From Rhizobium rhododendri (GTDB taxonomy: Bacteria > Pseudomonadota > Alphaproteobacteria > Rhizobiales > Rhizobiaceae): a stretch of DNA of 64,000 nt. The first letter of the stretch is position 1, and every line of letters begins with the position of its first letter. The position numbers and the translations under genes were made by a program. The stretch covers positions 744,001 to 808,000 of the forward strand of contig NZ_CP117267.1 in the NCBI RefSeq assembly GCF_007000325.2, in the 5' to 3' direction. This document shows, in pieces, positions 1 through 64,000 of this stretch. The notes beneath the pieces were generated by a model. That model worked only from the letters and a program-made list of their open reading frames with translations, searched no databases and was not told where the DNA came from.

Positions 1-2
1 TG

Positions 3-905
3 GGCGTCGTCTTGCTCTACGCGGCCTTCATAGAATGGTTCTGGGGCTGGAGCGTCATCCTTGCAGAATGGGCAAAAGTTGGCGTCTTGCCGATCGTCGT
101 CGCCCTCGCATTGCTGACCGGCACCTACTTCCTGCGGACGTGGCGTATCTACGACTATTTTCCCGTCGAGACGAAGGGTCACTTCTCAGCCCTTTTCCGA
201 GTCACGCAGATCCACAACTTGCTCAACATCATGATGCCGTTCCGCACCGGCGAAACCAGCTTTCCGCTTTTGATGCGCTCGGAATTCGGCATTCCACTGG
301 TCCGCAGCACCGCGGCGTTGCTGGTCATGCGGTTGCTCGACCTCCACGCGCTACTCGCCGCCGCCGGCATGGGCCTCGCCGTAACATCACCGCATAAAGC
401 CGTTGCCTGGTTGCTCTGGTGCTGTTTTCTGCTCTTGCCGGTCGCAGCCTTTGCCGTGCGCCGCCCGCTGGTCCGGTTCGCCGCGGAGGCGCTGCCTGCA
501 AAGGCGCAGTCCGTCGTCCTCGAGATCGAAAGGGGACTGCCCATAAACGCATCCGCTTTTGCACGGGCCTGGCTGATGACCATCGTCAACTGGCTGGTCA
601 AGGTACTCGTGCTCGCCTGGGCACTCGGCCTTATGCAGGTCGTCCCGCTAGCGGCGAGTTTTGGCGGCGCTCTCGGTGGTGAGCTTTCATCCGTGCTGCC
701 GGTGCACGCGCCGGGCGGCGTCGGCACCTATCCGGCGGGCATTACCGCCGGTGCGCTGGCCTTCGGTGCCCCCTCCGACACGGCGTCGCTCACCACGCTG
801 GCGCAGGCAAGCATCAACGGCCATTTACTGGTGATCGTTTCCGCACTCATCGGTACGGCGCTGGGACTGGCGATGTCGAAAGGCCGGGTCCAAAAGTCGG
901 CCTGA
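3..905 (+). CDS. Lysylphosphatidylglycerol synthase/flippase-like membrane protein (5' partial)
   Basis: About 300 visible residues with many hydrophobic segments. The pattern resembles the integral-membrane UPF0104/LPG-synthase transmembrane family: a conserved NLLNIMMPFRTGE block near residue 68 and a glycine-rich PVHAPGGVGTYPAG block near residue 235. Proteins of this family are inner-membrane and are implicated in lipid or polyprenyl-linked substrate transfer or translocation; the substrate here cannot be read from sequence. A TTG at 12 could serve as a start, but the frame is open to the window edge, so the gene probably begins upstream. It converges on the AMP nucleosidase gene, 47 bases away. 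Family membership is fairly sure; function is not. Confidence 0.72.
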   Translation, partial: GVVLLYAAFIEWFWGWSVILAEWAKVGVLPIVVALALLTGTYFLRTWRIYDYFPVETKGHFSALFRVTQIHNLLNIMMPFRTGETSFPLLMRSEFGIPLVRSTAALLVMRLLDLHALLAAAGMGLAVTSPHKAVAWLLWCCFLLLPVAAFAVRRPLVRFAAEALPAKAQSVVLEIERGLPINASAFARAWLMTIVNWLVKVLVLAWALGLMQVVPLAASFGGALGGELSSVLPVHAPGGVGTYPAGITAGALAFGAPSDTASLTTLAQASINGHLLVIVSALIGTALGLAMSKGRVQKSA

Positions 906-908
906 TGC

Positions 909-943
909 CACCGCTCTCTCACCGCGTTGGCAAGAGGGCGGTG
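909..943. terminator. Possible bidirectional terminator hairpin
   Basis: A 6-bp arm CACCGC pairs with GCGGTG, and the stem extends inward by about four more pairs. It sits exactly between two convergent genes. There is no clear T-tract, so the call is weak. Confidence 0.35.
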
Positions 944-952
944 CGTGTGTTC

Positions 953-2446
953 CTACTGGAACGCCGTCTCGAAAAAGCTGCGTAGCTTGCGTGAATGCAG
1001 CGCTTCTGGCGGCATGGCAGCGAGCTTCTGGATGGCGCGGATGCCGATCTGCAGATGCTGGTTGACCTGCGTCCGATAGAAGGCGGTCGCCATTCCCGGT
1101 AGCTTCAGTTCGCCATGCAGCGGCTTGTCCGAGACGCAGAGCAACGTGCCGTAGGGCACGCGGAAGCGAAATCCGTTGGCCGCAATCGTTGCCGATTCCA
1201 TGTCGAGGGCGATGGCGCGGGCCTGCGATAGGCGCTTGACCGGCCCTGCCTGGTCGCGCAGTTCCCAGTTGCGGTTGTCGATGGTGCCGACCGTGCCGGT
1301 GCGCATGATCCGCTTCAGCTCGAAACCCTCGTAGCCGGTAATCTCGGCCACCGCTGCCTCCAGCGCCACCTGCACCTCGGCCAGCGCCGGGATCGGCACC
1401 CAGACGGGCAGGTCGTCGTCGAGCACATGGTCTTCACGCATGTAGGCATGGGCAAGCACGTAGTCTCCGAGCCTCTGGCTGTTGCGCAGGCCGGCACAAT
1501 GGCCGAGCATCAGCCAGGCATGCGGTCGAAGCACTGCGACGTGGTCGGTGATCGTCTTCGCGTTGGAGGGGCCGACGCCGATGTTGATCATGGTGATCCC
1601 GGCATGGCCCTTCTTCTTCAGATGGTAGGCCGGCATCTGCGGTAGTCGCGGCGAAGCGATATCAGTATCCGGCGAGCTCGATCCGGCGTTGGTGATGATA
1701 TTTCCCGGTTCGACGAAAGCTGTATAGCCTTCGCCGCCCTTGGCCATCAGGTCACGTGCCCAGGTGCAGAACTCGTCGATGTAGAACTGATAGTTGGTGA
1801 ACAGCACGAAATTCTGGAAATGGGCCGCGCTGGTCGCCGTGTAGTGAGCGAGCCGCGCCAGCGAATAGTCGATGCGCTGGGCGGTGAACGGTGCCAGCGG
1901 CGAGGGCTGGCCCGGAGGCGGTATATATTCGCCATTGGCGATCTCGTCGTCGGTCGTGTTCAGATCCGGCGTATCGAAAAGATCGCGCATCGGAATGTCG
2001 GCAAATGTCGCCGCCGATGCCTCTACGTGCGCTCCTTCGCCGAAAGCGAAATGCAACGGGATCGGCGTCGTCGATTCGGACACGACAATCGGTACGTTGT
2101 GGCTGCGCATCAAAAGCGCCAGCTGCTCCGTCAGATAATGCCGGAAAAGCACGGGCCTGGTGATCGTGGTGGTGTAGATGCCGGGCGCGGTGACGTGACC
2201 GTAGGACAGCCGCGAATCGACATGTCCGAAGCTGGTAGTCTCGATGCTCACCTGCGGATAGAAGGCCCGGAAGCGAGCAGAGATTGGCTCCCCCTCGGCA
2301 AGTTCGGCGAATTTGCCGATCAAGAAGGCCGTGTTCCTGTCGTAGAGCTCGGTCAGAGCATCGACAGCTTTGACCGGATCGTCAAAGGTAACGGGCGCGA
2401 AGGGTTCGGGTGAGGATACGTCCAGCGGAGAGAATTTGTTGCTCAT
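953..2446 (-). CDS. amn: AMP nucleosidase
   Basis: A 497-residue protein matching the AMP nucleosidase family along its length (the E. coli enzyme is about 484 residues). It hydrolyses AMP to adenine and ribose 5-phosphate in the cytoplasm, controlling adenylate pools. The C-terminal half is a nucleoside phosphorylase-like fold: INIGVGPSNAKTITDH and LMLGHCAGLRNSQ near residues 285-325, and the purine-site ALDMESATIAANG block near residue 418. The N-terminal half is the Amn-specific regulatory domain. ATG at 2446 is the first start and the length fits. The gene appears monocistronic. High confidence. Confidence 0.95.
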   Translation of the reverse strand: MSNKFSPLDVSSPEPFAPVTFDDPVKAVDALTELYDRNTAFLIGKFAELAEGEPISARFRAFYPQVSIETTSFGHVDSRLSYGHVTAPGIYTTTITRPVLFRHYLTEQLALLMRSHNVPIVVSESTTPIPLHFAFGEGAHVEASAATFADIPMRDLFDTPDLNTTDDEIANGEYIPPPGQPSPLAPFTAQRIDYSLARLAHYTATSAAHFQNFVLFTNYQFYIDEFCTWARDLMAKGGEGYTAFVEPGNIITNAGSSSPDTDIASPRLPQMPAYHLKKKGHAGITMINIGVGPSNAKTITDHVAVLRPHAWLMLGHCAGLRNSQRLGDYVLAHAYMREDHVLDDDLPVWVPIPALAEVQVALEAAVAEITGYEGFELKRIMRTGTVGTIDNRNWELRDQAGPVKRLSQARAIALDMESATIAANGFRFRVPYGTLLCVSDKPLHGELKLPGMATAFYRTQVNQHLQIGIRAIQKLAAMPPEALHSRKLRSFFETAFQ

Positions 2447-2562
2447 GCGCCATTATAGAGTGCTGTCTCCAACAAGCAAATGACGGCAACAGTGGCAGCC
2501 GGGATTTCCGCAGGATTTTTTTCCCCATCTGCGGCTCCGGGAAGATGCCAGCCCGCGACCCT

Positions 2563-2733
2563 TTACTGTACCGTCGAGCAATAAGAGCTTGTCGATTGCA
2601 GGCAGGTGAAGTTTGCGCCGAAGTGCGATTGCGAACCGCTGCCCCCGCTGTGCAGGACGGCTGCCGAAAAGCTGATGGCGAAAACTGCGGAAACCAAAGT
2701 GATGATGGTGAAGCGCCGCGCCAGAATTGCCAT
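2563..2733 (-). CDS. Small hypothetical secreted or membrane-anchored protein (56 aa)
   Basis: Starting at the ATG at 2733, preceded by a GGGGGA purine run at good spacing, the frame encodes 56 residues. It has a positively charged start (MAILARR), a hydrophobic segment ending SFSAAV, and a short Ser/Cys-containing tail. This looks like a signal peptide or single membrane anchor with a small periplasmic tail carrying two cysteines. An alternative in-frame ATG lies six bases upstream. No family recognised. It lies upstream of amn on the same strand, about 115 bases away. Whether it is expressed is uncertain. Confidence 0.45.
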   Translation of the reverse strand: MAILARRFTIITLVSAVFAISFSAAVLHSGGSGSQSHFGANFTCLQSTSSYCSTVQ

Positions 2734-2739
2734 GTCCAT

Positions 2740-3227
2740 TTCCCCCGTTGTTGGAACGGATCGCCCTTGATCCTGACGCCTTTCTGCCACGGTTCGTCTG
2801 AACGGCGGCTGATACGGCGGTTCATCCGGCATTCAGCTTGCCGGGTCGGCCTCAATTCGCATCGCCAAGACGGTGAATTCAGGCAAATACGAGCCGGGAA
2901 AAATCACGCGCCAACAACCGCGGCTCGATTCAGGGTTAGCAAAGGGTTGATTTGCAGATCCTAATTTTTCGTAAAATGCCAGGCAAAGTCCTTAATTCGC
3001 AAGGCCTGCGATGTTTAACAAAATCCCAAGTTTACCAAGCATTTGCACTTTGTTTGCATCAAATTAAGCAAGCATTTTAAGCGCTTTTTGAAGTCCTTAT
3101 GCGATACTCAAATCATCAAACGAGCGGGGAAAACCCGCCACCCGGAAGGCCACCAAGCTGCGTTAGACGGCAAAGGCCCAACGGAAAACAGGGATTGCAC
3201 TAACAGGCTGAAACAGGGACCGAACCG
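2740..3227. other. Intergenic region, no gene recognised
   Basis: About 490 bases between the divergent small protein and the Sel1 gene. The stretch from 2940 to 3110 is clearly AT-richer than its surroundings and probably holds promoters for both directions. Short open frames inside it show no family signature. Confidence 0.5.
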
Positions 3228-3494
3228 ATGGCACGCTTTGAAATGACGACGTCTGAAATGGCCACCATGGGTGGCGAAAAAAATGCCGATATCTTTTGCG
3301 AAATGGGCCTGATGTACGCAACCGGCCGCGGTTGCGACATCGACCTGATCTCGGCCCACAAGTGGCTGAACATCGCTGCCATCAAGGGCTGCGACCGCGC
3401 CGCCGAGCTTCGCGCCGACGTCGCTGCCACGCTAACGAAGATGCAACTGGCAGCAGCCCTTCGCTCCGCTCGCGAGTGGATGACCATGCACTGA
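3228..3494 (+). CDS. Sel1-repeat small protein
   Basis: An 88-residue protein with one recognisable Sel1-like repeat: the stretch from ADIFCEMGLMYATGRG through DLISAHKWLNIAAIKG (residues 20-53) has the alanine/glycine spacing of Sel1 repeats, which form antiparallel helical pairs for protein-protein contacts. The N-terminal 18 residues and the basic C-terminal helix are outside the repeat. No signal peptide, so probably cytoplasmic. The ATG at 3228 follows a GGGAC purine stretch. It stands alone between an AT-rich upstream region and a convergent aminotransferase. Its partner and role are unknown. Confidence 0.75.
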   Translation: MARFEMTTSEMATMGGEKNADIFCEMGLMYATGRGCDIDLISAHKWLNIAAIKGCDRAAELRADVAATLTKMQLAAALRSAREWMTMH

Positions 3495-3627
3495 GGCAAC
3501 GTCCTCAGACGATCATTACCAAGAACAATAACCTCGCAAAGAGGGGGAGCGTCAATGTCAAAAGGCAGACGCAACAGCGCGACCGCGACCGGCCGGGACA
3601 AGGCCGGCGCGGTTTTTGGCGCGATGA

Positions 3628-4740
3628 TTACCGGAGCGTCTGAAGGACCTGCGGCAGGGCCTGTTCGAAAAGGTCGAGATCGGCTTTCTGTCCGGCGCTG
3701 ACGCGGACACACCGGTTGAGCGGCGCCACGCCGGGCATCCGGATAAACACGCCGTGATCGAGCAGCCCATCGACAACGGCCTTCGCGTAGACCGCATCGC
3801 GCCCACAGTCGATGGCAACGAAGTTGGTGGCCGATGCCAGCGGCATAACGTCGTTGTCGCGCGCGATCATGGCGATCCGTTCCCGGGCGTCGTGGATCTT
3901 GCCGATGACCTCTTTAAGATAGCCCTGATCGTCCAGCGCGGTTAGCGCCCCGACGGTTGCCAGCCGGTTCATGCCGAAGTGATTGCGCAGCTTGTCAAAC
4001 GCTGCCACGGTTTCGGGAACGCCGATCGCATAGCCGACCCGCGCGCCGGCAAGCCCGTAGGCCTTGGAGAAGGTGCGGGTACGCAGGACATTGGGCATGT
4101 CGATGAGGGACGCGATCGGTGGCAACGACGACGCCGGCGCAGTCTCGCTGTAGGCCTCGTCTAACACCAGCATGCAGGTCTCCGGCAAGGCCCTTGCGAA
4201 GGCGATGACGCTTTCCTGATCCCACCAGCTTCCCATCGGATTGTCGGGGTTGGCAAGATAGACCAGCGGTGCATTCTCCCGCCGGACTGCATCGAGCAGT
4301 CCCTCAAGGTTCTCACGGTCGTCGAGATACGGGACGGTGACGAGCCGACCGCCGAAACCGGCGACGTGGAAGTTGAAAGTCGGATAGCCGCCATGGGACG
4401 TCACCACCGGCGTGTTGGCGGAAACGATCATCCGGACGATCAACCCGAGCAGCGAATCGACACCTTCGCCTATGGCAATGTTGGCGGAATTTATCCCGAG
4501 ATGCGTTGCCAGCGCCGCCTTGAGGTCGAAATTTTCCGGGTCGTTATACTTCCAGATCTCGCCAGCTTCCCGGCGCATCGCCTCGATCACCCGCGGCGAA
4601 GGACCGAAGCCGCTTTCATTGGCGCCGATCCGGGCCTTGACAGCGACGCCGCGCTGCCGCTCCAGCGCTTCCGGCCCGACAAACGGCACGGTCGAGGGCA
4701 GGGCGCTGGTGAGCGGTGTAAAACGCGAAAAGACAGGCAT
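3628..4740 (-). CDS. HisC-like PLP-dependent aminotransferase
   Basis: A 370-residue class I/II (fold-type I) aminotransferase similar to histidinol-phosphate aminotransferases. Visible signatures: the LANPDNPMGSWW substrate/cofactor block near residue 170, LVLDEAYSE with the PLP-ring aspartate near 206, and TFSKAYGLAGARVGYA near 235, whose lysine should form the Schiff base. Probable activity is transamination with an aromatic or imidazole phosphate-type substrate, but no his genes are nearby, so the substrate is open. An upstream in-frame ATG at 4806 exists; the start at 4740 fits the family N terminus and has GGGAA upstream. The gene follows the PilZ-like gene on the same strand. Confidence 0.85.
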   Translation of the reverse strand: MPVFSRFTPLTSALPSTVPFVGPEALERQRGVAVKARIGANESGFGPSPRVIEAMRREAGEIWKYNDPENFDLKAALATHLGINSANIAIGEGVDSLLGLIVRMIVSANTPVVTSHGGYPTFNFHVAGFGGRLVTVPYLDDRENLEGLLDAVRRENAPLVYLANPDNPMGSWWDQESVIAFARALPETCMLVLDEAYSETAPASSLPPIASLIDMPNVLRTRTFSKAYGLAGARVGYAIGVPETVAAFDKLRNHFGMNRLATVGALTALDDQGYLKEVIGKIHDARERIAMIARDNDVMPLASATNFVAIDCGRDAVYAKAVVDGLLDHGVFIRMPGVAPLNRCVRVSAGQKADLDLFEQALPQVLQTLR

Positions 4741-4824
4741 GCTGGTGATTTCCCGGCGAAGCGATTGCAGTCGCCCGCACCATAAGCGCTTGTTGCCGGG
4801 TTTCAAGAGACGAGGCGGCTGGCG

Positions 4825-5211
4825 TCAGCGACGCATGGACCTTGCGGCATTGGCTTCGCGGTTGCCGATCATGAAGTCGGCACGTACCACCAGCCTCAAT
4901 GTCTCGGGCGTCAGGAAGTTGATGAACCGGACGCCGATCCGGTCGCCATGCCGGTAGGTCTCGGCGCAGCCGATGCGATAGGCGAGACCGAGGATGTTGA
5001 GGTAGTAATGTTGCGGCAGGCCCGCAGTGCTGCCGACAAGGAAGGTCGCGCCGCCCTGCGAGATATCGATGATCTCGGCACTGCGCATCGAGACCCCGGT
5101 AAGGCAGGGTTTGACGGCGATAAGTCGTGCCGGCCGCTGGACGAAAAAGCGCTCGAAGCTCCGCTCGTAGACCTCGGATTTGACGGACGCCAGATGCGTT
5201 GAGCGAAGCAT
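4825..5211 (-). CDS. PilZ-domain-like protein
   Basis: 128 residues from ATG 5211, which has a GGGGAA ribosome site. The core has the PilZ layout: a basic QRPARL element near residue 26 followed by IIDISQGGATFLVG near residue 47, then beta strands ending in GVRFINF. PilZ domains bind cyclic di-GMP through an arginine-rich N-terminal motif and D/N-x-S-x-x-G. The second motif is intact, but the first is only an R-x-x-R. A cyclic di-GMP effector role is plausible but unproven. It is clearly homologous to the protein at 6076-6423. Confidence 0.7.
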   Translation of the reverse strand: MLRSTHLASVKSEVYERSFERFFVQRPARLIAVKPCLTGVSMRSAEIIDISQGGATFLVGSTAGLPQHYYLNILGLAYRIGCAETYRHGDRIGVRFINFLTPETLRLVVRADFMIGNREANAARSMRR

Positions 5212-5345
5212 GTTATTCCCCGGACGGTGGCTTACCGAAATCATCTCGGTTTAAGACACAAGCGTCGCACGAAGGCTTTGCGCATTCGTCAATCATATGG
5301 ATGGCATTTTAGTAATCTGACATTTAGCTGCCAGATGAGTCGATT

Positions 5346-5750
5346 TCAGGAGAAATACCGCGCGACCGCATATCCGCCGCCCGCGGTGGCAGCCGTGACA
5401 ACGGTACCCCAGGCCATGTCGACGACGCTGACCATGACGGGCCAGTTCTTCAACGTCGAAAGGTTGGTGATATCGTAGGTCCCGTAAGCTGCAAGGCCAA
5501 GCACGGCGCCAAACAGCAGAGCCCGCGTCAACGAACCGGCACCAACCGCAGGCATCACTGCGAGCATGACGACGGCAACGGTGAAAAACAGGTAGAAAAG
5601 TGCTGCGATCCCGAAATTCGGCTGAGGCAGCATCAGGTCGCCTAACTGGTCGCGATAGAAGGTGCGCGCCACAAGCCCGAGCCAAGCGGCATCGAGAACA
5701 AGCAGCGTCACGAGACAACCTGCGTAGGCGGTAAGCGCTGTCTTGATCAT
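5346..5750 (-). CDS. DUF2177 family membrane protein
   Basis: A 134-residue protein with about four transmembrane segments. It matches the DUF2177 family: LVLDAAWLGLVARTFYRDQLG near residue 17, the PNFGIAALFYLFF segment, and AAYGTYDITNLSTLKNWP near residue 88. It is located in the inner membrane; the biochemical role of the family is unknown. ATG 5750 is preceded by AAGGAGCT at suitable spacing. It is separate from its neighbours and probably monocistronic. Confidence 0.85.
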   Translation of the reverse strand: MIKTALTAYAGCLVTLLVLDAAWLGLVARTFYRDQLGDLMLPQPNFGIAALFYLFFTVAVVMLAVMPAVGAGSLTRALLFGAVLGLAAYGTYDITNLSTLKNWPVMVSVVDMAWGTVVTAATAGGGYAVARYFS

Positions 5751-6075
5751 GGGTCGAGCTCCTTTTTCAAAAAGTCCTACGCCGTTCGGCGACGGTCGGA
5801 TTACCTTTCGTCAAATGATATTCGAACCGTGTGGGCAATTGGGCGTTGTATGTGGGACGATATTGCACGGATTCTTCGGGCGTAAGGTCCGCCCTGACGG
5901 AATGCTGCAGAAGTCAGGCGTAAAATTCAGTGACCGATTTCCCGGTCGGCAAAGCCTAGCGCCGAGTGGCTGCTGCTATGTCATCAGGGGAAGGAGAAGC
6001 GCGGGGCGGCGGCCCCGCGCTTCTTTGATTCGGGCCGTCGGGTCGAGACGCACGCAGGTGAGCCGCTTTCACGTC
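5751..6075. other. Intergenic region with one strong hairpin
   Basis: About 325 bases without a convincing gene. It contains the promoter side of the DUF2177 gene and the GC-rich hairpin listed separately at 5996-6026. Confidence 0.5.
5996..6026. terminator. GC-rich hairpin, terminator-like
   Basis: A perfect 12-bp inverted repeat (GAAGCGCGGGGC with its complement) around a four-base loop. On the plus strand it is followed by TTT. It may end the minus-strand PilZ-like gene 50 bases away, or end an unannotated plus-strand transcript. Confidence 0.6.
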
Positions 6076-6423
6076 CTAGACGCCGACCTCGAAGTTCAAA
6101 CGCAAGACATGATGTAGAAACTCGGCATTGATCAGCATGTTGAAGCTGACGATGACCCGCGAACCCTCACGTTTGACGAGGGTGCAGCCGATCTCGTCGC
6201 GAATGCCGAGGATCTCGAGGAAAAAGTGATTGGGCAGATCGTGGCCGGTGCCCACCTCGAGCGTGGCGCCGGATTGCGACATGATCTTGATCATGCAGTC
6301 CGTTTGTACGCTCGTGCTGAGATGATGGCCCACGAAGATGATTTTGCCGGGTCTATCGACAACGAATTCCTGAAGCGCGGGCTGCTGGTCAGTGTTCGTC
6401 ATGAGGTGCATCTGAAGGGGCAT
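6076..6423 (-). CDS. PilZ-like protein, second paralogue
   Basis: 115 residues from ATG 6423, which follows GGAGGG. It aligns along its length with the PilZ-like protein at 4825-5211: SQSGATLEVG against SQGGATFLVG, then LPNHFFLEILGI against LPQHYYLNILGL, and a matching C-terminal strand. The basic motif is reduced to RPGK and the aspartate of the D-x-S-x-x-G motif is replaced (IMSQSG), so cyclic di-GMP binding is doubtful. It may be a protein-interaction derivative of the PilZ fold. An upstream in-frame extension to 6525 lacks a better ribosome site. Confidence 0.62.
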   Translation of the reverse strand: MPLQMHLMTNTDQQPALQEFVVDRPGKIIFVGHHLSTSVQTDCMIKIMSQSGATLEVGTGHDLPNHFFLEILGIRDEIGCTLVKREGSRVIVSFNMLINAEFLHHVLRLNFEVGV

Positions 6424-6595
6424 GTTGCCCTCCGCTGGTTGAATGATGTCAGAATAGAACGCTTCGCTTGATGAAGATTTAAGAGACTCCTTAAAAAACA
6501 AAGCATGTGTGCAAATAAGCCGCAAATGCTCGTTGCCTGGGCATTCTCGGGCCGGGATATACGCCCCCGGCGCCCTCTCTCCGTATCCGCTACTC

Positions 6596-7399
6596 TCAGG
6601 CCTTTACCAGCCAGGCATGTTCCGGGGCATTGTAGAACTTCCACACCCGTTTCGGCCCCGCCATGACATTCAAATAATAGAGATCGTAGCCGTGGCAGGC
6701 TGCGCATGGGTGATAGCCCTTCGGCACCATCGTCACGTCGCCATCTTCCACAGCCATCACCTCGTCGAGCGACCGGTCGTCGGTATAGACACGCTGGAAG
6801 GCAAAGCCCTGCGGCGGGTTAAGGCGATGATAGTAGGTTTCCTCGAGATAGCTCTCGTTTGGCAGATCGTCCTGGTCGTGCTTGTGCGGTGGGTAGGAAG
6901 AGGTATGGCCGCCGGGCGTGATCACCTCGACGACGAGCAGCGAGTGGGCGGCACCATCGTCTTCCGGCATAATGTTGTTGACGTATCGAACATTCGTCCC
7001 CTGGCCTCGCGTCAGCGCCGGATGCGTGCCGGGCGGAATGGCGCGCGCCGGGTGATCGCCGCCACCGGGTGCCGAGCAGACGGCCAGTTCGAGATCTGTT
7101 TCCGCGGTGACGGACCAGCTGGACCCGGCCGGGATGTAAAGCGCATGCGGAGCGCCGTCGAATGGGCTCATCCGTTCGCCCAGCAGCCCGAAATCCACAT
7201 CTCCGGCTGTCGCCCGGCCTTTTCCACTGACCCAGACAAGGCAGACCTCCCGCTCACCCGTATCACCCGCCGCGCTCTCACCCGTCTTCAGGCGGTACAG
7301 GTCAAAGCCGACATAGGTCCAGCCGGCTGTTTCCGGGGTCACGTGATGGACTTTGCCAGTGGTCCCGCTGGGGCTGACATGCAGGTGGGACTTCGTCAT
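6596..7399 (-). CDS. iolB: 5-deoxy-glucuronate isomerase
   Basis: A 267-residue IolB family cupin-type isomerase. It converts 5-deoxy-D-glucuronate to 2-deoxy-5-keto-D-gluconate in myo-inositol catabolism, just before the IolC kinase. Characteristic blocks are PPHKHDQDDLPNESYLEETY near residue 172, containing the metal-binding His/Glu set, and GYHPCAACHGYDLYYLNVMAG near residue 230. ATG 7399 has AGGAGA upstream; the longer frame to 7471 only overlaps iolE. It is the last gene of the operon, 43 bases after iolE. High confidence. Confidence 0.95.
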   Translation of the reverse strand: MTKSHLHVSPSGTTGKVHHVTPETAGWTYVGFDLYRLKTGESAAGDTGEREVCLVWVSGKGRATAGDVDFGLLGERMSPFDGAPHALYIPAGSSWSVTAETDLELAVCSAPGGGDHPARAIPPGTHPALTRGQGTNVRYVNNIMPEDDGAAHSLLVVEVITPGGHTSSYPPHKHDQDDLPNESYLEETYYHRLNPPQGFAFQRVYTDDRSLDEVMAVEDGDVTMVPKGYHPCAACHGYDLYYLNVMAGPKRVWKFYNAPEHAWLVKA

Positions 7400-7442
7400 T
7401 TTGAGATCTCCTGTAAACACTGGCGAAGGAACGACAGCCGTT

Positions 7443-8363
7443 TCATCCCTTCGGAAAACCCTGCGTCTCAACCGTATAGCCGGCCAATGTCATGACGCGC
7501 ATCAGTTCGGCGTGACCAATTTCAGCCATCCGTTGCGGCGGCGCCTTGCGCGGATCCTGCTCGGCTTCGACCACGAACCAGCCCTCGTATCCGTAGTCGG
7601 CAAGCCGCTTGACGATGGCTCCGAAATCGAGCGAGCCGTCGCCCGGCACCGTGAAGGCGCCGAGTGCCACCGCATCGAGAAACGACTGCCGGCTGCGATC
7701 AAGTCCGTCGACCACAGGCTTGCGGATATCCTTGACGTGGACGTGGTTGATCCGACCGTGGTGGTTGTCGATGGCGCGCAGCACGTCTCCACCGGCAAAG
7801 GCCAAATGGCCTGCATCGAGCAGCAGCGGAATGCCTTCGCCGGAATGCCGCATGAATGCGTCCAGTTCAGCCTCGGTCTCGACCACGGCCGCCATGTGGT
7901 GGTGGTAGGACAGCGGCATGCCCTTGTCGGCGCACCATTCCCCAAACTCGGTCAAACGATGTGCATAGGCCTTCATTTCGTCGTCGGACAGGCGTGGCTT
8001 GGTGGCCAGCGGCCTGGAGCGGTCGCCCTGGATGGAACGGCCGACTTCGCCATAGACAATGCAGGGCGCATCGACTGCCTTGAACAACTCGATCATCGGC
8101 GCGATGCGATCCTTGTTGGCGGCAAGCTCCTCGTCGACAAGCGTGCCCGAGAACCAGCCGCCGCAGAGCGTGACGTCGGCAGCCCGAAGGATCGGCAGCA
8201 TCACGGCCGGATTGTCCGGAAAGCGGCGGCCCTTTTCCATGCCGGTAAATCCTGCACTGCGGGACTGCCTGAGGCATTCCTCCAGTGATACGTCGTCGCT
8301 CAGTTCCGGTAGATCGTCGTTCCACCAGGCGATGGGCGACATGCCGAGTTTGGCTTTCATCAT
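7443..8363 (-). CDS. iolE: myo-inosose-2 dehydratase
   Basis: A 306-residue IolE, a xylose-isomerase-like TIM barrel. It dehydrates 2-keto-myo-inositol (inosose) to 3D-trihydroxycyclohexane-1,2-dione, the substrate of IolD. Visible metal/substrate blocks are YHHHMAAVVETEAELD near 153, LLLDAGHLAFAGG near 180, and HVHVKDIRKPV near 208. Two adjacent ATG codons (8363 and 8360) follow GAGGAG; the second has the better spacing. It lies 33 bases after iolD on the same strand. The upstream enzyme, inositol dehydrogenase (idhA), is not in this window. Confidence 0.95.
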   Translation of the reverse strand: MMKAKLGMSPIAWWNDDLPELSDDVSLEECLRQSRSAGFTGMEKGRRFPDNPAVMLPILRAADVTLCGGWFSGTLVDEELAANKDRIAPMIELFKAVDAPCIVYGEVGRSIQGDRSRPLATKPRLSDDEMKAYAHRLTEFGEWCADKGMPLSYHHHMAAVVETEAELDAFMRHSGEGIPLLLDAGHLAFAGGDVLRAIDNHHGRINHVHVKDIRKPVVDGLDRSRQSFLDAVALGAFTVPGDGSLDFGAIVKRLADYGYEGWFVVEAEQDPRKAPPQRMAEIGHAELMRVMTLAGYTVETQGFPKG

Positions 8364-8396
8364 GCTCTCCTCAAGATGTGATCCGGCGATTGTCCG

Positions 8397-10247
8397 CTAT
8401 CCGATCCGCTGGGCGGCCCGCTTGGCGACGTAGTTCTTATGGGCCTCGTTGACTTCCGGGCGCAAACTCACCTCGGGAACGGCTACATCCCACCAGTGGC
8501 CACCTTCCTCGGTGGTAACCAGCGCATCGGTATCGATGACGAAGACAGACGTCCGGTCGTTCGTCCGGGAGGCTTCTATCGCCTGCTCGAGCTCAGTGAT
8601 GGACGACACCTTCACGGCGATGGCACCCATGCTTTCCGCATGAGCGCGGAAATCGATGGCCGGCATCACCTCGTGATAGGAGTCCTTCAGGAGGTTGTTG
8701 AAGTTGGCACCGCCGGTGGCCATCTGCAGCCGGTTGATGCAGCCATAGCCCCGGTTGTCGAGCAGCACGACGGTTAGCTTCATGCCGAGCATGACGGACG
8801 TGGCGATCTCGGAATTCAGCATCATGTAGGAACCGTCGCCGACCATGACGACGACCTCCTTGTCCGGCCGCGCCAGCTTGGCGCCGAGCCCGCCAGCGAG
8901 CTCGTAACCCATGCACGAAAATCCGTATTCCATGTGGTAGCTGCCCGGCACCGTCGCCGGCCAGAGCTTGTGAAGTTCGCCCGGCAGACCGCCGGCAGCG
9001 CAGAGCACGATGCTGTTTTCGCCGCCGATCGTGCGGGCCACCGCGCCGATAACCTGCGCGTCGGAGGGGAGGGTGGCGTTTGTCGTCGCCATCGCCTTGG
9101 TGGCAGCCTCCATCCAGCGTGTCTTTTCAAGCGCTGCTCTCTCGGCGAGCGCTGCAGGGGCTTTCCATCCGGCAAGCCCGGCAGACAGAGCCTTTAGCCC
9201 CTCGCGCGCATCGGCAACCAGCGCGTGGGAATCATGCTTGGCAGCATCGAAGGCTGCGATGTTCAATCCCACCATCGAAAGCGCGTCGTTCTTGAACAGC
9301 GCCCAGGAGCCGGTGGTGAAATCCTGGCATCGGGTGCCGACGGCAATGATCAGGTCGGCATCCTCTGCAATCGCATTGGCCGCAGACGTACCGGTGACAC
9401 CGACAGAGCCGAGCGACATCGCATGGCTCTCGTTGATCGCAGATTTTCCGGCCTGGGTGACGACGACAGGAATGCTGTGGGTTTCCGCGAATGAAGTCAG
9501 CTCGGCGGTCGCCTGCGAGTAGAGGACACCGCCGCCGGCGATGATGACGGGCTTCTCCGCTTTGCGGATGAGGGCAATGGCGTTGGCGAGTTCGTCGGCA
9601 TCCGGCCGTGGCCGGCGCTGCGTCCAGACGTGCTCCTCGAAAAGGCTCACGGGATAGTCGAAGGCTTCTGCCTGGACATCCTGGCAAAGTGCCAGCGTCA
9701 CCGGACCGCAGTCCTGCGGATCGGTCAGTACCTGCATGGCGCGCTTCAGGGCCGAGATGATCTGCTCCGGCCGGGTAATCCTGTCGAAATAGCGAGAGAC
9801 CGGGCGGAACGCGTCGTTGGCGGAAACCGTGCCATCGCCGAAATCCTCGATCTGCTGCAGCACCGGGTCCGGAGCACGGTTGGCAAACACGTCGCCGGGG
9901 AGGAACAATACGGGTATGCGGTTGACATGGGCCACGCCTGCCGCCGTCACCATGTTGAGTGCGCCGGGGCCGATCGAGGTCGTGCAGGCCATGAAGCGCT
10001 GGCGAACGCTGGTCTTGGCGTAGGCAATCGCCGCATGCGCCATGCCCTGTTCGTTGTGGGCACGGTAGACCGGCAATTCGTCCCGGATCTGGTAGAGCGC
10101 TTCGCCAAGTCCGGCGACATTGCCGTGCCCGAAGATCGCCCATACGCCGCCGAAGATCTGCACCTTCTGGCCGTCGATGACGGTCATCTGCTTCGTCAGG
10201 AACTGCGCGACAGCCTGCGCCATCGTCAAACGGATCGTCTTGCCCAT
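8397..10247 (-). CDS. iolD: 3D-(3,5/4)-trihydroxycyclohexane-1,2-dione acylhydrolase
   Basis: A 616-residue thiamine-diphosphate enzyme of the acetolactate synthase superfamily. It opens the ring of trihydroxycyclohexane-1,2-dione to give 5-deoxy-glucuronate. The N-terminal pyrimidine-binding domain has the catalytic-type glutamate in RAHNEQGMAHAA (about residue 60). The central domain carries ARPVIIAGGG-like sequence near 235, and the C-terminal domain has the ThDP motif GDGSYMMLNSEI through the downstream asparagine of LLDNRGYG (about 475-500). ATG 10247 follows GGGAGG. It sits between iolC and iolE with short spacers. High confidence. Confidence 0.96.
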   Translation of the reverse strand: MGKTIRLTMAQAVAQFLTKQMTVIDGQKVQIFGGVWAIFGHGNVAGLGEALYQIRDELPVYRAHNEQGMAHAAIAYAKTSVRQRFMACTTSIGPGALNMVTAAGVAHVNRIPVLFLPGDVFANRAPDPVLQQIEDFGDGTVSANDAFRPVSRYFDRITRPEQIISALKRAMQVLTDPQDCGPVTLALCQDVQAEAFDYPVSLFEEHVWTQRRPRPDADELANAIALIRKAEKPVIIAGGGVLYSQATAELTSFAETHSIPVVVTQAGKSAINESHAMSLGSVGVTGTSAANAIAEDADLIIAVGTRCQDFTTGSWALFKNDALSMVGLNIAAFDAAKHDSHALVADAREGLKALSAGLAGWKAPAALAERAALEKTRWMEAATKAMATTNATLPSDAQVIGAVARTIGGENSIVLCAAGGLPGELHKLWPATVPGSYHMEYGFSCMGYELAGGLGAKLARPDKEVVVMVGDGSYMMLNSEIATSVMLGMKLTVVLLDNRGYGCINRLQMATGGANFNNLLKDSYHEVMPAIDFRAHAESMGAIAVKVSSITELEQAIEASRTNDRTSVFVIDTDALVTTEEGGHWWDVAVPEVSLRPEVNEAHKNYVAKRAAQRIG

Positions 10248-10286
10248 CGGGCGCCTCCCAGTTTTCTTCTTTTCCAGTCCGCGGGT

Positions 10287-12218
10287 CTACAGCCCGCGCG
10301 TCTTAAGCCAGGCCTCGGTCAGATGCCGGAAACGGCCGGCCATGTCGGCAATCGCCGCCTCGTCGTCGATCTCGCCAGCAAGCCAGTTGCGCGCCGCTTC
10401 GGCAAAGATCGTCCGGCCGACGGCAAAGCCCTTGACCGACGGTGCTGCGAGCGTCGCCTCGAAACCTTTCAGCAGTTCCTCGGCTGGCGCCTCCAGTCCC
10501 AAAAGCACGATGCCGCGGCAGAGCGGATCGTTGCCGGTCACCACCGCCTCGATGTTCTTCCAGGCGGCACGCGACGCCTGCGGCTCCAGCTTCCACCAGT
10601 CCGGCTTTATGCCGAGGTCATAGAGCTCCTGCATCGCCGTCGAGATCGTGTTGTCGTCGAGCGGTCCGTTCTTGCCGGCGATAATCTCGACCAGCAATTC
10701 GCGACCGACCTTTCGCGCCGCGTCGAACAACGTGCGCAGCTTCTCCTGCTGCTCGGCCTTCAACTCCGCCGGATCGTCCGGATGATAGAAGCAAAGGCAC
10801 TTGATGCAATGGTCGACAGGCCATTCCACGAGTTGCGAGCCGATATCCTGGCTAAATTCGAATCGCAGTGGCTTTGACCCGGGCAATTCGACCGGCCGGC
10901 CAATCCATGAGAAGTTTTTGGTGGCAGCATCGAAGAAGGCGTCGCGCCCAAAACGTTCGTCGATCAGCATGCCGTAGCCCGGCCGTCCGTCGGCAACTCG
11001 CGCCGCTGCCGAAACCGCCAGCCGCTTGAAGGCATTGATTTGCTCGTAGGGGACGCCGAGTTCGTCGGCGACGCTGACCAGCTGCGAGCGGTGATCGATG
11101 GCCAGCGCCATCAGCAGCGGGATGTGACCTTTGCGGGTTGTTGCCCAGTGGATGTGGTTGAGGTCTTCGTCCTTGCGCAGTGCGCGCCGCCGGCTGCCGT
11201 GTTTAAGGAAGCTGTCGAGTTCGGCCCAGGTCGGATATTCCGGCGAGCAGAGCAGCCGCGATACGGCGAAGGCACCGCAGGCATTGGCCCAGGTGGCGCA
11301 GGTCTTGAGAGGCTCGTTCTTCAGCCAGCCCCGCAGAAAGCCGGACATGAAGGCATCGCCGGCGCCGAGCACATTGTAAACCTCGATTGGAAAACCGTCG
11401 CCGACGATGCCAGCTTCGAGGTCTTCGGAAATTGCGCCATCATAGACGATGCAGCCCATCGCGCCGCGTTTTAGAACGATGGTGGCAGCGCTGAGTTCGC
11501 GGATCGTCTTCAATGCGCCGAGCACGTCATCGGCGCCGGACGCGATGAGGATCTCCTCCTCGGTGCCGACGATCAGGTCGCAGTCAGGGAGCGTCTGCTT
11601 CATCTTGGCCGTGACGCGGTCGGATTTCACGTAGCGCTCGAAACCTTCGGCATGGCCGGCAAGGCCCCAGAGATTGGGCCTGTAGTCGATATCGAAGACC
11701 ACCTTGCGGCCATGCGCCTTGGCGACGCGGATCGCCTTGCGCTGGGCTGCCTCGGTGTTGGGTTGAGAAAAATGCGTGCCGGACACAAGCACTGCACCCG
11801 ATGAAACGATGAAGTCTTCGTCGACATCGTCTTCCGTCAGCGCCATGTCGGCGCAATCTGAGCGGTAGAAGATCATCGGCGAGACGCCTTCAGCCTCTAC
11901 CGCCAGCAGCACCAGCGCTGTCAGCCGCTGCTTGTCGGTGACGATGCCATCGGTAGCGACACCCTCGCGGGCCGATTGCCCGCGGATGAAGCGTCCCATC
12001 TGCTCGTCGCCAACGCGCGTGATCAACCCTGATTTCAGCCCAAGCCTGGCCGTGCCGATTGCGATGTTGGCCGGGCAGCCGCCAACGGATTTGGCGAAGG
12101 ACGCGATGTCTTCGAGCCTGGAACCGATCTGCTGGCCATAGAGATCGACAGAAGAACGGCCGATGGCGATGACGTCGAGCGTCGGCTCCGGCCGCGCGCC
12201 GTTGTTGAGATTTGCCAT
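10287..12218 (-). CDS. iolC: Bifunctional 5-dehydro-2-deoxygluconokinase / DUF2090 aldolase-like fusion
   Basis: 643 residues in two parts. Residues 1-330 are a PfkB-family sugar kinase (GGCPANIAIGTARLG near 47; NVLGAGDAFMSGFLRG near 288 with the catalytic aspartate), phosphorylating 2-deoxy-5-keto-gluconate. Residues 340-643 are a DUF2090 domain, a class I aldolase-like barrel (LMALAIDHRSQL near 372). In rhizobia this fusion is generally annotated as covering the IolC and IolJ steps, yielding dihydroxyacetone phosphate and malonate semialdehyde; the aldolase half is inferred. ATG 12218 follows CGGAGG. It is the first structural gene after iolR and has its own operator-like palindrome upstream. 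Confidence 0.95.
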   Translation of the reverse strand: MANLNNGARPEPTLDVIAIGRSSVDLYGQQIGSRLEDIASFAKSVGGCPANIAIGTARLGLKSGLITRVGDEQMGRFIRGQSAREGVATDGIVTDKQRLTALVLLAVEAEGVSPMIFYRSDCADMALTEDDVDEDFIVSSGAVLVSGTHFSQPNTEAAQRKAIRVAKAHGRKVVFDIDYRPNLWGLAGHAEGFERYVKSDRVTAKMKQTLPDCDLIVGTEEEILIASGADDVLGALKTIRELSAATIVLKRGAMGCIVYDGAISEDLEAGIVGDGFPIEVYNVLGAGDAFMSGFLRGWLKNEPLKTCATWANACGAFAVSRLLCSPEYPTWAELDSFLKHGSRRRALRKDEDLNHIHWATTRKGHIPLLMALAIDHRSQLVSVADELGVPYEQINAFKRLAVSAAARVADGRPGYGMLIDERFGRDAFFDAATKNFSWIGRPVELPGSKPLRFEFSQDIGSQLVEWPVDHCIKCLCFYHPDDPAELKAEQQEKLRTLFDAARKVGRELLVEIIAGKNGPLDDNTISTAMQELYDLGIKPDWWKLEPQASRAAWKNIEAVVTGNDPLCRGIVLLGLEAPAEELLKGFEATLAAPSVKGFAVGRTIFAEAARNWLAGEIDDEAAIADMAGRFRHLTEAWLKTRGL

Positions 12219-12279
12219 TGATATCCTCCGTCAAGATTTCCGCCGGCATCTCCCGTTGCCAACGCCGTGCACCGATAAT

Positions 12280-12293
12280 GAAACATCGGTTCC
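12280..12293. promoter_or_regulatory. Imperfect IolR-type half-palindrome upstream of iolC
   Basis: GAAA-N6-TTCC at the distance expected for an operator 62-75 bases before iolC. It matches the perfect site in front of iolR at 10 of 14 positions. Reported as a probable secondary site. Confidence 0.45.
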
Positions 12294-12309
12294 GTAATTT
12301 TGTCAATTC

Positions 12310-12323
12310 GGAATGTTTATTCC
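12310..12323. promoter_or_regulatory. IolR operator, iolC side
   Basis: A perfect GGAA-N6-TTCC palindrome overlapping the end of iolR and lying about 90 bases upstream of iolC. The same motif is known from rhizobial RpiR-type IolR repressors, so autoregulation and inositol induction of iolCDEB are likely. Confidence 0.72.
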
Positions 12324-13192
12324 ATTTTATGTTTTCCGGATTTTGCCATGGCCCACTTTCTGCGCTGCTCCGCGATGGCGACGGGGAAAGCCATGATCAA
12401 TGCCATGGACGCCGATAACGAACGAAAGCCGGCAAAATCCGATTCTGCCACTTCGAACCAGTGGGTGGCGCAGGCGGCGAGCGGCGAGAATGCCGAATCG
12501 GTGATGGCAATGAGTGGTACGCCGCGGTCGACCAGCAGTTGGCTTTGCACCAGGCTTTCTGCCGCATAGGGCGAAAAACTGGCGGCAATGGCTGCATCGC
12601 GCGGCGTGGCGAACTGTACAAGCTCCGTATCGACCCCGTTCGGCGAGGCAACGATCTGGTGGCGGATGTTCAGCTTGGAAAACGCATAGGTCATGTGTGC
12701 CGTCAGCGGGTAGGAGCGTCGCTTGGCGATCAGGTAGATGGTTTCTGCTGCCGCAAGGATTTCGACCGACGTCGCGAAGGTGTCCGTCTGCACGGTTGCC
12801 GCCAGCCGGTTGATCGACTGGGTGGCAGAGGAAATAAACCCGGCAAGGATCGCCGCGTTCTCATCTTCTACGCGCGCCTCCTCCAGCGAGATCAGCCGCT
12901 CCTCGTAGCTGATTGTCCGGTCGCGCAGCCGTTCGCGGAAAATGCTCTGCAGATCGGAAAAGCCTTCATAGCCGAGATGGCGGGCCAGCCGCACCAGCGT
13001 CGAGGGCTGGACGTCGGACGCCGTGGCGATGCTGGCCGTCGTGCCAAACGCGATTTCATCGGGGTTGTTGAGGGCAAAGACCGCAACCTGCGCCAGCCGT
13101 TTCGGCATGGACGCCTTGCGCTCGATGATCGTGCTGCGCAGGCTTTCGAAATCGCGCGGCACCTTCGCCGGTATCGTCACGTCCTCACTCAT
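12317..13192 (-). CDS. iolR: RpiR-family transcriptional regulator of inositol catabolism
   Basis: 291 residues: an N-terminal RpiR helix-turn-helix (ATASDVQPSTLVRLARHLGY near residues 55-75) and a C-terminal SIS sugar-isomerase-fold domain (AAETIYLIAKRRSYPLTAHM near 150; AASFSPYAAES near 205), which would bind a phosphorylated inositol intermediate. In rhizobia the adjacent RpiR protein represses iol genes until inositol is present. Start ATG 13192 was chosen from the family N terminus; the open frame continues to 13585 but crosses the operator region. It heads the iolCDEB operon. Ribosome site is weak. Confidence 0.92.
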   Translation of the reverse strand: MSEDVTIPAKVPRDFESLRSTIIERKASMPKRLAQVAVFALNNPDEIAFGTTASIATASDVQPSTLVRLARHLGYEGFSDLQSIFRERLRDRTISYEERLISLEEARVEDENAAILAGFISSATQSINRLAATVQTDTFATSVEILAAAETIYLIAKRRSYPLTAHMTYAFSKLNIRHQIVASPNGVDTELVQFATPRDAAIAASFSPYAAESLVQSQLLVDRGVPLIAITDSAFSPLAACATHWFEVAESDFAGFRSLSASMALIMAFPVAIAEQRRKWAMAKSGKHKME

Positions 13193-13220
13193 TCCACGGC
13201 TTTCGTTTTTCCCGGTTTTC

Positions 13221-13234
13221 GGAACATATATTCC
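13221..13234. promoter_or_regulatory. IolR operator, iolR promoter
   Basis: A perfect GGAA-N6-TTCC palindrome 28-42 bases upstream of the iolR start, identical in form to the iolC-side site. The placement is right for autorepression. Confidence 0.72.
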
Positions 13235-13493
13235 ATCTGCAATGATACCGCATCTGCCGATTTCCGCCACAGGCAATTCAAGTGACTGAATTGCTTGCCG
13301 ATTGTTGCAATCCTCTGGCATTTCACAAACGCCAGACTCGCAGCAAAACGATCCAGATGTTCCAAATCGTCCGGTATGACGCTTGATGGGCACCGCTGCG
13401 GTTGACGCTTTCGGGACGAGGCGATACGCCTTGCCTTTGAAGCGCGATGCGCGGCCGCTACGGCTTCGTGTCCCCAATTTCTGGAGGGCTTGC

Positions 13494-14711
13494 GTGACGG
13501 GTAGATTGGTCATTGTCGGAGCAGGGCAGGCCGGCTTTGCTGTTGCTGCCAAGCTGAGGGCTCTCAATGACACGCGGCCGATCACGCTGGTCGGCGCGGA
13601 AGAATCGCTGCCGTACCAGCGCCCGCCGCTGACGAAGAAATACCTGCTCGGCGAGATCAGCTTCGATCGCCTGATGTTCCGTCACGAGCACTGGTATGCC
13701 GAGCACGACATCGACATCCGTCGTGCGACCTGGGCCGAACAAATCCATCGCGACAAGAAGCAGGTCGTCATGCAGGACGGCAGCGCGCTCGACTACGAAA
13801 CCCTGGTGCTGGCGACAGGCGCAACCCCGCGCCGACTTCCTGCTGCCATCGGCGGCGATCTCGAGGGCGTCTATGTCGCCCGGGACAAGCGCGACGCCGA
13901 TCTCCTGTCAGGTGAAATGCGCGCGGGCCGCCGCGTCCTTATAATAGGCGGCGGTTATATCGGTCTCGAAGCAGCGGCAGTCGCCCGTCATCGCGGGCTG
14001 GAAGTCACCGTCATCGAGATGGCCGATCGCATCCTGCAGCGGGTTGCCGCCAAGGAAACCGCAGACATTATGCGGGTCATCCACGCAGACCACGATGTCG
14101 TCATCCGCGAGAAGACCGGCCTCAAGCGACTGGTGGGCAAGGACGGCCGTGTCGTTGCCGCAGAGCTCTCCGATGGTTCCACCCTCGACGTCGATTTCGT
14201 CGTCGTCGGCATCGGCGTCGCGCCGCTGGATCGTCTTGCCAAGGAAGCCGGCCTTGTGGTTGCCAACGGCATCGTCGTCGACGAATACGTCCGCACCTCC
14301 GACCCCAGCATCTATGCCGTCGGCGACTGCGCCGCGCTGCGCTGGCAGGGCGAATTGATCCGTCTCGAATCGGTACAGAATGCGGTCGACCAGGCAGAGG
14401 CTGCGGCCGCGATCATCGCCGGTGGCAACGAACCCTATGTGCCGAAACCGTGGTTCTGGTCCGATCAGTATGACGTCAAGCTGCAGATCGCAGGCTTCAA
14501 CAAGGGCTACGACGATACGGTGCTACGGCATGGTGCCCGCGAAGGATCGGCTTCCGTCTGGTATTTCAAGGCCGGCCGGTTGATTGCTGTCGATGCGATC
14601 AATGACGCCCGCGCCTATGTCACTGGCAAAAAGCTCATCGACGCCGGCCAGACGCCCGATCGCGACCTGCTGGCCGACGCCGGCACCGACCTCAAGACCT
14701 TGCTCGGATAA
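13494..14711 (+). CDS. Ferredoxin reductase-like FAD-dependent oxidoreductase
   Basis: A 405-residue pyridine nucleotide-disulfide oxidoreductase of the putidaredoxin/rhodocoxin reductase type. FAD-binding GAGQAGFAVAAKLR at residues 8-21, NAD-binding GGGYIGLEAAAVARHRG near 150, and the second FAD motif IYAVGDCAALR near 270. Such enzymes pass electrons from NAD(P)H to a [2Fe-2S] ferredoxin for oxygenases or P450s. No partner ferredoxin or oxygenase is in the window. GTG 13494 with GGAGGG just upstream is the likely start, although the frame extends to 13383. It directly abuts the aldolase gene. Confidence 0.88.
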   Translation: MTGRLVIVGAGQAGFAVAAKLRALNDTRPITLVGAEESLPYQRPPLTKKYLLGEISFDRLMFRHEHWYAEHDIDIRRATWAEQIHRDKKQVVMQDGSALDYETLVLATGATPRRLPAAIGGDLEGVYVARDKRDADLLSGEMRAGRRVLIIGGGYIGLEAAAVARHRGLEVTVIEMADRILQRVAAKETADIMRVIHADHDVVIREKTGLKRLVGKDGRVVAAELSDGSTLDVDFVVVGIGVAPLDRLAKEAGLVVANGIVVDEYVRTSDPSIYAVGDCAALRWQGELIRLESVQNAVDQAEAAAAIIAGGNEPYVPKPWFWSDQYDVKLQIAGFNKGYDDTVLRHGAREGSASVWYFKAGRLIAVDAINDARAYVTGKKLIDAGQTPDRDLLADAGTDLKTLLG

Positions 14712-15521
14712 GTGACGATGACCCTGCCACCCAATGCATTCAAGATCGCCCTGCGCGAGCGCCGCCCGCAGATCGGCCTCTGGGTGGCGATGGCCGATGC
14801 CTATGCCGCCGAGATCGCCGGCCATGCCGGTTTCGACTGGCTGGTCCTCGACGGCGAGCACGGCCCCAACGATCTTCGCAGTATAATGGCGCAGTTGCAG
14901 GCCCTCCAGGCCTCGCCGTCGGAACCGGTGGTTCGCCTGCCGACCGGGGCAAGCTGGATGATCAAGCAGTTTCTCGACATCGGCGCCCGCACGCTGCTCA
15001 TCCCGATGGTCGATTCGGCCGAGCAGGCAGCAGAACTCGTTCGCGCTGTCCGCTATCCGCCGGACGGCATCCGTGGCATGGGCGCCGGCATCGGCCGCGC
15101 CTCGCGGTTCAACACCGTTGCCGGCTACGTTGCCGATGCAGGCAAGGATATCTGCCTCCTCGTCCAGGCCGAAACCCGCGCGGCGCTTGCCGACCTCGAG
15201 CGGATTGCCGGTGTCGAGGGCATCGATGGCATCTTTATAGGGCCTGCCGACCTTGCTGCCGACCTGGGCTTTCCGGGCAATCTCGAGGCGCCCGAGGTGC
15301 AGGACGCGATAGAGGCCGCCATAGCCACCATCGTCAAAGCGGGCAAACCGGCCGGAATCCTGACATTCAACGAGACCCTCAACCGCCGCTACCTGGAACT
15401 CGGCGCCACTTTTGTGGCCGTCGGCGCCGATGTCACCGAATTCTCCACGGCACTCCAGCGCCTTCGCCGACGCTACGGACCGGAACCGGAAAATGCCGAA
15501 GCCGGCCCACGCGGCTACTAG
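14712..15521 (+). CDS. HpcH/HpaI family class II aldolase
   Basis: 269 residues with the HpcH/HpaI fold: GLWVAMADAYAAEIAGHAGF near 21, LVLDGEHGPND near 45 with the catalytic-type histidine, VRLP near 74, LIPMVDSAEQA near 97 and IFIGPADLAADLG near 175 for metal binding. The family cleaves 4-hydroxy-2-oxo acids to pyruvate (or glyoxylate) plus an aldehyde; the nearest named activity is 4-hydroxy-2-oxoheptanedioate aldolase, but the substrate is unproven. GTG 14712 follows the preceding TAA with no gap; an ATG lies at 14718. It is co-transcribed with the flavoprotein gene. Confidence 0.88.
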   Translation: MTMTLPPNAFKIALRERRPQIGLWVAMADAYAAEIAGHAGFDWLVLDGEHGPNDLRSIMAQLQALQASPSEPVVRLPTGASWMIKQFLDIGARTLLIPMVDSAEQAAELVRAVRYPPDGIRGMGAGIGRASRFNTVAGYVADAGKDICLLVQAETRAALADLERIAGVEGIDGIFIGPADLAADLGFPGNLEAPEVQDAIEAAIATIVKAGKPAGILTFNETLNRRYLELGATFVAVGADVTEFSTALQRLRRRYGPEPENAEAGPRGY

Positions 15522-15621
15522 CCCTCGCACTCCCGGGGTTTAGCGCACAGCAAGACACTTTTCTGACGGCATTGGAAAAAAAACCTTGCCTTTGGAGCCT
15601 TTGCCCAATAGTCACGGCCTC

Positions 15622-15712
15622 GGAGAGGTGGCCGAGTGGCCGAAGGCGCTCCCCTGCTAAGGGAGTATACGTCAAAAGCGTATCGAGGGTTCGAATCCCT
15701 TCCTCTCCGCCA
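15622..15712 (+). tRNA. tRNA-Ser (anticodon GCT)
   Basis: A complete type II tRNA: acceptor GGAGAGG pairs with CCTCTCC, the anticodon arm reads CCCCTGCTAAGGG (anticodon GCT), the long variable arm is typical for serine, the T-loop is GGTTCGAATCC, and the terminal CCA is encoded. An AT-richer island follows directly, as at many tRNA insertion sites. Confidence 0.97.
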
Positions 15713-16194
15713 TTCTTTCAAATGTGCGGATTTATCTAATCATTACAGCGTCTTACGTCCACAATTGTAGATTATTTGTGCCAAGCGCTTGTGCCAAAAT
15801 ATTCGTTCCATCGCCAAATCAGGCGATATCAACTGCGATCATCTAGTCCGGGACTGGGAATCATCCAATCGAAAGACCGGAACTCAGTAGTGCGGTCCCA
15901 GCGGTAATCGCAATTTCCCGAAGGCCTACACCTCAACGAAGATAGAGCAGAACTACAGTTCAGTTTCAAGGCGGCGTATCTTAACTAGGGTTGTAATGGT
16001 TCCCATGAAATTCCCGTTGGTGTAATTATCCTCTTGCTCCAGATATCAATGGCTATCGACGTGAGAGGCTTAAGTATTCGGGGTCAAGGTCAGTCGGTTG
16101 CCGTGGTCGAATGTAGACATCTTGTAAAAAGTAAAAGTCGCTGGGTGGAGATTGGACCTAGTGTGTTTTCTCAAGATGTATTAGCTATTTCCAA
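15713..16194. other. AT-rich non-coding stretch downstream of tRNA-Ser
   Basis: About 480 bases of lower GC than the flanks, with no open frame showing a family signature, no integrase and no visible second copy of the tRNA 3' end. It looks like the residue of an integrated element. Confidence 0.5.
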
Positions 16195-17034
16195 ATGCTA
16201 AGATACTTTATCTCTTCCCTTTCGGTAATTATGAAGAAATCGTGCGGCCTTTTCCTAATCGCCGCAGTTATGCTTTGCACCTTTACGATTTCTACGCCTG
16301 CTAGTGAGAATGAGGGGTTTCCGGTAAGGATAGTAAGTCAGCCAAAGCCGTCCTTGGAAGATCTGGAAAGGGAGCGGCAGACTACCGCCCGACAGCAGGC
16401 CGATCTTACCGCTCAGCAAACCGTGGCATCAGCGACCGTTAGTTTGTCGATGTGGAGCAAGTGGCAGTTTATGCTTAGCCTTTTGGGAACTGCGGGAATT
16501 GCTATTTCGATAATCCTAGCTCGGGAGCAGATCAAAAGTGCTAAGCACGCCCTTGAGACCACTGAGCGGGCTTATGTGGTCGCTGGGGGGATACGTTACA
16601 TATCGCATCCATCCCCAACTGGCCTGTTTTGGAGAATGCGTCCTTCTTGGATCAATCGAGGTGCTACGCCTACCCGTAAAGTTCGTGTCAGCGTTGGCTA
16701 CGAGTTGCGAGACGATGATCTGCCAGGAGACTTTGATTTTGTGGGCAGCTTACCACCCCGCATTGCGACAGTTAATCTTCATCAAGACGGTGGGTCTATT
16801 GAAGCCAATCCTATTGACTACTATGCCTCGGATTTGCTTCTCATCGCTACAGGTAAAAGGCGGCTCTTCGTTTTTGGGCAATGCGACTATGAAGACGTTT
16901 TTGGTCGGTCTCACACGACGCGCTTCTGTGTAACTGCGATCAACATTACGGGAGATGTATCGATGCCGTACACGCCCGCCAACAATGTGGAAATTCCTTG
17001 GGCCGTTCTAGATAGGTTCAATTCTGATGACTGA
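16195..17034 (+). CDS. Orphan membrane-anchored hypothetical protein
   Basis: 279 residues. The N terminus looks like a signal peptide (with MKKSCGLFLIAAVMLCTF starting at 16231, perhaps the true start). It is followed by a short Gln/Arg-rich linker predicted helical (about residues 55-75), one transmembrane helix near 88-108 (FMLSLLGTAGIAISIILA), and a C-terminal soluble domain with several short beta-like stretches. I do not recognise a named family; similar one-helix proteins occur on rhizobial accessory islands. Base and codon use are AT-richer than the core genes, consistent with horizontal acquisition at the tRNA. Confidence 0.65.
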   Translation: MLRYFISSLSVIMKKSCGLFLIAAVMLCTFTISTPASENEGFPVRIVSQPKPSLEDLERERQTTARQQADLTAQQTVASATVSLSMWSKWQFMLSLLGTAGIAISIILAREQIKSAKHALETTERAYVVAGGIRYISHPSPTGLFWRMRPSWINRGATPTRKVRVSVGYELRDDDLPGDFDFVGSLPPRIATVNLHQDGGSIEANPIDYYASDLLLIATGKRRLFVFGQCDYEDVFGRSHTTRFCVTAINITGDVSMPYTPANNVEIPWAVLDRFNSDD

Positions 17035-17370
17035 TTTCGTCAGTTTGGAGACAACACGCGCTGGCTTTCGGGTAAACCCAGCGTCCTCCTTTCGTTGTGG
17101 CCGGGAGGTGTAAGCCGCTCGATTGCCTTCCCCGCCTTTCTTTCGTAAAATACAAAAAAAGCCTGGCGGGAACCGAGCCTGTGTTGACGTTTGCTGCGGT
17201 GAAATATCGAGGCGAATGGTCTACACGCCCTATTTACAGGGCTTCTAGGCTTCTAGGGCTTTGCTGTAGCCTGTCGATGGCTAATTAGCCACTTTGGTCA
17301 GCCATTGAAATCCTTAGGTTCACCTCAGAAATCTCCGAGATCAACAGCAGCCTTGGGCCATTCCCTACTG
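17035..17370. other. Intergenic region within the island
   Basis: About 335 bases with no recognisable gene, apart from the weak hairpin at 17058-17084 just after the orphan membrane protein. Confidence 0.45.
17058..17084 (+). terminator. Weak terminator-like hairpin
   Basis: CGCTGG pairs with CCAGCG around a 13-base loop, followed by a T/C-rich run. It lies 24 bases after the stop of the orphan membrane protein. Confidence 0.4.
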
Positions 17371-17675
17371 CCTGTGACAGCTTCCGATACCTCGGTAACT
17401 GTAACGTCGGTTATCGGCGCTTACGCCGATGGTCAGCTCGTCGGTTTCGTGAATGGTGCGTGGGATGAGGCGTTCACGCCTTTATTCTCGACACCCGCGT
17501 CGCCCCTCGAATGCGAAGACAGGGGATTGCTACCGGCATGATAAAAGAGGCCACCAGTATTGCGCAGGAGCACGATGCAAGGTGGTTGAGTGTCAACGTC
17601 GAGCCGCAGCTGGTCTCACTCTACCGTAGTTGCGACTTCTGGCCGACGGAGGCGGGGCTTATAGAGCTGAAGTAA
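17371..17675 (+). pseudogene. Frameshifted GNAT acetyltransferase remnant
   Basis: The first part reads GAYADGQLVGFVNGAWDE in one frame up to about 17468. From about 17469 the adjacent frame continues VHAFILDTRVAPRMRRQGIA and ends WPTEAGLIELK with a stop at 17673-17675. Together these reproduce the central strands, the acetyl-CoA pyrophosphate loop R-R-Q-G-I-A and the C-terminal strands of a GNAT N-acetyltransferase. Loss of one G in the GATG-AGGC stretch near 17466 would explain the frame change. The N-terminal 30-40 residues of a normal GNAT are not recognisable, so it is also 5'-degraded. No function expected. Confidence 0.8.
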
Positions 17676-18193
17676 TGACGTCCGCCGGACCGGATGCCTA
17701 CCCCATGTCTGCACCCAAGCTCGAATCGCAGGCGGAATCGCACACACGATCCGAATCGACGTCCAGCGCATGTCCATTCCCCAACCGGGAATCGTTGCCG
17801 GGCTGTTTCCAAATGTTGCCGCCTGCCGTGGAAATGCCGTACATGTGGCAGGGTTTCCAGGGATTTTGTGCGTCGGCAGGTCTACCGAAAGACTGTGACG
17901 GGCCGGCGCGTCGGGGTTAAGTCCGTGCGAGATAAGGCTTTTTCTTAATAAAGGCTAAATAAACCACCCTTCATCTCACCGTTTTGTGTCCTTTCGGCAA
18001 CATGAATTGGGGAAGGGTCCCCCCAAAACCCCCTTCCGGCAAGATGTCGATTGCGTGACGGCGCCCGTCGAGTATTTTCAACAACGGAAGCGAGGGCGTG
18101 ATCGTCCACTTCTTGAAACATGGGGATGGGGCAGGGAATGCCTTCGGGTTAAAAATCCCAGACCCAATTGAAACTTTGAACTGGAGGTCAATC
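17676..18193. other. Intergenic region ahead of the first porin
   Basis: About 520 bases without a recognised gene. The first 250 look like decayed coding sequence with no family match. From about 17930 AT-rich sequence and the porin leader begin. Confidence 0.5.
18122..18143 (+). promoter_or_regulatory. Shared porin leader element, copy 1
   Basis: A GGGATGGGGCAGGGAATGCC block in the leader of the first porin. Almost the same block, differing at a few positions, precedes the second porin at about 19568. It is probably a conserved 5' UTR or promoter element. Confidence 0.5.
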
Positions 18194-19258
18194 ATGAACA
18201 TCAAGAGCCTACTTCTCGGCTCCGCTGCTGCCCTCGCAGCAGTATCCGGTGCTCACGCTGCAGACGCTATCGTAGCTGCTGAGCCTGAGCCGCTTGAATA
18301 CGTCCGCATCTGCGATGCATACGGCGCTGGCTACTTCTACATCCCAGGCACGGAAACCTGCCTCAAGATTGGCGGCATGGTTCGTACTGAAGCTCAGTGG
18401 CACAACCCATACGCTGTTGGCGATCGCTTCAAGCGCGGCACGGAATGGCACACTCGCGCTGAACTCAACGTCGACACGGCAACGGACACAGAATACGGTC
18501 CGCTGAAGACCAACATGGTTTACCGTTTCGACTCGACTGAAGGTGTCAACGACTCCAAGGTTCTGTTCGCAACGATCAGCCTCGGCGGCTTCATCGTTGG
18601 TAAGACGGACTCGCAGTACAATCAGTGGATTGGTTATGCTGGCAACGTCATCAACGACGACGTGATCGGCGATGGACCTTACGAGCTGAACCAGCTCTCC
18701 TACGTATACGACGGCGGCAACGGCTTCACCGGCGTTCTGTCGGTTGAAGACAGCCAGTCTGGCGACCTTGCAGTTGATCCGAACAATCCTGGCCGCGACA
18801 TCTCTGACCACTACACACCTGACTTCGTTGCCGGCCTCGGCTACAAGACTGGCATGTTCGGTCTGAAGGTTGTCGGCGGCTACGACTCGGTTGTTGAAGA
18901 AGGCGCTGTCAAGGCTCGCCTCGACCTCGACTTCGGCACGTTCTCTGCCTTCTTGCTCGGCCAGTACAACACTGACGGCAACAAGATCAACCGCTACGCC
19001 AATGGCGACGCTAGCGGCGCTTCGACCGGCGATTGGCAGGTTTGGGGTGGCACGACTGTCAAGTTCAACGACAAGCTCGAGTGGAACACTCAGGTTTCGT
19101 ATGCTGACAGCAAGACCTTCGAAGCTACGACAAACCTCAACGTTTTCGTTGCTAAGGGCTTCAAGATCCAGCCAGAAATCACCTACGTCAAGTACGACAA
19201 CGCCGTTCTCGACGACAACACGTTCTCTGGTATCCTTCGCTTCCAGCGCACGTTCTAA
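18194..19258 (+). CDS. Outer-membrane porin, Porin_2 family (RopA-like)
   Basis: 354 residues with a 22-residue signal peptide ending GAHA-ADA, then the rhizobial porin signature LEYVRICDAYGAGYFYIPG and repeated amphipathic beta strands, ending in a C-terminal phenylalanine (RFQRTF) as required for outer-membrane assembly. It forms trimeric general diffusion channels in the outer membrane. ATG 18194 follows CTGGAGGT. Third-position choice favours GCT, GCA and CCA more than neighbouring genes, as seen in highly expressed genes. It ends at a strong terminator and is followed by a close paralogue. Confidence 0.95.
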   Translation: MNIKSLLLGSAAALAAVSGAHAADAIVAAEPEPLEYVRICDAYGAGYFYIPGTETCLKIGGMVRTEAQWHNPYAVGDRFKRGTEWHTRAELNVDTATDTEYGPLKTNMVYRFDSTEGVNDSKVLFATISLGGFIVGKTDSQYNQWIGYAGNVINDDVIGDGPYELNQLSYVYDGGNGFTGVLSVEDSQSGDLAVDPNNPGRDISDHYTPDFVAGLGYKTGMFGLKVVGGYDSVVEEGAVKARLDLDFGTFSAFLLGQYNTDGNKINRYANGDASGASTGDWQVWGGTTVKFNDKLEWNTQVSYADSKTFEATTNLNVFVAKGFKIQPEITYVKYDNAVLDDNTFSGILRFQRTF

Positions 19259-19286
19259 TTCAATACGACTTCGGTCGATTGAAAGG

Positions 19287-19313
19287 AGCCCGGCTTTCGA
19301 GCCGGGCTTTTTC
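19287..19313 (+). terminator. Rho-independent terminator of first porin
   Basis: AGCCCGGCT, loop TTCG, AGCCGGGCT, then TTTTTC. A near-perfect GC-rich stem with a T-tract, 28 bases after the stop codon. Confidence 0.92.
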
Positions 19314-19641
19314 GTTTTTGCTCTTTGTCTGTTCTCCAGGTCTTGTTTCCGCTGCCTTTTCCAGGCCGCGAGGTGATCAATCACCTTTCATGACGGAATT
19401 ATCACAGTTTCGTGACGTGATTTTTGTGCAACGCACCAATCCAAAGCTTTGTCACAAACGGTGCCTGTTACGCATTGATATTTCATTGTTATATTCAATC
19501 GCTATGGTCTGCCCAGAACCGAAGCAGACGCGCTTTGGTTCTCCCCAAGGGGGGGTCACAAATACAGGGATGGGGTAGGGCACGCCGATTTTTCGGCGCG
19601 ACGTCTCACGCCCAGTCGTCTTTTGATTGGAGCTAATTGCA
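19314..19641. other. Promoter region of the second porin
   Basis: About 330 bases with no gene. AT-rich between 19380 and 19505, then a C/G run and the shared leader block near 19568-19586. Confidence 0.5.
19568..19587 (+). promoter_or_regulatory. Shared porin leader element, copy 2
   Basis: A GGGATGGGGTAGGGCACGCC block 55-75 bases before the second porin start, the counterpart of the block before the first porin. Confidence 0.5.
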
Positions 19642-20703
19642 ATGAACATTAAAAGCCTTCTTCTCGGCTCGGCCGCTGCCTTCTCGGTAGTATCCGGTGC
19701 ACACGCTGCCGACGCCATCGTCGCTGCTGAACCTGAGCCGCTGGAATACGTCCGCATCTGCGACGCTTACGGCGCGGGCTATTTCTACATCCCGGGCACG
19801 GAAACCTGCATCAAGATCGGCGGCAAGGTTCGCTCTGACGTCAGCTGGTACAACGCTTACAAGGCCGGCCAGGACGCTGCTGCTCGCGGCACATACTGGA
19901 AGACACGTGCCGAACTTTCGATCGACACTGCAAGTGACACTGAATATGGCGCCCTGAAGACTGACGCCGTTTTCCGCTTCGAGTCGGCCGAAGGTAACAA
20001 CACCAACAAGCTTCTCTGGGCCAACATCAGCCTGGGTGGTTTCCTCGTCGGTAAGAATGACTCGGTCTACTCGACCTTCCTCGGCTACGCTGGCGACGTC
20101 ATCAACGACGACATCATCGAATACGGCATCAACGGCACCGACGAACTGAACCAGCTGACCTACGCCTACGACTCTGGCACCGGCTTCACGGCTGTTGCTT
20201 CGCTCGAAGACAGCACCAACGGCACTGCAGCTGGCGCCAATGGCGAGAACAGCTCGGATCACTACGCTCCGGACGGCGTTCTCGGTCTCGGCTACAAGGC
20301 CGGCGCTTTCAACTTCCGCGTTGTCGGCGGCTACGACTCGATCGTCGAAGAAGGCGCTGTCAAGGCTCGTGTTGATGCCAAGTTCGGCGGCTTCACCGCC
20401 TTCCTCATGGGTGGCTACAACACCGATGGCAACAAGCTCAACAAGTATGCTGGTGCCGGTGGTGCTGGTATCGGTTGGGGCGACTGGGCTGTCTGGGGCG
20501 GCATTGGCCAACAGATCAATGACAAGCTGAAGGCCAACGTGCAGCTGGCCTACGACGACAAGAAGACGTTCGCAGCAACGGGCAACCTGAAGTTCAACCC
20601 GGTCAAGAACCTGCTCATCGAGCCGGAAGTCACCTACGTCAACTACGACAGCGTCAACAAGGACACCTGGTCTGGCATCATCCGCTTCCAGCGTTCGTTC
20701 TAA
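19642..20703 (+). CDS. Outer-membrane porin, Porin_2 family, second copy
   Basis: 353 residues with the same signal peptide (MNIKSLLLGSAAAF) and mature N terminus as the upstream porin, and the same ending (RFQRSF). The paralogues diverge mainly in segments that should be surface loops, for example the Gly/Asn-rich stretch near residues 190-215. It acts as a diffusion channel in the outer membrane. ATG 19642 has GGAGC upstream. Having its own leader and terminator, it is probably transcribed independently, allowing differential porin use. Confidence 0.95.
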   Translation: MNIKSLLLGSAAAFSVVSGAHAADAIVAAEPEPLEYVRICDAYGAGYFYIPGTETCIKIGGKVRSDVSWYNAYKAGQDAAARGTYWKTRAELSIDTASDTEYGALKTDAVFRFESAEGNNTNKLLWANISLGGFLVGKNDSVYSTFLGYAGDVINDDIIEYGINGTDELNQLTYAYDSGTGFTAVASLEDSTNGTAAGANGENSSDHYAPDGVLGLGYKAGAFNFRVVGGYDSIVEEGAVKARVDAKFGGFTAFLMGGYNTDGNKLNKYAGAGGAGIGWGDWAVWGGIGQQINDKLKANVQLAYDDKKTFAATGNLKFNPVKNLLIEPEVTYVNYDSVNKDTWSGIIRFQRSF

Positions 20704-20734
20704 TACTGAGTTGATCTAACCTCCTGTCAAAGAG

Positions 20735-20764
20735 ATGGCCCGGTATCCCAGCCGGGCCATTTTC
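20735..20764 (+). terminator. Rho-independent terminator of second porin
   Basis: ATGGCCCGG pairs with CCGGGCCAT around an eight-base loop and is followed by TTTTC, 32 bases after the stop. Confidence 0.88.
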
Positions 20765-20882
20765 GTGCCGACAATTTCGAGTCGGTGAGCTCGGGAATTG
20801 GATCCCGGGCACAAACTCTGTGCCCGTCAGTCGGCGGGAAGGGTGGCGGACCTAACGAATCGGTAAGCCGCGAAAGGCCCCT

Positions 20883-22961
20883 TCAGCCGCGTCCGTGGAT
20901 GAGGTCCTGCTCGATATCACTCTTCTGACCAAGCCGAGCCTTGTAGACCTCGTAGTTTTCCATCACCCTTTGCACATAATTGCGGGTTTCCGGAAAGGGA
21001 ATGCGCTCGATCCAGTCGACGACTTCATCCATCGACTTGCCGCGCGGGTCGCCGTAGCGGCTGATCCATTCGGGCACTTTTTTCGGACCGGCGTTATAGG
21101 CAACGAATGTCAGGATATAGGATCCGCCGAATGCATCTATCTGCTCGCCGAGATAGTGCGAGCCGAGCGTCGCGTTGTAGCCGGCATCTTTCGTCAGGCG
21201 GTCGGCTGAATAAACGATCCCGTGGCGACCGGCCACAGCCTTGGCGGTCTTCGGCAGCAGTTGAAGCAATCCACGGGCATCTGCGGACGACACGGCCTGC
21301 GGATTGAAGGCGCTTTCCTGTCGGGCGATGGCATAAGCCATGGCCTTTCCGGAGCCAGCGATATTGGCATCGTCTGGAATGACGCCGATCGGAAAGGCAA
21401 GCGCTGCGACATCGACGCCGCGTCCATAGGCGATCTTGCCGACTTGCAGCGAAAGCTGGTGATTGCCGGACTGCTCGGCGCTGGCCGCAAGCAGCGCGAT
21501 CTCGCCCGGGCTTTGCAGCTGTTGGGCTAGCGCGCGGTAAAGACTGTCGGCGCGCCAGCCATTGCCGGCTGCCTCTAGGCGCGCGATCGCCAGCACCGCT
21601 TCTCGCGATTGAAAGCGCTGCCGGTCTTCCGGCGATGGCGATGGGTAGGTCACGTCCAGCATCTGCCGTCCGAGCTTTTTCGCGGCAAGCTGACCGTAGA
21701 ACGTGCTCGGAAGGGCGGCGGCCTTCGCATAGAAATCACTGGCCTTGCCCGGGCCGCCGGCTTCCGCCGCGCGTCCCAGCCAATACCAGGCACGAGAGAC
21801 GGAGATCGGTCCGTTCGACACGCCGAGGATTTTGCGAAAATGCGTTGCTGCCGTGGAGGGATCCTTCAGGCCGCGCAGCGCATACCAGCCTGCATGGAAC
21901 TCCGCTTCGCCGACATCGACCGGGGTGACGGCGACGTTGTCGTCGGCAATTCTGTATGCAGCCTTGTAGTTACCTTGGTCGACAAGGCCGCGGCTGACGA
22001 TTCGCTGCTCGTCCCACCACTGGCTCGCGTCGATCAGCAGGCTGCGATCGCGCGGCATTCGCGCCAGCAGGGCTGCAGCCGTATCGTAGTTTTCCTTGCG
22101 GCGCTCAAATTCGACCCGCATGAAGAGATAGGCCGGATCGCTTTTCCACTGCGTCGAGATGTTGGCAAGCAGGCTCGCAGCCTTGGGGCTTCGATCGTTG
22201 ACAGCTGCCCATGCAGTATAGAGTGATTGTGCCTTGCCTAGATCGCCAAAACGCTTCGCCTGCGCCGTCTTGCTTCGGTAGAGCAACAGATCCATGCGTG
22301 CTTTTTGGTCGGCGGGGCTGAGCAGGCCGCCAAAAGCTGCCAGATATTTGTCCTCGAGCGATGCGTCCAGCGTCTGGTTTCGCCAGACGTTGCGGATATA
22401 GGCGGCTGCCTGGGCGGGCTTTCCAACGGCAATGAGGGCCTTTGACAACACGAATGCACCTTCCGGCGTTTCCGGTGCGGTCTCTCCGAAGGCAGCGAGC
22501 ACCTCGGCCGTGGACGGATTCTCGTTGTAGATCGCCCGCTCGGAGAAGCCACGCAGACTGGCGAGCCCCGGCCAGCCCGCAAGCTCTTGCGAGGCGGAAG
22601 CGATTTCGGCGGACGGTATCCCGGTCTGTCCCGACGTGGCAATTGCCCAGGTGAGGATGTGGCGGTCCAGCGTTCCGCGCGCCATGCCATTGCGGACGGC
22701 GATGGCCTGCAGCGGCTTCCGGTTCGACAGCGCGTCGAGGCCAGCCTTGAGATCGGCGCTCGCAGGCGCGATGTTGGAAGCGCGTGGAATAGAACCAGTC
22801 GTCAGCGGATCGTTCGGAATTGCCATGGCGACTGATGTCTGCGGCTGCCCGGCCGGATCAGGGGCGCTTTCAATCGGCAGCCCGGCCGCAAGACAGCCCC
22901 AGGCAATGGCAAGGCCTGTGGCGGACACGACCAGGATCGATTTGTTCATCCGGCTACTCAC
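20883..22961 (-). CDS. Soluble lytic murein transglycosylase
   Basis: 692 residues. N-terminal hydrophobic signal (VVSATGLAIAWGCLAAG), a long alpha-helical superhelical region typical of Slt70-type enzymes (residues 60-500), and a C-terminal SLT catalytic domain. Catalytic-type glutamate in RQESAFNPQAVSSADARGLL near 550, followed by LPKTAKAVAGRHG and the TFVAYNAGPKKVPEW block near 625. It cleaves peptidoglycan glycan strands with anhydro-MurNAc formation in the periplasm. GTG 22961 is the nearest start to a GAGGGG; an ATG at 22949 is possible. It is transcribed divergently from dapA. Confidence 0.92.
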   Translation of the reverse strand: MSSRMNKSILVVSATGLAIAWGCLAAGLPIESAPDPAGQPQTSVAMAIPNDPLTTGSIPRASNIAPASADLKAGLDALSNRKPLQAIAVRNGMARGTLDRHILTWAIATSGQTGIPSAEIASASQELAGWPGLASLRGFSERAIYNENPSTAEVLAAFGETAPETPEGAFVLSKALIAVGKPAQAAAYIRNVWRNQTLDASLEDKYLAAFGGLLSPADQKARMDLLLYRSKTAQAKRFGDLGKAQSLYTAWAAVNDRSPKAASLLANISTQWKSDPAYLFMRVEFERRKENYDTAAALLARMPRDRSLLIDASQWWDEQRIVSRGLVDQGNYKAAYRIADDNVAVTPVDVGEAEFHAGWYALRGLKDPSTAATHFRKILGVSNGPISVSRAWYWLGRAAEAGGPGKASDFYAKAAALPSTFYGQLAAKKLGRQMLDVTYPSPSPEDRQRFQSREAVLAIARLEAAGNGWRADSLYRALAQQLQSPGEIALLAASAEQSGNHQLSLQVGKIAYGRGVDVAALAFPIGVIPDDANIAGSGKAMAYAIARQESAFNPQAVSSADARGLLQLLPKTAKAVAGRHGIVYSADRLTKDAGYNATLGSHYLGEQIDAFGGSYILTFVAYNAGPKKVPEWISRYGDPRGKSMDEVVDWIERIPFPETRNYVQRVMENYEVYKARLGQKSDIEQDLIHGRG

Positions 22962-23166
22962 GCGAATTCAGATCCCCTCAATCTGCCGAAAGCCATCTTA
23001 ACGAAACCTTAGCGCATGCACGAATTATCGATCTAACATGATACCGGAATTTGCAAACGAAGCCATAAAGCGCGCTTGTCGGAGCCAGATGGCCGCTTTA
23101 TGGTGCGCAGATTCATAACCAAGGATTGCGGCCGAAGCGTGAAATGCCAGGCCTTGAGGAGTTTGC

Positions 23167-24051
23167 ATGTTCAGGGGATCCATTCCCGCTCTCGTTACGC
23201 CCTTCACCGCTGCGGGCGCCGTCGACGAAGCTTCTTTTGCCTCGCACGTAGAATGGCAGATCACCGAGGGGAGCACCGGGCTTGTCCCTGTTGGCACCAC
23301 CGGCGAATCGCCGACCCTGTCGCACGCCGAGCACAAGCGCGTCGTCGAGCTGTGCATCGAGGTCGCCGCCAAGCGCGTGCCCGTCATGGCAGGCGCGGGA
23401 TCCAACAATACGCGCGAAGCGATAGAACTGGCACAGCATGCCGAAAAGGTTGGCGCGAATGCAGTCCTGGTCGTCACGCCCTATTACAACAAGCCGACGC
23501 AGAAGGGGCTCTATGCTCACTTTTCGGCGATTGCCGAGGCCGTTAAGCTACCGATCTACATCTACAATATTCCAGGTCGCTCTGTCGTCGACATGACGCC
23601 TGAAACCATGGGTGCGCTGGCTAAGTCCTATGGGAATATTGTCGGCGTCAAGGATGCGACCGGCAAGATCGAGCGCGTTTCCGAGCAGCGCATCACCTGC
23701 GGCAATGATTTTCATCAGCTGTCGGGCGAGGATGCGACCGCTCTCGGCTTCAACGCCCATGGCGGGGTCGGATGTATTTCGGTGACGGCAAACGTCGCGC
23801 CGCGCCTCTGTGCCGAGTTACAGAAGGCGACCCTTGCCGGCGACTACAAGGCGGCGCTTTCGATCCAGGACCGGTTGATGCCGCTGCACAAGGCAATCTT
23901 TCTCGAGCCCGGTCTCTGCGGTGCAAAATATGGCCTGTCGCGTCTGGAGCGGATGAGCCGCCACGTTCGCTCGCCGCTGCTGTCTACGCTGGAACCGGGT
24001 ACGGAAGCAGCGATCGATGCTGCGATGCGCCACGCCGGCCTGCTGAATTGA
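23167..24051 (+). CDS. dapA: 4-hydroxy-tetrahydrodipicolinate synthase
   Basis: 294 residues, the usual DapA length. It condenses pyruvate with aspartate semialdehyde in lysine and meso-diaminopimelate synthesis. Signatures: [16 protein letters not shown] near residue 42, the catalytic tyrosine in [12 protein letters not shown] near 135, and the Schiff-base lysine in GVKDATG near 163. ATG 23167 follows GAGGAG. It is upstream of smpB with a 147-base gap, the usual rhizobial order. High confidence. Confidence 0.97.
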
Positions 24052-24198
24052 TAGCTTGAGGCGAAGGCGGCGGCGTTCGTCGCCGTCGCGTCTTCACAAT
24101 CCGGTCATACTCCCCTATCTAGGGCCCTGAACATCACTGCGGCCCGCATTTTCTCATGTTTGAGCGCCGCCGGTACCCGAGGGACGGAACAACAGATC

Positions 24199-24678
24199 AT
24201 GGCACCCAAAGGCAGCCAACGCGTCGTCAAGAAGGTTGTCGCCGATAACCGCAAGGCTCGCTACAACTATGAGATCCTCGATACCTATGAAGCCGGCATC
24301 ATGCTCATGGGCACCGAGGTGAAGGCGTTGCGCGACGGCAAGGCGAATATCGCGGATAGTTATGCCTCGGACGAAGGCGGCGAGATCTGGCTGATCAATT
24401 CCTATCTGCCGGAATATCTGCAGGCCAATCGCTTCAACCACGAGCCCCGCCGTCGCCGCAAGCTGCTGCTGACCGCCCGCGAAATCAACAGACTTCGCGT
24501 CGGCATCAATCGTGAGGGCATGACCCTCATTCCGCTGAAAATCTATTTCAACGATCAGGGCCGCGCCAAGCTCGAACTGGCTCTTGCCAAGGGCAAGAAG
24601 CTGCACGACAAGCGACAGACGGAAAAAGAACGCGACTGGAACCGCCAGAAGACCCGAATTCTGAAGGACAACGGCTGA
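24199..24678 (+). CDS. smpB: SsrA-binding protein
   Basis: 159 residues, standard SmpB. It binds tmRNA and delivers it to stalled ribosomes for trans-translation. Visible blocks: [18 protein letters not shown] near residue 18, [18 protein letters not shown] near 40, the lysine-rich loop RRRRKLLLT near 83, and the basic tail [10 protein letters not shown] that enters the decoding centre. The ATG at 24199 is the family start. Its stop TGA overlaps the following ATG (TGATG), coupling translation to the DUF3830-like gene. Confidence 0.97.
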
Positions 24679-25094
24679 TGCAGATGGTGAGGCTGACCGT
24701 CGGCGACCTGGTCTTCGTCGCTCGTTTCGAGAACAAGAAGGCGCCTCGGACCTGCAAGGCATTCCAGGCTCTGCTGCCCTTCGTCAATCAGACGATCCAC
24801 TCGCGCTGGAGCGGCGAAGCGGTCTGGGTACCTCTCGGCGATTTCGAGTTCGGCGTCGGTTTCGAAAACCACACCACCCATCCGTCACGCGGCGATATCC
24901 TGCTTTATCCCGGCGGCCACAGCGAAACGGAGCTGCTTTTCGCCTATGGCAGCTCGTCATTTGCCAGCAAGATGGGCAGTCTTGCCGGAAACCATTTCCT
25001 CACCGTCGTCGAAGGCGCTGAGCACCTGCCGGAGATGGGCCGCCGTGTTCTCTGGAACGGCGCGCAGCCAATCCGCTTCGAACCCATTGGCTGA
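24678..25094 (+). CDS. DUF3830 / cyclophilin-like fold protein
   Basis: 138 residues. The pattern LTVGDLVFVARFENKKAPRT, then ALLPFVNQTIHSRWSGEAVW and HPSRGDILLYPGGHSETELLF corresponds to the DUF3830 family, predicted to have a cyclophilin-like beta-barrel fold. Activity unknown; no classical prolyl isomerase residues are obvious. It starts inside the smpB stop codon, so it is co-translated with SmpB. Related proteins are often annotated next to amino acid or hydantoin metabolism genes, which does not apply here. Confidence 0.78.
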   Translation: MQMVRLTVGDLVFVARFENKKAPRTCKAFQALLPFVNQTIHSRWSGEAVWVPLGDFEFGVGFENHTTHPSRGDILLYPGGHSETELLFAYGSSSFASKMGSLAGNHFLTVVEGAEHLPEMGRRVLWNGAQPIRFEPIG

Positions 25095-25145
25095 CCGTCT
25101 AACGCAGTCTCTCTAGCCAGGCGGATACGGATATCGTCGACCGAA

Positions 25146-25742
25146 CTATTCTTCCTGTTCGGCCGTCGGTGACGCGTCCACAAGCCGTGCCGGTCTTTCG
25201 GACGGATCCCTGCCGATCTCGGATTTCAGCGAGACCAGGTCGATGAAGTGATCGGCCTGCCGACGAAGGTCGTCGGCGATCATCGGCGGCTGGGTCGCCA
25301 TCGTCGAGATGACGGAAACCTTGCGTCCGCGACGCTGCAGCGCTTCGACAAGCGTCGTGAAATCGCCGTCCCCGGAGAAGATCACCATGTGATCGACAGT
25401 CTCGGACTGCTCCATGGCATCGATGGCCAGCTCGATATCCATGTTGCCCTTTATCTTGCGGCGTCCCATGGAGTCGGTGAATTCCTTGGCGGGCTTCGTG
25501 ACCACCTTGTAGCCGTTGTAGTCGAGCCAGTCGATCAGCGGCCGTATGGAGGAATATTCCTGGTCCTCGATCAGCGCAGTGTAATAGTACGCGCGCAACA
25601 GGTAGCCGCGTTTCTGGAACGCTTTCAGCAGCTTGCGATAATCGATGTCGAAGCCGAGACTTTTGGAGGCGGCGTACAAATTCGCGCCGTCAATGAAGAG
25701 TGCAATTTTCTCGCGAGGGTCAAACATGGCTGGTTTATCCAT
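25146..25742 (-). CDS. NYN-domain (LabA/DUF88-like) protein
   Basis: 198 residues with the NYN/PIN-like nuclease fold. Acidic active-site-type residues: FIDGANLYAA near residue 16, KGNMDIELAIDAM near 99, and MVIFSGDGDFTTLVEAL near 119. NYN proteins are metal-dependent ribonucleases or RNA-processing factors; the substrate here is unknown. The C-terminal 30 residues are a charged, flexible tail. ATG 25742. Divergent from rpoZ, sharing a 290-base AT-rich intergenic region that must hold both promoters. Confidence 0.88.
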   Translation of the reverse strand: MDKPAMFDPREKIALFIDGANLYAASKSLGFDIDYRKLLKAFQKRGYLLRAYYYTALIEDQEYSSIRPLIDWLDYNGYKVVTKPAKEFTDSMGRRKIKGNMDIELAIDAMEQSETVDHMVIFSGDGDFTTLVEALQRRGRKVSVISTMATQPPMIADDLRRQADHFIDLVSLKSEIGRDPSERPARLVDASPTAEQEE

Positions 25743-26031
25743 TGCTGCAAAAAGAAAACACTAAAAGGCAATCAAAACAAAGCCTTATCGCTAAAATATA
25801 GAAACAGGTCGCTTAATTCACGAATTGTTCATATAAGGAGATTTAGGGCAGGATTCCAGTTATTCCAAGCAACTCTGGATTGAAATGAAAAATTCAATTT
25901 CCGTTTCCTCGTCCAGCAGCGGTTGTTATCTGTCGCCTTGCGAGGAAAAACTTGAATTTGCCGCCGTTTGATTGTATCCGGCATCCTAATTCCATACATG
26001 TCGACGACATCACGACCGTAAAGGACAGGCA

Positions 26032-26424
26032 ATGGCCCGTGTCACCGTAGAAGATTGCATTGATAAGGTAGAGAACCGGTTCGAGCTTGTTTTGCTCGCC
26101 AGCCATCGCGCCCGGCTCGTCTCCCAGGGTGCAGCGATCACCATCGACCGCGACAATGACAAGAACCCCGTGGTTGCCCTTCGCGAAATCGCCGACGAGA
26201 CCCTGTCTCCAGACGATCTGAAGGAAGACCTGATCCACTCGCTGCAGAAGCACGTCGAAATCGATGAGCCTGAGCCAGATCCGGCAACTCTTGCCGCCGC
26301 TGGTTCTTCTTCCGAGGAAGACGACGACAAGCCGGAAGCTGTAACCTTCGACCAGATGTCGGAAGAAGAGCTGCTGGCCGGCATCGAAGGCCTTGTACCG
26401 CCGGAAAAGAGCGACGATTACTGA
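26032..26424 (+). CDS. rpoZ: DNA-directed RNA polymerase omega subunit
   Basis: 130 residues, the alphaproteobacterial omega with an acidic C-terminal extension. The conserved core is [19 protein letters not shown] and the helix RARLVSQGA, followed by [12 protein letters not shown] near 43. It promotes RNA polymerase assembly by binding beta-prime. The tail (residues 80-130) is rich in Glu, Asp and Pro. GGAC lies seven bases before the ATG. It is followed by a terminator and then rsh, the usual order; omega participates in ppGpp response in several bacteria. Confidence 0.96.
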
Positions 26425-26475
26425 TCGTCAATCTTGATGCTCCGCGTTGGAGCTATATGATGGTGAAATGTCTGT

Positions 26476-26508
26476 GCGCCAGTCATCCGATTGGCGCGCT
26501 TTTCTTTT
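26476..26508 (+). terminator. Terminator between rpoZ and rsh
   Basis: GCGCCA pairs with TGGCGC around a ten-base loop, followed by GCTTTTCTTTTT. It separates rpoZ from rsh, although read-through is possible. Confidence 0.75.
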
Positions 26509-26525
26509 TACCGGAGTAGCGTTGG

Positions 26526-28751
26526 ATGATGCGGCAATACGAGCTTGTAGAGCGAGTTCAGAAGTACAAGCCCGATGCCAACGAAGCGCTTCTGAACAAG
26601 GCTTATGTCTATGCGATGCAGAAGCATGGACAGCAGAAGCGCGCCAGCGGCGATCCATATATTTCCCATCCGCTGGAAGTCGCTGCGATCCTGACGGATA
26701 TGCATCTCGACGAATCGACGATTGCGGTCGCCCTCCTGCACGATACCATCGAAGACACGACGGCAACGCGGGCCGAAATCGACGAGCTTTTCGGTGAGGA
26801 CATCGGCCGGCTGGTCGAGGGGCTGACGAAGATCAAGAAGCTCGATCTCGTCACCCGCAAGGCAAAGCAGGCTGAAAACCTCCGCAAGCTGCTGCTCGCC
26901 ATCTCCGACGATGTGCGCGTATTGCTGGTGAAGCTCGCCGACCGCCTGCACAACATGCGCACGCTCGACCACATGCCGGCAGACAAGCGCGCCCGCATCT
27001 CGGAAGAGACGATGGACATCTATGCGCCGCTTGCCGGGCGCATGGGTATGCAGGATATGCGCGAGGAACTGGAGGAACTGTCCTTCCGCCATATCAATCC
27101 GGAAGCACACGACACAGTCACCAAGCGCCTCGAGGAGTTGTCGCAACGCAACGAGGGGCTGGTCAAGAAGATCGAAACCGAGTTGCGCGATCTCCTGGTC
27201 GCCAACGGCCTCGACAATGCCGTCGCCAAGGGCCGGCAGAAGAAGCCCTATTCCGTCTTCAGAAAAATGCAGTCGAAGTCCCTGTCGTTCGAGCAACTGT
27301 CGGATGTCTATGGCTTTCGTATCATCGTTGACGATCTGCCTGCGTGCTACCGGGCTCTCGGCATCGTCCACACGCGCTGGCGCGTCGTTCCCGGTCGTTT
27401 CAAGGATTACATCTCCACGCCCAAGCAGAACGACTACCGTTCGTTACACACCACCATCGTCGGCCCGTCGAGCCAGCGCATCGAGCTGCAGATACGCACC
27501 CGGCGCATGAACGAGATTGCCGAATACGGCATTGCAGCTCACGCGCTCTACAAGGATCAGAACGCGGCGGAAGGTGATCTGCTGTCGCGTGAAAGCAACG
27601 CATACTCATGGCTGCGCCGCACTATCGAGGCATTGGCGGAAGGTGACAGTCCGGAGGAGTTTCTTGAGCATACCAAGCTCGAACTGTTCCAGGATCAGGT
27701 CTTCTGTTTCACGCCGAAGGGCAAGCTTATCGCGCTGCCGCGCGGCGCAACGCCGATCGACTTTGCCTATGCCGTGCATACCAACATCGGCGATACGACA
27801 GTCGGTGCCAAGATCAATGGTCGGATCATGCCGCTCGTCACACGGCTTGCAAACGGCGACGAGGTCGAGATCATTCGCTCCGGCGTACAGGTGCCTCCCG
27901 CCGCCTGGGAAGAGATCGTCGTTACCGGCAAGGCGCGCGCCGCCATCCGTCGCGCCACCCGCATGGCCATCCGCAAGCAATATGCCGGCCTCGGCTACCG
28001 CATCCTCGAGCGTACATTCGAGCGCGCCGGCAAGATATTTACCCGCGACGCCCTCAAACCGGCGCTGCACCGGCTTGGCCAAAAGGATGTCGAGGATGCC
28101 ATTGCTGCCGTCGGGCGAGGGGAGATGTCGTCGCTTGACGTGCTGCGCGCGGTCTATCCTGACCACCAGGACGAACGGGTGACGGTTAAGCCTGCCGGCG
28201 ACGAGGGCTGGTTCAATGTCCGCAGCGGCGCCGGTATGATTTTCAAGATACCTGGCCAGAGCAAGGTCGCCGATCTCGCCAATGCCGGCATTGACGACCT
28301 CGAAACCCTGCCGATCCGCGGACTGGCTGCCGACGTGGCCGTACATTTCGCGCCGACGGGTGCAGTGCCCGGGGACCGTATCGTCGGTATCCTCGAGAAG
28401 GGCCGGGGAATCATCATCTATCCCATCCAGTCGCCTGCGCTGCAACGCTTCGACGACCAGCCGGAATGCTGGATCGACGTGCGCTGGGATCTCGACGAGG
28501 CCAACAAATCGCGGTTCACCGCCCGCGTGCTGATCAATGCTCTCAACGAACCCGGCAGCCTTGCCAAGATCTCGCAGACAGTCGCCGACATCGACGTCAA
28601 CATCCGTATCTTCAATACCGTGCGTGTTGCAGCCGATTTCACCGAGATGGCACTCGATGTCGAAGTCTGGGATCTGCGCCAGCTGAACCAGATGTTGCTG
28701 CAGTTGAAGGACCTCGACTGCATTGCCACGGTTAAGCGGCTTTATGAATAA
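26526..28751 (+). CDS. rsh: Bifunctional (p)ppGpp synthetase/hydrolase (Rel/SpoT homologue)
   Basis: 741 residues, full-length Rsh. HD hydrolase domain about 25-180 (SHPLEVAAILTDM with the metal histidine near 45; LLHDTIEDT near 70), RelA/SpoT synthetase domain about 235-350 (YGFRIIVDDL; KQNDYRSLHTTIVGP), TGS domain about 385-445 (TPKGKLIALPRGATPIDFAY), a helical/CC region, and a C-terminal ACT domain from about 660. It makes and degrades the stringent-response alarmone. Rhizobia usually have this single long enzyme. GGAG precedes the start; ATG codons at 26526 and 26529. Confidence 0.97.
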   Translation: MMRQYELVERVQKYKPDANEALLNKAYVYAMQKHGQQKRASGDPYISHPLEVAAILTDMHLDESTIAVALLHDTIEDTTATRAEIDELFGEDIGRLVEGLTKIKKLDLVTRKAKQAENLRKLLLAISDDVRVLLVKLADRLHNMRTLDHMPADKRARISEETMDIYAPLAGRMGMQDMREELEELSFRHINPEAHDTVTKRLEELSQRNEGLVKKIETELRDLLVANGLDNAVAKGRQKKPYSVFRKMQSKSLSFEQLSDVYGFRIIVDDLPACYRALGIVHTRWRVVPGRFKDYISTPKQNDYRSLHTTIVGPSSQRIELQIRTRRMNEIAEYGIAAHALYKDQNAAEGDLLSRESNAYSWLRRTIEALAEGDSPEEFLEHTKLELFQDQVFCFTPKGKLIALPRGATPIDFAYAVHTNIGDTTVGAKINGRIMPLVTRLANGDEVEIIRSGVQVPPAAWEEIVVTGKARAAIRRATRMAIRKQYAGLGYRILERTFERAGKIFTRDALKPALHRLGQKDVEDAIAAVGRGEMSSLDVLRAVYPDHQDERVTVKPAGDEGWFNVRSGAGMIFKIPGQSKVADLANAGIDDLETLPIRGLAADVAVHFAPTGAVPGDRIVGILEKGRGIIIYPIQSPALQRFDDQPECWIDVRWDLDEANKSRFTARVLINALNEPGSLAKISQTVADIDVNIRIFNTVRVAADFTEMALDVEVWDLRQLNQMLLQLKDLDCIATVKRLYE

Positions 28752-28941
28752 TTAACCGCGTCGCAGGTGCCGGAGGCGCCATGTGCATCTTTTATGATCG
28801 TTTCTTAGTCATTTTGTCGCAGGTAATGGCCTACATATGCATAGAATGCATGGCTGCACTGGTAATCGGGCGTTGGTCATTAACGCCTGCACGAGCTATA
28901 TTCACCTCATCGAAAGAAACAAACCAGATGAGGAAATGACA

Positions 28942-29091
28942 ATGTTTGGTCCCTTCAAGAAATTCGCCCGCGCCCTCCGCGTTCCTAGTGTTGAAGAACG
29001 CGAAATGGCTTACCTTAACGGTTCTAACGACCGCTTTGATCTTGAGTATCGTCAGCGTCAAGTCGACCGTGGTGCATTCCGCAACCGTTAA
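28942..29091 (+). CDS. DUF3563 small protein (49 aa)
   Basis: A 49-residue protein beginning MFGPFKKFARALRVPS, with EEREMAYLNGSNDRFDLEYR in the middle and ending VDRGAFRNR. This resembles the small DUF3563 proteins widespread in alpha- and betaproteobacteria; function is unknown. GAGGA at 28930 gives good spacing to the ATG at 28942; an in-frame ATG at 28936 is closer than ideal. It stands alone after rsh and is followed by two hairpins. Confidence 0.75.
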   Translation: MFGPFKKFARALRVPSVEEREMAYLNGSNDRFDLEYRQRQVDRGAFRNR

Positions 29092-29119
29092 TCGACAGTA
29101 GACTTACGAAATGGGAAAG

Positions 29120-29142
29120 GCGGCGTGCAAATGCAACGCCGC
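29120..29142 (+). terminator. Hairpin after DUF3563 gene
   Basis: GCGGCGT pairs with ACGCCGC, with three further inner pairs, 28 bases after the stop. No T-tract. Confidence 0.5.
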
Positions 29143-29144
29143 TT

Positions 29145-29173
29145 GCGAGTGGTAAAACACTTGCACCACTCGC
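29145..29173 (+). repeat. Second hairpin in tandem
   Basis: GCGAGTGG and its perfect complement around a 13-base loop, immediately after the first hairpin. It may be part of a compound terminator or an RNA structure. Confidence 0.5.
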
Positions 29174-29231
29174 TAAAAGAAGCGCATGAGCGCTCTTGTC
29201 ATCGCGGCTTCGCCTGCACTAGATATGCCGC

Positions 29232-29822
29232 ATGTTATTTCGCCGAAGAAAACCACAGAAGCTAACTGAAAAGCTGCGCGACATGGTCTGGCCCCGCAAG
29301 GGCTTCATGCGTCCTGTCCGCTATTTCCAGAGACGCATCGTTCGCCTCAGTGCTTCCCCGCATGCCATTGCGGCTGGTTTTACTGCAGGCATCCTTGTTT
29401 CATGGACGCCCGTGATCGGTGTACATATCGTCATCGCTTTCGTGCTGGCTTACATCGTTCGCGGCAACCTGCTTGCAGCAACCCTCGGCTGCCTTGCGGC
29501 CGGCAATCCTTTTACCTACCCCTTCATTTGGGCCATCACCTGGGAGATCGGGCACCTGATCCTCGGGCGCGATAGCGGCAACCAGGGCGGATCCATCGAC
29601 CTCCCGGCGCTGTTCCACCAGCTCGACGTCTGGCAATTGTGGGATGTCGTCCTGAAGCCGATGCTGATTGGCGCCATTCCCCCTGCCATCGTCTCTGGTG
29701 TCATCGTCTACAGCATCACGTTCTACGGTGTCCGGGGCTTTCAGCGCCGCCGCAAGGCACGGCTTATGGAGCGCGCCCGCGACCGCGTCACGCTTGCAGT
29801 CGAGAATGCATCCAGCGTCTAG
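29232..29822 (+). CDS. DUF2062 membrane protein
   Basis: 196 residues. A basic N terminus (MLFRRRKPQKLTEKLR) and two or three membrane helices: SPHAIAAGFTAGILVSWTPV near 38, then IVIAFVLAYIVRGNLLAATL near 63, with the family-typical AAGNPFTYPFIWAITWEIG near 87. A C-terminal helix at about 150 is followed by a basic tail. DUF2062 proteins are inner-membrane proteins of unknown activity. It lies 33 bases upstream of acpS on the same strand, the regular rhizobial order, and probably shares its transcript. Confidence 0.88.
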   Translation: MLFRRRKPQKLTEKLRDMVWPRKGFMRPVRYFQRRIVRLSASPHAIAAGFTAGILVSWTPVIGVHIVIAFVLAYIVRGNLLAATLGCLAAGNPFTYPFIWAITWEIGHLILGRDSGNQGGSIDLPALFHQLDVWQLWDVVLKPMLIGAIPPAIVSGVIVYSITFYGVRGFQRRRKARLMERARDRVTLAVENASSV

Positions 29823-29855
29823 GCGCAAGGTATCGCGTCTACCAGGAGATCCGGC

Positions 29856-30260
29856 ATGATCATCGGCATCGGCAGTGATTTGATCGACATCCGTCGGGTC
29901 GAAAAATCCATCGAGCGCTTCGGAGAGCGTTTCACCGGACGTTGCTTTACCGCCCTCGAACGCCAGAAATCCGACGGCCGCAAGAACCGTGCGGCGTCTT
30001 ACGCCAAACGTTTCGCGGCGAAGGAGGCCTGCTCGAAGGCCCTTGGCACGGGGCTTGCCCAGGGCGTGTTCTGGCGCGACATGGGCGTCGTCAATCTCCC
30101 GAGCGGCAAGCCGACCATGCAATTGACGGGCGGAGCTGCCGATCGCCTTGCCGCGATGATGCCGGCTGGCCACAAGCCCGTCATTCACCTGACCATCACC
30201 GACGACTTTCCGTTGGCTCAAGCCTTTGTGATCATCGAGGCTGTGCCCGCGACATCCTGA
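29856..30260 (+). CDS. acpS: Holo-[acyl-carrier-protein] synthase
   Basis: 134 residues. It transfers 4'-phosphopantetheine from coenzyme A to acyl carrier protein. Conserved metal/CoA motifs: [20 protein letters not shown] at residues 4-23 and [14 protein letters not shown] near 55. Length is normal for bacterial AcpS. It lies between the DUF2062 gene and lepB; GGAG occurs upstream of the ATG. High confidence. Confidence 0.96.
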
Positions 30261-30374
30261 TGCCTTGCTTCAGTCGCTTTTCATGCGGGTGGCATTGCAG
30301 CAGTGATATGAAGCGGCTAGAGAGTGCCTGACAGTCAATTGCGCCGGTGGGGTGCAAAAAAGGAATAAGACTTC

Positions 30375-31118
30375 GTGTCCGAGAAAGCCGTAAAGCAGCC
30401 GAATGCCCTGTGGGAAAACGTCAAAGTCATCGTTCAGGCATTGCTCCTGGCAATGGTGATCCGGACGGTGCTTTTCCAGCCCTTCACCATCCCGTCCGGC
30501 TCGATGATGCCGACGCTGCTTGTGGGCGACTATATCTTCGTCAACAAGTTCGCATATGGCTATTCGAAGTACTCCTTACCGTTCTCGCCCAATCTCTTCA
30601 GCGGACGGATATTTGCAAGCGAGCCGAAGCGCGGCGATGTCGTCGTCTTCCGGTTCCCGCCCAATCCCGAGATCGATTACATCAAGCGCCTTGTCGGCTT
30701 GCCGGGCGACCGCATCCAGGTCAAGGACGACCTTCTCTATATCAACGGCCAGGCCGTGCCGCGCGCGCCGGACGGCAGCTTCACGTCGGATTACAAGCAG
30801 GATCCAGGCGAAGACGTTCCGGTGTTCCGCGAAACCTTCGACAATGGCAAGACGTTCGACACGCTCGACCAGTCGCCTGTGTCGCGTGGCGACAACACGC
30901 AGGAGTTCGTCGTTCCGCCAGGTCATTATTTCATGATGGGCGACAACCGCGACAACTCGCTGGATAGCCGTTTCGACGTTGGTTACGTGCCGGCTGAAAA
31001 CCTTGTCGGTCGCGCAAGCGTCATCTTCTTCTCGCTGGGCAATGACACCTCCTTCCGCGAAATCTGGAAGTGGCCGAGCAACATGCGCTGGAACCGCATC
31101 TTCAAGGTCGTGCAATGA
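30375..31118 (+). CDS. lepB: Signal peptidase I
   Basis: 247 residues with one N-terminal membrane helix (KVIVQALLLAMVIRTVLFQP). The catalytic serine lies in IPSGSMMPTL near residue 42 and the general-base lysine in IKRLVGLPGDRI near 105. Box E-type GDNRDNSLDSR is near 193. It removes signal peptides from secreted proteins on the periplasmic face. The start is GTG 30375. Its stop codon overlaps the rnc start (ATGA), so lepB, rnc and era are translationally coupled. Confidence 0.96.
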   Translation: MSEKAVKQPNALWENVKVIVQALLLAMVIRTVLFQPFTIPSGSMMPTLLVGDYIFVNKFAYGYSKYSLPFSPNLFSGRIFASEPKRGDVVVFRFPPNPEIDYIKRLVGLPGDRIQVKDDLLYINGQAVPRAPDGSFTSDYKQDPGEDVPVFRETFDNGKTFDTLDQSPVSRGDNTQEFVVPPGHYFMMGDNRDNSLDSRFDVGYVPAENLVGRASVIFFSLGNDTSFREIWKWPSNMRWNRIFKVVQ

Positions 31119-31834
31119 CCAAGCTACAGGCACTTTCGTCGGCCGACCGTGCCAGACTTGAGGCAGCGATTGGTCACGAATTTGCCGAAAAGGAACGCCT
31201 CGACCGCGCGCTGACGCATGCCAGTGCGCGCACGGAAAAAGGTGCCAACTACGAGCGCCTCGAATTCCTCGGGGATCGGGTGCTCGGCCTTTGTATCGCC
31301 GAGCTTCTGTTCAGCACCTTCGGCAAGGCGGACGAGGGTGAACTCTCGGTTCGCCTCAATCAGCTTGTCAGCGCCGAAACCTGCGCGCAGGTGGCCGACG
31401 AGATGGAATTGCATCTGTTCATTCGCACCGGTGCCGACGTCAAGAAAACGACGGGCAAGCGGATGCTCAACGTCCGCGCCGACGTCGTCGAAAGCCTGAT
31501 TGCCGCGCTCTATCTCGAGGGTGGCCTGGAGGTGGCGCGGAAGTTCATTTTGCGCTATTGGGAGGGGCGGGCCATTCGCGCCGATGGCTCCCGGCGCGAT
31601 GCCAAGACAGAATTGCAGGAATGGGCCCACGCAAAGTTTGCCGTCAGTCCGGTTTACCGGATTGAAGACCGCAGCGGACCGGATCATGATCCCCGCTTCA
31701 CGGTGACGGTAGAGGTGGCGGGAACAAAGCCTGAGACTGGGACAGATCGCTCCAAGCGCGCCGCCGAACAGGTGGCCGCGACCAAGATTCTGGAGCGCGA
31801 AGGCGTATGGCAGAGTTCGTCTGCCGGAAAATGA
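31115..31834 (+). CDS. rnc: Ribonuclease III
   Basis: 239 residues. The catalytic domain has the family signature NYERLEFLGDRVLGLCIAE near residue 44 and the second acidic cluster NVRADVVESLIAALYLEGG near 121. A C-terminal double-stranded RNA-binding domain follows (DAKTELQEWAH to the AAEQVAATKILE helix near 225). It cleaves double-stranded RNA in rRNA processing and regulation. ATG 31115 overlaps the lepB stop; its own stop overlaps the likely era start, the same ATGA arrangement. Confidence 0.96.
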   Translation: MTKLQALSSADRARLEAAIGHEFAEKERLDRALTHASARTEKGANYERLEFLGDRVLGLCIAELLFSTFGKADEGELSVRLNQLVSAETCAQVADEMELHLFIRTGADVKKTTGKRMLNVRADVVESLIAALYLEGGLEVARKFILRYWEGRAIRADGSRRDAKTELQEWAHAKFAVSPVYRIEDRSGPDHDPRFTVTVEVAGTKPETGTDRSKRAAEQVAATKILEREGVWQSSSAGK

Positions 31835-32790
31835 CGGAAAAAATGACCGAAACTGAAGACACAAGCGCTGTTGACGGCGTGGCCGTAGCCGATGAACGCC
31901 CGACACGCTCGGGCTTCGTCGCCTTGATCGGGCCGACCAACGCCGGCAAGTCGACCCTCGTCAACCGCTTTGTCGGTGCCAAGGTGTCGATCGTCAGCCA
32001 CAAGGTGCAGACGACGCGCGCGATCGTGCGTGGTATCGCGATCCACGACCGCACCCAGATCGTCTTCATGGATACGCCCGGCATCTTCAAGCCGCGCCGC
32101 CGGCTGGACCGCGCCATGGTGACGTCTGCTTGGGGCGGCGCCAAGGATGCCGACCTGATCATGCTGCTGATCGACAGCGAGCGCGGTCTTCGCGGCGATG
32201 GCGATGCCATCCTCGAAGGCCTGAAAAACGTCTATCAGCCGAAGATCTTGGTGCTGAACAAGATCGACCAGGTCAAGCATGAAGACCTGCTGGCGCTGGC
32301 GCTGGCTGCCAACGAAAAGATCCCCTTCACCCAGACCTTCATGATCTCGGCCGAAAAGGGCCACGGTTGCGACGATGTCATGGACTATCTGGCAAAGACA
32401 CTGCCGGAAGGTCCGTGGTACTATCCGGAAGACCAGATTTCCGATCTGCCGATCCGTCAGCTGGCCGCTGAAATTACCCGCGAAAAGCTGTTCCTTCGCC
32501 TGCATCAGGAGCTTCCCTATTCCTCGCATGTCGAGACGGAGAAGTGGGAAGAGCGCAAGGATGGTTCGGTGCGCATCGAGCAGGTGATCTACGTCGAGCG
32601 CGATAGCCAGAAGAAGATTGCACTCGGCAAGGGCGGCGAAACGATCAAGGCTATCTCGAGCGCATCCCGCAAGGAACTCGGCGAAATCCTGGAGCAGACG
32701 GTTCATCTCTTCCTGTTCGTCAAGGTCCGTGAAAACTGGGGCGACGATCCGGCCCGGTTCCGAGAAATGGGGCTGGATTTCCCGAAGTGA
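31831..32790 (+). CDS. era: GTPase Era
   Basis: 319 residues from ATG 31831, which overlaps the rnc stop as ATGA. An in-frame ATG at 31807 would add eight residues. G-domain motifs: G1 GPTNAGKST, G3 DTPGIF, G4 NKID, then the C-terminal KH RNA-binding domain with GKGGETIKAISSASRKEL near residue 270. It binds 16S rRNA 3' end and helps 30S subunit maturation. Expression with RNase III makes sense, as both act in rRNA processing. High confidence. Confidence 0.95.
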   Translation: MTEKMTETEDTSAVDGVAVADERPTRSGFVALIGPTNAGKSTLVNRFVGAKVSIVSHKVQTTRAIVRGIAIHDRTQIVFMDTPGIFKPRRRLDRAMVTSAWGGAKDADLIMLLIDSERGLRGDGDAILEGLKNVYQPKILVLNKIDQVKHEDLLALALAANEKIPFTQTFMISAEKGHGCDDVMDYLAKTLPEGPWYYPEDQISDLPIRQLAAEITREKLFLRLHQELPYSSHVETEKWEERKDGSVRIEQVIYVERDSQKKIALGKGGETIKAISSASRKELGEILEQTVHLFLFVKVRENWGDDPARFREMGLDFPK

Positions 32791-32867
32791 CCCTCACTTT
32801 GGTACTCCACCCACAGGCTTCCTAACGGCGGGTCCGGACGGTCTCGCAGCAAGTTGCAAAGTTAGCT

Positions 32868-33620
32868 ATGAGCAAGACCGCCAATACGAATGATACCCGG
32901 ACCCCATGCGAGCTTTGCCCGCTGAGGGCGAAGCCGAGTTTTCGGGAGTTCGATGCCGACGAGCTCGATTTCGTCTCGCATTTCAAGCGTGGCGAACTCG
33001 CCGTCGATGCGGGCGCGACAATCCTCGTCGAGGGTTCGCACAGCGCCCACCTTTTCACCGTGCTTTCCGGCTGGGCCTTTCGCTACAAGGTCCTGGAAGA
33101 CGGTCGCCGCCAGATCCTTAATTATGTCATGCCCGGTGACCTTCTAGGTCTGCAGGGAACGATCATGGGCGAGATGCAGCACTCTGTGGAGGCACTTTCG
33201 CCGGTGACGCTCTGTGTGTTCGAGCGCGACAAACTGATGACGTTGTATAACAGGCATCCATCACTGGCATACGACCTGACATGGATCGCGGCACAGGAGG
33301 AGCGCATCCTCGATGAGCACCTGCTCAGCATCGGCCGGCGTTCGGCGCTGGAAAGGGCGGCCTATTTGCTGGCCTATCTGCATCAGCGTGTAAGTGCCAT
33401 CGAGCTGTTCAGCGGCAGGACTGTGCTGCCTGTCACCCAGCAGCATATTGCCGACACTCTGGGTCTTTCGATTGTTCACACCAACAAAACGCTGAAGAAA
33501 CTCGCCGAGCGCAAATTGATTCGCTGGCAGGAGCGCGGTTGCGACGTGCTGGACGGGCAAGGATTGGCCGATCTGGCGGAATGGAGCGGGATAAGCGGAG
33601 GTAAACGCCCATTCATTTGA
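32868..33620 (+). CDS. Crp/Fnr-family transcriptional regulator
   Basis: 250 residues: an N-terminal cyclic-nucleotide-fold sensor domain (LVEGSHSAHLFTVLSGWAFR near 53; YVMPGDLLGLQG near 86), a long dimerisation helix, and a C-terminal Crp winged helix (VTQQHIADTLGLSIVHTNKT near 193). Two N-terminal cysteines (C14, C17) and a central C116 recall Fnr-type iron-sulfur ligands, but the full four-cysteine set is absent. Ligand and targets are unknown. It sits between era and the response regulator on the plus strand and is probably transcribed alone. Confidence 0.9.
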   Translation: MSKTANTNDTRTPCELCPLRAKPSFREFDADELDFVSHFKRGELAVDAGATILVEGSHSAHLFTVLSGWAFRYKVLEDGRRQILNYVMPGDLLGLQGTIMGEMQHSVEALSPVTLCVFERDKLMTLYNRHPSLAYDLTWIAAQEERILDEHLLSIGRRSALERAAYLLAYLHQRVSAIELFSGRTVLPVTQQHIADTLGLSIVHTNKTLKKLAERKLIRWQERGCDVLDGQGLADLAEWSGISGGKRPFI

Positions 33621-33755
33621 TATCCGAATGAAAATACATGTCTTTTTTAAATGCTTAACCGCAGGAAACAGCATAGGTAGAGCGGGTCGTTAATTATAGG
33701 CGTTTGCACAACTATGGTAAGATGGCCCGAAACGACTACAATAGAGGGAAGGCAA

Positions 33756-34220
33756 ATGCCTTCCATCGACATGGCTGCGCGGAACGCCGGAGACCAAGAT
33801 GAGACTTCTACTGGCAGACTGCGCTTCGCACCGGCCTTCTTGGCAAGAAAGATGCCAATGATTCCGCAGCGCGTTCTCGTTCTCGAAGACAATCTTATCA
33901 TTGCGATGGAAGCGGAGGAAATCCTTCGTGAAATCGGCTCGACCAAGGTCGAGCTGGCGTCGAACCTCGACGAAGCTTTGGCAGCGATTAACCTCGGCCA
34001 ATATGATCTGGCTCTTCTCGACGTCAATCTTGGCGAAGCGATGAGTTTCAATTTTGCAAGGCTCCTGACGGAGCGCGGCATCCCCTTCGGTTTCGTCAGC
34101 GGATACTCCGATACGCAGGAGTTCCCAGATGACCTGCAGGATGCGCCACTGCTGGTGAAGCCGTTCGACGAACGGGCCATGCTACAGTTCCTGGCGAAGA
34201 TGTTTCCGGCCACCGTCTGA
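33756..34220 (+). CDS. Single-domain response regulator (CheY-like)
   Basis: 154 residues from ATG 33756, chosen for its GAGGG site seven bases upstream. The receiver domain covers about residues 35-150: RVLVLEDNLIIAMEAEEIL, the phosphoacceptor aspartate in LALLDVNLGEAM, GFVSGYSD with the switch residue, and LLVKPFDE with the conserved lysine. There is no output domain, so it probably acts through protein contact or a phosphorelay. No histidine kinase is nearby. The first 30 residues are a non-conserved extension; ATG codons at 33852 and 33858 could be the real start. Confidence 0.88.
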   Translation: MPSIDMAARNAGDQDETSTGRLRFAPAFLARKMPMIPQRVLVLEDNLIIAMEAEEILREIGSTKVELASNLDEALAAINLGQYDLALLDVNLGEAMSFNFARLLTERGIPFGFVSGYSDTQEFPDDLQDAPLLVKPFDERAMLQFLAKMFPATV

Positions 34221-34287
34221 AGCGGTTCTCGTGACAGCCTGCCTGCTTTCCACTAGACTTGTGTCTTCATAGGAACGAGTGCGTCGG

Positions 34288-35064
34288 ATGCAGTGGCAGG
34301 ACCAAGCCATCATTTTGGGTATCAAGCGCCTTGGCGAATCGAGTGTGATCGCCGAGGTGATGACCCATGGCCATGGTCGACATCTGGGGCTCGTCCGCTC
34401 CGGCCGCTCGCGTTCGATGCAGCCTGTGCTGCAGGCCGGGAACCAGGTCGAAGTCACCTGGCGCGCGCGGCTGGACGAGCATCTCGGCGAATTCCGCGTC
34501 GAGCCAGTGCGGCTCCGCGCAGCCCGGCTGATGGAAACCGCGACGGCGGTCTACGGGGTGCAGGCAATGGCAGCACTTCTTCGGCTGCTGCCCGAGCGCG
34601 ACCCCCATCCTCACCTCTACAACGCGCTCGACGTCATTCTGGAGAACCTGCATGATCCCGCCGATGCCGGCGAGCTTTTCGTGCGTTTTGAATTGGCCGT
34701 CCTCAACGACCTCGGCTTTGGCCTCGATCTGGCGGAATGCGCTGCGACCGGCGTGAGGGAAGACCTCGTCTACGTTTCTCCGAAGTCGGGCAGGGCCGTC
34801 AGCCGGGCTGCAGGTGCTCCCTGGGCAGACAAGATGCTGGCGCTTCCGGCCTTTCTGGCTGTCGGCAACGGCAAGGCGGCGGACGGGGAAAGTCTGGCCG
34901 CTGCGTTTCGCTTGAGCGGCTTCTTCCTCCACCGCCACGTCTACGAGCCGCGGGGCATCGATATCGGCGCAACCCGCCACGGTTTCGTCCAGTCGGCACT
35001 GAAGGCGCTGGACAGGGCAGCAGCAGCTGAGCTTGAAGAATCCCCCCAAGCGGTTCCGCTTTAG
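34288..35064 (+). CDS. recO: DNA repair protein RecO
   Basis: 258 residues. N-terminal OB-fold domain ([20 protein letters not shown], then [13 protein letters not shown]) and helical C-terminal domain ([20 protein letters not shown]). It loads RecA on SSB-coated DNA in the RecFOR pathway. ATG 34288 gives the family N terminus, though a GTG at 34279 is closer to AGGAA. Position downstream of rnc-era is conserved in rhizobia. Convergent with the MOSC gene, 13 bases apart. Confidence 0.93.
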
Positions 35065-35077
35065 ACCGGTGCGCCAC

Positions 35078-35926
35078 TCACCGTCGCTTGAACGCCCAGC
35101 CTTCGCTGCGCTCTTCGATGATCTTCACGAGGTTGCCGACCTCGATCATGCCTTCACCACGGGGCACGGTATTCCAGCCGAACAGCGGGCCGGGGACGCG
35201 CCGGTCTGCAGACATCCTGAGGCGTCCCATGGAAGGCATCGGATTGGCGACGTCGCGAGAACCGGTGAGTTGATCCTGGGTGGTCATGATGCAGCGGGCG
35301 CAGGGTTTGACGAGATCCAGCCTAATGCCGTTGATCTCGATCGCCGCCCACCGATCCTCCTGCCACGGCTCTGGACAATCGATGACGATATTTGGGCGAA
35401 AGCGATCCATTCCGACGGGCGACGAGCCATGGGTGGCAAGGTCCTCGTTCAGGGCGGACAGCGAGCCGGTTGTCGTCACCAGGATCTGGAAGCCATCGGC
35501 AAAGGTCACAGGCGCTGCACTGCCGACCCAGGCTTCCTCCGCGAGGCGTTCCGATGCGTCGTCGAAAATCGCAAGTTTCACATCTCGGCCGAGCCAGTCG
35601 GACAAAGCCCGGTTGGTTGCCTCGTCGGCCACAGCAGCACTGACGATCGATTTCCAGATGTCCACATCGAGACGCGCGACCGGGCTGGGGCGCTGGACGA
35701 CGATATCGCTCTGTCCCTCCATACGCAGGAGGAGTGATCCATTGTTGGCTTCGACGGTGATCCGGGCCAGTAGCGGCAGTTCGCGCTGGGTGATCGCTTT
35801 TCCGTCGGGAGCCACCACCATGGCGCGCCGGTCGCCGACGAGGCCGAAGGCATCGACCGCCGAGGCCTGCAACGCGGTACCGCGTGCGCTCTTCACGGGG
35901 TAGATGAACAGGTCGCTGATACGCAT
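35078..35926 (-). CDS. MOSC-domain protein
   Basis: 282 residues: an N-terminal MOSC beta-barrel (ISDLFIYPVKSARGTALQAS, GDRRAMVV) and a C-terminal MOSC domain (FRPNIVID near 182; LVKPCARCIMTTQDQLTG near 212, containing the conserved cysteine). Such YcbX/YiiM-like proteins use the molybdenum cofactor and act on N-hydroxylated compounds or as Moco sulfurase relatives; the activity here is inferred. It lies eight bases after the HD-domain gene on the same strand. Confidence 0.9.
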   Translation of the reverse strand: MRISDLFIYPVKSARGTALQASAVDAFGLVGDRRAMVVAPDGKAITQRELPLLARITVEANNGSLLLRMEGQSDIVVQRPSPVARLDVDIWKSIVSAAVADEATNRALSDWLGRDVKLAIFDDASERLAEEAWVGSAAPVTFADGFQILVTTTGSLSALNEDLATHGSSPVGMDRFRPNIVIDCPEPWQEDRWAAIEINGIRLDLVKPCARCIMTTQDQLTGSRDVANPMPSMGRLRMSADRRVPGPLFGWNTVPRGEGMIEVGNLVKIIEERSEGWAFKRR

Positions 35927-35934
35927 GGTGCCTC

Positions 35935-36588
35935 TCAGATTTCATCGATTAACATGGAAAGCACGGTTTTCAGACGTTCATGCCGCGTCTTGGCTATGGC
36001 CGCGCCCGTCTTCGTCTGGAACTGGTCCGCAAGTTTGAACAGCTTTGTCTCGAAATGGTCAATTGCAAAGCGCTTGTCGTCGAGCGGTCGCTGGATAGCC
36101 AACGGATCGAGCGGATCGTAAAGACCGGAGCCAAGTCGCCCGGCGATGTAGAAGCACCGGGCAGCGCCCACCATCCCGATCGCATCGAGCCGGTCGGCAT
36201 CCTGCAATATTCTCGCCTCCAACGTCTGCGGCGGCAGGTTGGCGGAAAAGCTGTGGGTGGTGATGGCGTGCGCCACTGCAGCGATGTCGTCGGGCACCCA
36301 CCCCATGCCCGCAAGGATGCCTGACGCCTTGTCTGCCGCAAGCGCGGAAGCCTGATGACGCAGCGGCGAATCTTTCTCGACCGAAATGCAATCGTGCAGC
36401 AACACGGCCGCGGTCAGGATACGTCCGTCGCCACCATCTACTGAGCGGATATGCATGGCGTTTTTGAACACCCGCAGGATATGAGCGATGTCATGGGAGC
36501 CATCGTCGCTATCCGTTGCATGGGCCACGAGGGAGGATGCCAGTGCACCGAAAGGAGAAAAGGCTTCCGACAGCAGGGTATCACGCAT
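35935..36588 (-). CDS. HD-domain phosphohydrolase
   Basis: 217 residues of HD superfamily. Metal ligands are visible as HDIAHILRVFKNA near residue 32, AAVLLHDCIS near 61, HAITTHSFSA near 107 and DADRLDAIGMVG near 133. Related YedJ-like proteins are predicted phosphohydrolases acting on nucleotides or signalling molecules; the substrate is unknown. It heads a two-gene unit with the MOSC gene. Upstream lies a palindrome-containing region shared with the divergent EF-hand gene. Confidence 0.85.
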   Translation of the reverse strand: MRDTLLSEAFSPFGALASSLVAHATDSDDGSHDIAHILRVFKNAMHIRSVDGGDGRILTAAVLLHDCISVEKDSPLRHQASALAADKASGILAGMGWVPDDIAAVAHAITTHSFSANLPPQTLEARILQDADRLDAIGMVGAARCFYIAGRLGSGLYDPLDPLAIQRPLDDKRFAIDHFETKLFKLADQFQTKTGAAIAKTRHERLKTVLSMLIDEI

Positions 36589-36888
36589 CGCCGTTCCGAT
36601 CGTTTGTGGAGAATCGGCCCGATTGGACCAGGCCCGATCCTAGCTGGTCGGGGGTGGGAGACGATAGCCGTGATCCACGGCGCCATGGTTCGCAATCGTG
36701 ATCTCGCCTGCCTCAGATTGCCGAATCACGTTAGTAGGGTCGTTCAGGTAGAAATCACTATGGTTAATGACCATTAACTTTTTGTTTTGACCCGGAGCGC
36801 AAATCGGTTTACTTATTAAGAAATTATTTAAATTGTACTGCGTCTAACCGACGTCGCATGAGGCGGCACCTTCCCTAGGAGGTTCCCT
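36589..36888. other. Divergent intergenic region with palindrome
   Basis: 300 bases between divergent genes, AT-rich from 36740 on. No gene seen. It contains the GTTAATG palindrome described separately and presumably both promoters. Confidence 0.5.
36760..36778. promoter_or_regulatory. CtrA-like palindromic site
   Basis: GTTAATG-AC-CATTAAC (36763-36778), preceded by AT so that ATGGTTAA, the reverse of the alphaproteobacterial CtrA half-site TTAACCAT, is present at 36760-36767. It lies about 110 bases before the EF-hand gene. Inference only. Confidence 0.4.
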
Positions 36889-37224
36889 ATGTCCCATGTA
36901 TCAGTATCAACATCTTCCTATCCCTACCGTGGAACGCTTCTTCGCCTCGATGCCAATGGCGACGGGCTTCTGAGCCGTGAAGAGATTGCCGCAGATCAGC
37001 GTCCCGGCATCATGGCAACCAATGTCGACGAGCAGCCGAGCGTCAGCACCAGCAGCAGCGCGCTTGTCAGCCTGGTCGCAAAGCTGATGCAGATTCCGAG
37101 CGATGGAAATGGCGCGCCCCTGCTGGGCGGCACCGCGGACGCAGATCCCGAAAGCGATGCACAGCCCACCGACATCTACCGCAACACCTACGGCCAGTAT
37201 GCCTTGGATGACATGGCTGCCTGA
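36889..37224 (+). CDS. Small EF-hand-like calcium-binding protein
   Basis: 111 residues. Residues 19-33 contain one EF-hand loop, RLDANGDGLLSREEI, with the canonical D-x-N-x-D-G spacing and the terminal glutamate, so calcium binding is likely. The remainder is Ser-rich and acidic (DADPESDAQPTD) with no other family. No signal peptide is visible, although such rhizobial proteins may be exported by type I systems. AGGAGG precedes the ATG. No obvious operon partner. Confidence 0.75.
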   Translation: MSHVSVSTSSYPYRGTLLRLDANGDGLLSREEIAADQRPGIMATNVDEQPSVSTSSSALVSLVAKLMQIPSDGNGAPLLGGTADADPESDAQPTDIYRNTYGQYALDDMAA

Positions 37225-37319
37225 CCCGCTTTTTCGACGTTGCCGCCGCGACTGGCGGGCGTCTCCCTTCGTTTAACGATTTCGATCTGCGTCCACCTAC
37301 ACCTTTTATAGCCGGCAGA

Positions 37320-37350
37320 CATCGCTGGCCTGATTTACACGCCAGCGATG
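37320..37350. repeat. Perfect 10-bp inverted repeat
   Basis: CATCGCTGGC and its complement around an 11-base loop, between the EF-hand gene and the next small gene. There is no T-tract, so it is either a terminator of unusual form or an operator. Confidence 0.55.
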
Positions 37351-37484
37351 ATCGCCTGGTTGTCCAGCTCCACCCGTCTTGAGCAGTTGTGATTGCGAAG
37401 GCTCTTCATACGCCGCAACCGAACCGACGTGCGCCAATGCGCCGAAGGGACGGCCCATTTATTTCCGCTACGGAGACCACGGCA

Positions 37485-37691
37485 ATGTTGAAAACAGTTC
37501 AGTTTCCGCAAGGAATACACATTCTTGGACCGCAGGCCGCTTCTGCGCCCGGCACGGAGATCGGGAGCAGGGTCAGGCACGACGCGCTCGAAGACTATCT
37601 AGCCGAGATGCAGGCCGAAATGTCTGCCTACACGGACCCGGCCGCACCCTATGAGTTCGGCCGTTCTTTACCCGTCAATAGCGCCGTGTAG
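37485..37691 (+). CDS. Hypothetical protein (68 aa)
   Basis: 68 residues from ATG 37485, which has GGAG nine bases upstream. No known family; the sequence is moderately hydrophilic, with a helix-like LEDYLAEMQAEMSAY near residue 40. The frame is open upstream to 37389, but that part looks non-coding. It lies between the EF-hand gene and the convergent MscS gene. Expression is uncertain. Confidence 0.45.
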   Translation: MLKTVQFPQGIHILGPQAASAPGTEIGSRVRHDALEDYLAEMQAEMSAYTDPAAPYEFGRSLPVNSAV

Positions 37692-37719
37692 TTTGCGTCC
37701 CGATCGCGACAAGCGAGCA

Positions 37720-38526
37720 TCAGGAAATCTCGATCTCCCTGGCATCGAGTGACGCCTTGGTCTTGCGCATCATTTCGCGGGTCGTGGTGCTCCAGCCGCC
37801 GGTGCTGACCCAGTATTGCAAAGTCACACTGATCGTTCCGCCGAGGCTGTTGACATAGGCAGTCGGCGCAGGCGTTTTCTCCACGTTGGGATCGCTTTCC
37901 GCTATCTCCATCAGCGTCGCCAGCACCGCATCGATGTCGCCTTTCGAACTGACGCCGATGGTGATCTTGTGCTTGCGGCTGGGCTCGCGGCTGAAATTGG
38001 TGATCGGCGTGTTCCAGAGCGTCGAATTCGGGGCCAGTCGGTAAAGGCCTTCCGCCGTCCTTAGCTCCGTGGCGAACAGCCCGATTTCCTTGACCGTGCC
38101 GGTGACGCTTCCCGTCTCGATATACTCGCCGACCCGAAATGGCCGCAGCACCAGCAGCATGATGCCAGCAGCTATATTCTGAAGCGTACCCTGCAGCGCC
38201 AGCCCGACGGCGAGCCCCGCAGCCCCGAGAGTGGCGATGATCGATGCCGTCTGCACGCCGAACTGGCCGAGCACGGTGACGAACACCAGGATGAGCAAGC
38301 CATAATAAAGCACATTGGTGAAAAAGCGCGCCAGTGTTTCATCGATGCCGTGGACGCGGGAAATCCCTGCGAATGCCCAGCGGCTGACGAAGCCGGCCAG
38401 GACCCAGCCGGAGATCAGCAGGATGAGCGCTCCCATGATCGAAAACGTATATTGAACGGCCAGCGCACTCGCCTGCGTCAACGCAGTCCGTGTAGCGACG
38501 ATAAGGTTCGCTGCCTGATTTTCCAT
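37720..38526 (-). CDS. Small-conductance mechanosensitive channel (MscS family)
   Basis: 268 residues. Three membrane helices in the first 110 residues, the third being the pore-lining helix with the glycine/alanine pattern ATLGAAGLAVGLALQGTLQN near 96, followed by the MscS beta domain (FRVGEYIETGSVTGTVKEI near 125) and the alpha/beta domain. It opens under membrane tension to release solutes on osmotic downshift. ATG 38526 fits the family; the frame open to 38589 overlaps the preceding gene. It is downstream of the YgfZ/HD/phosphatase unit. Confidence 0.92.
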   Translation of the reverse strand: MENQAANLIVATRTALTQASALAVQYTFSIMGALILLISGWVLAGFVSRWAFAGISRVHGIDETLARFFTNVLYYGLLILVFVTVLGQFGVQTASIIATLGAAGLAVGLALQGTLQNIAAGIMLLVLRPFRVGEYIETGSVTGTVKEIGLFATELRTAEGLYRLAPNSTLWNTPITNFSREPSRKHKITIGVSSKGDIDAVLATLMEIAESDPNVEKTPAPTAYVNSLGGTISVTLQYWVSTGGWSTTTREMMRKTKASLDAREIEIS

Positions 38527-38585
38527 GATGATAGACCAGCCTTTTCTGCAATGTCGGGCGGTAGATGGAGCAATTGCCGGCCCGG

Positions 38586-39110
38586 TCAACCAGCCGGGTC
38601 GAGCGGCAAGACGAAAGGCATGTTGCCATCGCTTTCCGCGCCACGCCCGGCAGCCTTGACCGCTGCGACCAGTCTGCCCTGCCGTCCCAGCAATTGATCG
38701 CCAAACGCCACCAGTCTTGAATTCGGCGTTGCCTGCGGTGATGCGCGGCGAAGGCGAGCGACGAGGGCGCCATCGTCTACATCGGGATCGATTGCCAGTG
38801 CTGCGATCAGCGCTGCTGCCGGCGAACGGGAAACACCCATCCAGCAGTGGATCAGCAACGGGGCGGAGCGGTCCCAGCTTCGCGCAAAGGCGATGATCTG
38901 CTCGACATGGGCTTCCTGCGGTGCGACCAGCTTGTCATTGCCGGCAAAAGTGATGTCGTTCATGCCGAGCAGCAAATGGCGGTCGGCCGAGATGACGGCG
39001 GGCCGGTGAAAGCTGTGCTGTTCGGCCATCAGGCTTATCATCTCGCGGGCTGAGTGGCGCACAGCCATCTCGGCAATGCGCTCCAGCGGTGAAACGACGA
39101 TGGCGCTCAT
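38586..39110 (-). CDS. Dual-specificity/tyrosine phosphatase-like protein
   Basis: 174 residues. The active-site loop is LLIHCWMGVSRSPAAALIA near residue 85, matching H-C-x5-R with serine following, typical of cysteine-based protein tyrosine phosphatases. An aspartate-rich segment upstream (GMNDITFAGNDKL near 48) might supply the general acid. Substrate unknown. Its ATG overlaps the stop of the HD-domain gene (ATGA), so it is translationally coupled as third gene of a YgfZ-HD-phosphatase operon. Confidence 0.86.
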   Translation of the reverse strand: MSAIVVSPLERIAEMAVRHSAREMISLMAEQHSFHRPAVISADRHLLLGMNDITFAGNDKLVAPQEAHVEQIIAFARSWDRSAPLLIHCWMGVSRSPAAALIAALAIDPDVDDGALVARLRRASPQATPNSRLVAFGDQLLGRQGRLVAAVKAAGRGAESDGNMPFVLPLDPAG

Positions 39111-39727
39111 CGTGCGGAACCCGCAGCTCTGCGTCTCTCCGCCTCCAGCGCCTCAAACCGGGCGAGGAACAGCGCTTGCGCCTCTATGGCGGGCAGGGGA
39201 TCGATCGGCAGCATCTCCTGGACGATGTCGCGCGGCTGGCCGAAGAATTTCCTCGCCTCGACAGGTGTGAAACCGGCAAGAACGGTCGCTTCGAAATAGG
39301 CGGCGATGGCATCCGCCTTCTTGATATTGTCCTTGAGCAAGCGCGACGGATGGGCGGGCAGGCCGAAGCGCAGGTGGATGGCGGCTTCGAGCCGCTTTTC
39401 CACGGCCTTGTAGCCGCCACCGACCACCGCTTTGAACGGCGAAATCATGTCGCCGATGACATATTCCGGCGCGTCGTGCAGCAGGGCCACCAGCAGGTCA
39501 TCAGCTGTACTCGGCACGATCCGCCGCAGAATATCCTCGACGACGAGACAATGCTGTGCGACCGAAAATGCGTTGCTGCCGGACGTCTGGCCGTTCCAGC
39601 GGGCGACGCGCGCCAGCCCGTGGGCAATATCTCCGATTTCGACATCGAGCGGCGAGGGATCGAGCAAATCGAGGCGACGCCCCGACAGCATACGCTGCCA
39701 CGCACGCGGTTCTTTCGCCGATGTCAC
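39107..39727 (-). CDS. HD-domain hydrolase (YfbR-like)
   Basis: 206 residues from GTG 39727. HD metal ligands: FSVAQHCLVVEDIL near 54, ALLHDAPEYVIGDM near 81, and KKADAIAAYFEA near 137. The pattern resembles YfbR-type 5'-deoxynucleotidases and related phosphohydrolases; the substrate is not proven. The GTG start lies inside the end of ygfZ (GTGA overlap) and its stop overlaps the start of the phosphatase gene, so all three genes are coupled. Confidence 0.87.
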   Translation of the reverse strand: MTSAKEPRAWQRMLSGRRLDLLDPSPLDVEIGDIAHGLARVARWNGQTSGSNAFSVAQHCLVVEDILRRIVPSTADDLLVALLHDAPEYVIGDMISPFKAVVGGGYKAVEKRLEAAIHLRFGLPAHPSRLLKDNIKKADAIAAYFEATVLAGFTPVEARKFFGQPRDIVQEMLPIDPLPAIEAQALFLARFEALEAERRRAAGSAR

Positions 39728-40563
39728 GCCGTTGCCTCGTCGGCCTTGCTTGGGAATGAAAGCCCGGACCACGCGGGCAGGGCCAATGAGACCGGCAGTT
39801 CGCCAGCAAGGATCGGTGTGTCGGTCGCCATGGCCTCTCCCGCCCTGTCGATGCGGACGATGGCTAAGCCTCTATTGGCGGAGACGGAGCCCAACGTGCC
39901 GATCGGCTTCCCGCCGGCAAGAAGAGGCGTTCCAGTTTCCGGAAGATCGGCATCAGCCGAGACCAGCACCAGCCGCTTGCGGGCGGTGCCGCGATGCTGC
40001 ATGCGCGACACCACTTCCTGGCCGACATAGCAGCCCTTCCGGAAGGAGAGTCCGCCGTTCAGATCCATCAGCACATCATGGGGAAAGGCGTCCTGCAGCG
40101 AAAAGTCGATACCGGAGGAGGGAACGCCCGCTGCAATCCGCGCAGCGTCGTAAATGGCAACGGGACCGTCACCCTGGGCGCCGGGAACGCGGTGAAGTGC
40201 AATGCCCGCCTTGGCAAAGCGGCTGTCGGCATATCCGCTGTTGTCATCGTCGCCCCAGCTGACGGTCACGCCCTGCTCGTCGGAAGCCGTAATCTCGACC
40301 GCCGCCCGAAGTCGGTACATCGAAAGCCGCTTCAGCAACGCTTCGCCCTGGACGCTGTCCGTCTCGACGACAAAGCCGTCGCCGTCGCGCCAGATCATGA
40401 AGTCGAACATGATTTTGCCCTGCGGTGTCAGCAGTGCTCCCGGACGCGCTTCGCCTGCAGCAAGGGCGCCGAGATCCGTCGTGATCAGGTTTTGCAGGAA
40501 TGATTCGGCATCTGCGCCGGTGATGCGCAGCAGCGAGCGATCATTGAGAAATACGGCTGGCAT
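39724..40563 (-). CDS. ygfZ: YgfZ/GcvT-type folate-binding Fe-S protein
   Basis: 279 residues. It has the GcvT-like fold and the diagnostic YgfZ motif KGCYVGQEVVSRMQHRG near residue 170, whose cysteine is needed for function. YgfZ (IBA57 homologue) uses tetrahydrofolate and supports repair or assembly of certain iron-sulfur enzymes. ATG 40563 is the family start; longer frame to 40623 lacks support. First gene of the coupled YgfZ-HD-phosphatase operon. Confidence 0.93.
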   Translation of the reverse strand: MPAVFLNDRSLLRITGADAESFLQNLITTDLGALAAGEARPGALLTPQGKIMFDFMIWRDGDGFVVETDSVQGEALLKRLSMYRLRAAVEITASDEQGVTVSWGDDDNSGYADSRFAKAGIALHRVPGAQGDGPVAIYDAARIAAGVPSSGIDFSLQDAFPHDVLMDLNGGLSFRKGCYVGQEVVSRMQHRGTARKRLVLVSADADLPETGTPLLAGGKPIGTLGSVSANRGLAIVRIDRAGEAMATDTPILAGELPVSLALPAWSGLSFPSKADEATA

Positions 40564-40641
40564 GGGCAATCCGTCACGTTTGTGATGAGGCCTGGAAATA
40601 GGCATGACGGGAGACGATCGCAAGTTCCCGCCGCTGGCAGG

Positions 40642-41391
40642 CTATTCGCTGGCCGAGAAGAACTTCCACTTGCCGTCAGGCGTGATTCCGACCCGGTAGA
40701 AATTGTAGCCACCGAATTCCAGCATGTCGGAGTAGTCGCCAGCCGTGACGATCCGCATCAGGTCGACCTTTTCCGGCGCCGTCAGTGTCTTGATGTCTTT
40801 TTCGGCGAAGTACGGCCAGACATACATTTCATTTGGCGTCCCCTGGCCGACATGGGCAAAGCCGGTCGATAGTAGGTCGAGAAGGATCGACATCACCTCG
40901 ATACCGTCCTTGTCGCCGGAGAGGTCGTGAAGGGACTTGATCGGGTCTTCGCCCGGATCGTCAGCCGTTACCTGCGTCTGGTTAAGACCGCCGCCGACAT
41001 TCATCAGCGGGCGCAGGCGTTCCGGATCGCCGGAGGCAGCGGCCTCGACGATGGCCTCGCGCAATTTCCGCACCGCATCAGGCGCCTTGTTGATATCAAA
41101 GAGGAATTCGACAGATTTGGTTGGAGTGCCGCTCGCTGGCGCACTGTCGCCTGTGCTCGGCGCGGCCTGGCTGTTCACCAGCGGGTCAGGCATGGGGATG
41201 CCCTTGCTGGGTGCTTCCAATGCCTGCAGGACGGGCTTCTCGCGTGGTGCAGCAGGAGCTTGCTTCACAGCATCGTTAAGGAGCGAAAATGCAAAGGCGG
41301 GTGTGGCCGACATGGCGCTTGTTGCCAGAAGCGTCGCAGCCATCACTGAAGTGACAGACTGTCGCAGAACATCGCCCATGGCACGCGGCAT
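40642..41391 (-). CDS. Hypothetical exported protein
   Basis: 249 residues from ATG 41391. A Sec-type signal peptide is clear (VMAATLLATSAMSATPAFA, cleavage near 37), followed by a Pro/Ala-rich linker (residues 45-85) and a C-terminal domain with KAPDAVRKLREAIVEAA near 95 and PNEMYVWPYFAEKDIKTL near 180. Probably periplasmic. I recognise the general type as a conserved rhizobial protein but not a function. It is transcribed after the 86-residue protein gene, 16 bases away. Confidence 0.75.
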   Translation of the reverse strand: MPRAMGDVLRQSVTSVMAATLLATSAMSATPAFAFSLLNDAVKQAPAAPREKPVLQALEAPSKGIPMPDPLVNSQAAPSTGDSAPASGTPTKSVEFLFDINKAPDAVRKLREAIVEAAASGDPERLRPLMNVGGGLNQTQVTADDPGEDPIKSLHDLSGDKDGIEVMSILLDLLSTGFAHVGQGTPNEMYVWPYFAEKDIKTLTAPEKVDLMRIVTAGDYSDMLEFGGYNFYRVGITPDGKWKFFSASE

Positions 41392-41407
41392 AAAATATCT
41401 CTTGAGG

Positions 41408-41668
41408 TTATTGCAGGGAACGGATCGGCGAAAACTCGCCCGACAACATGCGTTCACGGAGCGATTCGAGCAAGGCCTCGGCACCCTGTTCGCCCTGAAG
41501 GCGTATGGTTTCGCGCAAGGCATGGGCGATGGCAGCGCCGGCAATGATTTCCGGTTCGATACCGTCGGCTACACCGTCCGCCCAGGCTTCGTTCTGATAT
41601 TCCAGAGCCGCCTGCATCTTCTCATGGACGATCATGTCGTCGATGTCGTTGAGGCTTGGTTCCATCAT
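41408..41668 (-). CDS. Hypothetical protein (86 aa)
   Basis: An 86-residue helical, acidic protein (MEPSLNDIDDMIVHEKMQAA; a central LRETIRLQGEQGAEALLESL region suggests a coiled coil). No named family. Two adjacent ATG codons start it, with AAAGA upstream. It lies 16 bases before the exported hypothetical gene and shares its strand, so the two may form an operon. Confidence 0.7.
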   Translation of the reverse strand: MMEPSLNDIDDMIVHEKMQAALEYQNEAWADGVADGIEPEIIAGAAIAHALRETIRLQGEQGAEALLESLRERMLSGEFSPIRSLQ

Positions 41669-41775
41669 TTTCTTTAATCCTCGAGAACGCCCGGTGTACT
41701 TACTGCCCGGTTAACAAGTTTAACAGCCTTTTCCTAAAACGACACGGGTCGCTATGGAAAGAGGTTAATAAAGCG

Positions 41776-42201
41776 TCAATTTCCGAACCGCGCAGTTATT
41801 TCGCCAGCGAGTGTTGCACCTTCGTTACGGTACTGCTGTTCGGCGGTCATAGCCTGTGGCGTGCAATCCGTATAGACGGAAGCGAAAGATCTATAGCCAC
41901 GGTTGAATGCAGCGGTCATTCGTTCCTTCCTTTTCGGCTCGTTCTTCGTCTCCGTGTCCAACAGTTTTTGCATGGCTTCGCGCCAATCTTGCGGCTCTGT
42001 TGGCGCACACAGGTGACGGAGATAGGTCACCGAGCCCAGAATTTCACCCAGCCGAAGTAGCTTATCGTCGTAGGGCGCCGGGGTCCCCGCATCTGCCGGC
42101 GGCGGATCCGGTACAGGCTCTGCCTTGGGCGACGCCGCCTCAGCCTGGATGGCGCACAGCGATAGCAACAGCGAGATGACGATGACAGGCCGGGGAATCA
42201 T
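41776..42201 (-). CDS. TIGR02301-type conserved alphaproteobacterial protein
   Basis: 141 residues from ATG 42201. Signal peptide-like N terminus (MIPRPVIVISLLLSLCAIQA), Pro-rich linker, then YDDKLLRLGEILGSVTYLRH near 51 and MTAAFNRGYRSFASVYTDC near 100. This arrangement, with two conserved cysteines, matches the TIGR02301 alphaproteobacterial family of unknown function. Probably periplasmic. It follows the Nudix gene by 59 bases on the same strand. Confidence 0.83.
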   Translation of the reverse strand: MIPRPVIVISLLLSLCAIQAEAASPKAEPVPDPPPADAGTPAPYDDKLLRLGEILGSVTYLRHLCAPTEPQDWREAMQKLLDTETKNEPKRKERMTAAFNRGYRSFASVYTDCTPQAMTAEQQYRNEGATLAGEITARFGN

Positions 42202-42260
42202 CGTGCCAGTTGACAGGCTGCGGAGGGTGCGAGCAAGTGGTCTGGCCGCTTCTCCCGCAA

Positions 42261-42677
42261 TTAATGCGTTTGCGACAGCTTCTCGACGCATTCGAGAACG
42301 CTCTGTGGCACCGGCAGTGCCCTGATCTCGTCGAGCGTGAACCAGCCGACCTCAGCCGCATCGTCGGCGGCAGTGGCTACCGCATCCTCGTCGGCGCCTA
42401 CCAGAAATACGGACAAAATGAAGTGGCTGTCCGCGCTGCCGTCCTTGCCAGGATGGCGAAGATCGTAGGTCGCAAAGGGCCGGGGATTGCTGACGGCAAT
42501 ACCGGTCTCCTCCTCGAACTCGCGCAAAGCCGTCTCGGCCGGTGTCTCGCCGGCCTCCGCCCGCCCGCCCGGAAAGGCATACATGTCCTTGGACGGAGGA
42601 TTGCGGCGCAGCACGAGCAAAAACCGTCCGTCGCGCTCCAGGATCGCGGAGGATGCAGGCTGTGGGGTTGGGGTCAT
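42261..42677 (-). CDS. Nudix hydrolase
   Basis: 138 residues with a clear Nudix box: [20 protein letters not shown] and following ETGI at residues 37-60, fitting G-x5-E-x7-R-E-U-x-E-E-x-G-U. It hydrolyses nucleoside diphosphate-X substrates; which one is unknown, although the short form resembles ADP-ribose or mutagenic-nucleotide pyrophosphatases. ATG 42677. Divergent from ynfA, with a 130-base intergenic region between them. Confidence 0.92.
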
Positions 42678-42807
42678 GGGGCACCCTGAACTGTTGACGC
42701 AATTGCTCTCAACATCGCATGCCGCAGATTATTCATCTAGCTTTGACGACACCTTCGCAGCAATGCCATATCCTAAGCCAAAAGATAATTGGCGGCATGG
42801 GTTGCGA

Positions 42808-43131
42808 ATGATCACGTACGGGCTTTACGCATTGGCAGCGCTGGCGGAGATTGCCGGCTGCTTTGCCTTCTGGGGCTGGATGCGGCTGGGCACGCCGGTC
42901 TGGTGGCTGGCTCCCGGCATGCTGTCGCTGGCGATATTTGCCTGGCTTTTGACATTCGTGCCGAGCGAGGCGGCCGGTCGCACGTTTGCTGCCTACGGTG
43001 GCATATACATCGTTGCGTCGGTGCTGTGGCTCTGGCTGGTCGAGGGCCGGGCGCCTGACCGGTGGGATATTTCCGGTGCCGTGGTTTGCCTGGCGGGAAC
43101 GTCGCTAATCCTGTTTGGCCCGCGCGGCTAG
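42808..43131 (+). CDS. YnfA-family membrane protein
   Basis: 107 residues, the usual size for YnfA/UPF0060. Four membrane helices fill the sequence; the family signature [19 protein letters not shown] lies near residue 12 and [20 protein letters not shown] near 61. Related proteins behave as small multidrug-resistance-like transporters, but the family's function is not settled. ATG 42808 chosen for length; the upstream open frame to 42487 crosses the Nudix gene. It is followed by the SRAP gene, 42 bases away. Confidence 0.9.
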
Positions 43132-43173
43132 CGTGGCCTTGACCGGACCTGTGGTGAATGCAAGACAGATCTC

Positions 43174-43938
43174 ATGTGCGGCCGATTTGCGTTGAAAGCG
43201 ACGCCTGAAGAGGTGCGGGAATTGCTCGGGCTCCTTGAACTCGAGAGCTTTCCCGCGCGCTTCAATATTGCGCCGACACAGCCGATCCTCGTTGTCGTTT
43301 CCGGCGAACGCCAGGATGCCGGCAGCAACCTGCCGGATCGTCGAGCCCTGCTCGTGCGCTGGGGGCTGACGCCCTCCTGGGTCAAGGATCCCAAGGCTTT
43401 TCCCCTGCTGCTCAATGCCCGTGCCGAATCGGCAATCGAAAAGGCGTCGTTCCGTGCCGCCATGCGCCATCGCCGCGTGCTGATACCCGCCTCCGGCTTT
43501 TATGAGTGGCACAGGCCCGACAAGGAGAGTGGTGAGAAGTCGCAACCCTACTGGATACGCCCGCGCGATGGTGGCGTCGTGGTCTTTGCCGGATTGATGG
43601 AAACCTGGTCGTCTGCCGATGGCTCCGAAATCGATACCGGTGCCATCCTGACCACGGCCGCCAACCAAACGATTTCGCCGATCCATGACCGCATGCCTGT
43701 CGTCATCAAGCCTGAGGATTTCGCGCGATGGCTGGATTGCCGGACGCAGGAGGCGCGCGAGGTCGCAGAGCTGATGGTGCCGGCCGACGAAGACCTGTTC
43801 GAGGCCATCGCTGTCTCCGATCTCGTCAACAAGGTCTCCAACATGGGCCCGGAGTTGCAGATACCGATAGAAGTGCAGCCGCGCCTGAAGCCGGCGCGCA
43901 AACATGACCCGGGAGACGACCAGCTGCGCCTGTTCTGA
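43174..43938 (+). CDS. SOS response-associated peptidase (SRAP/YedK/HMCES)
   Basis: 254 residues beginning MCGRFAL, so Cys2 becomes the N-terminal catalytic residue that forms a thiazolidine crosslink with abasic DNA sites. Other SRAP residues: RFNIAPTQPIL near 28, LLNARAESAIEKASFR near 90, and ASGFYEWH near 108 with the catalytic glutamate; a late H in HDRMPVVI near 172. It shields abasic sites in single-stranded DNA. It is upstream of the LysE-type exporter gene on the same strand, 32 bases away. Confidence 0.94.
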   Translation: MCGRFALKATPEEVRELLGLLELESFPARFNIAPTQPILVVVSGERQDAGSNLPDRRALLVRWGLTPSWVKDPKAFPLLLNARAESAIEKASFRAAMRHRRVLIPASGFYEWHRPDKESGEKSQPYWIRPRDGGVVVFAGLMETWSSADGSEIDTGAILTTAANQTISPIHDRMPVVIKPEDFARWLDCRTQEAREVAELMVPADEDLFEAIAVSDLVNKVSNMGPELQIPIEVQPRLKPARKHDPGDDQLRLF

Positions 43939-43970
43939 CGTACCTCTACTTCTGCTGTGGAAATCCCCCC

Positions 43971-44594
43971 ATGCCAATTCTCTCTGCCGCTTTCTCCGGC
44001 GCTCTGCTCGGTGCCTCGCTGATCATCGCTATCGGGTCCCAGAACGCCTTCATCCTGCGCCAGGGGCTGTTGCGGTCGCATGTCTTCGTGCTTTGCCTGA
44101 TCTGCGCGCTGTCCGACGCGGTGCTCATCGCCGCCGGCGTGGCAGGGTTAGGGACCGTAGTGGCCCAGTCGCCGCGGCTGATAGCCTTCGTTACCATCGG
44201 TGGCGCCGTGTTCCTGGGCACCTATGGCGTGCTGGCCTTTCGCCGTGCATGGCGGCCGCAGGCGATGCGCGCCGCCGGTGGCAACGGGTTGACGCTACCG
44301 GCAGCGATTGCGACCTGCCTGGCATTCACCTTTCTCAATCCGCACGTCTATCTGGATACGGTGCTGCTGCTGGGCAGCCTGTCGGCTGCCTATGAGGGAA
44401 CGGCGAGGTTCGCCTATGGCGCAGGTGCTGCTGCGGCTTCGTTCGTCTGGTTCTTCGGGCTGGGCTATGGCGCGCGTTTGCTACAGCCGGTCTTTGCCAA
44501 ACCCGCCGCCTGGCGGGTCCTCGATGCAATCATCGGTGTCGTGATGAGCCTGCTTGCCCTCAGCCTGCTCTATAAATTCTATGCCGGCGCTTAG
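43971..44594 (+). CDS. LysE/ArgO-family amino-acid exporter
   Basis: 207 residues, five or six membrane helices. Signature GSQNAFILRQGLLRSHVF near residue 22 and AFTFLNPHVYLDTVLLLGS near 122, both typical of LysE/ArgO exporters. It probably exports basic amino acids such as arginine or lysine; substrate not established. The stop codon overlaps that of the 46-residue minus-strand gene (convergent, four shared bases). It follows the SRAP gene. Confidence 0.92.
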   Translation: MPILSAAFSGALLGASLIIAIGSQNAFILRQGLLRSHVFVLCLICALSDAVLIAAGVAGLGTVVAQSPRLIAFVTIGGAVFLGTYGVLAFRRAWRPQAMRAAGGNGLTLPAAIATCLAFTFLNPHVYLDTVLLLGSLSAAYEGTARFAYGAGAAAASFVWFFGLGYGARLLQPVFAKPAAWRVLDAIIGVVMSLLALSLLYKFYAGA

Positions 44595-44731
44595 GCGATC
44601 TTCTTGGAGGTGGCAGACTTGCCCTTCAGCATCAGATGGGCGGCAGTCACGGCCTTGAGGCCGATCGGGCGGTAGAGTGATGCGAGGTCTGTCTTGGCCG
44701 GTTGTGTCGTACTTGTGTTGACGGTGCTCAT
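44591..44731 (-). CDS. Small hypothetical protein (46 aa)
   Basis: A 46-residue protein starting MSTVNTSTTQPAKTDLASLY and ending with a basic tail (KGKSATSKKIA). The start is convincing: AAGGAGAT seven bases before ATG 44731. The open frame continues to 44947, but that part has no ribosome site. It overlaps the end of the exporter gene tail-to-tail. The protein is Thr/Ser-rich and basic; function unknown. Probably a real rhizobial small protein. Confidence 0.6.
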   Translation of the reverse strand: MSTVNTSTTQPAKTDLASLYRPIGLKAVTAAHLMLKGKSATSKKIA

Positions 44732-44982
44732 TAGGATCTCCTTCCCAGGTGGTTGTAATGCTTTCTCTTTCACGGCCAATCGTGACGAATCGGAGGCGGT
44801 GCCGATCAGCTTTTGTGAACGTGCAGCATAATCCGCGAGCCTGACGCGAGGCCTGATTCGCGAATGCCGGATCAATGAGGAGGGAGATGGCACGCCAATG
44901 CGGGCCGCCGGACAGGCTGAGCAGCCGTCAGTATCTTCAGGCGGCATCGCGAGAGAGGCGCCGATGCTGTCAGCTGGAGGTG

Positions 44983-45843
44983 TCAGATATGCCGGCCGAT
45001 ATCGTCGTTGGCGTCATCGACATCGGGGTCTGCGGGGCCGTTGATGGTGTAGGTGCCATATTTGCGCTGCCAGGAGCGGGCGCCAAGCGGTAGAGACAGG
45101 AGGTAGCCGGCCACGGTTACCACCATCACCTCCCAGGTGTAGCTCATCAGCAGTGCCACATAGACGACGACTCCGAGCATGATCGGAAGCACCAAGTCGC
45201 GGCGGATACGGCTGCCTTCGCTCTTGCCCGACCAGACGGGCAGGCGGCTCACCAGGAGGAAGCCGATGATGACGGTATAGGCTGAGGCAATGTAGCCGAA
45301 TGTCTTGTCGGGCATGATGCCGAGGAAGCCGAGATAGACGGGTGCGAGCACCAGCATCGCACCCGCCGGTGCGGGAACGCCGACGAAGTATTCGGATTGC
45401 CACGGGGCCTTGTTTTCGCGTTCGGCCATGACATTGAAGCGCGCCAGCCGAAGCCCGGCAGCGATTGCATAGATGAGGGCCGCGATCCAGCCGAGAGAAT
45501 GGGCCTGGTTCAGCACGTAGACATAAAGCACAAGAGCCGGCGCCACGCCGAAGTTGACGATATCGGCGAGCGAATCCATCTGCGCACCGAATTTGGACGT
45601 CGCCCGCATCATCCGCGCAACCCGGCCGTCGACTCCGTCGAGAAACGCTGCAACCAGAACCATCGCGACAGACAGTTCGAAGCGCTCCTCGAAGGCGAGC
45701 CGCACCCCGGTCAGGCCGGCGCAGATCGCCAGCACGGTAATGAGGTTGGGCACCATAAGCCGCAGCGGGATCTCCCGCAGGCGCGGGCCGCGTGCTTCTT
45801 CGTTTTCGCCGAGCGGTTCCAGCTGAGGAAATGGCGTCTTCAT
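44983..45843 (-). CDS. pssA: CDP-diacylglycerol-serine O-phosphatidyltransferase
   Basis: 286 residues, integral membrane. It makes phosphatidylserine, which Psd decarboxylates to phosphatidylethanolamine. The CDP-alcohol phosphatidyltransferase motif DGVDGRVARMMRATSKFGAQ and following MDSLAD near 68-93 fits D-G-x2-A-R-x8-G-x3-D-x3-D. About seven membrane helices. It lies 21 bases after psd on the same strand. High confidence. Confidence 0.95.
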   Translation of the reverse strand: MKTPFPQLEPLGENEEARGPRLREIPLRLMVPNLITVLAICAGLTGVRLAFEERFELSVAMVLVAAFLDGVDGRVARMMRATSKFGAQMDSLADIVNFGVAPALVLYVYVLNQAHSLGWIAALIYAIAAGLRLARFNVMAERENKAPWQSEYFVGVPAPAGAMLVLAPVYLGFLGIMPDKTFGYIASAYTVIIGFLLVSRLPVWSGKSEGSRIRRDLVLPIMLGVVVYVALLMSYTWEVMVVTVAGYLLSLPLGARSWQRKYGTYTINGPADPDVDDANDDIGRHI

Positions 45844-45864
45844 GTCGCGATCTCCCGGTGACGC

Positions 45865-46563
45865 TTAATCGCGTCGGCTGGTGGTCGGGCCTTTCAGCGA
45901 CCCGAATTCGGCAATGACGGTTTCGCCGGCAATGGCCGTCTGACCAAGGGTCACACGTGGCGAAAATCCGGCCGGCAGGAACACGTCGAGGCGTGAGCCA
46001 AAACGAATGAGGCCGATGCGCTCGCCAGCCTCGATAGGCTCGTTTGGCTGGGCGAAGCAGAGGATACGACGCGCCACGAAGCCGGCAATCTGCACGACGC
46101 CGATCTGGCCGCGCACCGTATCGATGACCATGCCGTTGCGCTCGTTCTCGTCGCTGGCCTTGTCGAGTTCGGCGTTGAGGAAGTTGCCCTTGCGATAGGC
46201 GATGTTGCTGATGCGACCCCGCATCGGCGCGCGGTTCACATGGCAGTTGAAGACATTCATGAAGATCGAGATGCGCAGCATCGGCTCGACACCAAGGTTC
46301 AACTCGGCCGGCGGCGTGATCATCACAACGCTCGATACCTTGCCGTCAGCCGGCGAGATCACGAGGTCCTCATCCTGCGGCGTCAACCGCTCCGGATCGC
46401 GAAAGAAGTAGGCGCACCAGAGTGTCAGGATCAGGCCGATCCAGAATAGCGGCTTGAAAAACCACCCGAGGACCAGCGATGCCACGAAGAAAGCGGCAAC
46501 GAAGACGTAGCCCTCCTTGTGAACAGGGACGATCGTATTGCGGATGGTGTTGTACAAGCTCAT
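45865..46563 (-). CDS. psd: Phosphatidylserine decarboxylase
   Basis: 232 residues, short rhizobial-type Psd. The pyruvoyl cofactor should form by self-cleavage at the RFGSRLDVF serine near residue 192. Earlier blocks: [13 protein letters not shown] near 67 and [16 protein letters not shown] near 100. Two N-terminal membrane helices ([28 protein letters not shown]). ATG 46563 fits; upstream frame is not conserved. Forms the psd-pssA operon for phosphatidylethanolamine synthesis. Confidence 0.95.
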
Positions 46564-46675
46564 CGATGGCGGCCTTCCGTTGTTAGCCCTGACGCTGACT
46601 ACAGGCAAAACGGGCGGCAAGCAATGCCGCCGCGACCGCCGCCCCCAGCTGATCGCGCTGGCGGCTGGCTGCTGA

Positions 46676-48562
46676 TCAGGTCGCCGGAGAGAGACGCACG
46701 ACGACGCCGAGGTCGTCGCTCTCGCGAACCTGCTTCAGATGCTCTTCCGCCTGGGTCGCTTCGCGCTGGCGGTTCCACATGGAGGCGTAGAGGCCATTCT
46801 GCTCCAGCAGGCCGGCATGGGTGCCGCGCTCGGCAATCTCGCCGCTCTTCAGGACGATGATCTCGTCGGCGCCGATGACGGTCGACAGCCGGTGGGCGAT
46901 GACCAGCGTCGTGCGGTTCTTCGAGACGACGTCGAGCGCAGCCTGGATTTCTTGTTCGGTGGTCGTGTCGAGCGCCGAGGTCGCCTCGTCGAGGATCAGC
47001 ACCGGCGGCGCCTTGAGAATGGTGCGGGCAATGGCCACGCGCTGCTTCTCGCCGCCGGAGAGCTTCAGGCCGCGTTCGCCGACCTTGGTCTCGAAGCCAT
47101 CGGGCAGCTGGTCGATGAAATGGCCGATCTGCGCCACTTCGGCAGCAGCCAGAACAGCAGCGTCGTCGGCGTCCGGGCGGCCGTAGCGGATGTTGTAGGC
47201 AATCGTGTCGTTGAAAAGCACCGTGTCCTGCGGCACCATGCCGATTGCCTTGCGCAGGCTTTTTTGGGTGACGCTGCGCACATCCTGGCCGTCGATGGTG
47301 ATTGTGCCGCTCTGGACGTCGTAGAAACGGTACAGCAGCCGCGACAGCGTCGACTTGCCGGCGCCGGAGGGCCCGACCACCGCCACGGTCTTGCCCGCCG
47401 GCACCTCGAAGGAGATGCCCTTGAGGATCGGTCGCGCCGCATCATAAGCAAAATGCACGTTGTTGAAGGCAATGGCGCCTTGGTGGATCGTCAGTTCGGT
47501 AGCCCCAGGCGCGTCGGTGACCTCGGCCTGAACCTCGAGCAGATCGAACATCTCCTCGATGTCGGTCAGACCCTGGCGAATTTCGCGGTAGACGAAACCG
47601 ATGAAATTGAGCGGCACGGAGAGCTGCAGCAGCATCGAGTTGACGAAGACGAAATCGCCGACCGTCTGCGTGTGGTTGAGTACGGCGAAGGCCGAGAAGA
47701 TCAGCATGACGGTGGTGCCAAGACCGAAGATCACGCCTTGGCCGAAATTGAGCCAGCCGAGCGACGTCCAGACGTCGGTCGCGGCCTTCTCGTAACGCGC
47801 CATCGACTTGTCGAAGCGCTTCGCCTCCATCTCCTCGTTGCCGAAATATTTGACAGTTTCGAAGTTCAGCAGCGAATCGATGGCCTTGGTGTTGGCGTCT
47901 GTGTCGCTGTCGTTCATCGTGCGGCGGATCGAGATGCGCCAGTCGCTGGCCCTCACCGTGAACCAGATGTAGATGGTGACGGTGACGGCTGTTATGGCGA
48001 GGTAGGAAAATCCGTAGCCCCACCAGAAGATCGCCGCCGTCAGCAGGAATTCGACAAAGGTCGGAACCGTGTTGAGGATCGTGAAGCGGACGATGGTCTC
48101 GATGCCCTTGGTGCCGCGCTCGATGACGCGCGAAAGGCCGCCGGTCTTGCGCTCCAGGTGAAACCGCAGCGACAGCTGGTGCATGTGCACGAAGGTGCGG
48201 AACGCCAGCTGGCGCACGGCATGCTGGCCGACGCTGGCAAACAGCGCGTCACGCAACTGGTTGAGGGCGAGCTGGATCAGCCGGGTGACATTATAGGCAA
48301 TGACGAGGGCAACGGCGCCCATCATGAAGTTCGGTACGATGCCGTTCAGGTCCATCTTGCCGTTCAGCGCGTCTATCGACCACTTGAAGAAATAGGGGAC
48401 GAGCAGGAGCACGAACTTGGAGATCAGCAGGAAGACCGAAGCCCAGACGACGCGCATCTTGAGATCGGTGCGGCCGGCTGGCCACATGTAGGGCCACAGA
48501 TTGAGGATGGTGCGGAACGGATTGCTGGCATCCGCCGAAATCGTCTTCTTGCCGTCTGCCAT
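46676..48562 (-). CDS. Atm1-type ABC exporter (fused permease-ATPase)
   Basis: 628 residues. Six-helix permease in the first 330 residues and an ATPase: Walker [10 protein letters not shown] near 410, Q-loop, signature [16 protein letters not shown] near 510 and Walker [12 protein letters not shown] near 532. The order and motifs match bacterial Atm1/HMT1-like half transporters that export glutathione-linked sulfur or metal species and function in iron-sulfur or metal homeostasis. ATG 48562 follows GGGAGAG. It is a single gene, on the same strand as psd-pssA but separated by about 110 bases. Confidence 0.92.
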
Positions 48563-48792
48563 GCAACTCTCCCGCATCACCGGGGATCTGGAGTGCCGGT
48601 CAGATCCGGTCGATCACGCGGTGTAAAAATGCCGCTGGTCTGCATGGCTTCACAAGCCATGCCGGCCGGGGCATCCGGCGCACGCATATACTATTCGATA
48701 GCCGTTCGAAAAGTTTTATGATCACTTTAACGCGAAGGAGCGGGCGAAAATTCTACCCGGCCCATTCCCGACGCAAAACCAAGGCGATCAGC

Positions 48793-50856
48793 CTAGAGAT
48801 GCTTGCCCGACATACGCTGGCGATGCAGCTCTTCCGAATTCGGCAAGGCGTCTTTTGGCAGCCCGAACACCTGGCCAGGCAGGATGCGGTCGGGGTTGTG
48901 GATCTTGTCCTCGTTGGCAAGATAGATCGTGGTGTACCGCACACCCAGTCCATAGGTTCGCCTGGAGATCTGCCAGAGCGTATCGCCCTGGCGGATGATG
49001 ACGGCATTCTTGTTGACGGCAAGCGGTGCCTGTTCGTAGGTTTTGACGCCGGAAGTATCTGTTCCGGCGGCCGGAGCAGGTGCTGCAGCGACCGATCCTG
49101 CTGCAGGTTTCAGCAGCGGCGAGATCAGCTGGTCGAGACGGGCGATTACCGCACCGACTGCCACGGGATCGCGCGGCAGCGGCTCCAGCAGGGCAAGTGC
49201 CTTGCCAGCGCCGTCGGATGCAATGGACGATGCCTGTTTCAGGGCCGCACTGGCATCGATGGCGGGGCGGAAATCGCGTAGCCCCTTCAGGGCGAACTCC
49301 GTGCCGGAGCGGGCTGCGGCGAGCTGTTCGTTGCCCGGCATCTGGCCACCCTGGAAAAGGCCCTTGAGCAGCGCAAAGGCGCGCCCGAGATCGCTGCGCA
49401 GCTTGCCGAGCTGCCCCTCGTCGAGCGCTCCGGCAGGGGCCGGGTTAACGGCGGCGGCGGCCGGCGACTGGGCGGCAACTGTCAGCTGGCTTCCTTCCGG
49501 ACGGTTGAAATTGACTGCCGTGCGCACGATGACCTTGCCGTTGGCATCCAGGCCATCGACGCGGATCTTGTGATCGCCGACCGCCAATGGCATGGCGCCG
49601 TCGATGACGAAATGGCCGTCGCCGCCGGCCGTGCTCTCGCCGATCTGCTTTTCGTCGGCGTAGGCGCGAACCTTGAGGTTGGCGCGCGTGGCTCCGGCGA
49701 CGAACAGATGGTCGTTCTCGACCTCGACAGCGCTGATGACCAGTCCTGCATGATCGGTGGTCGCCGATGGTGTGCCGGCATCGGCTGCCGTTGCGGCAGG
49801 ATCGGCCTGCGCCGTTGCAGGTGAGGTGAGGGCATCAGGCGCTGCCGAAGGAGCCGGCGTCGCCGCCGACTTGGTGGCCGGTGCCGTGACACGCGGCTGC
49901 TTGGCTTCCGGAGCGGTCATGATGCGGCTTGCCTCGCCGGGCTTGGTGACCATCGCCAGCAGTTGCGAAGACCCATCCTTGGGAATGGATACGGTTGCAG
50001 TCTCCTCGGAGACGACGGATGTACCGTCCTTGCCAGTCGATTTCAGGGTGATCTCGTGGTCGCCGGCGGGAAGTGGACTGTCGAGCACGGCAGCGAAATC
50101 GCCTCCCGGCCCGACTTCGGTCGAGTTGATCACCTTGTCGCCGTCGATTATGTCGAGCTTGGTGCCTGGCGCGGCACGGCCGGCGATGACGGTCGAGCCA
50201 TCGGGTTCGACGCGCAAAACGTCGAAGGCCGGCTTGATGGGCGCTGCTGGCGCCTGCGCCAGCGGTGTGGGATCGCCGAGCAGCACCGCGCGTGCGCGGT
50301 CGATTGCGGCAACGGCGTCGGCGATGTTTTCCGGAAGCGCCTTTATGACGGCCAAGGCCTTGTTTGCCCCCTGATGCGACTTGTCGATCAGAGTTGCGGT
50401 CGCCGGATCTGCATTGTCGGGTTTCGCGACATCGACGATTGCTTGCAGGCTATTGATTGTCTTGGTCTTTGCGGCATCGAACACATCCTCTGTCGGGCCC
50501 TTGCCATCGGCAAACAGCGCCTTCAGCTCGGCAAGCGAGGTGGCGGCCTTGTCCTTGAGGGCGCCGATCATGACGGCGATGTCAACGGGTGCCGGCGAAG
50601 GTGCCGTTGCCGGTGCGGCCGACTTGGCGGCTCCATCTGCAGCGGGCGGCGTCGCATCTGCCGTCTTCGCCGGAGTATCCGCCGGTTTCGCGGTGTTGTC
50701 GGCAATGATGTTGCCCACCTGCGAGCTTGCCTGGTTGATGGCATCACCGATCGGCTTCTTGTCGCTGCCGATGCGCGGCAGCACGAAGAAGACCATCAGG
50801 ATGGTCGCAATTACCAGCACCAACAAGGCCAGCAATCCGGCGCGGTTCTTCATCAT
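48793..50856 (-). CDS. LysM-domain protein with Ig-like repeats
   Basis: 687 residues from ATG 50856, with GGAGA upstream. An N-terminal membrane anchor (LLALLVLVIATILMVFFVLP) precedes long Ala/Pro-rich linkers. Two bacterial Ig-like modules are recognisable by VLRVEPDGSTVIAGRAAPGT near 205 and AVEVENDHLFVAGATRANLK near 380. A C-terminal LysM domain (IIRQGDTLWQISRRTYG near 632, NPDRILPGQVFGLP near 662) should bind peptidoglycan. A periplasmic wall-associated protein, function unknown. Confidence 0.88.
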   Translation of the reverse strand: MMKNRAGLLALLVLVIATILMVFFVLPRIGSDKKPIGDAINQASSQVGNIIADNTAKPADTPAKTADATPPAADGAAKSAAPATAPSPAPVDIAVMIGALKDKAATSLAELKALFADGKGPTEDVFDAAKTKTINSLQAIVDVAKPDNADPATATLIDKSHQGANKALAVIKALPENIADAVAAIDRARAVLLGDPTPLAQAPAAPIKPAFDVLRVEPDGSTVIAGRAAPGTKLDIIDGDKVINSTEVGPGGDFAAVLDSPLPAGDHEITLKSTGKDGTSVVSEETATVSIPKDGSSQLLAMVTKPGEASRIMTAPEAKQPRVTAPATKSAATPAPSAAPDALTSPATAQADPAATAADAGTPSATTDHAGLVISAVEVENDHLFVAGATRANLKVRAYADEKQIGESTAGGDGHFVIDGAMPLAVGDHKIRVDGLDANGKVIVRTAVNFNRPEGSQLTVAAQSPAAAAVNPAPAGALDEGQLGKLRSDLGRAFALLKGLFQGGQMPGNEQLAAARSGTEFALKGLRDFRPAIDASAALKQASSIASDGAGKALALLEPLPRDPVAVGAVIARLDQLISPLLKPAAGSVAAAPAPAAGTDTSGVKTYEQAPLAVNKNAVIIRQGDTLWQISRRTYGLGVRYTTIYLANEDKIHNPDRILPGQVFGLPKDALPNSEELHRQRMSGKHL

Positions 50857-51009
50857 CAAGGTCTCCAGGCGGCATCGTCGTCGCAGTTATAAAAATTGCT
50901 AACGATTTCCGCTGCTTTTACAAGCTTGCTCAGCTATTTCCGGGGAATGAGGCACAGGTTTTCCGTTAAATTTCTTGACTGGGCATCTGCTGCATTGTTG
51001 TTTGCAGGC

Positions 51010-51633
51010 ATGAATCAAGAATCTTTGCCAATTCAATCCATCTGCGTCTATTGCGGCTCCCGCCCCGGACGTGACCCTGCCCACATGGAAGCTGGCCGTG
51101 CGCTGGGCAAGGCGATTGCCGAAAGCGGCCTTCGCCTCGTCTATGGTGGCGGTACAAAAGGCATCATGGGTGCCGTTGCCTCCGGCGTGCTATCCAACGG
51201 CGGACAGGTGACCGGTATCATCCCGGAATTCCTCGTCGACATGGAAGCGACGCGCCATTCGCTTGGCCAGCTCGACGAGTTGATCATCACTCCCGACATG
51301 CACACCCGCAAGCACCGGATGTTCGAGCGGGCGGACGCCTTCGTGGCATTACCGGGCGGCATCGGGACACTTGAGGAAATCGTCGAGATCATGACCTGGG
51401 CGCAGCTCGGCCAGCACGAAAAGCCGATGGTCTTTGCCAATATCAACGGGTTCTGGGATCCGATGATGGAGCTGATCCGTCACATGACCGGCGAGGGCTT
51501 CGTCCACACCGCCCACAGGGTCCAGCCGATGGTCATCGATTCCGTCGCCGATATCGTCCCCGCGGTTCTCGCCCACGCTGCCGAGACGAAGGCCGGTCGG
51601 GCCGGCGACGAGAACGTGATTTCCAAGATGTAG
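51010..51633 (+). CDS. LOG-family phosphoribohydrolase-like protein
   Basis: 207 residues of the LOG/TIGR00730 Rossmann family. Signatures: ICVYCGSRPGRDPAH near 11, LVYGGGTKGIMGAVASG near 43, and PGGIGTLEEIVEIMTWAQLG near 116 with the P-G-G-x-G-T-x-x-E motif. It hydrolyses nucleoside 5'-monophosphates to base and ribose 5-phosphate; in plant-associated bacteria, LOG proteins may activate cytokinins. ATG 51010 chosen by family length; the upstream frame is open to 50896. Convergent with rarD, 13 bases away. Confidence 0.93.
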   Translation: MNQESLPIQSICVYCGSRPGRDPAHMEAGRALGKAIAESGLRLVYGGGTKGIMGAVASGVLSNGGQVTGIIPEFLVDMEATRHSLGQLDELIITPDMHTRKHRMFERADAFVALPGGIGTLEEIVEIMTWAQLGQHEKPMVFANINGFWDPMMELIRHMTGEGFVHTAHRVQPMVIDSVADIVPAVLAHAAETKAGRAGDENVISKM

Positions 51634-51646
51634 ACCGGTGGCGGGC

Positions 51647-52558
51647 TCAGCGCCCGCGGTTGTTTTTCAGCATCGACCACGTGTAGAGCACGAGCCCGGT
51701 CCAGATCAGCGGGAACGCAATCATGCGGGCCGTGCCGAGCGGCTCATGGAAAACGAACACGGCCAGCAGGAAAACCATGGTCGGCACGATGTACTGCAGG
51801 ATGCCGATCGTCGATAGGCGTAGCAACTTTGCGCCGTTGGCATAGATCATCAAGGGCAGGGCGGTGACGAGGCCGCAGCCGGCCAGCAACATCGTATCGT
51901 TCATGCCAGTAGCATAGAGATGGCCCTGGCCGATGCTTTCGAGATAGATGATGTAGCCGAGTGCCGGCAGGCTGAGCAGCAGCACTTCCAGGAAAAATCC
52001 CTGGTTCGGCCCGACCGGCAGCGTCTTTCGGAAAAAGGCGTACAGCCCCCATGACAGCGTCAGCAGCAGCGCCACCCAGGGTGGGCGCCCGGCATCCACC
52101 GCGAGGATGACTACGGCGATAGCGGCGAGCAGGATCGCGACCAGCTGCGGCACCGAGATCTTCTCCTTCAGCAGCAGCGCCCCAAGCGCGATGCTGAACA
52201 GCGGATTGATGAAATAGCCGAGTGCCGCATCCAGCGAGTGGCCATTGCCGATCGCCCAGACATAGGTCCCCCAGTTGATCGTCACCAGCAATGCCGTCAT
52301 CGAGGCCAGCGCGATGGTCCGAGGGCTCCTAAGCGCCCCCTTCAGGTCGCCCGTCCGCCCGAGGAACAGCAGCACGGCGCCCGCCACCGGCACCGACCAG
52401 ACGATACGATGGGCGATGACCTCGGCTGCCGGGATATGGGCGAGCGCTTTCATGTAGAGCGGCAGTATTCCCCAGAACAGATAGGCCGCCAGCGCAAAGG
52501 CAAAACCGCGCGGACTGTCTTCGTTCTTCACCAGGGTGGCAGTTGCATCGGCAGCCAT
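51647..52558 (-). CDS. rarD: RarD-type EamA transporter
   Basis: 303 residues with about ten membrane helices. The N terminus AAYLFWGILPLYMKALAHIP near 28 and HRIVWSVPV near 50 match RarD proteins of the EamA/DMT family. LKEKISVPQLVAI is near 150. RarD is a permease of the drug/metabolite transporter superfamily; the substrate is not known. ATG 52558. It converges with the LOG gene and lies downstream of cimA on the same strand, about 90 bases away. Confidence 0.92.
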   Translation of the reverse strand: MAADATATLVKNEDSPRGFAFALAAYLFWGILPLYMKALAHIPAAEVIAHRIVWSVPVAGAVLLFLGRTGDLKGALRSPRTIALASMTALLVTINWGTYVWAIGNGHSLDAALGYFINPLFSIALGALLLKEKISVPQLVAILLAAIAVVILAVDAGRPPWVALLLTLSWGLYAFFRKTLPVGPNQGFFLEVLLLSLPALGYIIYLESIGQGHLYATGMNDTMLLAGCGLVTALPLMIYANGAKLLRLSTIGILQYIVPTMVFLLAVFVFHEPLGTARMIAFPLIWTGLVLYTWSMLKNNRGR

Positions 52559-52649
52559 CGGATGTTTCCATATTTTGTTGTTATGGTCCGATTAACCGAT
52601 GCGCCCGCACTTCACCAATTCATTTCCTTGACGGACCTATTCGTGGCGC

Positions 52650-54263
52650 TCACTCTGCGGCGATCTTGCCGGCCATATGGCGGTTCTTCATCAGCTTGTA
52701 GACGACCGAATCCGTCAGTGCTTCGAACGAGGCGTCGATGATGTTTTCGGATACGCCGACCGTCCACCAGCGCACCCCGTCGCTATCGTTCGATTCGATT
52801 AGCACCCGGGTGATCGCCTCGGTGCCGCCATTGAGAATACGCACCTTGAAGTCGGCGAGCACGAGGTCCTCGATCTCGGCCTGGTATTTGCCGAAATCGC
52901 GGCGCAGCGCCAGGTCGAGCGCGTTCACCGGCCCGTCTCCCTCCGCCACCGACATGATCGTCTTGCCGTCGATGATCAACCGCACCACGGCCTCGGAGAC
53001 GGTCTTCACCCGCCCGTGCGAATCGAAGCGCCGCTCGACCATCACCCGAAAGCCGTCGATCGAGAAGAATTCGGGGATGGTGCCAAGTGTGCGGCGGGCC
53101 AGGAGCTCGAAGCTGGCGTCGGCACCTTCATAGGCATAGCCGAAGGATTCCCGTTCCTTGACGATCGAGATCAGTCGATCGAGTTTCGGGTCGTCCTTGG
53201 AGACGGCGATACCGCGCCGCTTCAGCGCATTGATGAAATTTGCTTTTCCGCCCTGATCCGAGACCATCACCTTGCGAAAATTGCCGACGCTTTCCGGCGG
53301 CACGTGCTCGTAGGTGCGCGGATCTTTCAACAGCGCCGAGGCATGGATACCCGCTTTGGTCGCAAAGGCCGAACCGCCGACATAGGGTGCCTGGTGGTTC
53401 GGCGACCGGTTCAGCAGTTCGTCGAAGGCATGCGACAGACCGGTCAGCCCAATCAGCCGTTCGCCGTCGATGGCGGTTTCGAAGCGGGTGTTGTAGGCGC
53501 TCTTCAGCGCCAGGGTCGGGATCAGCGTCACCAGATCGGCATTGCCGCAGCGCTCGCCGAGCCCGTTCAGCGTGCCCTGGATCTGCCGCACACCGGCCTC
53601 CACGGCTGCCAGCGAATTGGCCACCGCCTGGCCGGTGTCGTTATGGGCATGGATGCCGAGCGCCGTGCCGGGCACGCCCTCGGCAATAACAGCCTCGACG
53701 ATGGCGCGGATTTCCGATGGCTGCGTGCCGCCATTGGTGTCGCAGAGAACCACCCAGCTGGCCCCTGCCGCGTAGGCAGCCCTGGCGCAGGCCAGCGCAT
53801 AACCGGGATTGGCCTTATAGCCGTCGAAGAAGTGTTCGCAATCGACCAGCGCTTCCTTGCCGGCGCCGACAGCCGCCTTGACGCTCTCGGTGATACAGTC
53901 GAGATTTTCCGCGTTCGAGATCCCGAGTGCGACCTCGACATGGTAGTCCCAGCTCTTGGCGACGAAACAGATGGCATCGCCGCTCGCCTGCAGCAGGCCC
54001 GCAAGCCCCGGGTCGTTGGACGCCGAGACGCCGGCCCGCTTGGTCATGCCGAAGGCGACGAAGGACGCATTTTTTGTGCGCTTCTGGCCGAAAAAGGCCG
54101 TGTCGGTCGGATTGGCGCCGGGATAGCCGCCCTCGATATAGTCGAGCCCGAAATCGTCTAGCAGGCTCGCAATAGCGATCTTGTCCTCGACCGAGAAATC
54201 GACGCCGGGGGTCTGCTGGCCGTCGCGCAGCGTCGTGTCGAAAAGATAGATGCGCTCTTTCAT
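52650..54263 (-). CDS. cimA: Citramalate synthase
   Basis: 537 residues from ATG 54263, the start whose TGA-overlap (ATGA) couples it to the upstream GFA-family gene; an ATG at 54275 is an alternative. A DRE-TIM metallolyase barrel (LFDTTLRDGQQTPGVDFS near residue 7; GIHAHNDTGQAVANSL near 210) is followed by the LeuA-type allosteric domain (about 410-520). Compared with 2-isopropylmalate synthase, this form condenses pyruvate and acetyl-CoA to (R)-citramalate for isoleucine synthesis. Assigned CimA by overall similarity; a homocitrate-type role cannot be excluded. Confidence 0.92.
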   Translation of the reverse strand: MKERIYLFDTTLRDGQQTPGVDFSVEDKIAIASLLDDFGLDYIEGGYPGANPTDTAFFGQKRTKNASFVAFGMTKRAGVSASNDPGLAGLLQASGDAICFVAKSWDYHVEVALGISNAENLDCITESVKAAVGAGKEALVDCEHFFDGYKANPGYALACARAAYAAGASWVVLCDTNGGTQPSEIRAIVEAVIAEGVPGTALGIHAHNDTGQAVANSLAAVEAGVRQIQGTLNGLGERCGNADLVTLIPTLALKSAYNTRFETAIDGERLIGLTGLSHAFDELLNRSPNHQAPYVGGSAFATKAGIHASALLKDPRTYEHVPPESVGNFRKVMVSDQGGKANFINALKRRGIAVSKDDPKLDRLISIVKERESFGYAYEGADASFELLARRTLGTIPEFFSIDGFRVMVERRFDSHGRVKTVSEAVVRLIIDGKTIMSVAEGDGPVNALDLALRRDFGKYQAEIEDLVLADFKVRILNGGTEAITRVLIESNDSDGVRWWTVGVSENIIDASFEALTDSVVYKLMKNRHMAGKIAAE

Positions 54264-54727
54264 GGGAATGGCCATTCGGTCGTATCGTGATCGGGATGTT
54301 GATGGGGGCGTCGATTGAGAATTTCCTCGGGCGAGGCGGTGCTGGAGATCGACGGCAGATGCGGCTGCGTATCGAACCAGGGCACCTTGCTGCTCGTCCA
54401 GTGCTGCCCGTTCGGCTCAACTTTGGCCGGATTATCCAGGCTGCCGATCGATATGTCGATCTGATCGCTGCCAACAGCCTTGAACGTCAGGGGAGTGCCG
54501 CATCGCGAGCAGAACCCGCGCTCCGCAGCCTCTGAACTTCTATAAGAAGCAGGCAGGCCTCTCGACCACTCGAGATCGTCGGTGGCGACGGTGAAAAACG
54601 GCCACGAGATCGATCCGACGGCCTTTTGGCACATCCGGCAGTGACAGATCGCCTGGTGGCTGATCGCCCCCAGTACCCTGAAGCGGATCGCGCCGCATTG
54701 GCAGCCGCCAGTTAGAATGTCTCGCAT
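54260..54727 (-). CDS. GFA-family zinc protein, copy 1
   Basis: 155 residues. N-terminal GGCQCGAIRFRVLG and HCRMCQKAVGS give the first Cys-Cys cluster; RGFCSRCGTPLTF near 90 supplies the second. This is the glutathione-dependent formaldehyde-activating (GFA/CENP-V) fold with structural zinc. Whether it binds S-hydroxymethylglutathione is unknown. It ends HPDHDTTEWPFP, a tail like that of the other two copies. ATG 54727. First of three paralogues around pip and cimA, and coupled to cimA. Confidence 0.88.
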   Translation of the reverse strand: MRDILTGGCQCGAIRFRVLGAISHQAICHCRMCQKAVGSISWPFFTVATDDLEWSRGLPASYRSSEAAERGFCSRCGTPLTFKAVGSDQIDISIGSLDNPAKVEPNGQHWTSSKVPWFDTQPHLPSISSTASPEEILNRRPHQHPDHDTTEWPFP

Positions 54728-54748
54728 GCCTTCCTCCCTCGCGCCCGG

Positions 54749-56179
<1,431 letters not shown>

Positions 56180-56187
<8 letters not shown>

Positions 56188-56665
56188 GCTTCGCCTCCGC
56201 TGGCCATGTGGCCGTATCGTGATCGGGATGCTGGTAGGAAACGATGTCCCCCAGGAACGGCAGGGCAGCGATGTCCTCCTCCGTCGGGTGCCCCGGTAGC
56301 TCCTGAAGATGGTCCACGAAGGCAATCTTGGCCTCGGTGCCATATTGCAGCTTGGGTGGCAGAACGGCAGGATTATCGAATGCGCCGGCGGCAAGAGCGA
56401 TGCCATCGGGCGCTTCATAGGTCAACGGCGTGCCGCATTCGTCACAAAATCCGCGAGCAACGATATTGGACGACTGAAAGCGCTTCGGCGTCCCACGTGT
56501 CCACTCCAGTACGGCGCTCCGAGTGGAGACCAGCGGTGCGTAATAGCCACCGAAGGCCTTCTGGCACATTCGACAATGACAGATCGAAACGTCCTCGAGC
56601 GATCCCTCGACTCGGAAGCGCACCGCACCGCATTGGCAGCCGCCGGAAAGCGTGACGTTGGTCAT
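56180..56665 (-). CDS. GFA-family zinc protein, copy 3
   Basis: 161 residues from ATG 56665. GGCQCGAVRFRVEG near residue 8, ICHCRMCQKAFGG near 28 and RGFCDECGTPLTYE near 72 are the GFA zinc ligands, very similar to copy 2. The tail QHPDHDTATWPAEAKHD ends the protein. It is the first gene of the unit GFA3-GFA2-pip-GFA1-cimA. The upstream frame to 56782 contains repeat DNA and is not part of the gene. Confidence 0.88.
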
Positions 56666-56749
56666 GGCGTGCCTCCCGTTGAGAGAGCGGTGGGGCACAA
56701 GGCGTCTGAGGTGCGCATTTTTGGAGGGATGGGCGTATGCGGCACGTTG

Positions 56750-56797
56750 CCCCCCTCTGTCACTGCGTGACATCTCCCCCACAAGGGGGGCGATTGG
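56750..56797. repeat. Intergenic palindromic repeat, left copy
   Basis: About 48 bases combining two small hairpins: TGTCAC-TGC-GTGACA and a C5/G5 stem around ACAA. The same unit occurs inverted at 56901-56950. Resembles the abundant intergenic mosaic repeats of rhizobia. Confidence 0.7.
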
Positions 56798-56900
56798 CTG
56801 GCGGCACGGTCTTGCGCTCCAGCTATCCTGGGAGTTTTCAGCAGCTTCTCTTTCAGATCAAGAGAGCGGAATGAAAAGACAACGTCGTCGCCGCACCCAA

Positions 56901-56950
56901 CCAATCTCCCCCCTTGTGGGGGAGATGTCACCGAAGGTGACAGAGGGGGG
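56901..56950. repeat. Intergenic palindromic repeat, right copy (inverted)
   Basis: Inverted counterpart of the repeat at 56750-56797, again with a C-run/G-run hairpin and a TGTCACC/GGTGACA stem. The two bracket about 100 bases that hold no recognised gene, so the pair looks like a small composite element. Confidence 0.7.
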
Positions 56951-56972
56951 TATGCCGCGGCAGCTGCAGGTA

Positions 56973-58415
56973 TCACCGCTTGATCTCCCAAGTGGTCACC
57001 CGCTCGCCTGTCGCGGCGTCCTTGCCGTCCTTCAGCTGCACACCCTTGGCAGAGAGCTCGTCGCGAACCTTGTCGGCATCGGCGAAATTCTTTGCCTTCA
57101 GCAGTTCGAGGCGCATCTGCACCAGCGCATTGATCGCCGCCGTCAGATTTGTTGAACTATGCTGGGAAGAAACCTTTGGGTTGTCAAAGATTAGACTGCT
57201 GCTGCGAGTTCGGAATTGGGCAAAAAAGGCGGTGATGTCGATGCCCAGCCATTCTAAGGAGGCTCGAAGGGCAGCCGGACTACTTTTTCTTAACGAGTGG
57301 AGTTCCGCAATCGCGCCAGAACTATCAAGGTCTCTCGCCCATGCGGCGATAAACCTCTGACTTGGCCTGCCAGCTGTCGAGTTGCCAACGGTCTTTCCCC
57401 ACGTAAAGAGCATGTGCTCCGCTTCCTCCAGCCGCTTCACCGAAAAGTCGATCGGCTCGCGGTAATGCGTCATCAGCATCGCCAGCCGCAGAACTTCGCC
57501 CTGCCATGTCCGTCCGCCGAGCTTGTCTGTTTCCAGTAGCTCGGCGATGGTGACGAAGTTGCCGTCGGATTTCGACATCTTGCGGCCTTCGACCTGCAGG
57601 AAGCCGTTGTGCATCCAGACATTGGCCATCACGGACGTACCGTGGGCGCAGCGCGACTGAGCGATCTCGTTCTCATGGTGCGGAAAGATCAGGTCGAGGC
57701 CGCCGCCGTGGATGTCGAAGACGTCGCCGAGGTACCGGCGGCTCATCGCCGAGCATTCGATATGCCAGCCCGGCCGGCCACGGCCCCAGGGGCTGTCCCA
57801 GCCGGGTTCGTCGGCATCGGACAGTTTCCACAGCACGAAGTCGCCGGGGTTCTTCTTGTGAACATCGACTGCGACCCGGGCGCCGGCCTGCTGCTCGTCG
57901 AGATTTCGCTTCGACAGCTGGCCGTAATCCGCCATCGACTTCGTGTCGAACAGCACCTCGCCCGCCGCCGCATAGGCATGGCCTTTCTCCACCAGCGCCT
58001 CGATGATCGAAATCATCTGACCGATGTTGTCAGTGGCGCGCGGCTGCACGGTCGGCTCGAGGCAGCCGAGCGCCATCACATCCTTCTGGTACTGGTTGTC
58101 GGTCTTTTCCGTGACCAGCCGGATGGCAGCATTGAGCTCCATGCCTGGATAGTCGCGAAGGGCGCGGGCGTTGATCTTGTCGTCGACATCAGTGATGTTG
58201 CGCACATAGGTGACGTTCTCCGGCCCATAGACCTGCCGGAGCAGCCGGAACAGCACGTCGAAGACGATAGCCGGGCGGGCGTTGCCGATATGGGCGAAAT
58301 CGTAGACCGTCGGGCCGCAGACATAGAGACGCACATTGCTGGCATCGATCGGCACAAACACGCTCTTTTCGCGCGTCAGGGTATTGTAAAATTTCAGCTC
58401 AGGCGTCCCGCCCAT
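56973..58415 (-). CDS. cysS: Cysteinyl-tRNA synthetase
   Basis: 480 residues from ATG 58415 (GGGAGAG eight bases upstream; the GTG at 58421 is too close). Class I motifs: the HIGH-type HIGN in [19 protein letters not shown] near 38, and [12 protein letters not shown] near 278. Zinc ligands start with the [11 protein letters not shown] cysteine and include the [10 protein letters not shown] cysteine near 225. It charges tRNA-Cys. About residues 330-440 look unlike other rhizobial CysS and are AT-richer at DNA level. The last 40 residues return to a normal sequence ([22 protein letters not shown]). Confidence 0.94.
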
Positions 58416-58646
58416 GTCCACTCTCCCAGATGCACGATCGAAAAAAATCGTCGCGGCCGGCGGACCGGGCGTTTCTCATCTTTGCGCAATGGGGAGACGA
58501 AAACGGCCAGGCCAGCGGTGCGCTAGCGAATAATTTTCCGGCAGATGCTGCAAATAGCTGTTTTCATGGCTGGCTTTATGGCGCGACACGGGATTTTGGT
58601 CAAGAGCAGCGGAGGCATCGCGGATGTAGTCTTGCGATTTATTGCC
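58416..58646. other. Intergenic region between cysS and the accessory cassette
   Basis: About 230 bases with no recognisable gene, likely carrying the cysS promoter on the minus strand. Confidence 0.5.
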
Positions 58647-59267
58647 TCATGCCTGACGCTTCCACTCATGCATGGCCTCGATTACTTCGACAGTCGGATA
58701 CTCCCTGATATCCTCCTCGGACGACCCGGCTGCGAGTTCGCGTTTCCAATACCATTCCTGAAAAGCCAGATATTCGCCGAGTATCTTGGAGGGGCTTACC
58801 CTTGCCGTTGAGGGTTGAGCGACGAGCCACGTTCGAGCATGCCTGACGGCTTTTGCGAAGTCGCCCTGGTGTGCTTGGATGTCCCAGCCTGCGATGTCGG
58901 ACAGCGACTTTTGATAGTCGAAGCGCTCCTGTTCGAGGATCAAAATGACCTTTTCCGACAACAGGGAATTTCCGAACCGCTTGCAGGCATGATCCATTCC
59001 GAGTTCGAACGGCATATTCATGCGAGAGTATTGCCCGATAGAGGTAGCCTGGCAACGGCTCAGATCATGGATTCCGTACTTGGAACCCTTGATAAGTTCA
59101 ACGATCTTTTCGAGGCGGCTTGCCGCGTTGTCACGGTTTTCTGGGGCCAATCGAGGAAAGAATCCGAGAAAAACCACGCAGAATGCAATGGCTTGGAGGA
59201 TCGGCGCAAAGGCTTCGTCAAACGGACAATTGATAAAAACCGAGCGTTCGAACGGAGGTTGCGCCAT
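58647..59267 (-). CDS. TIR/nucleoside-deoxyribosyltransferase-like protein
   Basis: 206 residues from ATG 59267. The first 135 residues look like a Rossmann-type domain: SVFINCPFDEAF (9-20), KYGIHDLSRCQ (63-73) and NMPFELGMDHACKRFG (84-99). The aspartate and the glutamate of F-E-L-G are placed like those of TIR and nucleoside deoxyribosyltransferase enzymes, which cleave N-glycosidic bonds of NAD or nucleosides. VILILEQERFDYQKSLSDIA near 107 follows; the C-terminal 60 residues are helical. Activity is inferred, not shown. It begins one base after the DUF2188 stop codon, so the two genes are one unit. Not a member of any family I can name with certainty. Confidence 0.75.
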   Translation of the reverse strand: MAQPPFERSVFINCPFDEAFAPILQAIAFCVVFLGFFPRLAPENRDNAASRLEKIVELIKGSKYGIHDLSRCQATSIGQYSRMNMPFELGMDHACKRFGNSLLSEKVILILEQERFDYQKSLSDIAGWDIQAHQGDFAKAVRHARTWLVAQPSTARVSPSKILGEYLAFQEWYWKRELAAGSSEEDIREYPTVEVIEAMHEWKRQA

Positions 59268-59268
59268 T

Positions 59269-59493
59269 CTAACGTTTCGATTGAGCGTGGTTTTCGCCAA
59301 ACGAGTTCCGCTCGCGAATTCGTCCGTCTTCGCCGTGAATGTAAAGTTCGGTTCCGTAGTTTCGAGCGATTGCGGTCGCGGCCTTGATAGCTTCATCTTG
59401 AGTGGCGTGGACACTTGTAGAACGCGCCGAGCCCGCCTTTCTGACGCTCCACTTTCCCGCTTGGGGCACAACATGCTGGGCTCTGCTTGTCAT
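59269..59493 (-). CDS. DUF2188 protein
   Basis: 74 residues from ATG 59493 (GAGGA upstream). The whole protein is the DUF2188 domain: QHVVPQAGKWSVRKAGSAR near 6, SVHATQDEAIKAATAIARN near 26, and TELYIHGEDGRIRERNSFG near 47. DUF2188 proteins are small and of unknown function, predicted to bind a partner or ligand through a two-stranded fold. Alternative upstream starts reach 59580. Being placed one base before the TIR-like gene suggests a paired function, perhaps sensor or antitoxin plus effector. Confidence 0.82.
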   Translation of the reverse strand: MTSRAQHVVPQAGKWSVRKAGSARSTSVHATQDEAIKAATAIARNYGTELYIHGEDGRIRERNSFGENHAQSKR

Positions 59494-59596
59494 CGCACGA
59501 TCCTCAATTCCGTGGTCGACCACGTCGGGCCAGTGAAAGCGATGTCGCTTTATACCCGGCAATGCAATGTTAGCATGCAACCCCGCTCGCGGCCAC

Positions 59597-60337
59597 CTAT
59601 TCCGGCAACCGGTAATCCACCAGCCTGTTCTCCCGCACCACGAACAGCTTGCCCGTCTCCGTTACATCGGGGCCGACCAGCCCCATGATGACCTCGGCTA
59701 CATCGCGGGGATGCTGCACGGTCTCGGGGTCTTCTCCGGGCATCGCCAGTGCCCGCATGGCAGTGCGGGTGGCGCCCGGGTCGAGGCTGGTGATGCGCAG
59801 CGGTGTGCCTTGTGTTTCCCCGGCCCATGTGCGGGCCAGGGCTTCGACGGCCGCCTTGGAGGCGGAGTAGGGGCCCCAGAAGGGCCGGCATTTATGGGCT
59901 GCGGAAGACGACAGGATGACGGCGCGACCGGCGTCTGAGCGCACCAGCAGCGGTTCGACGGAGCGGATCAGCCGCCACGTCGCGGTGACGTTGATCGTCA
60001 TGACCTTCTCGAAGACCTTCGCCTCGACATGGCCGATCGGCGAAATTGTCCCGAGCACACCGGCATTGGCAACGAGGATATCGAGCTTGCCCCAGCGCTC
60101 GAAGATCGAGCCGCCGAGCCGGTCGATGGCATCCATGTCGGCAAGGTCGAAGGGCACCAGCGTTGAACGTCCACCGACAGCCTTGATCGCGTCGTCCAGT
60201 TCTTCCAGTCCGCCGACGGTGCGGGCGCAGGCGATCACATGCGCGCCGGCCTTTGCCAGCTCCAGAGCGGTGAAATATCCGATGCCGCGCGAGGCGCCGG
60301 TGACCAGGGCAATCTTGTCCTGCAGGTTGACGCTCAT
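59597..60337 (-). CDS. Short-chain dehydrogenase/reductase
   Basis: 246 residues, classical SDR. Cofactor motif TGASRGIGYFTALELAKAG at residues 14-32 (T-G-x3-G-I-G), NAG in VANAGVLG near 92, catalytic serine in ILSSSAAH near 145 and the Y-x3-K in YSASKAAVEAL near 158. NAD(P)H-dependent reduction of an unidentified carbonyl compound. ATG 60337. It lies on the same strand after purF, about 90 bases downstream, as often seen in rhizobia. Confidence 0.93.
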   Translation of the reverse strand: MSVNLQDKIALVTGASRGIGYFTALELAKAGAHVIACARTVGGLEELDDAIKAVGGRSTLVPFDLADMDAIDRLGGSIFERWGKLDILVANAGVLGTISPIGHVEAKVFEKVMTINVTATWRLIRSVEPLLVRSDAGRAVILSSSAAHKCRPFWGPYSASKAAVEALARTWAGETQGTPLRITSLDPGATRTAMRALAMPGEDPETVQHPRDVAEVIMGLVGPDVTETGKLFVVRENRLVDYRLPE

Positions 60338-60424
60338 GATACCGAGTTCCGTTCGCAATTTTATGGGGCGATAATATGCCCCATAACAGACTATCGGTCA
60401 GTCCATCAAGCGCGGCTCTCGGCC

Positions 60425-61921
60425 TCAGCCGTTGCCGGCAAGCACCGATAGCTTGCGGACATTGTTGATGCTTTCCCGATCGAGCAACCGGGTCGGATAG
60501 TCGCCGGTGAAATAGTGGTCGGTGAACTGGGGTGCAACGGGATCGCGCGGCTCACCGCCGACAGCCCGGTAGAGGCCATCGATGGACAGGAAGGCGAGGC
60601 TGTCGGCGCCAATGAAGGCACACATGGCTTCGAGGTTCTCATACTGGTTGGCCAGCAGCTTGTCGGCGTCAGGCGTATCGATGCCATAGAAATCCGGGAA
60701 ATAGATCATTGGGCTGGCAACGCGAATGTGCACCTCGCTGGCGCCGGCCTCGCGGATCATCTGGACGATCTTCACAGATGTCGTGCCACGGACGATGGAA
60801 TCGTCGACGAGCACGACGCGCTTGCCTTCGAGGATGGCACGGTTGGCGGAGTGCTTCAGCTTGACGCCGAAGGCGCGGATCGACTGGGTCGGCTCGATAA
60901 AGGTCCGGCCGACATAGTGGTTGCGGATGATCCCGAGCTCGAACGGTATGCCGCTCGCCTGCGCGTAGCCGATTGCCGCCGGCGTGCCGCCATCCGGCAC
61001 GGGAACGACGAGGTCGGCCTCGACCGGCGCTTCGTTGGCCAGATTGATACCCATGTTGCGACGGGCGACGTAGACGTTGCGGCCGCCGACGACAGAGTCC
61101 GGGCGCGCGAAGTAGACATATTCGAACAGGCACAGCCGCTCGGGCTCGGGCTCGGGCTGATCGGCCTTGCGCGAATCGATGGTGATAGAGCCGTCGCTCT
61201 GGATCTCGCAGATGATGACTTCGCCGTTCTCGACGTCGCGGATATATTTCGCGCCGATGATGTCGAGCGCGCAGGTCTCCGAACAGAAGATCGGCTTGCC
61301 ATCGAGTTCGCCCATCACCAGCGGCCGGATGCCGATCGGATCGCGGGCGGCAATGAGTTTGGTACGGGTCATCGCCAGCATCGAGTAGCCGCCTTCCATC
61401 TGGCGGATAGCATCGATGAAGCGGTCGGAAGAGGAAGCATGCTTGGAACGAGCGATCAAGTGCAGCACGACTTCGGTGTCGGACGTCGACTGGCAGATGG
61501 CGCCGTCGGCAATCAGCATGCGGCGCATTGTCAGACCGTTGGTGAAGTTGCCGTTATGGGCAATAGCGATGCCGCCGACTTCCAGTTCGGCAAACAGCGG
61601 CTGGACGTTGCGAAGGATCGTCTCACCCGTGGTCGAGTAGCGGACATGGCCGATGGCGCGGTCGCCGGGCAGGCGGGCTAGGGTTGCCGGATCCGTATAG
61701 TGGTCCCCGACCAGACCCATGCGGCGCTCCGAATGAAAGCGCTGACCATCGAAGACGACCATGCCGGCTGCTTCCTGGCCGCGGTGCTGCAGGGCGTGCA
61801 GGCCGAGCGCCGTCAGGGTCGCAGCGTCCGAGTGTCCGAGGATGCCGAACACGCCGCACTCTTCGTGCAGTGTGTCGCCGTCGATGTCGTTATCGATTTC
61901 AGGGGATGGTGACAGGGTCAT
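60425..61921 (-). CDS. purF: Amidophosphoribosyltransferase
   Basis: 498 residues. The class II glutaminase N terminus is exposed after a short propeptide ending EE-CGVFGI (Cys near 23). HRGQEAAGM near 47 and the GNFTNG loop near 123 are in the glutaminase domain; the PRPP loop VVLVDDSIVRGTTS near 368 marks the transferase domain. It catalyses the first committed step of purine synthesis. ATG 61921. Operon order radA-cvpA-purF-SDR is conserved in Rhizobiaceae. Confidence 0.97.
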   Translation of the reverse strand: MTLSPSPEIDNDIDGDTLHEECGVFGILGHSDAATLTALGLHALQHRGQEAAGMVVFDGQRFHSERRMGLVGDHYTDPATLARLPGDRAIGHVRYSTTGETILRNVQPLFAELEVGGIAIAHNGNFTNGLTMRRMLIADGAICQSTSDTEVVLHLIARSKHASSSDRFIDAIRQMEGGYSMLAMTRTKLIAARDPIGIRPLVMGELDGKPIFCSETCALDIIGAKYIRDVENGEVIICEIQSDGSITIDSRKADQPEPEPERLCLFEYVYFARPDSVVGGRNVYVARRNMGINLANEAPVEADLVVPVPDGGTPAAIGYAQASGIPFELGIIRNHYVGRTFIEPTQSIRAFGVKLKHSANRAILEGKRVVLVDDSIVRGTTSVKIVQMIREAGASEVHIRVASPMIYFPDFYGIDTPDADKLLANQYENLEAMCAFIGADSLAFLSIDGLYRAVGGEPRDPVAPQFTDHYFTGDYPTRLLDRESINNVRKLSVLAGNG

Positions 61922-62078
61922 GGCTGAAGGCCTTTGCTCTCACGGGGTTCGGGCAGCGCTGGGGCTGGGATCCAAAATAACTGAAAATCCGGCCGGGCGA
62001 TATGCCTGGCCGGATAGGGTCGTCGGTGCCGATCAGATGGCGATGCCAGCCAAACGGGTCAAGCCTGGTGACGCAGCG

Positions 62079-62720
62079 TCAATTGTTCGTCGCCGGAGCG
62101 GCAGGTGTCGTCGTCGGTGCCGCTGGCGAAGCCGGTGCGTCGTCCGATGGGGCTGCATCGCTCGGTGCGGCCGCGTCATCGTTCAACTGCTGCTTTTCCG
62201 GCTGGATCTTGTCGATAACGTTGGTCCGGATCATCTGCGCGAATTTCTCCGGCAATGCAGCCTCCAGCTTGACCACCATCGAATCGAGGAAAGGCTTGGA
62301 CTTGGCATTGTTGACCCAATCGGGGCGGTGCGGCTCGTCGACGAGCCAGTTCCAGAAGGCAACGGCGACGACCAGCAGCAGCACGCCACGGGCGGCGCCG
62401 AAAAGGAAACCGAGCGTGCGGTCGAGCGCGCCAATGCGGCTGTCGATGATGAAATCGGCGATCTTCATAGTGATGAACGAGATGATGATCAGCGCGATGA
62501 GGAAGACGACTGCGGCCGAGCCAACGATGGCGATACGATCGTCATCTGTGTAGTGCTTGGCGTATGGCACCAGCTTCGGGTAAAGATAGTAGGCCGCAAC
62601 GGCCGAGCCGCCCCAGCTGACGATCGACAGAATTTCGCGGGAGAAGCCGCGTACCATGGCGAGAACGGCGGAAAACAGCACGACGCCGATAACAATACCG
62701 TCGAAAATCGTAATGGGCAT
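62079..62720 (-). CDS. cvpA: CvpA-family membrane protein
   Basis: 213 residues. Four membrane helices: MPITIFDGIVIGVVLFSAVL, REILSIVSWGGSAVAAYYLY, IVGSAAVVFLIALIIISFIT near 66, and GVLLLVVAVAFWNWLVDEP near 113, followed by a Pro/Ala-rich C-terminal tail (APSDAAPSDDAPAS). CvpA was named for colicin V production and is also needed for envelope integrity. Located upstream of purF as in many proteobacteria, 157 bases away. Confidence 0.92.
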   Translation of the reverse strand: MPITIFDGIVIGVVLFSAVLAMVRGFSREILSIVSWGGSAVAAYYLYPKLVPYAKHYTDDDRIAIVGSAAVVFLIALIIISFITMKIADFIIDSRIGALDRTLGFLFGAARGVLLLVVAVAFWNWLVDEPHRPDWVNNAKSKPFLDSMVVKLEAALPEKFAQMIRTNVIDKIQPEKQQLNDDAAAPSDAAPSDDAPASPAAPTTTPAAPATNN

Positions 62721-62805
62721 CTATACTTTACTCCAAGACTTGCCATGGGCGCCATGGCTATCGTCTGCCTGAATGCGTCTTGCCTCGTCGCCAGAGCGAA
62801 AAGGT

Positions 62806-64000
62806 TCAGTCCTCGTCTTCCGTCGGCCGCAGTGCGCCCTTCGATCCGGCGACCCTGACCACCATGTCGGTCAGGCTGTCGATCTCGTTCCAGCGGCCGC
62901 CGCTGCCTTTCGGCAGTTCAGCCGAGCCGGATGGTAGGAGCGCTTGCGCAAAGCCCAGCTTCTCGGCTTCCTTCAGGCGTTGTGCCGTATGGCCCACGGG
63001 CCGCACGGCGCCAGAAAGACTGACTTCGCCGAAATAGACGCAATCGGCGGGAAGGGCAATACCGGCAAGGGATGAAACCAGTGCAGAGGCCACCGCAAGG
63101 TCGGCCGCCGGCTCCGAAATCCGGTAGCCGCCGGCGATGTTCAGGTAGACATCGTGGCTGCCAAGCCGCACGCCGCAGTGGGCCTCGAGCACCGCAAGGA
63201 TCATCGATAGCCGCGACGAATCCCAGCCGACGACCGCGCGCCGTGCTGTTCCGAGCGACGTCGGCGCCACCAGCGCCTGTACCTCGACGAGGATCGGCCG
63301 CGTTCCCTCCATGCCGGCAAAGACGGCAGCACCTGGCGATTTGGAGTTGCGCTCACCCAGAAAAAGCTCTGACGGATTGGCGACTTCACGAAGCCCGATA
63401 TCCGACATCTCGAAAACGCCGATCTCGTCCGTCGGGCCGAAGCGGTTCTTGACGGTGCGCAGGATACGGTAGTGATGGCCACGGTCGCCCTCGAAGTAGA
63501 GCACCGCATCGACCATGTGCTCGACGACCCGCGGCCCGGCGATCTGGCCATCCTTGGTGACATGGCCGACCAGCACCATGGCGGAACCTGTCTGCTTGGC
63601 AAAGCGGATCATCGCCTGCACGCCGGTGCGCACTTGGGTGACGGTGCCGGGCGCCGATTCGGCAAGCTCGCTCCACAGGGTCTGGATGGAATCGATGATG
63701 ACCAGATCCGGTCGCTTGCCATCGGCGAGCGTCGCCAGGATATCCTCGACATTCGTCTCGGCCGCCAGCATCACGTCTGTATCGGCTGCCTTCAGCCGCT
63801 GTGCCCGCAGCCGGATCTGGGCAACCGCCTCTTCGCCCGAGACGTAGACGATCTTGTGGCCTCGTCTGGCAAGCGCGGCTGCCGCCTGCATCAGCAGCGT
63901 CGACTTGCCGATGCCCGGATCTCCGCCGACCAGCACTGCCGAGCCACGCACAAAGCCGCCGCCCGTCGCCCGGTCGAGTTCGGAAATGCCGGTATAAATC
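62806..64000 (-). CDS. radA: DNA repair protein RadA (5' partial)
   Basis: About 398 residues visible; the gene continues past the window end (sequence reads ELDRATGGGF before the first internal ATG). RecA-like ATPase: Walker A GGDPGIGKSTLL, then VYVSGEEAVAQIRLRAQRL and Walker B LVIIDSIQTL, the RadA-specific KNRFG motif in KNRFGPTDEIGVFEM, and a C-terminal Lon-protease-like domain (GDSSRL region, SSLAGIALP). It drives branch migration in recombinational repair. The N-terminal zinc finger lies outside. High confidence. Confidence 0.95.
   Translation of the reverse strand, partial: IYTGISELDRATGGGFVRGSAVLVGGDPGIGKSTLLMQAAAALARRGHKIVYVSGEEAVAQIRLRAQRLKAADTDVMLAAETNVEDILATLADGKRPDLVIIDSIQTLWSELAESAPGTVTQVRTGVQAMIRFAKQTGSAMVLVGHVTKDGQIAGPRVVEHMVDAVLYFEGDRGHHYRILRTVKNRFGPTDEIGVFEMSDIGLREVANPSELFLGERNSKSPGAAVFAGMEGTRPILVEVQALVAPTSLGTARRAVVGWDSSRLSMILAVLEAHCGVRLGSHDVYLNIAGGYRISEPAADLAVASALVSSLAGIALPADCVYFGEVSLSGAVRPVGHTAQRLKEAEKLGFAQALLPSGSAELPKGSGGRWNEIDSLTDMVVRVAGSKGALRPTEDED

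Follow-up and report, generated by a model that had tools for sequence, protein, structure and literature searches.

The window, a stretch of 64,000 nucleotides of Rhizobium rhododendri DNA, carries two small adjacent genes between ORFs that we read as cysS and an SDR gene (Table 1). An earlier note on this DNA had described this cassette; both ORFs were found where it had placed them, one base apart and with these flanks, and we add that they lie on the (-) strand. The first encodes a DUF2188 protein, as the note had said (PF09954, 84.7 bits; cut-off 22). Co-transcription and translational coupling of the two genes are probable. G+C content is 0.52-0.56 across the pair and 0.56-0.68 over the remainder of positions 55000-64000. 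The source genome has one copy of the enzyme gene and three matches to DUF2188, and a protein identical to the 206-aa enzyme is present in Rhizobium sp. L51/94 (L004).

Table 1. Features of the two-gene cassette and its surroundings in the window.
Feature	Position	Strand	Remarks
cysS, downstream of the pair	56973-58421		name from reading of the ORF sequence
14-codon ORF, between the likely cysS promoter and cysS	58523-58567	(-)	two Cys codons
Accessory segment, approximate extent	58608..59594		from blastn against cassette-free genus relatives
TIR-like enzyme gene, second of the pair	58647..59267	(-)	206 aa, acidic, pI 6.0
One-base spacer between DUF2188 and enzyme genes	59268..59268	(-)
DUF2188 gene, first of the pair	59269..59493	(-)	74 aa, basic, pI 10.3
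GAGG, likely ribosome site	59502-59505	(-)	from sequence reading
14-bp perfect palindrome, between GAGG and TATAAA	59511-59524
TATAAA, likely own promoter of the cassette	59549-59554	(-)	from sequence reading
SDR gene, upstream of the pair	59597 upward		name from reading of the ORF sequence

The second protein had been proposed to have a TIR- or NDT-like fold on the strength of three motifs, VFINCPFDE, YGIHDLSR and NMPFELG, which we located at residues 10-18, 64-71 and 84-90. Structure prediction bore this out. The AlphaFold2 model has the TIR/NDT topology at high confidence, with five strands in the beta-alpha order A-E (residues 9-13, 37-39, 64-68, 107-112 and 130-132) and a helix C (residues 84-98) that has the invariant E88 near its start; this topology places the protein in the flavodoxin-like TIR/NDT superfamily, and Foldseek and VIA matches agree. 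Sixteen positions are invariant amongst 38 diverse members of the family (F11, N13, C14, F16, F29, R51, H67, D68, R82, N84, E88, G90, S123, D124, D129 and H133), and most sit where the predicted strands A, C and E end or just beyond, or where helices B and C begin, the places at which a TIR pocket would lie in the model. Glu88 is the residue expected to be catalytic in a TIR-like protein. In structural comparison TIR and the nucleotide hydrolase DNPH1 were tied as matches to the enzyme, with SPARTA TIRs among the best matches, and the best Foldseek match amongst viral models was labelled as a CAP12/Pycsar effector TIR (E 4.6e-5).

Sequence comparison was far less informative. The enzyme had no match among the models of Pfam, NCBIfam, PADLOC and PHROGs, and none to any Pfam family at E up to 1, DUF4062 included; scans based on these collections would therefore miss it. 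In sets of 63 and 38 family members, all sequence matches to TIR families stayed short of significance. The best Pfam lead was PF10137 (CAP12-PCTIR), with E 0.0089 in one of the 63 members and E 0.013 or worse in three of the 38, all below the gathering cut-off, while PF05014 (NDT) matched neither the window enzyme nor any member of either set. We also aligned a wide profile of the family with CAP12-type and NDT sequences, using 20 shuffles of each as control. All three CAP12-type sequences beat all of their shuffles (23.4 vs 18.9, 25.4 vs 17.4 and 23.7 vs 21.7), and Glu88 fell on the conserved Glu of each. The RxNxxxExG motif was in register with all three (L141, L142 and L143; pair E-values 0.002-0.011, with probabilities of only 4-12%), and a second motif further on, SD/SN-x-x-G, was aligned only with L143 here and with L141 in a separate alignment. 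One of five NDT sequences scored clearly above its shuffles (24.1 vs 17.2) and one tied (20.0). HHalign probabilities against TIR and NDT sequences were all below 14%, and a first, narrower profile gave no support at all for a TIR/NDT alignment.

The earlier note had made conservation of the pairing a test of its reading. We collected relatives of the enzyme by a scan of genome contigs and kept the best 80 of 206. DUF2188 was encoded immediately upstream on the same strand in all 80. The gap ranged from -8 to +40 and was most often +2, +3 or -4 (78 loci with an assignable start, omitting L010 and L074 and including two copies of the window's own locus). Pairwise distances between the enzymes and between their DUF2188 partners were correlated (Mantel r 0.70, against a highest value of 0.24 in 999 permutations; 76 of the 80 loci). 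Together, the constant upstream position and the correlated distances indicate pairing beyond chance. Three of the 80 loci (L059, L072 and L074) have a broken enzyme gene beside an intact DUF2188 gene, a count that may include assembly errors. In Sinorhizobium (plasmid records H2-H5 and locus L072) the enzyme was matched in pieces, three in H2-H5, and DUF2188 was annotated or intact.

The cassette seems to have its own promoter, judging by the upstream sequence. A -10-like TANNNT lies within -52..-20 at 52 of the 80 loci, compared with 28 in shuffles, and a ribosome site was found at 72 compared with 12; this excess points to a promoter belonging to the cassette. The window's own -10-like sequence sits further up, at about -61..-56. 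Its palindrome was absent from 19 other loci compared, and L044 carries a different one of 14 bp. Some palindrome was present at 14 of the 80 loci (6.8 in shuffles, range 2-13), with differing sequences, and no shared operator palindrome was seen among them.

DUF2188 is not the only partner. All loci together gave 107 distinct enzyme sequences, of which four are pieces of the two broken genes at L072 and L074. The 103 near-full-length enzymes that remain include that of L059, which has lost its start by frameshift. Amongst these, 86 have DUF2188 upstream, 17 have another small ORF and none has neither; the split is not a census, since enzymes closely related to that of the window are over-represented, and the small-ORF count records presence, not function. 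The alternative ORFs are all small, have diverse sequences and encode strongly basic products (pI 10.3-12.0, median 11.2, for the 14 of 17 measured, with starts set by eye). A tree of the 103 enzymes has two well-supported sides, one of 84 enzymes paired with DUF2188 and one of 19 others, of which 17 pair with other small ORFs and two (L174 and L176) with DUF2188. These two are near identical, their DUF2188 carries a C-terminal extension, and they are nested within the non-DUF2188 side. Starred branches force two changes of partner in this tree; its bootstrap values were still short of full convergence, and several of the distant rows in it are long. By eye the extension looks similar to the helix at the tail of the other partners; a motif test did not confirm this for L174. 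The proposal of DUF2188 as partner held amongst the window's relatives, but not as the only partner, since the sister clade uses other small basic ORFs.

The DUF2188 protein itself proved to be already listed as a defence candidate. It matched two PADLOC HMMs of PDC-S16 (PDLC04942, 101.3 bits; PDLC04941, 99.2 bits), in which we take the S to mean single gene. The earlier description of the cassette as undescribed therefore stands for the enzyme but not for its partner. We found no paper on PDC-S16 in the open-licence literature, and nothing there on DUF2188 in defence by title and abstract opening. The model of the DUF2188 protein (pLDDT 86.2) has the order beta-beta-beta-alpha-beta-beta and a C-terminal tail of low confidence. 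DUF2188 partners have a median pI of 10.4 (n=55) and the enzymes one of 5.5 (n=63). In a survey of 142 genomes of the class, DUF2188 was present in 16, with 18 matches in total; 16 of the 18, and eight of the ten above 65 bits, have no enzyme within about 1.5 kb, and the enzyme adjoins only the window's own copy and that of L126. Copies without the enzyme were found near HTH or ImmA/IrrE genes (L127-L129 and L131) and near a DUF4917 gene (L130). At L127:454-3179 the enzyme-less DUF2188 gene has an HTH and ImmA/IrrE pair on one side; on the other is a gene that matches multiubiquitin below threshold, followed by a ThiF gene.

The cassette is rare and patchily distributed. The family profile matched five of 100 genomes of the genus, and two of them, the genome of the window and another from this species, have the DUF2188-paired kind; wider, partly overlapping surveys gave 5/289 genomes of the class, 8/398 of the phylum and 3/321 of another class. 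A search for the SDR gene in 31 genomes of the genus gave the locus in 30, with cysS nearby inside the examined stretch in 28 (the window's own included). Cassette-free relatives have a short SDR-cysS gap or other genes in it, for example one that looks GH25-like by eye. In L113, a member of the genus, the position of the cassette after the SDR gene is taken by what appears by eye to be a PemIK-like toxin-antitoxin pair. In blastn comparison with 29 cassette-free relatives, homology ended near 59596 and resumed near 58606, with both edges seen in 27; these are not proven junctions, because the first falls on the SDR stop codon and the second on what is likely the cysS promoter. Between that promoter and cysS, the 14-codon ORF (Table 1), near identical in four relatives compared, looks like a cysteine-responsive leader peptide acting on cysS by attenuation; Rfam had no match for this leader region.

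In eight Rhizobiaceae loci among the 80, that of L51/94 included, the cassette sits between the SDR gene and cysS; in six of the eight, some 2.5-3 kb of further sequence precedes cysS. One of the eight, the broken L074, was left out of the tree. The window enzyme lies apart from those of the six (L027, L030, L035-L037 and L039), which are united with a copy from Sphingopyxis by a starred branch; this separation suggests more than one arrival at the site, or gene replacement. The tree is horizontally mixed, with the Xanthomonas dyei copy (L023) within an alphaproteobacterial clade. Copies of the enzyme gene also occur in 17 plasmid records, of which four have it in pieces, and in eight IMG/VR contigs; a search of 50,697 phage records gave no match.

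We compared 143 neighbouring proteins at 50 loci with 143 control proteins from 20 stretches. At a threshold of E 1e-50 or better, set after viewing the tables, PADLOC models matched ten neighbours (dCTPase, cyclase, TIR-APAZ, DRT2, ThsA, ThsB, LmuA, MzaA, capP and mREase_IV) and one control protein (PDC-M65B), giving p 0.010 per protein. Counted per locus, the enrichment was not significant (7/50 vs 1/20, p 0.42), the seven being six identified loci and the MzaA match, whose locus was untraced. Some individual loci stand out. At L006, from a marine Erythrobacter, the cassette lies between DRT2 and Thoeris genes, with ThsB as a separate gene; at L007 a type IV restriction gene precedes it and a TIR-APAZ gene is close by; at L013 it has a dCTPase neighbour; at L028 it precedes Lamassu LmuA; at L062 a phospholipase and a cyclase of CBASS precede it by 2 kb; and at L065 it is directly behind a capP-like gene. 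The last of these, in a Geobacter MAG (L065:3448-5624), has four genes on the same strand, encoding an unknown protein of 143 aa, a capP-like ImmA/IrrE protein, DUF2188 and the TIR-like enzyme, and may represent an extended version of the module. Amongst the Pfam families of the neighbours, those seen most often were metabolic or housekeeping (among the top 25 of 205), and some genomic positions were shared within clades, in five groups covering 11 of the 50 loci.

From these data we infer a defence or toxin-antitoxin role for the pair, as the earlier note had. We propose that it is a compact two-gene immune or toxin-antitoxin-like module, in which a partner controls a stand-alone TIR-family glycosidase that cleaves NAD+ or a related nucleotide, a reading that we hold to have an even chance of being right. 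The analysis itself shows a predicted fold, invariant residues, obligate pairing in our sample, replacement of partners, a patchy distribution and promoter-like sequence; we infer that the protein is an active enzyme, that NAD+ is its substrate, that the partner binds it directly and inhibits it instead of activating it, and that the pair defends against phages. The enzyme would by motif be closest to the CAP12/Pycsar-effector TIRs. The small basic protein encoded upstream (DUF2188 here, other basic ORFs elsewhere) would bind the acidic enzyme and control it, most likely restraining it until it is freed by infection or by the partner's loss, and the active enzyme would cleave its nucleotide so that the cell stops. 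Two features of type II toxin-antitoxin systems are present: the genes are small, adjacent and predicted to be read together, and no enzyme of the 103 stands without a small upstream ORF. A restraining partner is favoured because the enzyme was never seen without one, DUF2188 without the enzyme is common, and broken enzymes lie beside intact DUF2188. More tentatively, the pair may belong to a class of TIR toxin-antitoxin-like immune modules that is new and has no name, with a stand-alone TIR-like NAD or nucleotide glycosidase and an obligatory but exchangeable small basic partner, of which DUF2188 is one of several.

A serious rival, although we consider it unlikely, is that the partner is a sensor or activator: basic DUF2188 would bind phage or host nucleic acid and switch on an enzyme that is harmless alone, as in guide-loaded SPARTA. 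The strong basicity of the measured partners, their exchangeability, which is common in sensors, and the SPARTA TIRs among the structural matches all speak for it, whereas a partner often found without the enzyme, with the reverse not seen, is the pattern expected of toxin and antidote; a sensor alone could be harmless too. The substrate might also differ. An N-glycosidase of the NDT, DNPH1 or MilB kind, acting on a particular modified or phage-made nucleotide, would make the pair a means of sanitising or starving the nucleotide pool rather than an attack on NAD+. The DNPH1 tie in structural comparison counts against our preferred reading. Only one NDT sequence in five clearly beat its shuffles, against all three of CAP12 type, and the Pfam leads, sub-cut-off as they are, point to CAP12-PCTIR only; we think the nucleotide-pool reading improbable.

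It is similarly improbable that the cassette is a toxin-antitoxin unit, selfish or responsive to stress, that plays no part against phages. Its two small genes, partner first and overlapping or nearly so, its patchy presence in the genus and the PemIK-like unit at the same site in L113 would suit such a unit, but some copies have Thoeris, DRT2, CBASS or Lamassu genes beside them. If the enzyme belonged to ordinary metabolism, with the small protein as its accessory subunit and no part in conflict, this would explain the metabolic neighbours and the positions shared within clades; the horizontally mixed tree, the plasmid and IMG/VR copies and the rarity of the family make this very improbable.

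Known members of the CAP12/Pycsar-effector TIRs (PF10137; TIR-STING, PycTIR) are NADases of immunity. The enzyme is like them in predicted fold, and the R-x-N-x-x-x-E-x-G around the Glu aligned with theirs, at low probability, in 3/3 sequences. It falls below the Pfam cut-off, has no STING or cyclic-nucleotide-binding domain in its 206 residues, and is paired with a small basic protein with no cyclase beside the pair. It differs from DNPH1, MilB and nucleoside 2-deoxyribosyltransferases in the absence of a PF05014 match and in weaker motif agreement. It does not belong with SPARTA (TIR-APAZ with a short Argonaute), as 206 residues leave no room for APAZ and no Argonaute-like ORF was seen by eye beside the pair, nor with Thoeris ThsB, for which PADLOC gave no match. 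The Swarozyc/DUF4062 TIR-like NADases are described as a sequence-divergent family with one conserved Glu and a patchy distribution in prokaryotes (PMC13174449). The enzyme family shares these traits. DUF4062 proteins often have auxiliary domains in one protein, whereas here the partner is a separate gene, and the window enzyme has no Pfam DUF4062 match. Among the papers listed from the open-licence literature, no title or abstract opening named a DUF2188-TIR pair, which is not proof of absence. In PADLOC, PDC-S16 covers the DUF2188 gene, while its enzyme partner matches no model; the module, if true, would give DUF2188 a first function and explain this candidate. In most TIR executioners studied so far, a larger sensor is fused to the TIR protein or drives it. 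An enzyme paired only with an exchangeable protein of about 50-130 aa would make a very small switch, and partner switching would let one executioner answer different triggers.
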